NCBI GenBank assembly: GCA_903828645.1
Contig: CAIKNA010000029.1
Span: forward strand, 1-32,803
Direction: 5' to 3'
Length of the DNA: 32,803 nucleotides
Source: an uncultured Bacteroidales bacterium
GTDB lineage: Bacteria; Bacteroidota; Bacteroidia; Bacteroidales; FEN-979
Shown: piece by piece, positions 1-32,803 of the stretch
Layout: each line of letters begins with the position of its first letter
Position numbering within the stretch: position 1 is the stretch's first letter
Notes under the pieces: generated by a model
Told to the model about the DNA's origin: nothing
Databases searched by the model: none
What the model saw: only the letters and a program-made list of their open reading frames with translations
Translations under genes and position numbers: made by a program

Positions 1-524
1 AAATCTGAGTCTGCCGCAAAAACAACCGGGTCGCGCTTTTTCATGCCAGTTGCGATGCCTGAAGCCTGTTGAAAAAGTTCCTCTGGGTGCCGCTGATGGA
101 GTTCGGCAAAGTAGTTGAGGATGTGCATCCATTCGCGCTTTGAATAGTAGGTTCCGGCGAAGACGGGGCGCTGGTCGGGAAGGGCGATCACGTTCAGTGG
201 CCATCCGCCCCGGCCGCTGGTGGCATAGGCTGCCGCCATGTAAATATGATCGATATCGGGCCGCTCTTCACGGTCCACTTTTACCGACACGAAATCGCGG
301 TTCATGGCGTCGGCCACTTCATCATCTTCAAACGATTCATGCTCCATCACATGGCACCAGTGGCAGGCGGCATATCCGATGCTGATGATCAGCAACTTGT
401 TTCGTTCCCTGGAAATATTCAATGCATCCGCGCCCCATGGACGCCAGTCCACCGGGTTGTATGCATGCTGAAGCAGGTAGGGACTATTTTCTTTTATCAG
501 GTGATTTGGCCGTTTTTCCGTCAT
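1..524 (-). CDS. DUF255 thioredoxin-like protein (YyaL / SPATA20 family), 3' end outside window
   Basis: About 174 residues of the N-terminus are visible; the gene runs off the left edge. The product begins MTEKRPNHLIKENSPYLLQH, followed by NPVDW and CHWCHVMEHESFED, the hallmark of the DUF255 thioredoxin-like domain. The CxxC pair is C54/C57, and VDREERPDID and GGWPLNV follow. Full-length family members are usually near 700 residues, with an N-terminal thioredoxin fold and a C-terminal glycoside-hydrolase-like (alpha/alpha toroid) half that would lie outside this window. The biochemical role of the family is poorly defined; the cytosol is likely because no signal peptide is seen. The start codon lies inside the 3' end of udk, giving a 41-nt overlap in a different frame, so the gene is probably translationally coupled and the last visible member of the operon. 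Family assignment is firm; function is not. Confidence 0.9.
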   Translation of the reverse strand, partial: MTEKRPNHLIKENSPYLLQHAYNPVDWRPWGADALNISRERNKLLIISIGYAACHWCHVMEHESFEDDEVADAMNRDFVSVKVDREERPDIDHIYMAAAYATSGRGGWPLNVIALPDQRPVFAGTYYSKREWMHILNYFAELHQRHPEELFQQASGIATGMKKRDPVVFAADSD

Positions 525-1143
525 GTTGTCCATCGCGGTTGATGTGCGTTTTAATCCGGGAGGAGAGAATGTCGATCGCGACCTTGTTCTGTCCGCCCTG
601 GGGCACAATGATATCAGCATAACGTTTTGTAGGCTCAATAAATTGCAGGTGCATGGGTTTCACGAAACTGTCGTAATGTTCGAGCACCTGTTGAAACGAA
701 CGGCCTCTCTCTTCCAGGTCGCGGCGGATGATGCGCATCAGGCGGTCATCACCGTCGGCATCCACAAAAACCTTGATGTCCATTTTTTTCCGAAGGCGCG
801 GGTTGCTCAGGATGAGAATTCCCTCCACAATGATGACCTGTGCGGGATTCACGATGACCGTTTCCTTTGAACGGGCGCAGGTAACATAGGAATAGATGGG
901 CATTTCAATATGGCTTCCTGTCTTCAGGATCTCGAGTTGCTTGATGAGCAGGCCCCATTCGATAGAGGTAGGGTGGTCGAAATTGATCTTTGCGCGCTCT
1001 TCGGCCGATTTATGGCCATTGTCCTTGTAATAGGCATCCTGCGGAATAACGGTTACCGCATCTTTGGGCAGGTGCTTGATCACCTGCTTGACTACAGTTG
1101 ATTTTCCTGAACCGGATCCACCGGCAATTCCAATGATCAGCAT
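484..1143 (-). CDS. udk: Uridine kinase (uridine/cytidine phosphorylation)
   Basis: This 219-residue product matches the usual length of bacterial uridine kinase, which phosphorylates uridine and cytidine to UMP and CMP in pyrimidine salvage. The Walker A P-loop GGSGSGKST is at residues 8-16. DAYYKD, FDHPTSIEW, VEGILIL and IRRDLEERGRS follow, all typical of the family. I chose the ATG at 1143, which gives MLIIGIAGGSGSGKST; the frame stays open 15 codons upstream, but that extension overlaps mmdB and does not look like protein in this family. The gene begins 4 nt after the mmdB stop and ends inside the DUF255 gene. It is probably carried as a housekeeping passenger in the methylmalonyl-CoA decarboxylase operon. 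The C-terminus, from about residue 205, is polar and lysine-rich, and is the part overlapped by the next gene. Confidence 0.95.
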   Translation of the reverse strand: MLIIGIAGGSGSGKSTVVKQVIKHLPKDAVTVIPQDAYYKDNGHKSAEERAKINFDHPTSIEWGLLIKQLEILKTGSHIEMPIYSYVTCARSKETVIVNPAQVIIVEGILILSNPRLRKKMDIKVFVDADGDDRLMRIIRRDLEERGRSFQQVLEHYDSFVKPMHLQFIEPTKRYADIIVPQGGQNKVAIDILSSRIKTHINRDGQHDGKTAKSPDKRK

Positions 1144-1147
1144 CGTT

Positions 1148-2329
1148 TTATAATAAGAAACCCAATAACAACCCGGCTGTAATCGCACTTCCGATCAAAC
1201 CCGCAATATTCGGCGCCATGGCGTGTCCGATGAGGTGGTTGGTAGGATCTTCCTTCAATCCCATTTCATGCGCAATACGGGCGCTGTCGGGAACTGCGGC
1301 AACACCTGCGGCACCTACGAGCGGATTGATGCGGTTTTCCTTTTTAAGAAAAATGTTCATCACCTTGGCAAATATGATTCCGCCGGCGGTTGCCACCATA
1401 AAGGCAATGGCCCCGAGCACAAAGATAAGAATTGATTCCCATTTTAAAAAAACATCGGCCTGCGTGGAGGCTCCGACCGTCAAACCAATCAATATCAGCA
1501 CAATGTCGATAAGAATGGTACTGGCAGTGGTGGCCAGTTGTTTGGTGAGGCCCGATTCTTTCAGGATATTTCCAAAAAAGAACATCCCAAGAAGCGGGAG
1601 TGAGGCAGGTGCCACAAATGCACTCAGCAGCAAACCAAGCAACGGAAATAATATCTTCTCAAACTTACTGACGGTTCTCGGTGGCTTCATCCTGATAAGG
1701 CGCTCCTTTTTCGTGGTAAGCAGCTTCATGATGGGCGGCTGGATTACCGGTACCAGCGACATGTAGATATAGGCGGCAATGGCGATCGGACCGATGAGGT
1801 TCTGAATAGCCATACCCTTTCCCGAGGCATGCAAACCATTGGCAAGCTGCGAGGTAAGAAAAATGGCCGTATTGCCGTCGGCCCCGCCGATTATGGCGAT
1901 AGCGGTCGATTCGGCCATGGGGAAACCAAACACCATGGCCCCCAGGAAAGTCACAAAGATACCCACCTGCGCCGCAGCGCCCAGCAACATCAGTTTCGGG
2001 TTGGAGATAAGCGGCGAAAGGTCTGTCATGGCGCCAAGACCGAGAAAAATCAAGGCCGGGTAAATTCCTTTCAACACCCCGAAAAACAGGTAATTCAGCA
2101 CGCTTCCTTCCTGGTATATGCCCGGGTGGTAGGCTGCCTCGTGCAAAAACGGGATGTTTCCCAGGATGACTCCCATTCCAAGCGGGATCAGCAGCAGGGG
2201 TTTATAACTGTACCGGATGGCCAGAAAAACCAGCACAATGCCAACCATGATCATGATCATGTTTCCCCAGGTTGCATTGTGAAAACCGGTATCTTCCCAA
2301 AGGCCGGCTAATGTTTGCAGTGTATCCAT
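1148..2329 (-). CDS. mmdB: Sodium-translocating decarboxylase beta subunit (methylmalonyl-CoA decarboxylase type)
   Basis: This 393-residue polytopic membrane protein is the ion-pumping subunit that couples decarboxylation of carboxybiotin to Na+ export. Many hydrophobic segments run from about residue 25 to the end. The conserved GGADGNTAIF motif carries D151, the position implicated in Na+ and proton handling in the OadB family. The characteristic C-terminal block GAAGVAAVPDSARI...HAMAPNIAGLIGSA is present at about 340-385. OadB, MmdB and GcdB cannot be separated reliably by sequence alone; the linked mce gene favours methylmalonyl-CoA as substrate. It sits 2 nt after the biotin-carrier stop codon. 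Length is slightly short of the roughly 430 residues of OadB, but typical of this group. Confidence 0.93.
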   Translation of the reverse strand: MDTLQTLAGLWEDTGFHNATWGNMIMIMVGIVLVFLAIRYSYKPLLLIPLGMGVILGNIPFLHEAAYHPGIYQEGSVLNYLFFGVLKGIYPALIFLGLGAMTDLSPLISNPKLMLLGAAAQVGIFVTFLGAMVFGFPMAESTAIAIIGGADGNTAIFLTSQLANGLHASGKGMAIQNLIGPIAIAAYIYMSLVPVIQPPIMKLLTTKKERLIRMKPPRTVSKFEKILFPLLGLLLSAFVAPASLPLLGMFFFGNILKESGLTKQLATTASTILIDIVLILIGLTVGASTQADVFLKWESILIFVLGAIAFMVATAGGIIFAKVMNIFLKKENRINPLVGAAGVAAVPDSARIAHEMGLKEDPTNHLIGHAMAPNIAGLIGSAITAGLLLGFLL

Positions 2330-2331
2330 GG

Positions 2332-2763
2332 TTATGCTATTTCTACTAAAACATCATTCTGCGCCACTGCCTGTCCCGGTTTCACCAGGACAGTCTTAAC
2401 AACCCCGTCTTTTTCCGAGAGGACATTGTTCTCCATTTTCATTGCCTCCATGGTCAAAAGTTTTTGCCCGAGCGTCACTTTATCGCCCGGTTTTACAAGA
2501 ACGGTGATGATGGTGCCCGGAAGAGGAGCCCTCACTGCTAAATTGGTTGTTTGCGAGGGAGTCCTTGGGATCTTTGACTCCTTTGGCGTGGGTTTCGGAG
2601 CTTCAGCCCTGACCAGGGTAGGCGTTTTGGTCATCTTCAGGTCCTTCTGAACATCCACATCGTATTGTGTTCCGTTTACTTCGATCTTCGCAATGTTCTC
2701 TTCAAATCCAAGTACTTCTACCTCGTAGGCATTGCCGTTGATGACAAATTTGAATTTTTTCAT
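2332..2763 (-). CDS. Biotin carboxyl carrier subunit of the decarboxylase
   Basis: This 143-residue protein has three visible parts. Residues 1-45 form a small beta-rich N-terminal domain (KFVINGNAYEVEV). Residues 46-75 form a Pro/Thr/Ser/Lys linker. Residues 76-143 form a biotinyl/lipoyl domain. The biotin attachment site is EAMKMEN with K109 as the biotinylated lysine, followed by the expected turn and ...VLVEIA end. It carries CO2 on biotin from the carboxyltransferase (mmdA) to the membrane pump (mmdB). In Bacteroidota this protein is often annotated as a biotin/lipoyl-binding or acetyl-CoA carboxylase carrier protein; no biotin carboxylase is encoded in the visible operon, so a role in decarboxylation is inferred. 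It begins 3 nt after the oadG-like gene. Confidence 0.93.
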   Translation of the reverse strand: MKKFKFVINGNAYEVEVLGFEENIAKIEVNGTQYDVDVQKDLKMTKTPTLVRAEAPKPTPKESKIPRTPSQTTNLAVRAPLPGTIITVLVKPGDKVTLGQKLLTMEAMKMENNVLSEKDGVVKTVLVKPGQAVAQNDVLVEIA

Positions 2764-2766
2764 GGG

Positions 2767-3138
2767 TTACCAGTGTTTCATTGTATTCCAGATTCCATAT
2801 ATTTTTGAATTCCACGGGGAGTATGTTTTAGACACTTTCCGGATGGTCATGACATATTTTTCCTCATCGTGCAATTCGGAAAAGAACAGGTAAAGTGCGG
2901 CGGCAATTGCGGCATTTTCCTCCCCGGTCATCACCACTTTGACCGGCTCTTCCTTGTCGCTGCTTTTCTGATCGGCAAGCCGGCGTTTGGCAAGAAAATC
3001 CTGGATCGTATGCAGTCGCGAGAAAAAGTAGGCCATGAAGGCCAGGGCCAGCAGGACAATGCAGTACCCTGCAATGGCAGTCACCAGGGTAAAGTGATCG
3101 ATCAGCGACAGGTCGAAGGTAATGGCGAGTGTTTTCAT
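2767..3138 (-). CDS. OadG-family small membrane subunit of the Na+-pump decarboxylase
   Basis: This 123-residue protein has one transmembrane segment, about residues 18-40 (VTAIAGYCIVLLALAFMAYF), then a charged cytosolic region and the C-terminal SPWNSKIYGIW motif common in Bacteroidota OadG-like (delta/gamma) subunits. The family anchors the carboxyltransferase and biotin carrier to the membrane beta subunit and helps assemble the complex. Its position between mmdA and the biotin carrier is the usual one. OadG proteins diverge quickly, so the assignment rests on size, topology, the C-terminal motif and gene order together. The gene begins 17 nt after the mmdA stop. Confidence 0.85.
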   Translation of the reverse strand: MKTLAITFDLSLIDHFTLVTAIAGYCIVLLALAFMAYFFSRLHTIQDFLAKRRLADQKSSDKEEPVKVVMTGEENAAIAAALYLFFSELHDEEKYVMTIRKVSKTYSPWNSKIYGIWNTMKHW

Positions 3139-3155
3139 AGATCGGCCGTTTTGTT

Positions 3156-4715
3156 TTATAACGGAATGTTGCTGTGTTTTTTGGGCGGCAGCGAATCCTT
3201 TTTCGTTGAGAGGGTCTGCAGGGCCCTGATAATCCTGAACCTTGTATTCCTGGGTTCGATCACATCGTCGATATACCCGTACTTTGCGGCATCGTATGGG
3301 TTGGCAAACTTGTTTTTATATTCAAGTTCCTTCTCGGTAACATACTTTACCTTTTCCCGTGCATCCTGGATTTCACCGATCTTCTTTCCTTCAAGAATTT
3401 CAATTGCACCTTTGGGGCCCATGACTGCAATTTCAGCCGATGGCCAGGCATAGTTCATATCGGCCCGCAATTGCTTGCAACCCATCACATCGTGCGCTCC
3501 GCCATAGGATTTCCGCAGGGTGATGGTTATTTTGGGGACCGTTGCCTCTCCATAGGCGAATAAAAGTTTCGCGCCATGGATGATGATGCCTCCATACTCC
3601 TGGTTGCTCCCGGGGAGAAAGCCCGGAACATCCACCAGGGTAATGATCGGGATGTTGAAGGCATCGCAGAAACGGACAAACCTGGCGGCTTTGCGGGAAG
3701 CCTCGATATCGAGCACCCCTGCGAGGAAGTTCGGCTGGTTGGCCACGATCCCGCAAGGCATGCCGTTGAATTTTGCAAACCCTACAACGATGTTCTTGGC
3801 ATAATACTGGTGTACCTCGAGAAACTGCTGATCGTCTACAATCCTGTAAATGACATCTTTGACATCATACGGCTGGTTGGGGTTGGCGGGAACAATTTCG
3901 TTGAGCGAATCCTCCAGCCTGTCGATGGGGTCGGTACATTCGGTGGTAATGGGATCTTCCAGGTTGTTCTGCGGAAGATATTCCAGCAGTTTGCGGATCA
4001 GCATGATCCCCTCATCTTCATTGGCCGAACGAAAATGGGCAACGCCCGATTTGGTCGAATGAATCGAAGCTCCCCCAAGGTCTTCCGTCGTGATGTCTTC
4101 CCCGGTCACCGTCTTGGTTACCTTTGGACCCGTCACGAACATGTAGCTTGAATTTTCACTCATCACCACAAAATCGGTTAGGGCAGGGGAGTACACCGCC
4201 CCACCCGCGCAGGGGCCGAAAATAGCCGAGATCTGCGGTACGACGCCTGAAGCTGCAATGTTCCTCATGAAGATCTCGGCATATCCTGCCAGGGAATTCA
4301 CCCCTTCCTGGATCCTGGCCCCGCCGCTGTCGTTGATCCCGATCACCGGCGCCCCGACCTTTACAGCCTGGTCCATGATCTTGCAGATTTTGCGGGCAAA
4401 AGTCTCGGACAATGAACCGCCGAAAACCGTGAAATCTTGTGAAAATATGAAAACAACGCGCCCGTCAATGGTTCCGCGACCCGTTATAACACCATCGCCA
4501 AGATAAAGTTCGTTTTCCAGTCCGAAATCGGTGCAACGATGAGTGACAAACATGTCGTACTCCTCAAAACTTCCTTCGTCAAGAAGTTTTTCAATGCGCT
4601 CGCGGGCTGTAAATTTCCCCTTTTTGTGCTGCGACCGGATGCGTTCTTCACCTCCGCCCAGCTTAGCTTTCTCACGCTTCTCGAGTAATTCGGATATTTT
4701 ATTTTCGTTAGCCAT
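3156..4715 (-). CDS. mmdA: Methylmalonyl-CoA decarboxylase alpha / acyl-CoA carboxylase carboxyltransferase subunit
   Basis: This 519-residue product has the two crotonase-like halves of the biotin-dependent carboxyltransferase family. The N-half carries GGARIQEGV and [17 protein letters not shown]; the C-half carries [24 protein letters not shown] and [10 protein letters not shown]. The protein transfers CO2 from methylmalonyl-CoA to biotin, releasing propionyl-CoA. Sequence alone cannot exclude propionyl-CoA carboxylase beta, but the neighbours (mce upstream; oadG-like, biotin carrier and mmdB downstream; no biotin carboxylase) argue for a decarboxylase. I chose the ATG at 4715 ([14 protein letters not shown]), 13 nt after the mce stop; an in-frame ATG at 4760 would overlap mce and adds a non-homologous 15-residue stretch. 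Confidence 0.93.
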
Positions 4716-4728
4716 ATTGATTGGGTTT

Positions 4729-5130
4729 TTATTTACTGCACACTTCGACGAGGACACCATGGGTCGATTTCGGATGGAGGAAGCCGATATTCATTCCTTC
4801 TGCACCTTTCCGTGCAATCTTGTCAATCAGCGTGAGTCCCTGTGTTTCGGCTTCGGCCAGGGCATCTGTTGCGCTGGCAACGGCGAAAGCTATGTGGTGA
4901 ATGCCCTCCCCCTTTTTCTCAAGAAATTTTCCGATCGGTCCTTCCGGATCGGTCGACTCAAGCAACTCGATCTTCGTTTCGCCTACCAGGAAGAATGCGG
5001 TTTTAACCCGCTGATCCTTAACCTCTTCTACATTATAGCACTTTATTCCGAGCAGATTTTCATAATAGGGAATGCTCTCCTCCAGGCTTTTTACGGCTAT
5101 TCCAAGATGTTCAATATGAGATACTTTCAT
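4729..5130 (-). CDS. mce: Methylmalonyl-CoA epimerase
   Basis: This 133-residue vicinal-oxygen-chelate (glyoxalase-like) protein has the usual length for the family. It interconverts (R)- and (S)-methylmalonyl-CoA, linking methylmalonyl-CoA mutase to the decarboxylase. Family signatures are IEHLGIAV (H8), KIELLES (E55), GIHHIAF (H78/H79), and [20 protein letters not shown] (E129), which together supply the expected metal ligands. It is the first gene of the operon. A strong Bacteroidota promoter lies 28 nt upstream, with a 16-bp palindrome between promoter and start codon. The mutase genes are not in the window. Confidence 0.95.
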
Positions 5131-5138
5131 AATACTAT

Positions 5139-5154
5139 TGTTAATATATTAACA
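5139..5154. promoter_or_regulatory. Perfect 16-bp palindrome, candidate operator
   Basis: The sequence TGTTAATATATTAACA is its own reverse complement. It begins 3 nt downstream of the -7 box of the mce promoter and ends 8 nt before the mce start codon, so it covers the expected transcription start. That position suits a repressor. Its ligand or protein is unknown; the divergent TetR gene is one candidate. The palindrome is plainly visible; the regulatory role is inferred. Confidence 0.5.
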
Positions 5155-5157
5155 GGA

Positions 5158-5188
5158 CAAAGTTAAGTAGTTTTAATGACACTGCAAA
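5158..5188 (-). promoter_or_regulatory. Bacteroidota-type promoter of the mce-mmd operon
   Basis: Reading the minus strand, TTTG (5188-5185) is followed by exactly 19 nt and then TAACTTTG (5165-5158), a perfect match to the Bacteroidota -33/-7 pattern TTTG-N19-TAnnTTTG. The start of mce is 27 nt downstream of the -7 box, giving a leader of about 20 nt. Confidence 0.75.
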
Positions 5189-5262
5189 CATCAAATTATC
5201 ATGTTCTTACAAAGAATTCAAAAAATAAAATAAAAAACTGTATCCATGATTAAAATAAGTTG

Positions 5263-5270
5263 TAATTTTG
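5263..5270 (+). promoter_or_regulatory. Candidate -7 box for the TetR-efflux operon
   Basis: TAATTTTG fits the Bacteroidota -7 consensus TAnnTTTG, 47 nt upstream of the TetR start codon. No TTTG is found at the ideal spacing upstream, so only half of the promoter is supported. Confidence 0.35.
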
Positions 5271-5278
5271 GACCGTTT

Positions 5279-5294
5279 TAGTCGAATAGTCGAA
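5279..5294. repeat. Direct repeat TAGTCGAA x2 in the TetR leader
   Basis: Two adjacent perfect copies of TAGTCGAA lie between the candidate -7 box and the TetR start codon. They may be a regulator-binding site in the 5' leader of the efflux operon, but TetR proteins usually bind inverted rather than direct repeats. Confidence 0.5.
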
Positions 5295-5317
5295 TTTGTA
5301 CTTAAGTTCAACAAAAC

Positions 5318-5932
5318 ATGGAAACTACAATAAAAACGGAGAACATGGCCAAAAAAACTGAAATACGCACCAGGATCCTGAATACGGCCCAGGAGGTTTT
5401 TATACGATACGGGTATGGAAAGGCCACAATGGACGACATCGCCCGGGAGATGGGAAAAGGCAAAAGTTCCATCTATTATTACTTCACCAGCAAGGAGGAC
5501 ATTTTTAAAGAGGTGATCGGGAAAGAACTTCTGTCGATGAAAACCAGGATTTTTAATGAAGTATCAAAACAGGAGGATGCCAGGGAGAAGTTAAAGGTCT
5601 ATGTGGTAGAACGGATGCACGGCCTGAAAAGCCTGAAAGACCTTTACAACGTTCTCAGGACGGAATTTACCGCTCAGCGTGATTATATTGATCAGACACG
5701 GCAGCAAACAGACCAGGAGGAGATCAACATCGTTACGGGGATCCTCGATAAAGGAGTAAAAGACGGCATCTTTCATCTCGAAGACACTGTTTTGACCTCC
5801 ATTGCCATTGTCACAGCCCTCAAGGGAATGGAGATCCCGCTCCTGATCACGGAAACCGGCGGGGACAATTTACTTGAACAGCGGCTCGACAGGCTGCTTG
5901 ATGTGCTCTTTTTTGGCATCATCAAACGCTGA
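5318..5932 (+). CDS. TetR/AcrR-family transcriptional regulator
   Basis: This 204-residue protein has a typical TetR N-terminus: AEVF-type helix 1 (ILNTAQEVFIRYGYGKATMD, residues 20-39) and the helix-turn-helix IAREMGKGKSSIYYYFTSKE (41-60). The C-terminal two-thirds is a divergent ligand-binding, dimerisation domain. It heads a same-strand cluster of a TolC-type outer-membrane factor, an HlyD adaptor and two ABC-2 permeases, so it most likely represses that exporter, and perhaps also the divergent mce operon. An alternative ATG at 5345 (MAKKTEIRTRI) would drop nine residues; both starts leave the DNA-binding domain whole. The next gene begins 22 nt after its stop codon. Confidence 0.93.
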   Translation: METTIKTENMAKKTEIRTRILNTAQEVFIRYGYGKATMDDIAREMGKGKSSIYYYFTSKEDIFKEVIGKELLSMKTRIFNEVSKQEDAREKLKVYVVERMHGLKSLKDLYNVLRTEFTAQRDYIDQTRQQTDQEEINIVTGILDKGVKDGIFHLEDTVLTSIAIVTALKGMEIPLLITETGGDNLLEQRLDRLLDVLFFGIIKR

Positions 5933-5954
5933 TCTGAAGCTCAGGATTTTTAAT

Positions 5955-7466
5955 ATGCTTTTTGAAATGAAACCAATGATAAAAAAGAACACCAGCCTCG
6001 CCATCCTGCCACTCCTCTTAGGTTTGAGTGGTCATGCAGCCAACCCGGTTATTATTAAAAAAATAACATTTGACCAGGCGCGCGAAATTACCTGGCAAAA
6101 CAGTCACGTGCTGAAACAGGTCGATTACCTTCAACTGCAAAAAGACCAGGAGCGCAGGGCTGCCAGGGGCCTTTACTATCCCACAGTAGGCATTATCGCC
6201 AATGCCATGCTCATGTCCGACCCTGTTACCCTCGACCTGACACCTGTAAAGGATGCAATTACACCATTATATAAAACCCTCGGAACCTATGGAAAATTCG
6301 GGGATATTCCCGGCGTTCCCGATGAAGTGGCAACCCAGATGATCCGACAGAAAATGCTGGCCGGGCTGACAGAAATCGAAGGTCAGGACTGGAACCAGGT
6401 AATCCAGAAAAAAGCATTCGGAGTTATTGCCGCAACGATGTCATGGCCACTCTATGCCGGCGGCAAGATCAGGGCAGCCAATAAAGCTGCCTCCATAAAC
6501 CAGCTGGATGTGGTTGAAATCTCGCGGCAGAAGCAGGGTGAACTCATGAGCGAACTGGTTGAACGTTATTATGGCCTTTGCCTGGCTCAGCAAGTTGTTA
6601 CGGTACGCCGGGAGGTTTACAAGGGATTGGAACAACACCTCGACGATGCCTCAAAACTTGAAAAGGAAGGAATGATCTCCAATGCCGATGTGCTTCATGC
6701 AAAAGTCTATCATGCCCAGGCCAGCCGTGAACTGACCAGGTCATTGCAGCAAACGGACATCGTCAGACAGGCCCTGGGAGGAACCATGGCGATCGGAGAC
6801 ACAATCAATATCGAAACACTGTCTAACCTTTTTTATCTCGATTCCATTGAGCCTGAAGCCTATTTTATTCATTTTGCCGCAACAAAAAATCCGCTTCTGA
6901 ACCAGATCGAATCAAAAAAACAACTCTCTGTCCAGGCTTACAATGCCTTGCGGGCCGACTTCTTACCTGCAGTCGCCATGCAGGGCACCTACGATATCGT
7001 GAATAAGGATCTTTCCAACTATGTTCCTGACTGGGAGATCGGGATTGGCCTGAAGTGGACCCTGTTCAACGGGGTCAGCCGCTTTGCAAAAGTAAAAGCA
7101 GCTTCAATACAGACCAAAGAGGTGGAAGAATATGGCCGGAAGGCACAAACCGATGTAACATCCATGATCAACAAGTTGTATCATGAACTGAACATGTACC
7201 GCGACCAGCTGACAGAACTTGCCACCGCAAGAGAGTTTGCCGAAGAATACCTCCGTGCGAGAGAGACGGAATTTCACCAGGAGATGACCAATTCCACCCA
7301 GGTAATCGATGCCAGGCTTGCGCTGGCACAGGTAAAAACAGAGCGGCTGCAGGTGATGTTCAATTATGACGTGACACTTGCAAAACTACTGGAATATGCC
7401 GGCGTACCGGCCGATTTTTCCTCCTATTCCACGAGAACAAACGTAAAAACAGAAAGTTATCAATAA
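5955..7466 (+). CDS. TolC-family outer-membrane efflux protein
   Basis: This protein of about 503 residues forms the outer-membrane channel of a tripartite exporter. A signal peptide is visible (KKNTSLAILPLLLGLSGHAA). Two long alpha-helical OEP halves follow, with ITFDQAREITWQNSHVLKQ near the start of the first, and repeated heptad-rich stretches at about 170-300 and 390-480. I chose the ATG at 5955 because AGGA lies 8 nt upstream and the signal peptide follows; ATG codons at 5967 and 5976 are close alternatives. The frame is open back to 5874 inside the TetR gene, but that extension is not protein-like for this family. It precedes the HlyD gene by 32 nt. Confidence 0.92.
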   Translation: MLFEMKPMIKKNTSLAILPLLLGLSGHAANPVIIKKITFDQAREITWQNSHVLKQVDYLQLQKDQERRAARGLYYPTVGIIANAMLMSDPVTLDLTPVKDAITPLYKTLGTYGKFGDIPGVPDEVATQMIRQKMLAGLTEIEGQDWNQVIQKKAFGVIAATMSWPLYAGGKIRAANKAASINQLDVVEISRQKQGELMSELVERYYGLCLAQQVVTVRREVYKGLEQHLDDASKLEKEGMISNADVLHAKVYHAQASRELTRSLQQTDIVRQALGGTMAIGDTINIETLSNLFYLDSIEPEAYFIHFAATKNPLLNQIESKKQLSVQAYNALRADFLPAVAMQGTYDIVNKDLSNYVPDWEIGIGLKWTLFNGVSRFAKVKAASIQTKEVEEYGRKAQTDVTSMINKLYHELNMYRDQLTELATAREFAEEYLRARETEFHQEMTNSTQVIDARLALAQVKTERLQVMFNYDVTLAKLLEYAGVPADFSSYSTRTNVKTESYQ

Positions 7467-7498
7467 TCCTTATCCGATTTTCAGAAAAACAACAGGTC

Positions 7499-8503
7499 AT
7501 GAACAAAAAAGGAATCTTATTGACGGTTACCGGGGTTGTCGTACTCCTGGCCCTCGTAATATATTCGGCGATAATCATCTGCATGCCACAACCCATCGAG
7601 GTACAGGGTGAGGTGGATGCGACCCAGATCAGGGTTGCGTCGAAGGTTGTCGGACGTATCGACAGTTTACCCGTCCACAAGGGAGATGCAGTAACAAAAG
7701 GACAGTTGCTTTTCGTTCTGAGCAGCCCCGAGATCAATGCCCGGCTCGACCAGGCGAATGCAGCGCTCCAGGGAGCCGAGGCACAGAATTCAAAAGCAAT
7801 CACAGGGGCGGAACAGGAAGACATTGCCGCCGCCGGGAACATGCACCTGAAAGCACAGGCCGCTTACGAACTGGCTCAAAAAACCAATGTCAGGATTCAA
7901 AACCTTTACAGGGAAGGGGTGGTGCCCGGTCAGAAGCGGGACGAATCGGAAGCCCAGCTAAAAGCAGCGCTTGAAACCGCCAATGCGGCAAAGGAAACCT
8001 GGATGAAAGCTCAGAAAGGAACCCGCACCGAAGACAAAGCCTCCGCCCGGGCGATGGTTAACAGGGCAGAAGGAGCTATCAGCGAAGTGAGAAGCTACCT
8101 GAACGAAACGCGGATTACCGCTCCGCTCGACGGCGAGATCGCCGACATCATTGCGGAACCCGGAGAACTTGTTTCAGCCGGTTACCCGGTTGTAACCATC
8201 GTTGACCTAAGGGATTGCTGGGTAACCTTCAACCTCAGGGAAGATCTGCTGGCATCAATCAAAACCGGTTCGGAATTCGATGCCCGTTTCCCGGCTCTTG
8301 GAAACAAGGAGATCAGGCTGAAAGTCACCTATATTCATCCCCTGGGAAATTTTGCCACCTGGAATGCCACCAAAACCTCCGGCGATTTCGACATGAAAAC
8401 CTTCGAAGTCCAGGCCCGCCCGGTATCAAAAGTCGCCGACCTGCGCCCCGGAATGAGCGCCCTGGTCAACTGGAAAAAAGTCGAGGCTTCACAGGGAAAG
8501 TAA
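7499..8503 (+). CDS. HlyD/EmrA-type membrane fusion (periplasmic adaptor) protein
   Basis: This 334-residue protein has one N-terminal transmembrane anchor (about residues 7-28), then a barrel-sandwich/lipoyl-like half (VQGEVDATQIRVASKVVGRI). An alpha-helical coiled-coil hairpin rich in Ala, Gln and Lys spans about 83-200. The second lipoyl half is TRITAPLDGEIADI, and a beta-barrel segment ends in RPGMSALVNW. It bridges inner-membrane transporter and outer-membrane TolC. The closest familiar architecture is YhiI/YbhG, which work with ABC-2 permeases. The order TolC, HlyD, permease, permease supports one export system; the substrate cannot be told. Confidence 0.92.
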   Translation: MNKKGILLTVTGVVVLLALVIYSAIIICMPQPIEVQGEVDATQIRVASKVVGRIDSLPVHKGDAVTKGQLLFVLSSPEINARLDQANAALQGAEAQNSKAITGAEQEDIAAAGNMHLKAQAAYELAQKTNVRIQNLYREGVVPGQKRDESEAQLKAALETANAAKETWMKAQKGTRTEDKASARAMVNRAEGAISEVRSYLNETRITAPLDGEIADIIAEPGELVSAGYPVVTIVDLRDCWVTFNLREDLLASIKTGSEFDARFPALGNKEIRLKVTYIHPLGNFATWNATKTSGDFDMKTFEVQARPVSKVADLRPGMSALVNWKKVEASQGK

Positions 8504-8528
8504 CCAACGAATCCTATTGAACACTTCC

Positions 8529-9710
8529 ATGGAAAACAATCGATCCAACCCTGTTATCTCCTCTTTTCTGCGGGAGATCCGCCGGATCCTGAACGACAGG
8601 GTGTATCTCTTCATCTGGATCATCGCCCCGCTGATCAGTTTCACCCTGATCACCCTGATCTTTTCTGCAAACGTTCCGCGAAAACTGCCCGTCGCCATCG
8701 TTGACCAGGATCATACATCCCTGTCGCGGAGGATCACCCGGATGATCGGGGCAACCCCGATCGCCCGAACCGATGCACGTTTTACCGACCCCGCGGAAGC
8801 CCGCAAAGCACTGGTTTCAGGAAATATGGATGCTGTTGTCTGGATTCCGGAAGGCACCGAACGTAATATTATCCGTGGCGAACATGCCGATGTAGCGGTG
8901 TACCTCAACAATGTCTACCTGATCAAAGCCGGGTTGCTGAAAAGCGGTATCCAGAAATCCATTGCAACCCTCTCGGCGGGCATCAAACTGCAAACCCATA
9001 TGATGTGGGGCGAATCGCCCGTCCAGGCGATGGCAAAAATCCAGGCGGTGCAGTTAACCCCGGTGTTGCTTTTCAATCCTTACACCAGTTATGAATATTA
9101 CCTCACCCTGCTGCTCCTCCCGGTGATGCTCACGGTGTTTATCCTTTTCGGAACGATTTATGCACTTGGCACGGAACTTCAGTACGGCACCGGGCCGGAA
9201 TGGCTGAATGCATCAGGAAACCATATGCCGGCTGCCCTCCTCGGAAAACTGGCTCCCCATACGGCCATCGGTTTCGCATTGGCTCTGATCATGAACCTGA
9301 TTTTCTTCAACATGCTGGGGCTTCCCCTGAGGGGACATTTTGCCCTGGTCCTGGTCTCGGAAGTCATGCTGATCCTGAGTTACCAGTCCATGGCTATTTT
9401 CCTTGTCACACTAACAAAGAACCTCCGTCTGGCGTTGTCGCTGGCCAGTGCCTATACCATGCTGGCAATCACCTTCGCCGGGCTCACCTTCCCGGCATTC
9501 GGAATGCCGCCGGTGGCCCGGGTTTTCAGCAAAATATTTCCGTTCACCTACTGGCTTGAACTCTTTATTGGCCAGACCCTGCGTGGGGAGCCCACAGCCA
9601 ACGCCGTGATCCTTCTTTGGTTCATGGTCATTTTTATCGTCGCGGGATCATGCATGGTCCCACGCTTCAAGTACATTCTGAAAACCAAAAAATACTGGGG
9701 TAAAATCTAA
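8529..9710 (+). CDS. ABC-2 type transporter permease (first of two)
   Basis: This 393-residue protein starts with a cytosolic helix and one transmembrane segment (WIIAPLISFTLITLIFSANV, about 29-48). A large periplasmic domain follows to about residue 180, beginning PVAIVDQDHTSLSRRITRMI. The C-terminal ABC2-membrane half has about five transmembrane segments. This is the YhhJ/YbhR layout. The start chosen is the ATG at 8529 (MENNRSNPVIS); a TTG four codons earlier is possible. It is 25 nt downstream of the HlyD gene and 4 nt upstream of a paralogous permease. No ATP-binding subunit is encoded nearby. Confidence 0.9.
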   Translation: MENNRSNPVISSFLREIRRILNDRVYLFIWIIAPLISFTLITLIFSANVPRKLPVAIVDQDHTSLSRRITRMIGATPIARTDARFTDPAEARKALVSGNMDAVVWIPEGTERNIIRGEHADVAVYLNNVYLIKAGLLKSGIQKSIATLSAGIKLQTHMMWGESPVQAMAKIQAVQLTPVLLFNPYTSYEYYLTLLLLPVMLTVFILFGTIYALGTELQYGTGPEWLNASGNHMPAALLGKLAPHTAIGFALALIMNLIFFNMLGLPLRGHFALVLVSEVMLILSYQSMAIFLVTLTKNLRLALSLASAYTMLAITFAGLTFPAFGMPPVARVFSKIFPFTYWLELFIGQTLRGEPTANAVILLWFMVIFIVAGSCMVPRFKYILKTKKYWGKI

Positions 9711-9714
9711 TTGC

Positions 9715-10914
9715 ATGTGGAGGCTAATAAAAAGTAATGTTCAGAATATCTACGGGATCTTCCTTGCTGAGATCCGCGAATCATTCAACGACGCCGGGAC
9801 CGTCCTGATCTTTTTCGTTGCGGCGATTGCCTATCCCATGTTGTATTCCGTAGGATACATCAATGAAACGATCCGTGAAATCCCGGTAGCGGTTGTCGAC
9901 CTCGACCATACCGCTATGAGCCGGCAGTACAGCCGCATGCTGGACGCAACCGAACAGGTGAAAACAGCCTGCAAACCTCAAAGTCTGAAAGAGGCTGAAG
10001 AACTCTTTTACGACGGAAAAATTCACGGGGTGGTGCTGATCCCGGCATCTTTTCAAAAGGACCTTTTCCGGGGGAACCAGGCCAGGGTGACCGTTTATTG
10101 CGATGCGGGCCGTTTCTTCGTCTATAAACAGGTTTATACAGCTGCAACCTATGTCACCGGAATGATGAATGCCGGCGTGGAGATCAAAAGCATGCTTGCC
10201 GGCGGAAAAATGGTTGATGAGGCTATGAACCGGTATGAAGCGATCAGCCCTCAGATGGTCGATCTTTACAATCCCTCTTCAGGTTACGCAACCTTTATCG
10301 TTCCCGGGATCCTGATGATCGTCATCCAGCAATCGCTCCTTGTCGGGATCGGACTTTTATTCGGGAAACACTACGAGCGGAATAAAATGATCGCAACAGG
10401 TTCGGTAAAAGGACGGGTGCACAACCTCCAGATAATCCTGGCAAAATCAATGGTGTATGTTGCGCTTTACCTGGTAACAACGCTTGTAACCCTTGTGTTA
10501 TTCTATCATTGGCTCTCCTTCCCCGATAAAACCAGTTTCTTCAACATTTACCCCTTGCTGATCCTCTACCTGTTTGCCATCTCCTTCATGGGGATCAGTA
10601 TCAGCGTCTGGTTCCGGAAACGGGCTCATTCCCTGATGTTCATCGTGTTTCTCTCGCCGATGATCTTTTTCCTGTGCGGGGTCGCCTGGCCAACGGAGTC
10701 CCTGCCCGGGGTGGTCAGGCTTATCAGTTACCTCTTCCCCACGACGCCCATGCTGCCGGCTTTCCTGAAGCTGCGGATCATGGGAGGTGGACTTGCTTCG
10801 GTGAAGTACGAAATAATGGTTCTTTTTATCCAGATGGCAGGCTATTTTGTGCTGGCGCTTGTTTCCAACAACCTGGCCATGAAAAGAAACAAATTTCGTA
10901 TATTGCCTGCATAA
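9715..10914 (+). CDS. ABC-2 type transporter permease (second of two)
   Basis: This 399-residue paralogue of the preceding gene has the same layout: a first transmembrane segment near residues 25-45 (VLIFFVAAIAYPMLYSVGYI), a periplasmic domain opening with PVAVVDLDHTAMSRQYSRML, and a C-terminal block of about five membrane segments. The shared VDxDHTxxSR motif shows that the two permeases arose by duplication and probably pair as a heterodimer. The start codon follows the previous stop by 4 nt. With the HlyD and TolC proteins they form an envelope-spanning exporter. The ATPase is not present here and would have to be encoded elsewhere, or the system is powered differently. Confidence 0.9.
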   Translation: MWRLIKSNVQNIYGIFLAEIRESFNDAGTVLIFFVAAIAYPMLYSVGYINETIREIPVAVVDLDHTAMSRQYSRMLDATEQVKTACKPQSLKEAEELFYDGKIHGVVLIPASFQKDLFRGNQARVTVYCDAGRFFVYKQVYTAATYVTGMMNAGVEIKSMLAGGKMVDEAMNRYEAISPQMVDLYNPSSGYATFIVPGILMIVIQQSLLVGIGLLFGKHYERNKMIATGSVKGRVHNLQIILAKSMVYVALYLVTTLVTLVLFYHWLSFPDKTSFFNIYPLLILYLFAISFMGISISVWFRKRAHSLMFIVFLSPMIFFLCGVAWPTESLPGVVRLISYLFPTTPMLPAFLKLRIMGGGLASVKYEIMVLFIQMAGYFVLALVSNNLAMKRNKFRILPA

Positions 10915-10924
10915 ATGCATGTGC

Positions 10925-11419
10925 ATGAACAACGTTGAAATAGAACGTAAATTCCTGGTTGACAAGGAAAAATGGACATTATTACCAAAACCCGACGGCA
11001 TCCGCTACCTCCAGGGCTATCTGAGCATTGATGCTGATAAGGTGGTCAGGGCGAGGGTTGCCGGCGATAAGGGGTTCCTGACCATCAAGGGAAAATCAGA
11101 AACATTTTCGCATCCCGAGTATGAATATGCCATCCCCGTAAAAGATGCAGGGGAGTTGATCCAGCTGTATGCAACTTCCAGGGTTGAAAAAGTCAGGACC
11201 AGGATCCCGGTCGGCAACCATGTGTGGGAGGTGGATGAATTTCACGGGGAAAACGAGGGGTTGCTGATGGCGGAAATTGAACTTGGAAGCCTTGAGGAAC
11301 TCTTTGATAAGCCCGACTGGCTTGGGGAAGAGGTAACGGGCGACAAGCGTTACTATAACTCCTGGCTTTCGGTTCATCCATTTCAGACCTGGCAAGAAAA
11401 AAACCCTGGATTCATTTAG
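10925..11419 (+). CDS. CYTH-domain protein (triphosphate tunnel metalloenzyme family)
   Basis: This protein of about 164 residues begins with the diagnostic EIERKF motif (ExExK), then RARVAGDKGFLTIKG and YEYAIP. EVDEFHGENEGLLMAEIEL follows, the acidic and basic strands that line the CYTH tunnel. Small bacterial single-domain CYTH proteins are usually inorganic triphosphatases acting on tripolyphosphate, but they are often annotated as adenylate cyclase-like; the substrate is not determinable here. The ATG at 10925 is preferred because the family motif starts within five residues; an ATG two codons upstream (10919) is equally possible. It follows the second permease by about 10 nt, so it is likely co-transcribed, but a functional link to export is not evident. 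Confidence 0.9.
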   Translation: MNNVEIERKFLVDKEKWTLLPKPDGIRYLQGYLSIDADKVVRARVAGDKGFLTIKGKSETFSHPEYEYAIPVKDAGELIQLYATSRVEKVRTRIPVGNHVWEVDEFHGENEGLLMAEIELGSLEELFDKPDWLGEEVTGDKRYYNSWLSVHPFQTWQEKNPGFI

Positions 11420-11432
11420 AATTCAGGGTTTT
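11397..11432 (-). terminator. Hairpin terminator of tRNA-Ala, overlapping the CYTH stop codon
   Basis: AAAACCCTG (11400-11408) pairs with CAGGGTTTT (11424-11432), with a partly paired loop. On the minus strand the stem is followed by a run of seven T, so it is a good intrinsic terminator for the minus-strand tRNA. On the plus strand only a short TTTT follows, so termination of the CYTH operon may be partial. The CYTH stop codon lies within the loop. Confidence 0.7.
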
Positions 11433-11446
11433 AAATTTGCCTGGGG

Positions 11447-11520
11447 TGGAGAATAGGGGAGTCGAACCCCTGACCTTTAGACTGCCAGTCTAACGCTCTA
11501 GCCAACTGAGCTAATCCCCC
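11447..11520 (-). tRNA. tRNA-Ala (anticodon GGC)
   Basis: The minus strand folds into a complete cloverleaf. The acceptor stem GGGGGAT pairs with ATTCTCC, including the G3-U70 wobble pair that identifies alanine tRNA. The anticodon stem TTAGA/TCTAA encloses loop CTGGCAG with anticodon GGC, and the T-loop is GGTTCGACTCC-like. The discriminator base is A and the terminal CCA is not encoded. A minus-strand TAATTTTG -7 box lies 11 nt upstream. Confidence 0.95.
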
Positions 11521-11530
11521 AAAGCGGATG

Positions 11531-11538
11531 CAAAATTA
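11531..11538 (-). promoter_or_regulatory. Candidate -7 box for tRNA-Ala
   Basis: On the minus strand TAATTTTG fits the consensus TAnnTTTG and lies 10 nt before the mature 5' end of the tRNA. No clear TTTG is found at the ideal distance upstream. Confidence 0.4.
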
Positions 11539-11551
11539 ACAACTTTTTGAT

Positions 11552-12133
11552 ATGAAACGACTTTTTGCTGCGTTAAAAATTCATCCCGATGCAGATTTCC
11601 TTGCAAAATACCGCGAATTGAAGCAGGAACTGCAGCACGAACAGATCAAATGGGTGGAAGAACACAACATCCATGTTACCCTGAAGTTTTTCGGCGAGAC
11701 GGAGGAACGGAAGATCCCGGGAATCTCTGCGGTTCTGAAAAAGCGCGCATCAAACACCGCTTCGATCGATCTGCACCTCACCGGGCTTGGTATTTTCGGC
11801 AGTTCCTATGCGCCCAAAGTCATCTGGGTCGGCATGGAACCCTATGCTGAACTTTCACAGCTCATGAAAAACCTGGCTGATGACCTGAAAACTGCCGGAT
11901 TTGAACCTGACCGCCAGAACCTGGTACCCCACCTCACTCTGGGAAGGATCAAATTCCTGCGGGATAAAATCATCTTCAGGCGCACCATGGATCTTTATAA
12001 GGATATTTCTTCCTCCCGGATTCACCTGGGGGAGGTGACACTTTTTGAAAGCATCCTGCATCGTGAAGGACCGGAATACGTGGCTTTGGAAAAGTTTCCC
12101 ATGATAAAAAAAGAACTCCCCCGACAGCTTTAG
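11552..12133 (+). CDS. thpR: RNA 2',3'-cyclic phosphodiesterase (LigT/ThpR)
   Basis: This 193-residue protein belongs to the 2H phosphoesterase superfamily. Both catalytic HxT motifs are present: HVTLKFFGE and, about 85 residues later, HLTLGRIK. The N-terminus KRLFAALKI and the WVEEHNIHVTLKF context are typical. The enzyme opens 2',3'-cyclic phosphate ends of RNA and shows reversible 2'-5' RNA ligase activity in vitro. Length matches the family. The gene runs opposite to the adjacent tRNA-Ala. Its last codons and stop lie within the hairpin that terminates the converging DUF6249-like gene. Confidence 0.93.
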   Translation: MKRLFAALKIHPDADFLAKYRELKQELQHEQIKWVEEHNIHVTLKFFGETEERKIPGISAVLKKRASNTASIDLHLTGLGIFGSSYAPKVIWVGMEPYAELSQLMKNLADDLKTAGFEPDRQNLVPHLTLGRIKFLRDKIIFRRTMDLYKDISSSRIHLGEVTLFESILHREGPEYVALEKFPMIKKELPRQL

Positions 12134-12154
12134 GGCTTGATCAGGGGAGTTCTT
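12106..12154 (-). terminator. Terminator of the DUF6249-like gene, inside the 3' end of thpR
   Basis: AAGAACTCCCC (12111-12121) and GGGGAGTTCTT (12144-12154) form a perfect 11-bp stem with a 22-nt loop. On the minus strand the stem leads into a run of seven T. The thpR stop codon lies in the loop, so the terminator is shared with coding sequence of the opposite strand. Confidence 0.7.
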
Positions 12155-12179
12155 GATGAGCAGTTTTTACCGCTTCGGT

Positions 12180-12509
12180 TTAAACTTTGGCCGGCACTTC
12201 AAACTTATTTGCAATAAGATGATAGATGATCAGCCCGATTCCGCCAAAGAGGCAGATCATGGAGAAGAATGCTGGTTCCTCTTCCAGGGTTGTGTATACC
12301 GCCAGGACTTTTCCAAGCAGGATTCCTGTACCAATTCCGACAAAAAGCAATCCCCATTTTAACGATGAGGGTTGTTTTGAGGCTTCAAAAATGGTGGCAT
12401 CGGCGCCTTTTGAAATCAGCGCCAGGCGTTCCTTCTTCCTGACAAAAAGGTATACAATTCCGTATACCATGGCAAAGAACGCGATCGGGATCAAAAATTC
12501 AGTATTCAT
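12180..12509 (-). CDS. Small membrane protein, DUF6249-like
   Basis: This 109-residue protein has an N-terminal hydrophobic segment (residues 4-22, FLIPIAFFAMVYGIVYLFV). A basic patch RKKERLALISKGAD follows, and two more hydrophobic segments lie at about 48-66 and 77-98. The layout 'membrane helix, KERxALIxKGAD, two membrane helices' matches the DUF6249 group widespread in Bacteroidota, often near ECF sigma factors; function is unknown. I chose the ATG at 12509 (MNTEFLIPI); an in-frame ATG 20 codons upstream adds a polar, unconserved stretch. It follows the type IX-secreted gene on the same strand by 84 nt. Confidence 0.75.
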   Translation of the reverse strand: MNTEFLIPIAFFAMVYGIVYLFVRKKERLALISKGADATIFEASKQPSSLKWGLLFVGIGTGILLGKVLAVYTTLEEEPAFFSMICLFGGIGLIIYHLIANKFEVPAKV

Positions 12510-12593
12510 TTCCGTTGATTTTGGGTTTGTTTTCCGTTTTCGATCCGTTTGACGCAGCATCAATGCCATGGTTACAGGTTCATTGACAATTAA

Positions 12594-15578
12594 CTATTGA
12601 ACGATCACCTTTTCGCTGTAGGCCCGTTCGTTGTTCGACAAATTAAGGAAGTAGACCCCTTTGGCGTATCCCGACATATCCAGTTTCTTGCGGAAATCAG
12701 CAGGAATGGCTGTAAGTTTCTCCGAATAAAGCACCTTCCCGTTCACGTCGCTGAGGGTCAGGTTCAACTGGTTTTCCCTGCCTTTGATGGTGATGGTCAG
12801 CTCTCCGCTTACCGGATTCGGAAAAATCCTCACGGTCGATTCCAGGTTTTTCTGGTCAATTCCGGTGCAGTTTTTCACGAAGACCGCTTTTGACGATACA
12901 ACACCATCACCGCAGTCGTTGTTGCCCTTTACGGTGATGTTTCCCGACAGAGCCTGGGAACCGTATTGCAGGGTAACCGAGCTGGTGCCGGCACCTGACG
13001 TAACGGTTACCCCTGCAGGCAATGACCATACATATTGTGTTGCGCCGTTAATGGCGGGAACACTGTAAACCAGGTTGGCTGTCCCCTGGCAGATGGTGTC
13101 TTTTCCGCTTATCGCACCGGCAGCTTCAGGGATGGTTTTTACCGCAACCGATTTCAACACAACCGGTGTTTCTCCGCAACCATTCACCGCTTTCACGGTT
13201 ACATCACCCGCCGAAGTTCCCCATGTTACCTGGATGGTGTTGGTTCCCTGGCCGCTTGTGACCGTTGCACCGGTTGGCACTGTCCAGCTGTAAGTAGCTG
13301 CAGGTCCGGCCATGGCGGTTGTGAAGGTTCCACCTGTACCGGAACAAAGAATATCCGGGCCCGTTACCGGGTTGAGCGCAACCGGCGGCAGGTTCACCGT
13401 GACAGGCAATACCGATGCCAGTGGATTGTTGCCGCAATCGTTGCCGGCAATAACCTGAACAGGACCCGATGCAATGCCCCATTTAACCGATATGGCAGGT
13501 GTATTCTGGCCGCTTAAAATTACAGCATCCCCCTGGACACTCCAGGAATAGGTGGTGCCGCCAACCACTTCAACGATTGAGTATGTGGCGGTATCTCCGG
13601 CGCATATGGCTTGCAGCCCGGTTATCGGGCCAGGAGCGGCAGGCGGTGTATTGACAACAACAGTGATGCTGTCGCCCGCGGTGTGTGCAGCATTGTCGGT
13701 GACAAGCACATGGTATTTGGTCGTGGCATTAGGCGTTGCCACAGGGTTTGCAATCGCGGGGTTGCTCAGGCTTGCAGCGGGTGTCCATAAATAGGTAAGC
13801 GGAGGTGTGCCTCCAACCACCACCACATTCAGTTGCGAGGTTTGACCCTGGCAAATGACGGTTGGATTTGCACTGACCGTAGCCAGGAAATTACTTCCCG
13901 GCAGCACCTTGATGGTGGCGGTGCGCTTGTGGGCCGGTGTGCCATTCGGCCCGGTCGCAAAAAATGAAGCCGTATAATTCCCGGTTGGGACATTCCCGGT
14001 AAGAACCACCTTGACGGGCATGGAGGCCGGGTAACTTGTGATTTTGGTGCCCGAAGGATATTCAAAAGTAAGGGTCCCGGTAGCGGGAACCGGTGAAATA
14101 TTGGCTGATAAGACGACAGTATCCGTATATAACCTGACTTCAGGAATGGAGACCTGGAAAATCTTACTGTCAACTGAAGTATATAAGGTATCAACGGCAT
14201 GGTCGATGGCCATGGCATAATCGGGAAAATAGCCTGTCATGCTCTGGAAGTTCCCATTCCTGAAATCGGTCCAGCCGATCATGGATCCCTTTTTATTTGA
14301 AATTACCCCGTTGTAGTCGCCCAGGTACATGGGCGTTCCGCCTCCACCGCAGGTCGTGCAGTTGATTTTCATCTTCTTGTTGGATATGCGCTGGTTGGCA
14401 ACAAACGTAGCGCCCCCGTCGGTGGAGTATGAAGCATAAATATAGGCGCTGTCGTTGGTGGGGGTATCGCGTGTATCCATCCACATGACATAGAGTTTTC
14501 CGGTCTCCTTGTCGCACCAGATGGCTGGGTGCCATTGCTGGAAATTCTGGGTATTGGGATCATCATTCACCCTTACGGCAGCCGACCAGGTTACCCCGCC
14601 GTCGGAAGAGGACCTGCACCATACATCTGATTTATTGTTTGCTCCCGGAGGGTCGTTGGAAGCATAGACGCAATAAAATTTTCCCCGGTTTGCCCCGTAA
14701 CTGTTATCGGCAGCAATCATCGGGTAGGGGCGGGTACGCATGTTGGACACGGAATTTCTGCCGCCTACCTGCGAACCGACCGTATTGGCCCATTGTTGCG
14801 AAGATTTTTGGGTGAAGGTGGCACCACCGTCATTGGAGGTGTAAAAGGTGTACTGCGCACTGAATGAGTTTCCTCCATCGGTGACAACGTAAACAGTTCC
14901 ACCCTGGATGTTGCCCTGCGGGCCAACGGCAACCATCATGCCGGGTAAGGTTTGCGTGGTGGGTGCAAAAGTCGGTGTAAATGTTGCCCCGTGATCAAGG
15001 CTGCGGCAAAAGTTCCCCGGAGGGGAGCCGTTGGTCATGGTTGTGTAAACATAATTCGCATAGGGCCCGGAAGTCTGGTCGCACGCGATCCAGTTTTTAT
15101 CATTTCCCGCAATGGCGGTAACAGAGGGCCCCCAGGTTACACCATTATCGGTAGAAGCAAGCACTTTGCAGCCGGAGATGTTCCCGTACATGTTTTCATA
15201 AAACAGGTTTCCCAGGCTGTCGTAGGCAACCACAGGGTCGCCCGCCATGGTCGCACCGAAATTGGCCGTGTGTACGAACCAGTCGATGCCGTTTTGCGTA
15301 TTGTGCGGGGCATTGGTATTGTATGCTGTAAAATACCATGCTGGCTGATTCGGGTTCTCGGCCATGTTGTTTTCCCCAAAATCAACGCCAAGGCTGAAGT
15401 TGTCCCAATTGTCGATAGTCACGACAGATGACAGGGGCGCATCGGTATTGACCGAAGCCCTTTCGCGGAGATATTGTGGAATTTGGTCCAGGTTTGGGTT
15501 ATCTCCTTGGTATTGTGCAAATACCTGGTTTACAGTCATTAAAATGAACAGTAAACCTGCGGTTGTAAACATTTTCAT
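12594..15578 (-). CDS. Type IX-secreted protein with Asp-box (sialidase-like) repeats and PKD-like domains
   Basis: This 994-residue product has a signal peptide (residues 1-21, cut after VFA). Residues 100-460 carry five Asp-box motifs of the S-x-D-x-G-x-[TW] type at about 142-149, 193-200, 248-255, 324-331 and 385-392, indicating a BNR/sialidase-like beta-propeller. Three to four Ig/PKD-like repeats follow at about 563-903, each with a shared 'Gxx..C.G....YS....G...Y.W..P.G' pattern. The last 80 residues (915-994) are a type IX sorting domain, RIFPNPVSGELTI...SDVNGKVLYSEKL...YAKGVYFLNL. It is probably exported by the Por system and attached to or released from the cell surface. Sialidase catalytic arginines were not identified, so the propeller may bind or cleave glycans or neither. 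A promoter fits 43 nt upstream. Confidence 0.92.
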   Translation of the reverse strand: MKMFTTAGLLFILMTVNQVFAQYQGDNPNLDQIPQYLRERASVNTDAPLSSVVTIDNWDNFSLGVDFGENNMAENPNQPAWYFTAYNTNAPHNTQNGIDWFVHTANFGATMAGDPVVAYDSLGNLFYENMYGNISGCKVLASTDNGVTWGPSVTAIAGNDKNWIACDQTSGPYANYVYTTMTNGSPPGNFCRSLDHGATFTPTFAPTTQTLPGMMVAVGPQGNIQGGTVYVVTDGGNSFSAQYTFYTSNDGGATFTQKSSQQWANTVGSQVGGRNSVSNMRTRPYPMIAADNSYGANRGKFYCVYASNDPPGANNKSDVWCRSSSDGGVTWSAAVRVNDDPNTQNFQQWHPAIWCDKETGKLYVMWMDTRDTPTNDSAYIYASYSTDGGATFVANQRISNKKMKINCTTCGGGGTPMYLGDYNGVISNKKGSMIGWTDFRNGNFQSMTGYFPDYAMAIDHAVDTLYTSVDSKIFQVSIPEVRLYTDTVVLSANISPVPATGTLTFEYPSGTKITSYPASMPVKVVLTGNVPTGNYTASFFATGPNGTPAHKRTATIKVLPGSNFLATVSANPTVICQGQTSQLNVVVVGGTPPLTYLWTPAASLSNPAIANPVATPNATTKYHVLVTDNAAHTAGDSITVVVNTPPAAPGPITGLQAICAGDTATYSIVEVVGGTTYSWSVQGDAVILSGQNTPAISVKWGIASGPVQVIAGNDCGNNPLASVLPVTVNLPPVALNPVTGPDILCSGTGGTFTTAMAGPAATYSWTVPTGATVTSGQGTNTIQVTWGTSAGDVTVKAVNGCGETPVVLKSVAVKTIPEAAGAISGKDTICQGTANLVYSVPAINGATQYVWSLPAGVTVTSGAGTSSVTLQYGSQALSGNITVKGNNDCGDGVVSSKAVFVKNCTGIDQKNLESTVRIFPNPVSGELTITIKGRENQLNLTLSDVNGKVLYSEKLTAIPADFRKKLDMSGYAKGVYFLNLSNNERAYSEKVIVQ

Positions 15579-15620
15579 ATGGGTGCGGATTTATTAAATT
15601 TATAAAATAGTTTATTAATA

Positions 15621-15652
15621 CAAACGTACAAAAAAACCCGACGTCCGTCAAA
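15621..15652 (-). promoter_or_regulatory. Promoter of the type IX-secreted protein gene
   Basis: On the minus strand TTTG (15652-15649) is separated by 20 nt from TACGTTTG (15628-15621), a full match to the Bacteroidota -33/-7 pattern. The start codon is 42 nt downstream. Confidence 0.6.
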
Positions 15653-15663
15653 ATATTTATGAA

Positions 15664-15691
15664 TTTGATTTACAAAATGATACTACCTTTG
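15664..15691 (+). promoter_or_regulatory. Candidate promoter of the ECF sigma gene
   Basis: TACCTTTG (15684-15691) matches the -7 consensus, and TTTG lies at 15664-15667, but the 16-nt spacing is shorter than the usual 19-21. The start codon is 46 nt downstream. It faces away from the promoter of the type IX-secreted gene. Confidence 0.35.
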
Positions 15692-15737
15692 TATTGGACG
15701 ATGTAACCTCGCGTAACATAGCACGTCTAAATTCCGG

Positions 15738-16313
15738 ATGAAATACCAGGACGACAACCACTACATTGATCGTGTGCTTAACGGCGATGTTGCCGCATAT
15801 GCCATGCTGGTCGCCAAACATAAAAACCTGGTGTTTTCGATCGCACTTAAAATCGTAGCCAACCGTGAGGATGCAGAGGAGGTTGCACAGGATTGTTTTT
15901 TAAAGGTCTTCCAGGCATTGAAAACTTTTGAAAGGAAATCCAAATTTTCGACCTGGCTGTATCGCATTGTTTACAATGCCGCCATTTCAAAAACCCGGAA
16001 AAAAAGAGTCGAAATGGTTCCGATGGATAACTATGTAATTGATAATTACACCGAAGATGAGGTGTCGGGGGGAATTGACGAAATTGACCCGGAAATGCAA
16101 AAAGTAATGATAGAGCGGGCCATGGAACGGTTAACAGACGATGATAACCTGCTGATAACCTTGTTTTACAAAGGAGAAAATTCTATCGGGGATATCAGTA
16201 ACATTACCGGGCTTTCGATGTCTAATGTCAAAGTCAGGTTACACAGGATCCGTAAAAAATTACATCATGAACTCACCGGAATGATGAATAAGACCATGAA
16301 TCAGTTGAATTAA
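15738..16313 (+). CDS. ECF (sigma-70 family) RNA polymerase sigma factor
   Basis: This 191-residue protein shows region 2 at about 25-95, with AMLVAKHKNLVFSIALKIV, NREDAEEVAQDCFLKVFQAL and FSTWLYRIVYN. A linker of variable acidic sequence spans about 95-125. Region 4 at about 130-182 has LTDDDNLLITLFYKGENSIG and the helix-turn-helix GLSMSNVKVRLHRIRKKL. It is an alternative sigma of the extracytoplasmic-function class. The gene 15 nt downstream encodes a small membrane protein that may be its anti-sigma factor. Target promoters are unknown. Confidence 0.94.
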   Translation: MKYQDDNHYIDRVLNGDVAAYAMLVAKHKNLVFSIALKIVANREDAEEVAQDCFLKVFQALKTFERKSKFSTWLYRIVYNAAISKTRKKRVEMVPMDNYVIDNYTEDEVSGGIDEIDPEMQKVMIERAMERLTDDDNLLITLFYKGENSIGDISNITGLSMSNVKVRLHRIRKKLHHELTGMMNKTMNQLN

Positions 16314-16328
16314 TTTTAATTTTGCAGC

Positions 16329-16745
16329 ATGATGGAAAAGGATGAATATTTGAAAGACGATTTTCTGCGCGAATTAATCCGGCGCAGTCCGCTCGATGCT
16401 CCATCGGATGATTTTGTCGACCGGGTCATGGCCGGAATCCGGCCTGCTCCTGAAATTTCGGTTGTGAAAAAACCTTTTTACCTTTATCTGAAAGCAGCCA
16501 CTCCTTATGTGATTGTTGCCCTGGTCATTTTTTTGATTGTTGCCACATCCGACTTGTCCATTCTGAACTGGTTGCCGGGAAAAGATTATCTCCTGAAAAA
16601 CCTGGTTCCCTACCTTGGAACTTTGATTACACTCTTCAGGGGTGCCTTTGCTTCCAAATACGTTTCCTGGACTTTACTGATCAGCTGTTCCGCAGGGATG
16701 CTTTACCTGGTCGACCGGCTGTTCAGCCGCCGCGCATCCATGTAA
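16329..16745 (+). CDS. Small membrane protein, probable anti-sigma partner
   Basis: This 138-residue protein has a polar N-terminal region (residues 1-45, DEYLKDDFLRELIRR and SDDFVDRVMAGI), then three hydrophobic segments at about 54-75, 92-108 and 111-128. Cytosolic N-terminal sigma-binding regions joined to membrane helices are typical of anti-sigma factors coded next to ECF sigma genes; no zinc-binding HxxxCxxC motif is present. Assignment is by position and layout only; I do not recognise the family. It ends 19 nt before the converging LutB-like gene. Confidence 0.65.
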   Translation: MMEKDEYLKDDFLRELIRRSPLDAPSDDFVDRVMAGIRPAPEISVVKKPFYLYLKAATPYVIVALVIFLIVATSDLSILNWLPGKDYLLKNLVPYLGTLITLFRGAFASKYVSWTLLISCSAGMLYLVDRLFSRRASM

Positions 16746-16764
16746 CCTCTTCTCCGGGTTTAAA

Positions 16765-18144
16765 TTAAAGGTGTGTTTCTTTCCAGCGTTCCCTGAAACT
16801 TTTCGGAGCGATTTTTGGCAGCGTTCTGCGTGGCCCCCACATTTTTTTTCCAAACCGGTTGATCATCTTATTTTTCAGTTTGGAACTTGGTTTATCGATC
16901 ATCCACCGGTGAAGCATCACCATTTTCCATCCTGTTACGATCGCACGCCAGGTGTAGGAAACATACTTTTTTGTAACAGCATCGTGCCGGTTGTGGAGCA
17001 GCAATTCATGCAGCGGGATTTTAACCGGACATACTTCGGTGCACTTTCCGCAAAGGGAAGAGGCAAAACTCAAATGATTGTACTCTTTCATCCCAAGGTA
17101 ATGCGGTGAAATCACGGAGCCGATCGGACCTGAATAGGTTGCATTGTAGGTATATCCGCCAACACTTTTGTAAATAGGGCATCCGTTAAGGCATGCACCG
17201 CAACGAATGCACGAAAGCGCTCTCCGCTGTTCTTTAAATTTAAGCACTTCCGTACGGCGGTTATCCAGTAAAACCACGTACATCTCTTCCGGTCCGTCAG
17301 GTTCAAACTCCGACTGCGGCCCGAATACCAGGTTGTTATAAACGGTAATCCGCTGGCCTGTGCCATGCTGTGCCAGCAATGGCAGGAAAAGATCAAGATC
17401 TTCCAGGGAGGGAATTAATTTTTCAATACCCACGATGACAATGTGTATTTTTGGAAATGCCATGCAGAGCAGTCCGTTTCCTTCATTTTCAGTGAGCGAA
17501 ACAGCCCCGACATCGGCAATCAGAAAATTGCCTCCCGTGATGCCCACATCGGCTCTGATAAACTCTCCCCTGAGTTTTTCCCTGACAAACTGCGTAATCT
17601 GACCCGGTTTGCTGTCGGCAGGCATATTGTACTTTTCATGAAACAGTTTCGCAACATCCTCCTTCGACTTGTGCATGGCAGGGGTGAGGATATGGTATGG
17701 CTTTTCTCCTGCCAGTTGCACGATGTACTCCCCAAGATCGGTTTCAAAGACTTCCCGTTTGTTCTTTTCAAACAGTTCATTCAGCTCCACCTCCTCTGAA
17801 ACCATGGTCTTTTGTTTCACGATCACCTGAGCTTTGGCTGTTTTAATAATATGCATGATCTCCCGCTGGGCATCTTTTTCATTGGGAGCCCAAATCACTT
17901 TTCCGCCGCGTTTGCTGAAATTGTTCTCAAATTCGACCAGGTACTTGTCAAGATTGTTGATCGTCTTGTGTTTGATATTGGCAGCACGCCTTTTGGCAAG
18001 TTCGAGATTCTGGTACTGGCTTTTTCCCTTTTCCACCTGCTCATCATACCGGCCAATGTTGTAATTCAGCCGTTTGCGGTGTTCAGGGTCAAATGACTTC
18101 TTTTCAGCATCTTCCAGAAACTTTTGATATATATGATTCATCAT
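16765..18144 (-). CDS. LutB-like LUD-domain iron-sulfur protein (lactate utilization type)
   Basis: This protein of about 459 residues has an N-terminal LUD domain (about 60-300, with IVKQKTM, DVGITGGNFLIADVGAVSL and GPQSEFEPDGPEEMYVVLLD). A C-terminal ferredoxin-like part carries CIRCGACLNGCP (C312, C315, C318, C322) and CGKCTEVCP (C365, C368, C372). LutB is the electron-transfer subunit of the LutABC L-lactate oxidase; the lutA and lutC partners are not visible here. The start is ambiguous: ATG at 18144 or 18141 gives MNHIYQKFLEDAEKK. A longer frame from 18168 would overlap the rpiB stop. It follows rpiB by 7 nt, so the two are probably co-transcribed. Confidence 0.9.
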   Translation of the reverse strand: MMNHIYQKFLEDAEKKSFDPEHRKRLNYNIGRYDEQVEKGKSQYQNLELAKRRAANIKHKTINNLDKYLVEFENNFSKRGGKVIWAPNEKDAQREIMHIIKTAKAQVIVKQKTMVSEEVELNELFEKNKREVFETDLGEYIVQLAGEKPYHILTPAMHKSKEDVAKLFHEKYNMPADSKPGQITQFVREKLRGEFIRADVGITGGNFLIADVGAVSLTENEGNGLLCMAFPKIHIVIVGIEKLIPSLEDLDLFLPLLAQHGTGQRITVYNNLVFGPQSEFEPDGPEEMYVVLLDNRRTEVLKFKEQRRALSCIRCGACLNGCPIYKSVGGYTYNATYSGPIGSVISPHYLGMKEYNHLSFASSLCGKCTEVCPVKIPLHELLLHNRHDAVTKKYVSYTWRAIVTGWKMVMLHRWMIDKPSSKLKNKMINRFGKKMWGPRRTLPKIAPKSFRERWKETHL

Positions 18145-18151
18145 ATGTTTG

Positions 18152-18601
18152 TTACAAAACATTATCAATTTTATCCACCCTCAGCTGATGCCGTCCGCCT
18201 TCAAACCCGGTGGACAGGAATACCTGTACAAGATGAATGGCCTCTTCAGGGGTGATGAAACGGGCAGGTAGTACGATGATATTGGCGTCGTTGTGAAGGC
18301 GGGCCAGCCTGGTAATTTCCTCATTCCAGCAAATTGCTGCTCTTATTCCCGTATATTTGTTGGCTACGATTGCAACTCCGTTGCCACTGCCGCAAATCAG
18401 GATTCCGAATGTATATTCTCCTGACTGAACGGCCTTTGCAAGCGGATGGGCGGTATCCGGATAATCCATGGATATTGCAGAAAAGGTTCCGAAATCATGA
18501 AAGGTAAAGCCCGGTTTCGCAAGGTTTTGTTTGAGATACTCTTTTATGCTGTATCCCGCATGATCGCACCCAATAGCAATTTGTTTGAAAGAATCAACCA
18601 T
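18152..18601 (-). CDS. rpiB: Ribose-5-phosphate isomerase B
   Basis: This 149-residue protein interconverts ribose 5-phosphate and ribulose 5-phosphate in the non-oxidative pentose phosphate pathway. GCDHAGY (D13, H14) and ICGSGNGVAIVANK (active-site C70) are the family signatures, followed by GIRAAICWNEE and LARLHNDANIIVLPARF. Length and motifs match RpiB. RpiB-like LacA/LacB proteins are excluded as less likely by the absence of any galactose-6-phosphate context. A -7 box lies 19 nt upstream of its start codon on the minus strand. Confidence 0.95.
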   Translation of the reverse strand: MVDSFKQIAIGCDHAGYSIKEYLKQNLAKPGFTFHDFGTFSAISMDYPDTAHPLAKAVQSGEYTFGILICGSGNGVAIVANKYTGIRAAICWNEEITRLARLHNDANIIVLPARFITPEEAIHLVQVFLSTGFEGGRHQLRVDKIDNVL

Positions 18602-18619
18602 TGTTAATACTTTTTTTCA

Positions 18620-18627
18620 CAAATGTA
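18620..18627 (-). promoter_or_regulatory. Candidate -7 box of rpiB
   Basis: On the minus strand TACATTTG matches TAnnTTTG, 18 nt before the rpiB start codon. The nearest TTG upstream is at 23-nt spacing, longer than usual. Confidence 0.35.
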
Positions 18628-18712
18628 ATCATAAACCAATCATAATGAACCAACATGAAATTTCAGATTTTAATATACCCCTCAGTATCAAAATTTTATT
18701 TTTTTCACACAC

Positions 18713-18728
18713 CAGTTGTTAACAACTG
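18713..18728. promoter_or_regulatory. Perfect 16-bp palindrome upstream of rpiB and nadA
   Basis: CAGTTGTTAACAACTG is identical on both strands. It sits in the divergent spacer, 112 nt from rpiB and about 340 nt from nadA. A protein-binding site is likely, but the factor and the regulated gene are unknown. Confidence 0.4.
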
Positions 18729-18887
18729 ATTATTTTTGTGTCAAAATATTGATAAAAAGAGTGGATTGTCAGCCGTAAGATCATTCAAGTCGGGAAAAAC
18801 AACTTTAGCATGCTTTTTTCATTTTATTTCAACAATAAATCGTGCACATCTGCAAGGTATTTTATAAACACACAAAGCAATTAACAA

Positions 18888-18919
18888 TTTGTAGATAACA
18901 AACCAAAATATTATATTTC
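18888..18919 (+). promoter_or_regulatory. Weak candidate promoter of the nadA operon
   Basis: TTTG (18888-18891), 20 nt, then TATATTTC (18912-18919), seven of eight -7 positions counting the two free ones. It would give a leader of about 140 nt. Confidence 0.25.
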
Positions 18920-19069
18920 AGAAACTTATAATTATTCAGCCTGTTGATAAGTTGTTTATTAAATCATAAATATCAAAAATCAAAATTTTCTCCCGGATAA
19001 AAATGAACAAGACTAACAGCAATTATAATAAACATAAAGAAATAGTAATCTTTTATTATTATTAAAAAA

Positions 19070-21535
19070 ATGAAAAACCGCTTATCGGAATCTGTCACGG
19101 AACGGATACGCATTTTGAAAAAAGAGAAAAATGCTGTAATCCTTGCGCATTATTACCAGGTTCCGGAAATACAGGATATTGCCGATTTTGTCGGCGACAG
19201 CCTGGCATTATCGCAAAATGCGTTGGAAACAAAAGCGGATATCATCCTTTTTGCCGGTGTTCACTTTATGGCTGAAACAGCTAAAATTCTGAATCCCGAC
19301 AAAAAAGTTCTGATTCCCGATCTCAATGCCGGCTGCTCGCTTGCCGATTCCTGCCCGCCTGAAAAATTCAGGAAATTCAAGTTATTGTATCCCGGTTACA
19401 AGGTGATCTCCTATATCAATTGTTCGGCACAGATCAAAACCATGTCGGATGTAATCTGCACTTCAAGCAATGCGGTGAAGATTGTCGAATCGTTCGGAAG
19501 GGATGAAAAGATCATTTTTGCACCGGATAAAAACCTTGGGGGTTATATAAATGCACTCACCGGCCGCAACATGATTTTGTGGGATGGAAGTTGTGAGGTT
19601 CACGATGTTATCAAAGCTGAAGCTGTTATTAAATTAAAGGCCGAAAACCCGGATGCAAAACTGATCGCACACCCCGAATGCAAGGCTGTCATCCTCGAAC
19701 TGGCTGACTATATCGGTTCAACGACCGGACTGCTCAATTATACCATCAGGAGCGATGCAAAAAAGTTCATTGTCGCAACAGAAACCGGCATTCTGCACCA
19801 GATGCGGAAAGCTTCGCCGGGTAAGGAGTTTTTAATCGTCCCTTCAGATGAAACATGCTCCTGCAACGACTGTCCCTACATGAAGATGAACACGCTGGAG
19901 AATCTTCATGCGGCACTTTACAACGAACGACCCGAATTGAAGTTATCGAGGAGTGTGATCGAAAAGGCGAGGAAACCCATCATGCGCATGCTTCAGCTTT
20001 CTGCGCTTACCGTCGCCTTCCTGCTCATGCTGGCTGGTGTTTATGCACAGGATACCATTCAAAAGGACGGTTTTAACAAATTTTACTATCCAAATGGCAA
20101 AGAATCCAGCGAGGGAACCTTGAAAAATGGGAAACCGGATGGATACTGGAAGGCCTATTATGAAAACGGGACCATAAAATCGGAGGGAAACCGCAAAAAT
20201 TTCGAACTTGACAGTTTGTGGAAATTTTACAACCCGGATGGAAAATTACTCGTGGAAATTTCCTACAAATCCGGAAAAAAAAGCGGGATAAAAACCACCT
20301 GGCTGGATAAGGAGACCATGAAAGAAAATTTCAGGGATGACATTAAGGAGGGATATACGAGATATTATTATCCTGATGGAAAAATCAAGCAGGAGATTCC
20401 GTTTGTCAAGGGATTTGAGCAGGGTTTCGGCAAGGAGTATGGTTCAGACGGGACCATCATCACGATGACTGAATACAAACGTGGCTTTATCGTCGACCGG
20501 GTGAGGATCAACCGGAAAGACAATTATGGGAGAAAGCAGGGCCGCTGGTACACTTTTTATGAACATGGCAACCTTAAATCGGAAGTCACCTACCAGGATG
20601 ATAAAAAAAACGGCTATCTCAAGGAATACGCCGAAAACGGGGATTTGTTGAAAATAGCAAAGTATGTGGATGATGAAATTCAACCTGAAGCGGTTGAGAT
20701 TCAGAAGCTGGAGGTGCAGAATGAATATTATCCCGATGGAAAATTAAAAGTCAGCGCCATGTTCCGGAATGGCATAGCGGAAGGGATCAAACGGGAATAC
20801 AATGCCGATGGCAATGTTGAAAAAGCGTACCTTTACAAAAATGGTGTGATCATCGGGGAGGGAATTGTAAAGGATGACGGCGACCGTGACGGTCCGTGGA
20901 AGGATTTTTATCCCGACGGGTCGCTCAGGGCGGAGGGAAATTACGACCATGGCAAACAAATAGGCGAATGGAAATTCTATCATAGCGACGGAAAAATCGA
21001 ACAGACAGGGAAATTCAACAGGCAGGGAAAATTTGAAGGCACGTGGAAGTGGTTTTTTGACAGCGGGCAGTTGTTAAAGGCGGAGAATTACCACAACGGG
21101 TTGAAAGACGGACTGTCAACCGAATATGATGAAGCAGGAAAGGTGATAGAGGAAGGCGAGTTCGTTAACAACAATGAAGACGGACCCTGGTTTGAACTTA
21201 CCGGCGATTGCTTTATTAGGGGCACATACCGCGACGGGCTCCGGAACGGGATGTGGTACAACTTTTACCTGAACCGGAACGGCAGCGTCACCGACAGCCT
21301 TTGCTTTTTCAAAGGTGGCTTTGTCGAAGACAATCCCGATGGAAAACATAGTTATTACTGGGAAAACGGCAAGGTGAAAGACGAGGGAAATTACGTCAAT
21401 GGCAGGAAAGAGGGCGAATGGTACAAATACAACTTTGACGGAACGCTTTTCATGATCACCACATATAAACAGGGGGTTGAAACACGCTATGACGGCGTAA
21501 AAATCAAACCGCCATATGAAAAAGAGGAGGAATAG
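19070..21535 (+). CDS. nadA: Quinolinate synthase NadA fused in frame to a MORN-repeat protein with an internal signal peptide
   Basis: One uninterrupted 821-residue frame encodes two proteins. Residues 1-311 are a complete quinolinate synthase, which condenses iminoaspartate with dihydroxyacetone phosphate to quinolinate for NAD synthesis. Motifs include AHYYQVPEIQDIADFVGDS, NAGCSLAD (C89), SCEVH (C175) and ETCSCNDCPYM (C268 likely); these three cysteines should hold the 4Fe-4S cluster. The usual NadA tail KPIMRML is at 303-309, where the family normally ends. Instead of a stop, a hydrophobic stretch LTVAFLLMLAGVYA (313-326) follows, then about 500 residues of repeated (F/Y)YPDGK...EG...NGK..G.W units, the MORN-2 / YwqK-like type. 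Such proteins are normally exported. The second half could be made from ATG 305 or 307. A membrane-anchored full-length fusion, an exported product from internal initiation, and an assembly error are all possible. Confidence 0.85.
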   Translation: MKNRLSESVTERIRILKKEKNAVILAHYYQVPEIQDIADFVGDSLALSQNALETKADIILFAGVHFMAETAKILNPDKKVLIPDLNAGCSLADSCPPEKFRKFKLLYPGYKVISYINCSAQIKTMSDVICTSSNAVKIVESFGRDEKIIFAPDKNLGGYINALTGRNMILWDGSCEVHDVIKAEAVIKLKAENPDAKLIAHPECKAVILELADYIGSTTGLLNYTIRSDAKKFIVATETGILHQMRKASPGKEFLIVPSDETCSCNDCPYMKMNTLENLHAALYNERPELKLSRSVIEKARKPIMRMLQLSALTVAFLLMLAGVYAQDTIQKDGFNKFYYPNGKESSEGTLKNGKPDGYWKAYYENGTIKSEGNRKNFELDSLWKFYNPDGKLLVEISYKSGKKSGIKTTWLDKETMKENFRDDIKEGYTRYYYPDGKIKQEIPFVKGFEQGFGKEYGSDGTIITMTEYKRGFIVDRVRINRKDNYGRKQGRWYTFYEHGNLKSEVTYQDDKKNGYLKEYAENGDLLKIAKYVDDEIQPEAVEIQKLEVQNEYYPDGKLKVSAMFRNGIAEGIKREYNADGNVEKAYLYKNGVIIGEGIVKDDGDRDGPWKDFYPDGSLRAEGNYDHGKQIGEWKFYHSDGKIEQTGKFNRQGKFEGTWKWFFDSGQLLKAENYHNGLKDGLSTEYDEAGKVIEEGEFVNNNEDGPWFELTGDCFIRGTYRDGLRNGMWYNFYLNRNGSVTDSLCFFKGGFVEDNPDGKHSYYWENGKVKDEGNYVNGRKEGEWYKYNFDGTLFMITTYKQGVETRYDGVKIKPPYEKEEE
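19982..20047 (+). other. Junction: NadA tail doubling as start and signal peptide of the MORN protein
   Basis: ATG codons at 19982 (residue 305) and 19988 (residue 307) open MRMLQLS, a basic n-region, followed by a 14-residue hydrophobic core and the cleavage-like end VYA|Q. The same residues finish the conserved NadA C-terminus. Read from 19982, the frame yields a 517-residue secreted protein. No strong Shine-Dalgarno is seen, which is normal in Bacteroidota. Confidence 0.6.
21524..21530 (+). promoter_or_regulatory. Strong Shine-Dalgarno of the pseudouridine synthase gene
   Basis: GAGGAGG lies 5 nt before the ATG at 21536 and is made of the last codons of the upstream gene. Such strong sites are unusual in Bacteroidota and support this start, which immediately follows the upstream TAG. 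Confidence 0.6.
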
Positions 21536-22864
21536 ATGAGGACAGAAAAACCAGATAAACCGGAAAGATCAGGCAGGTCGGACAGGGGAGAAAAACCCGC
21601 AAGAGCTGCAAGGCCGGATAGGATAAGCAAACCGGAAAGAAAAGTTGAGCCCAAAAGAGCCGGAAGGTCGGACAGGGAAGAAAAACCTGCAAGATCATCC
21701 AGGCCGGAAAAAGCAAGCAAGCCGGAGAGAAGCAGTGAACCCACAAGGGGTGGAAGGTCAGACCGGGGTGAAAGGCCGGAAAGATCGGCCAGGCCGGAGA
21801 GAAGCAGTGAACCTAAAAGGGCGGGAAGATCAGACCGGGGTGAAAGACCCGATAGGTCCCCGGCACCCGACAGGAGATATAAACCTGAAAGGAATGAGGA
21901 AAACCAAAGAACAGAGCGTCCCGGTAAACCGGTAAGACCTGGTAGACCGGGAACGGCGGAAAAACCCGGCAGGGCGGAAAGGACCGGCAAGCCTGAAAGA
22001 TCGGCCAGGGCAGAATGGACCGGCAAGCCGGAAAGATCAGCCAGACAGGAAAGAGCGATAAAGCTTGACAGGTCAAGCCTTCCGGAGAGAACCAGCAAAC
22101 CCAAAAGGGTGGTTCGCCAGGGTGAGAAAAAGGCAGATCCGGATCTGATGAGGCTGAACAAGTATATTGCCAATTCAGGGATATCCTCGCGGCGTGAAGC
22201 CGACCGGCTCATCCAGGCGGGTGCGGTATCGGTGAACGGGATCATCGTAACGGAACTGGGTACGAAAGTCGGGCCCGGCGACAAAGTTCAATATGGCGAT
22301 CAGACCATCAACCGTGAAAAGCCAAGATATGTGTTGCTTAACAAACCCAAAGGGTATATCACCACGGCCGATGATCCCGAAAAACGCAAAACGGTGATGA
22401 GTCTCGTTGCAGGTGCCTGCAAGGAGCGGATCTATCCTGTCGGGCGGCTCGACCGGAATACCACCGGTTTGCTCCTTTTTACCAACGATGGCAACATTGC
22501 CAAAAAACTGACCCATCCAAGATACGGGATCAGGAAGATCTATCATGTTGAACTGGATAAAAACCTGGCCCGGACTGATTTTGTGAAAATAGGAGAGGGG
22601 TTTAAACTTGAAGACGAAGTGGTGACGGTCGACAGCATCGAATACATTGGCGACGGTAAAGACAAAAAACAGATCGGCATCGAACTGCATTCAGGTCAGA
22701 ATCGCATTGTACGGCGCATTTTCGAACATTTTGAGTACAAGGTTTTGCGGCTTGACCGGGTATATTACGCCGGTTTGACCAAAAAGAACCTTCCCAGGGG
22801 AACCTGGCGCCTGCTCGACGAACAGGAGATAAATTTGTTGAAAATGATCAGCTCAAAACCCTGA
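21536..22864 (+). CDS. RluB/RsuA-family rRNA pseudouridine synthase with a long basic repetitive N-terminus
   Basis: This 442-residue protein has two unlike halves. Residues 1-203 are low-complexity Arg/Lys/Pro/Ser/Glu sequence with tandem repeats starting GRSDRGE at residues 13, 43, 73 and 97, then TGKPERSAR units. Residues 205-442 are a normal pseudouridine synthase. The S4 RNA-binding domain is LNKYIANSGISSRREADRLI. The catalytic core has LLNKPKGYITT and GRLDRNTTGLLLFTNDG with D306 as the catalytic aspartate. The C-terminal motifs are IYHVELDK and SGQNRIVRRIFEH. It probably isomerises a uridine in 23S or 16S rRNA. The basic tail is likely disordered and RNA- or ribosome-binding; similar extensions occur in Bacteroidota homologues. 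Translation starts directly after the nadA-MORN stop with a strong ribosome-binding site. Confidence 0.92.
   Translation: MRTEKPDKPERSGRSDRGEKPARAARPDRISKPERKVEPKRAGRSDREEKPARSSRPEKASKPERSSEPTRGGRSDRGERPERSARPERSSEPKRAGRSDRGERPDRSPAPDRRYKPERNEENQRTERPGKPVRPGRPGTAEKPGRAERTGKPERSARAEWTGKPERSARQERAIKLDRSSLPERTSKPKRVVRQGEKKADPDLMRLNKYIANSGISSRREADRLIQAGAVSVNGIIVTELGTKVGPGDKVQYGDQTINREKPRYVLLNKPKGYITTADDPEKRKTVMSLVAGACKERIYPVGRLDRNTTGLLLFTNDGNIAKKLTHPRYGIRKIYHVELDKNLARTDFVKIGEGFKLEDEVVTVDSIEYIGDGKDKKQIGIELHSGQNRIVRRIFEHFEYKVLRLDRVYYAGLTKKNLPRGTWRLLDEQEINLLKMISSKP
21572..21913 (+). repeat. Tandem imperfect 90-nt repeats in the pseudouridine synthase N-terminus
   Basis: Four units beginning with codons for GRSDR start at 21572, 21662, 21752 and 21824; the first two are 90 nt, the third 72 nt. 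All keep the reading frame. Further 36-39-nt units (TGKPERSAR) follow at about 21985-22060. They encode only the disordered basic tail. Confidence 0.75.
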
Positions 22865-22870
22865 TATACG

Positions 22871-23698
22871 ATGAATCCAATCAGTATTTATATCGTTGAA
22901 GATGAGTTGCTGATATCAGCGAATCTAAAATCACAACTCCAGCAGTTCGGATATGAGATTTCCGGCTCTTCCATACGCGGAGAGTCATGCCTCGAGGAGA
23001 TCGCTGAACTTTCGAGGCAGGGAAAAGAGCCTGAAATTGTGCTGATGGACATCCATCTGCGTGGCGAAATGGACGGAATTGAAACGGCCAAACTGATCAA
23101 TGATCAGTTCAATTGCGCCATCATCTTTCTCACCGGGCAAAGTTCAAAAGAGATATACGACAGGTCGTTTAAAATAAAACCGTTCGGATATCTCCTGAAG
23201 CCAATCGACATGGAGCAGACCAAAATGACCATTGAAATTGCATCCTACCAGCGCAACCTTGAAATTGAGAATACCCTGTACCAGAAGGATCTGGAAGCGC
23301 TGCTTGAAAAACGGTCGCAGGAAAACAAAGACATAATGGCCATGTACCAGACCATCGTGGATAATTCACTGATGGGACTGACCATCGTCCAAAATGAAGA
23401 ATTTGTTTTCGCCAACAAGAGGACCGCTGAAATATTCGGATACCCGCTTGATGAATTTTTAATGTTTGGCAGTTCAGGTATACTGAACCTGATTCATCCC
23501 GAAGACCAGGAAAAGCTGACCGCGCTTTCGGTTTCACGCCTCAACGGAGACGAATTGCTGCAGAATACGCGAATCCGGATTTATACCCGCGACAAACAGC
23601 TGAAACAGATTGAAACCCATATCAAGGCAGTTCAGTTCAAAGGAAAACCGGCACTTCACCAGACATTTCTTGATATCACAAATTTTTACCAGACATGA
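22871..23698 (+). CDS. Response-regulator receiver plus PAS domain protein without output domain
   Basis: This 275-residue protein has an N-terminal REC domain (1-125) with E10/D11, phospho-acceptor D60 in VLMDIHLRG, T88 in FLTG and K110 in YLLKPI, all as expected for a phosphorylatable receiver. A helical linker (EIENTLYQKDLEALLEKRSQ, about 131-155) follows, then a PAS domain (about 160-275: TIVDNSLMGLTIVQ, FGYPLDEF, IHPEDQEKL). It ends there: no histidine kinase, GGDEF or DNA-binding domain follows, so it may act by protein contact or as a truncated sensor kinase. It starts 6 nt after rluB and overlaps the next gene by 4 nt (ATGA), so it is translationally coupled. A cognate kinase is not in the window. 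Confidence 0.9.
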   Translation: MNPISIYIVEDELLISANLKSQLQQFGYEISGSSIRGESCLEEIAELSRQGKEPEIVLMDIHLRGEMDGIETAKLINDQFNCAIIFLTGQSSKEIYDRSFKIKPFGYLLKPIDMEQTKMTIEIASYQRNLEIENTLYQKDLEALLEKRSQENKDIMAMYQTIVDNSLMGLTIVQNEEFVFANKRTAEIFGYPLDEFLMFGSSGILNLIHPEDQEKLTALSVSRLNGDELLQNTRIRIYTRDKQLKQIETHIKAVQFKGKPALHQTFLDITNFYQT

Positions 23699-25641
23699 AA
23701 AAAGGCATGCTGTTGCTCCTGCAACTAGGTTTCATTACCTGTTTTTATGGTCAGTCTGTCGCTGACCTGGTTCAGAAAGCCGGCGATGCCGCCGCATATC
23801 CCAACCATGACCAGCTGATCATTTTTGACAGCACCAACGTCGATATGCAGGAAACGGGACTGACGTATATCGTCAACCATACCCTTACCAAAGTGCTGAC
23901 CAATCACGGGGCCATCGATCTGAGCGCGATCAAATATGGCTACGACCCGTTGTCGGCGTTTGTAGAGATCAGAAAAGCGGTGATTTACCGGCACGACGGC
24001 CGGATCATTGAACTTGACGTTCACAAAACACTTGATTATCCTGCCCCGGCAAGGGCGATATACTGGGGAGCCAGGGAGATTATGCTTGAAACCGGACGGC
24101 TGGAACCGGGCGATGCCGTGGAGATGGTCATGTTCCGAAAAGGGTTTACCTACGCGCTGCTCTCCCCCGGCGAGGATGACAGATATATTCCGCCGATGAA
24201 AGGCCAGTTCTATGATATCGTTGAATTTTTTGGCAACTATCCCATCAAAAATAAAGTTTACCGGGTCACCGTTCCGAAGGACAAACCGCTCCAGTATCAA
24301 TTTTATAACGGGGAGGCACAGGTCTCCTGTTGGTTTGAGAATGGCAAAATGGTCTATAACTTCAGTAAAAAAGAGATCTTCCCGATAAAAATGGAGCCCC
24401 GCATGGTGGCCATGGTCGACGTTTCACCGAAGTTGTTGGTATCAACCACCCCCGACTGGAATGCGAAATCAACCTGGTTTTATAAAGTGAACGAGGATTT
24501 TGGCAGTTTCATTCCCGGAAAAGAGATCGGCGATAAGGTAAATGAGATCCTGAAAGGCGCCCGGGATGAGATGGATTCGGTTTCCAGGCTGACCCACTGG
24601 TGTGCCGACGAAGTTCGCTATTCGGGCATTTCAATGGGCTGCGGCGAAGGGTTCACCCTGCACAAGGGGACAATGACCTTTACCGACCGGTGCGGCGTAT
24701 GCAAGGATAAAGCCGGGATGCTGATCACCATGCTGCGGGCAGCCGGATTTAATGCCTATCCTGCGATGACCATGGCCGGATCGCGTATCGACTACATCCC
24801 TGCCGATCAGTTCAACCATTGCGTAACGGTTGTCAAACTGCATGATGGAAAGTACCACCTGCTCGACCCGACCTGGGTTCCGTTTGTCCGTGAACTATGG
24901 TCGAGCGCCGAACAACAGCAGCAATACCTGATGGGTGTTCCCGAAGGCGCCGACCTGGCAACAACCCCGGTATCCGATCCTGAAAACCATTATATAAAGA
25001 TTGACGGTGTTGCCCGGCTGCAGGCAAACGGAACCCTTGCCGGCCGGATCACCGTCACGGGCGAGGGGCAGTCGGATGCTGCGATCCGCGGATTGTTCAA
25101 GAGTTCGAACAGAACAGCCTGGTATCAGAATGTTGAACGGGAATTGCTCCGGCTGTGGCCCCAGGCAAAAGTATCGCAGGTCAAATACACCGACCCGGTG
25201 GATTACCAGAAATACAACATCTGGATCGCGATCGACTATGAGATCCCTGAATTTGCCCTGGTTTCGGGTAACATGATGATGTTTACCCCGCTTTCGGCAG
25301 GGGAGATTTTCAAGCCTTACCAGGGCCAGCTTTCTTTTGAAACCGGGATGAAGGAACGCAAATATCCCTTCCGCGACCGGTGCTCCCGGAAAGTGGAGAT
25401 CAACGAATCCATCGCGCTCCCGGCACCGAATAAAATGGTTCAAATCCCTCTCTCTGTCGCAAAATCCGGGGAGGCAGCATCCTACCAGGGCTCCTATTCC
25501 GTGACCAATGGCTCCCTGATTTTTTCAGGGAAATCGGTTTTCACCAAACGGCAATATGAGCCTCAGGAGTGGCCCGAATTTAAGGCCGCCGTCGACGCCC
25601 AGAACAGGTTTGCCGAAGAGCCTGTCATCATTGAGTTATAA
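23695..25641 (+). CDS. Secreted DUF3857 / transglutaminase-like protein, intact catalytic triad
   Basis: This 648-residue protein has a signal peptide (residues 1-19, MLLLLQLGFITCFYG). A DUF3857 beta-rich domain covers about 35-250. A transglutaminase-like cysteine-protease fold spans about 280-420 with the triad C336 (GVCKDKAGML), H375 (FNHCVTVV) and D391 (LLDPTW). The remainder is a beta-rich tail. Bacterial proteins of this group are thought to be peptidases or peptide-ligating enzymes of the periplasm; the substrate is unknown. The start overlaps the stop of the REC-PAS gene. A shorter, related gene follows after 28 nt. Confidence 0.9.
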   Translation: MKKGMLLLLQLGFITCFYGQSVADLVQKAGDAAAYPNHDQLIIFDSTNVDMQETGLTYIVNHTLTKVLTNHGAIDLSAIKYGYDPLSAFVEIRKAVIYRHDGRIIELDVHKTLDYPAPARAIYWGAREIMLETGRLEPGDAVEMVMFRKGFTYALLSPGEDDRYIPPMKGQFYDIVEFFGNYPIKNKVYRVTVPKDKPLQYQFYNGEAQVSCWFENGKMVYNFSKKEIFPIKMEPRMVAMVDVSPKLLVSTTPDWNAKSTWFYKVNEDFGSFIPGKEIGDKVNEILKGARDEMDSVSRLTHWCADEVRYSGISMGCGEGFTLHKGTMTFTDRCGVCKDKAGMLITMLRAAGFNAYPAMTMAGSRIDYIPADQFNHCVTVVKLHDGKYHLLDPTWVPFVRELWSSAEQQQQYLMGVPEGADLATTPVSDPENHYIKIDGVARLQANGTLAGRITVTGEGQSDAAIRGLFKSSNRTAWYQNVERELLRLWPQAKVSQVKYTDPVDYQKYNIWIAIDYEIPEFALVSGNMMMFTPLSAGEIFKPYQGQLSFETGMKERKYPFRDRCSRKVEINESIALPAPNKMVQIPLSVAKSGEAASYQGSYSVTNGSLIFSGKSVFTKRQYEPQEWPEFKAAVDAQNRFAEEPVIIEL

Positions 25642-25669
25642 ACCAAAGTTCCTTTAGAAACCTTCAGGC

Positions 25670-27505
25670 ATGAGCGCAAAAGTTCTGATCTTTTTTCTCT
25701 TTTTCACCGCGACAATTCTATCCCCGCCAATCCAGGCCCAGGATGACAAATACGATGCATGGTACGCTTCCCTGGTTAAAGAGTATACCCTGAATCCTGA
25801 CGGAAGCATGGATTACAGGTTCATCAAGCAACAAAAATTACTGACCTACCGTGCGTTTCATAATCTTTACGGGGAGACCTTTATCACCTGCAACCCGGTT
25901 TACCAGAAATTGAAGATCAATGAAGACTACACCCTGATGGCCGACGGGAAAAAAATCGTTGCACCGCAGAATTCATTCAATGAAGTGCTGCCCGGTTTCG
26001 CTGCCAATGCCCCTGCCTATAATTCACTGCGTGAAATGGTGATCACCCACACGGCACTTGAACGCAATGCGACCGTAAACCTGGATTATGAGATCCACAC
26101 GGTTCAGGGGGCCTTTCCGGCCATGATGGGCAATGAATTGCTCGCTGAGAATGAGCCGGTGAAAAATCTTGAAATCCGGGTGCGTATTCCTGCCGGGCAG
26201 AGTCTCTTTTTTCACCTGTTCAATTTGGAACTTCAGCCTGAAAAAAGTTCAGACGGGAAATTCCAGGTCTATACCTGGAAGTTGAATGATCTTGCAGCCA
26301 TTTCTGCCGAAGAGGCGCAACAGGGGGCAAACGAACGCTATCCCCGGCTTGTTTTCAGCACTTCCGGAAAGCGTGAGGAGGTGTTTTCTTTTCTGACAGG
26401 TCAGCCTGCATTTGGTTTTGCCCTTTCGGACCAGATGAAACAGGCTGTCAACACGATTGCGACGGGTAAAAAAGATAAATTTGAAATCGCCCTGAAAATC
26501 CAGGAAATGGTGGTGAACGATTTGCGTTTGTATCCTATTCCATTGCGTTACGCGTTGTATCAATGCCGCACCCCGGAGCAAACCTGGAACAGCAATGGCG
26601 GTACCGCGGTTGAAAAAGCGGCATTGCTTGCCGCATTGCTCACCTCGGCAGGAGAGGATGCGGAGGTAGTCGGAATTGTAAGAACCGCCTTTGCCGATGA
26701 AAAAATCGCTACCCTGGCCGACATCGAAGATTTTGCCGTGAAACTGGAAAACAAGGAGCGGGGAACATGGTATATGTCGGTTACGGGGCTTAATCCTGTC
26801 AACCTGAAATCAATCCTTCCGGGCCGGTCATTCATCCCATTGAAACCAGGCGCGAAGCCGGCCATTGTCAAAACGGAGATACCAAAGCAAATGGTCAAGG
26901 TTATCGGAAATTTTATCGTTTCATCCGATCCTAAACTTACCGGTGAGATCTCGGTTTATTATGAAGGAGCCGTTTATCCGCTGGCCGGCCTTTTGCGTGA
27001 CAAAAAAAGGATGAAAAATTCGATTTCCGGCGGATTGATCGGAAACGACACCACCAACCTGAAAGTTAGCACGCTGAATACTGAAAATGGCTTTCAGACA
27101 TTCATCGCGCAAAGCGATAAGCCATTCCGGAAGGATTCGAATTACTACTTTTTCAACCTTCCTGTTTCAACGGCAGGAATAGAGAGCTGGGGAATCAAAA
27201 CCCTTTCGGCCAGGCGCGAAACACCCTATGAAATACCCTCCCTGGCCGATGAAAGTTATTCCTTTACCCTTACGCTGCCTTCCTCTTTCAGTTTGTTTAC
27301 CCCGGCAAAAAAACTCGACATCAGCAACAAGGCCGGAACCTTTGTGTGGGAGGTAAAAACCGCGGATGGAAAGGCAACCATAAAGCGGCAATTGAAATTC
27401 AGCGAACGGGTTTTCGATGTTTCTTCCTATCCCGATTTTAAGATCCTGATGGATTACTGGAACAATCCCTGGTACCGGCAGCTGATATTCGTGTCCGGGA
27501 GTTAG
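25670..27505 (+). CDS. Secreted DUF3857 / transglutaminase-like paralogue, catalytic cysteine missing
   Basis: This 611-residue protein has a signal peptide (residues 1-23, ...PPIQAQ), a DUF3857-like region, and a transglutaminase-like fold. In place of the GVCKDKAGML motif of its neighbour it has GGTAVEKAALLAALLTSAG; the catalytic cysteine position is A313. The region GTWYMSVTGLNPV occupies the place where the His/Asp strand would lie, without the expected histidine. It is therefore probably a catalytically dead paralogue serving a binding or scaffold role. The pair of active and inactive copies in tandem suggests they work as a complex. It is the last gene of the operon and ends 6 nt from the converging dnaG. 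Confidence 0.85.
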   Translation: MSAKVLIFFLFFTATILSPPIQAQDDKYDAWYASLVKEYTLNPDGSMDYRFIKQQKLLTYRAFHNLYGETFITCNPVYQKLKINEDYTLMADGKKIVAPQNSFNEVLPGFAANAPAYNSLREMVITHTALERNATVNLDYEIHTVQGAFPAMMGNELLAENEPVKNLEIRVRIPAGQSLFFHLFNLELQPEKSSDGKFQVYTWKLNDLAAISAEEAQQGANERYPRLVFSTSGKREEVFSFLTGQPAFGFALSDQMKQAVNTIATGKKDKFEIALKIQEMVVNDLRLYPIPLRYALYQCRTPEQTWNSNGGTAVEKAALLAALLTSAGEDAEVVGIVRTAFADEKIATLADIEDFAVKLENKERGTWYMSVTGLNPVNLKSILPGRSFIPLKPGAKPAIVKTEIPKQMVKVIGNFIVSSDPKLTGEISVYYEGAVYPLAGLLRDKKRMKNSISGGLIGNDTTNLKVSTLNTENGFQTFIAQSDKPFRKDSNYYFFNLPVSTAGIESWGIKTLSARRETPYEIPSLADESYSFTLTLPSSFSLFTPAKKLDISNKAGTFVWEVKTADGKATIKRQLKFSERVFDVSSYPDFKILMDYWNNPWYRQLIFVSGS

Positions 27506-27511
27506 GGGAGG

Positions 27512-29458
27512 TCAACGGGTGATGATCCGACCGAGCCCGTCCTTGTTGATCAGGATGCTCTGCTTTTTCAGTTCGTGAAAGCTCTTCATCAAAGCCCCCT
27601 GCTCTTCAGGAGATGTTACATCCATTAATTTTTTCCGGGTTTCGGTCATCATCCTGTCCAGTTTTCTTGCCTTGAAGGCATGCAGCGCAAGCATGACATG
27701 CATCTGCAACCGGGTCTCCTCGGTGGTGACCATGATGTTGTTTTTCAGCCAGTTTTCACTGAGTTCATAAGGGTTGAATACCAGGTTGACTGCCAATGAA
27801 GCAATTTCAGGATTGCTGTGGGCAAGAAACAAGGCACGGTCGGGAATTGCATCTTTTTCGACGCCTTGTGTGTATTCCTCAAAAATTGACTTGTAGAGCG
27901 GATTTTCGAAAATCATTTCATCATTGGTGATGTCGTTCACAACGTAATCGGCTATACCAACCGGAACTTCCTCTTCGTCGGCAGGGTTTAGTCTGATATG
28001 GATGACTTCCGATCCGAAAAGCAATAGCAGTCGTATGATCTCCCTCTCCTGGTATTCCGCCGAATCAAGGTCAGTATCGATCTGCGGTTCAGAAGGAATC
28101 TGTTCCGGGGGAACCACCTCCGCCTCCCTCTCCGCTTCGGGGGAACTTTTCTTCAGCTTCGCGCGCAGGATTTTATTCAGTTCGTTCATGAGCACCTGCT
28201 CGGAGATGGTCATCAGGCTGGAACATTCCTTTACATACAGCGAGCGGGAGATCCCGTCGGGAATGAGTGCGATGGTGTTGACAATTTCCTTGATCAGCGC
28301 CGCTTTCCTGATCGGATCATTTTGGGTTTCTGCGAGGAGCAGCCTGGTTTTGAACAGGATGAAGTTAACGGTATTGGCGGCAAGGAACGATTCCACCTCT
28401 GTCGGGTGGTGCTTGCGGGCAAAGGAATCGGGATCTTCGCCGTCGGGAAAAAGGACGATCTTCACATTCATCCCCTGTTCCACGATCATGTCGATGCCGC
28501 GGAACGAGGCTTTGATGCCCGCGGGGTCGCCATCGTATAAAATGGAGATGTTCGAGGTATACCGCTGGATCATGCGCACCTGGTCGTGCGTGAGGGAGGT
28601 TCCCGACGACGCTACCACGTTTTCGATGCCGGCCTGGTGCATCGATATCACATCGGTGTAACCCTCCACCAGGAGGCAGCTGTCCTTTGAAATGATGGCA
28701 TTCTTGGCAAAATAGATCCCATAGAGGGTTTTGCTTTTATTGTAGATCTCTGATTCGGGTGAATTGACATATTTGGCAAATGACTTGTCATTTCCCAGGA
28801 TGCGCCCGCCGAAACCGATCACGCGGCCGGAAGCGCTGTGGATGGGGAACATCACGCGGCCGTGAAACCGGTCGTAGAGACGGTTCTCTTTTTCGATCGA
28901 CAGGCCGGTTTTTACCAGGAACTCCTTTTTATAACCCTGCTGAATGGCATGTTCTGAGAAGGCATCCCATTTCACCGGGCTGAAACCCAGCTGGAACCTG
29001 TTCACCAGGTCGTCGCGCATGCCGCGTTCTTTGAAGTAAGTCAGCCCGATTGCCTTCCCCTCTTCCGATTCTGTCAATATTTTTGTGAAATACTGCTGCG
29101 CGAAGAGGCTGAGGTTGTAAAGACTCTCCTTTTCATTCAGCTCCTGGAGCTGTTCGGGCGTTTGTTCCTCCTCCTCGATCTCGATGTTGTATTTTCTCGC
29201 GAGGTATCTGAGAGCTTCGGGATAGGAGAAATGTTCATGCTCCATGATGAAATTGACCGAATTCCCAGCTTTTCCACAGCCAAAACACTTGTAGATCCCT
29301 TTGGCCGGGGAGACCGTGAAAGAGGGTGTTTTTTCGTTGTGGAACGGGCACAAACCGATCTGGTTGACCCCCCGCCTGCGCAGGTTCACATAATCGCCCA
29401 CCACCTCCTCAATGCGGGCGGTCTGGATGATGGTATCGATGGTATCGTGCGGGATCAT
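27512..29458 (-). CDS. dnaG: DNA primase
   Basis: This 648-residue primase makes RNA primers for DNA replication. The CHC2 zinc ribbon uses C37, H40, C58 and C61 (LCPFHNEKTPSF, YKCFGCGKAGN). The catalytic core follows at about 120-250 (YFKERGMRDD, YDRFHGRVMFPI, GFGGRIL). The TOPRIM domain at 258-345 has E265 (LVEGYTDV) and D309/D311 (YDGDPAG). The C-terminal 200 residues form the helicase-binding domain. Length and motifs are normal. The gene ends 6 nt from the converging transglutaminase-like gene and starts 38 nt after the glycosyltransferase gene. Confidence 0.96.
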   Translation of the reverse strand: MIPHDTIDTIIQTARIEEVVGDYVNLRRRGVNQIGLCPFHNEKTPSFTVSPAKGIYKCFGCGKAGNSVNFIMEHEHFSYPEALRYLARKYNIEIEEEEQTPEQLQELNEKESLYNLSLFAQQYFTKILTESEEGKAIGLTYFKERGMRDDLVNRFQLGFSPVKWDAFSEHAIQQGYKKEFLVKTGLSIEKENRLYDRFHGRVMFPIHSASGRVIGFGGRILGNDKSFAKYVNSPESEIYNKSKTLYGIYFAKNAIISKDSCLLVEGYTDVISMHQAGIENVVASSGTSLTHDQVRMIQRYTSNISILYDGDPAGIKASFRGIDMIVEQGMNVKIVLFPDGEDPDSFARKHHPTEVESFLAANTVNFILFKTRLLLAETQNDPIRKAALIKEIVNTIALIPDGISRSLYVKECSSLMTISEQVLMNELNKILRAKLKKSSPEAEREAEVVPPEQIPSEPQIDTDLDSAEYQEREIIRLLLLFGSEVIHIRLNPADEEEVPVGIADYVVNDITNDEMIFENPLYKSIFEEYTQGVEKDAIPDRALFLAHSNPEIASLAVNLVFNPYELSENWLKNNIMVTTEETRLQMHVMLALHAFKARKLDRMMTETRKKLMDVTSPEEQGALMKSFHELKKQSILINKDGLGRIITR

Positions 29459-29496
29459 GTTCCGGGATCAATATTGGCGAAATTACAACTATTTGA

Positions 29497-31353
29497 TCAT
29501 TGGATCAATGGTTGTCTGGAGGCAATATTTTTCAATTTTCCGGCAATATCGCCTTCAGTCCTGGCCCGGGTGGAATCTCCGATATTATGATATAAACGGG
29601 ATAGATTGCCATGCATCATCGAGAAATAATCAAAAATGTCGGATTCGCTCCGGTCCCTGCACAAAAAAGAGGGTCCGGCATTGGTGATTTTGCCGGGTTC
29701 ATACCCGCTGAGGAAATCCTTGATCGACCGGGCAACCTTGTCCCACTGGTGTTGCCCCAGTTGCGCCTGAATATTTTTGGTATAATGCACTGACCATATT
29801 TCGGTATAATCGTTTCGGGTAATTTTACTGACGGTCACCCCTCCTGTGGATGAAGCCCAGAAACCCAGGAGAACAAGGGCCGCCACGATCGCATAGTTCT
29901 TCCATCCTTTCCAGGATTCCAGCAGTTCAACGACGGTAAGTGCTGCAAACGGGATCAGCACCGGAACCAGGATGATGCGGTATCGCGACAATACCATGAA
30001 TGCGAGCATAGGGAACATAAATACCAGGTACATCAGGTAGAGGGGCCAGGCATCTGTTTTTTTGTACAGGCTCAGGAATATCCCGGTCAGCGCCAGGGGA
30101 GAGAGGACCAGGAAAGAAAGGAAGGTGAGGAAAAGAACGGGTATGTAATCCCGGTAGAGATAAAAATTGACATTGTTGGGAATTTCAAACCAGCTGAAGG
30201 TGGCGTGAAATTTATCCCATTCCATCGAAAGATAGCTTGCTGCCGATGGATGGGTCTTAAGCGTAGGGAGGATGGCCTTTAACAACCGTCCATCCGTTTC
30301 GCCCATGATCTCCGACAGGTGCCCTGCGTTGATGTTCCACCCGATGAAACTTTTGAAGGACTCATTGTTCATGGTCACAAAACTCAGGGCACCTGTACTG
30401 CTCAGGCTCATGGGAGATGCGCCAACCGTATAATTGCGGTAAATTACCGGTGATATCGCAACGAAAAGACCAAGAATAAGGGCAGCGGCCCAGAAGATCC
30501 CTTTCCTGAAGTTCTTCCTGTAAATAATGAAAAGGGCCATGAGGGTTCCCAACAGGAAAAACAGGAAAAACATGTGAACCATCAAAGCCAGGCCGGTTAA
30601 TATTCCCGTGAGTATCCACCAGGCAATGCTGTTTTTTTGGATGGCTGTGCCGGTAACATAGATGAGCAGGATACCGGAAAATACCGCCATGGATGAACGG
30701 AGAAGAATCATTTCATAAAAAAGCATGGGACCGAAAAACACCGCCATAAAGGCGGCAACGGTTCCGGCAAGATCGCCGAAATAACGGCGGGCCACAAGAT
30801 AGACAAGCAGGTTGGTGAATATTCCCATCAGCAGCTGGAAGATAAAGACCCACCTCACGTTTTTCCCGAAAAGGCTGTAACTTACAGCTACAAAATAGGA
30901 GTACAGGGGTTCCTGTTGAAAAGTCTGTGAACCGTACCATTGCTCCCAGAGCAGTTTGGCGGGGTTGTTCGCAAGGGTATCGCTGCCTGCCTTCGCACGG
31001 AACTGCTCCAGTTTTTCCGGGTGTGACTGGAAATAGCGGTCGGCCACCCATTGCATCCACTGGTGCCGGGGATGGCCGACCGTTTTTGAGAGCCAGTCGC
31101 CATCTGCAATTTTAACAGCACCCAGGTGAAAAAACGACATGTCGCTTTCGGGGTTGGTATGCTGGTTGATGAAAACGGTATCATTGACCTGCTGAAAATA
31201 GACCATGCGCAATGCCAGCGATACGGCGAGGATGGCTGCCATGATCCAGCGGCGCTGCTTGCGGCACCATTGTTCGAGAAGCAGTCTCAACGATCCACCT
31301 GCTTTCACAATCACCTTTTTCTGAACAGGGGTGGAGGGTGCATTTTTTTTCAT
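29497..31353 (-). CDS. GT-C-type membrane glycosyltransferase (ArnT/PMT-like)
   Basis: This 618-residue polytopic membrane protein has an N-terminal cytosolic basic region (1-36), then about 11-13 hydrophobic segments from residue 37 to 510. An extracytoplasmic loop follows the first membrane helix (NTNPESDMSFFHLGA, with acidic E/D residues as in GT-C enzymes). The C-terminus is a soluble, mostly helical tail (about 530-618). This layout matches the glycosyltransferase family 39/ArnT-like group, which moves sugars from polyprenyl phosphate to outer acceptors. The donor and acceptor are unknown, and the family assignment rests on topology and the first loop rather than a strict motif. It lies upstream of dnaG on the same strand. 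Confidence 0.75.
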   Translation of the reverse strand: MKKNAPSTPVQKKVIVKAGGSLRLLLEQWCRKQRRWIMAAILAVSLALRMVYFQQVNDTVFINQHTNPESDMSFFHLGAVKIADGDWLSKTVGHPRHQWMQWVADRYFQSHPEKLEQFRAKAGSDTLANNPAKLLWEQWYGSQTFQQEPLYSYFVAVSYSLFGKNVRWVFIFQLLMGIFTNLLVYLVARRYFGDLAGTVAAFMAVFFGPMLFYEMILLRSSMAVFSGILLIYVTGTAIQKNSIAWWILTGILTGLALMVHMFFLFFLLGTLMALFIIYRKNFRKGIFWAAALILGLFVAISPVIYRNYTVGASPMSLSSTGALSFVTMNNESFKSFIGWNINAGHLSEIMGETDGRLLKAILPTLKTHPSAASYLSMEWDKFHATFSWFEIPNNVNFYLYRDYIPVLFLTFLSFLVLSPLALTGIFLSLYKKTDAWPLYLMYLVFMFPMLAFMVLSRYRIILVPVLIPFAALTVVELLESWKGWKNYAIVAALVLLGFWASSTGGVTVSKITRNDYTEIWSVHYTKNIQAQLGQHQWDKVARSIKDFLSGYEPGKITNAGPSFLCRDRSESDIFDYFSMMHGNLSRLYHNIGDSTRARTEGDIAGKLKNIASRQPLIQ

Positions 31354-31454
31354 GAAGACGGATTAAGTCGAAATAACCAGTGTTTGATCCGGCAAAAAAG
31401 TCTTTAAAATTAGGAAGAATTATTTACCACAACATTAAGCGGCTTCAAAATGAC

Positions 31455-31462
31455 TAACTTTG
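31455..31462 (+). promoter_or_regulatory. Candidate -7 box of the cupin gene
   Basis: TAACTTTG matches TAnnTTTG, 18 nt before the cupin start codon. No TTTG lies at the ideal distance upstream. Confidence 0.3.
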
Positions 31463-31480
31463 TGTGGAATCTTAACCTTT

Positions 31481-31810
31481 ATGGCTTATACCATTTGCTC
31501 ATTGGATAACGCCCCCCGCGTTCCATTCAAATTCGACGGGCGGATCCTTTTTTCTTCCGGGCGCTACGAACTTGTCCACCTGACTCTTCAGCCCGGAGAC
31601 GGGATGGAGCCCCACACCCAGCCCATGGATGTCGTTTTCTTTGTGACCGAAGGCACCGGCACACTCGCCATCGGCAATCCGGGCAGCCATCAGGAAATGG
31701 TGGAAGTTGGTTGCGATACGGCCGTCCACCTCAAAGCCGGGATCTCCAGGGCCTGGAAAAACACCGGCGGCCAGCCCCTGGTAATCCTTGTCAATAAACT
31801 GCTCCCTTAG
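31481..31810 (+). CDS. Small single-domain cupin protein
   Basis: This 109-residue protein is a cupin_2-type beta-barrel: HLTLQPGDGMEPHTQPMDVVFFVTEGTGTL is cupin motif 1, with the usual HxH replaced by H45-T-Q47. KAGISRAWKNTGGQPLVIL is motif 2-like, with the usual histidine replaced (IPAGVPHA in others). The metal site is therefore altered or absent, and the role is uncertain. The ATG at 31481 is favoured because the resulting protein begins MAYTICSLDN just after a -7 box; the frame is open slightly further upstream. It precedes the methyltransferase by 58 nt. Confidence 0.75.
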   Translation: MAYTICSLDNAPRVPFKFDGRILFSSGRYELVHLTLQPGDGMEPHTQPMDVVFFVTEGTGTLAIGNPGSHQEMVEVGCDTAVHLKAGISRAWKNTGGQPLVILVNKLLP

Positions 31811-31868
31811 CGCTGGCAATGGAAAAAGAGTGACACAACTGCGGATCAACAGACCTAAATCATCATAA

Positions 31869-32803
31869 TGGAAATCCTTACATCCACCGACTGGACCGAA
31901 TATGAGCTGATCGACACCGGCAACCGCGAAAAGCTGGAGCGGTTCGGGAAATACATCCTGATCCGCCCCGAGCCCCAGGCGGTCTGGCAGAAATCGCTTT
32001 CCGAAAGCGAATGGGAAAAGCTCAGCCATGCACGGTATGTGCGCATGAAAGGAAAAAAAAGCGCGGGTGATGAGAACGAGCGCGGATCATGGATCAGGAA
32101 ACCGAAGATGCCCGATCAGTGGATCATCGGGTACAATTACAGGCAGATGCACCTGAACTTCAGGCTTGGCCTCACCGCCTTCGGCCATATCGGGGTCTTT
32201 CCCGAGCAGGCCATCAACTGGAACTACATCTATGATGTGATCACGGAGCATCATCTTGAACCCGGCGATTCATCGCCTGGCTCGTCACGCGTCACGCGTC
32301 ACGTGTCACGCATTCTCAACCTCTTCGCCTACACCGGCGGTTCCTCCCTTGCCGCGAAGGCAGCCGGTGCCGATGTGGTGCATGTGGATTCGGTAAAACC
32401 GGTGATCACCTGGGCCAGGGAGATGATGGAGGCCAGCAATCTCGACAACATCCGCTGGGTGGTGGAGGATGCCATGAATTTTGTCCGCCGGGAAGTGAAG
32501 CGCGGAAACCGTTACGACGGCATCATCCTCGATCCGCCGGCTTACGGAAGGGGACCCGACGGGGAGAAATGGATCCTGGAAGATTCGATCGATGAAATTA
32601 TTGCCATCTGCAAAGAGCTGCTCGTCCCCGAGCAGGGGTTCTTCTTACTGAGTTTGTACTCCATGGGATTTTCGTCGCTGATTCCCGAAAACCTGGTTAA
32701 AACCCGTTTCGGTGAAATCCCCGGCATGCAGAGCGGGGAGTTTTATTTCGCCGACAAGGGTAAAAGAAAACTCCCGCTGGGAACGTTTCTGAGGTTTGAC
32801 AGG
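31869..32803 (+). CDS. Class I SAM-dependent methyltransferase (RlmI/RlmK-like), 3' end outside window
   Basis: About 311 residues are visible. The start MEILTSTDWTEYELIDTGN is followed by QWIIGYNYRQMHLNFRLG and GHIGVFPEQ. The SAM-binding motif NLFAYTGGSSLAAKAAGADV then appears, with VHVDSVKPVITWARE and the DPPAYGRGP motif of nucleic-acid methyltransferases. The protein probably methylates rRNA. Just before the SAM motif there is an extra stretch DSSPGSSRVTRHVSR encoded by a heptanucleotide tandem repeat, which is not expected in this family. The reading frame is intact in this copy. The gene continues past the right edge. Confidence 0.88.
32284..32311 (+). repeat. Heptanucleotide tandem repeat (GTCACGY)x4 inside the methyltransferase gene
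   Basis: Four adjacent 7-nt units read GTCACGC, GTCACGC, GTCACGT, GTCACGC. Because the unit length is not a multiple of three, gain or loss of one unit would shift the reading frame of the methyltransferase ahead of its SAM-binding motif. Confidence 0.85.

Follow-up and report, generated by a model that had tools for sequence, protein, structure and literature searches.

An in-frame join of NadA and an exported MORN-repeat protein in two species of one Bacteroidales genus

A single open frame of 821 codons and a stop spans positions 19070-21535 on the forward strand of the stretch of Bacteroidales DNA analyzed here (the window, 32,803 nucleotides). It encodes a complete NadA (quinolinate synthase) domain (residues 1-311, 19070-20002), a hydrophobic signal-peptide core (residues 312-326, 20003-20047), and an exported MORN_2 repeat protein (residues 327-821 and the stop, 20048-21535), all on the forward strand. 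A sequence-only reading had described this frame as NadA running through a signal-peptide-like core ending in VYA/Q into MORN_2 repeats, and both the frame and its Pfam matches confirm that description. The join is more than a chance occurrence: a second genome of the same genus (G016) carries a stop-less join of identical length. We consider it probable, judging from the sequence, that an in-frame deletion fused the two genes and that the product is one polypeptide, inserted by Sec in an N-in/C-out orientation and cut by signal peptidase I between Ala326 and Gln327.

In the NadA half, the Pfam family PF02445 matches residues 11-309 over its full length (profile positions 1-295 of 295), the NCBIfam nadA equivalogs NF006878 and TIGR00550 both score above their cut-offs, and quinolinate synthases in the PDB align with residues 10-310. 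In a 73-row NadA alignment, Cys175 and Cys268 are invariant and Cys89 is found in at least 90% of rows; the three residues align to cysteines of the PDB quinolinate synthase 4p3x, and we take them to be the three Fe-S cluster cysteines. The domain ends in the tail KPIMRMLQLS, as in relatives, with Ser311 at 20000-20002. No stop follows: ALTVAFLLMLAGVYA (residues 312-326) leads straight into QDTIQ (from residue 327, 20048). The normal NadA C-terminus is therefore absent and 510 more residues follow, which affects the product and not the membership of the domain in its family. The single NadA match in the window genome is the sole nadA found there; the genome also has one nadB and one nadC, each above cut-off, and a signal peptidase I. 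Elsewhere in the family, genomes G004, G006 and G031 (86%, 94% and 88% complete, respectively) gave no NadA match, which may reflect either loss or missing sequence.

In a model of residues 1-345 (mean pLDDT 89.1, pTM 0.84), the NadA part is well predicted. The last NadA helix (approximately residues 294-311, VIEKARKPIMRMLQLS, 19949-20002, forward strand) is basic, with a net charge of +3; in the model this helix extends over residues 294-321, with pLDDT below 50 from residue 314. A modelled helix running into the core fits a direct hand-over of the chain to the membrane. The lack of a linker between helix and core would count against easy tethering, and may strain folding or insertion.

The other Pfam family in the frame is MORN_2 (PF07661), and an orthologue of this part follows nadA in relatives. 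The window MORN part is 85% identical over 490 residues to the MORN protein of an unfused genome of the genus (G018), and is orthologous to the separate genes. In the model (mean pLDDT 89.7, pTM 0.53) it forms a long all-beta repeat, which resembles solved MORN1 chains with target TM-scores of 0.38-0.58. The top Foldseek hits of this model (Rhs, teneurin and toxin chains) have query TM-scores of at most 0.16 and were rejected as generic beta-repeat matches, not kin.

Several neighboring genes can be described from the window. Directly after the fusion stop begins a pseudouridine synthase with an S4 domain (21536-22861, forward strand), whose long basic N-terminal part is encoded by tandem repeats of 90, 36 and 18 nt. 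At 23695-27502 (forward strand) come two DUF3857 proteins in a row, of which the first contains a transglutaminase core; this pair adjoins the fusion locus in the genus relatives examined, up to the limits of their contigs. On the reverse strand (12597-15578), a 994-residue protein combines PKD-like domains and BNR repeats with a Por secretion-system sorting tail at its C-terminus, a hint of a type IX secretion system.

In relatives, nadA and MORN adjoin as separate genes: nadA stops near the same place, and MORN has its own signal peptide. Gene content, order and direction in these pairs match the fusion, except that nadA has a stop and MORN a start of its own, both of which are gone in the fusion. 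We took 66 nadA-MORN loci, of which 65 are distinct (L113 repeats L096), and read the DNA directly: in 63 nadA ends at a stop and MORN starts separately, and two are fused, a count that is silent on how often the genes adjoin, the loci having been picked for holding both. When the protein was searched against 61 genomes (the window genome and 60 relatives), 60 matched at E up to 0.001. The NadA tail was found in 36 of the 43 genomes of the family set, and among these only the window genome and G016 (contig C126) run without a stop into MORN. Within the genus (19 genomes) the pair is present in 17, of which two are fused, and G004 and G006 gave weak matches only. The NadA end was found in 181 of 190 loci, a set with several loci per genome: 175 stop within 13 codons of residue 312, one (L167) runs into N, and five run on, two of them from the window genome and three from G016. 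On a wider scale, the window is the sole stop-free join among the matches listed for the order (393 genomes) and the sole one listed for the class (198 genomes, 66 matching at 1e-24), G016 being outside the genomes drawn for either set. Sixteen in-frame look-alikes (G041, G046, G220, G262, G342, G082, G229, G305, G186, G302, G601, G572, G542, G585, G473 and G583) were found to have a nadA stop on direct reading; the computed open-frame length can be large even with an internal stop (as in G013) and was not used as evidence.

The adjacency of nadA and an exported MORN gene is old and widespread in the order, being seen in loci of many families, and there may be a functional or translational link between the two even where the genes are separate. 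The fusion itself is real, restricted to one lineage, and present in two species. It is not the case that all the closest relatives keep the genes separate while the window alone differs, since G016 shares the join. Literature searches yielded only plant Fe-S papers for NadA fusions, and nothing for quinolinate synthase together with MORN repeats.

Comparison with the genus relatives indicates how the join may have arisen. The locus spans 2523 nt in G018, G001, G012, G003, G002 and G008, and 2463 nt in the window. The 20 codons missing from the fusion comprise the last nadA codon (usually Glu) with its stop, the intergenic spacer, and the beginning of MORN, start and n-region included. We propose that in an ancestor within the genus a 60-nt deletion between the adjacent, co-directional nadA and MORN genes removed everything from the nadA stop through the spacer to the MORN start codon and n-region, and would have left the remainder of the MORN signal peptide in frame behind NadA. 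The distance from LS to Q is 15 residues in both the window and G016, and this equal spacing suggests that one event produced both joins. A tree built from nadA, MORN and four genes further downstream (7743 columns for 12 genomes) does not separate the window, the unfused G018 and G016; the alternative groupings are about equally good (p-AU 0.32 for window with G016, 0.48 for window with G018, 0.39 for G016 with G018), so that two parallel deletions of equal length are possible. The MORN protein tree places the window weakly with G018 (91/69), and the NadA tree, which includes only a partial NadA from G016, does not settle the branching order of the three. We also weighed a deletion between short repeats, but the ordinary LELS retained in G016 puts the break after LS, and the idea was dropped.

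The core at the join retains the features of a cleavable signal peptide. Its 12-residue hydropathy maximum is 2.57, inside the range of the separate MORN signal peptides, and its sequence agrees with the signal peptidase I/Q-rule pattern: hydrophobic, with a small residue at -1 and Gln at +1. The cut is predicted between Ala326 and Gln327 (20047/20048, forward strand), and Ala at -1, Val at -3 and Gln at +1 are kept in both fused species (VYA/Q in the window, VHA/Q in G016) although their cores differ. In the separate pairs, the MORN signal peptide usually ends in Ala, Ser or Gly before Gln; by a simple rule that misplaces a few, this residue is Ala in 28, Ser in 13 and Gly in 9 of 66 rows, fused rows included. 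Signal peptidase I products that start with Gln, the Bacteroidetes Q-rule, are described in PMC5837995 and likewise in PMC10653852. The substrates described in the former share with the fusion the hydrophobic core, Ala at -1 and Gln at +1; the fusion differs from them in that its signal is internal, behind 311 residues of folded cytosolic enzyme, unless translation starts at codon 305 or 307.

The charge expected before a signal core is also present. Among the 63 separate loci, 60 have an ATG start as assigned by rule, and the charge before the core is positive in 55 of these and not in the other five. In the fused genes this charge is +3 (window) and +2 (G016), supplied by the last NadA helix, which thus appears to occupy the place of the n-region and to play a dual role. 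The earlier suggestion that the same nucleotides might serve as the end of one protein and the start of another holds in an adapted form, in which the last NadA helix would stand in for the deleted n-region.

Taken as a sequence of steps, the fused product would be one polypeptide whose NadA part folds in the cytoplasm, with its basic last helix serving as the n-region. Sec would insert the former signal core N-in/C-out, the MORN repeats would pass the inner membrane, and signal peptidase I would most likely cut at the predicted site. The products would be a NadA with a hydrophobic membrane tail, presumably still active, and a mature MORN protein with N-terminal Gln, as in relatives.

The same open join would also be present if the signal core were never cut and acted as a permanent anchor, giving a bitopic inner-membrane protein whose NadA domain faces the cytoplasm and whose MORN repeats lie in the periplasm. 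This topology is common among bacterial proteins: in RodZ, ToxR and CadC a single membrane segment separates a cytoplasmic from a periplasmic domain, in the N-in/C-out orientation predicted for the fusion. The fusion differs from them in having no linker between enzyme and segment, and in that its segment derives from a signal peptide and still carries a cut site. A plain anchor needs none of the Ala, Val and Gln positions that persist in both fused species, an argument that is weak because it rests on two sequences. We regard an uncleaved product as unlikely, though credible. The membrane tether raised by the sequence-only reading is possible, although the cleavable site persists.

Less credible is that internal initiation at codon 307 (or 305) yields a free pre-MORN protein beside the long fusion. 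The window does have ATG at both codons (Met305 at 19982 and Met307 at 19988; 19982-19990, forward strand), with GAGG 9 nt before codon 305, and a MORN protein made in this way would look normal after cleavage. Against this, G016 has CTG at codon 305 and does not keep the GAGG. Met307 is invariant in the 73-row NadA alignment regardless of any fusion, so its presence says nothing about its use as a start. Initiation at 307 would leave a charge before the core of 0 in the window and -1 in G016, at odds with the positive charge of nearly all the separate ATG-start genes. Furthermore, GC content is 50% and 60% in the 20 nt preceding codons 305 and 307, respectively, compared with a mean of 28% at the 60 separate MORN starts, a gap that stems partly from the higher GC of the window genome; upstream GC reaches 50% in four of those 60, and a Shine-Dalgarno-like word occurs in one. 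The proposal of internal starts is thus weakened but keeps a small probability. Internal initiation could add free MORN protein to the proposed fusion product, but would leave NadA inside the fusion.

The two remaining explanations, an assembly artifact and a decaying gene, are both highly improbable. Loss of the stop and spacer through assembly or sequencing error would draw on the fact that both fused genomes are fragmented assemblies: the window genome has 409 contigs and a listed contamination of 4.57%, and in G016 a contig break divides nadA near residue 145, at a distance from the join, its front part presumably belonging with the rest. The independent G016 genome nevertheless makes such an error very unlikely: it carries a join of identical length, the two genomes being 80.2% identical in DNA over nadA and MORN (approximately 84% and 85% in the respective proteins), and each join lies within the body of its contig. 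A recent breakage, with NadA or MORN out of use, found no support in the analysis; it is opposed by a frame free of internal stops and frameshifts, by a NadA that is the genome's sole copy with nadB and nadC present, and by low dN/dS in both halves. Between window and G016 we obtained pS 0.74 and dN/dS 0.027 for NadA, and pS 0.60 and dN/dS 0.069 for MORN (Nei-Gojobori, with dS near saturation and values correspondingly rough); unfused pairs gave a similar 0.029-0.069. By these estimates both halves are under strong purifying selection. Terminal branches (0.09-0.12 for fused rows) are comparable to those of unfused G018 (0.08-0.10). An alignment mixing NadA-only and MORN-only rows aligned badly and was left out. 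The open join in two species, with both halves conserved, thus supports a true fusion.

It is instructive to compare the proposed fusion precursor with a known bacterial polyprotein. FbcH of Bradyrhizobium is a cytochrome b/c1 precursor that is split by signal peptidase. Like the nadA-MORN product, it carries two proteins in a single precursor, with an internal signal sequence where they meet; unlike it, FbcH joins two subunits of one membrane complex, whereas here a soluble Fe-S enzyme is joined to an unrelated exported repeat protein, and the cleavage is a prediction. Our literature search for a bacterial precursor split by signal peptidase found no such paper.

The fused and separate loci together offer a before-and-after view of how one deletion can merge genes for different compartments and the merger persist. 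On the proposed reading, a signal peptide placed internally, after a folded enzyme of 311 residues, should be usable and open to cleavage. The locus also carries a warning for annotation: automatic naming would label the gene for one of the two proteins and overlook the other. For the organism, we put it at about even chances that the sole NadA found is made only as the front of an exported precursor, so that each copy would arise at the inner membrane 1:1 with a periplasmic MORN partner and be separated from it by signal peptidase; such a polyprotein would go back to a single 60-nt deletion and would have been kept while the two species diverged.
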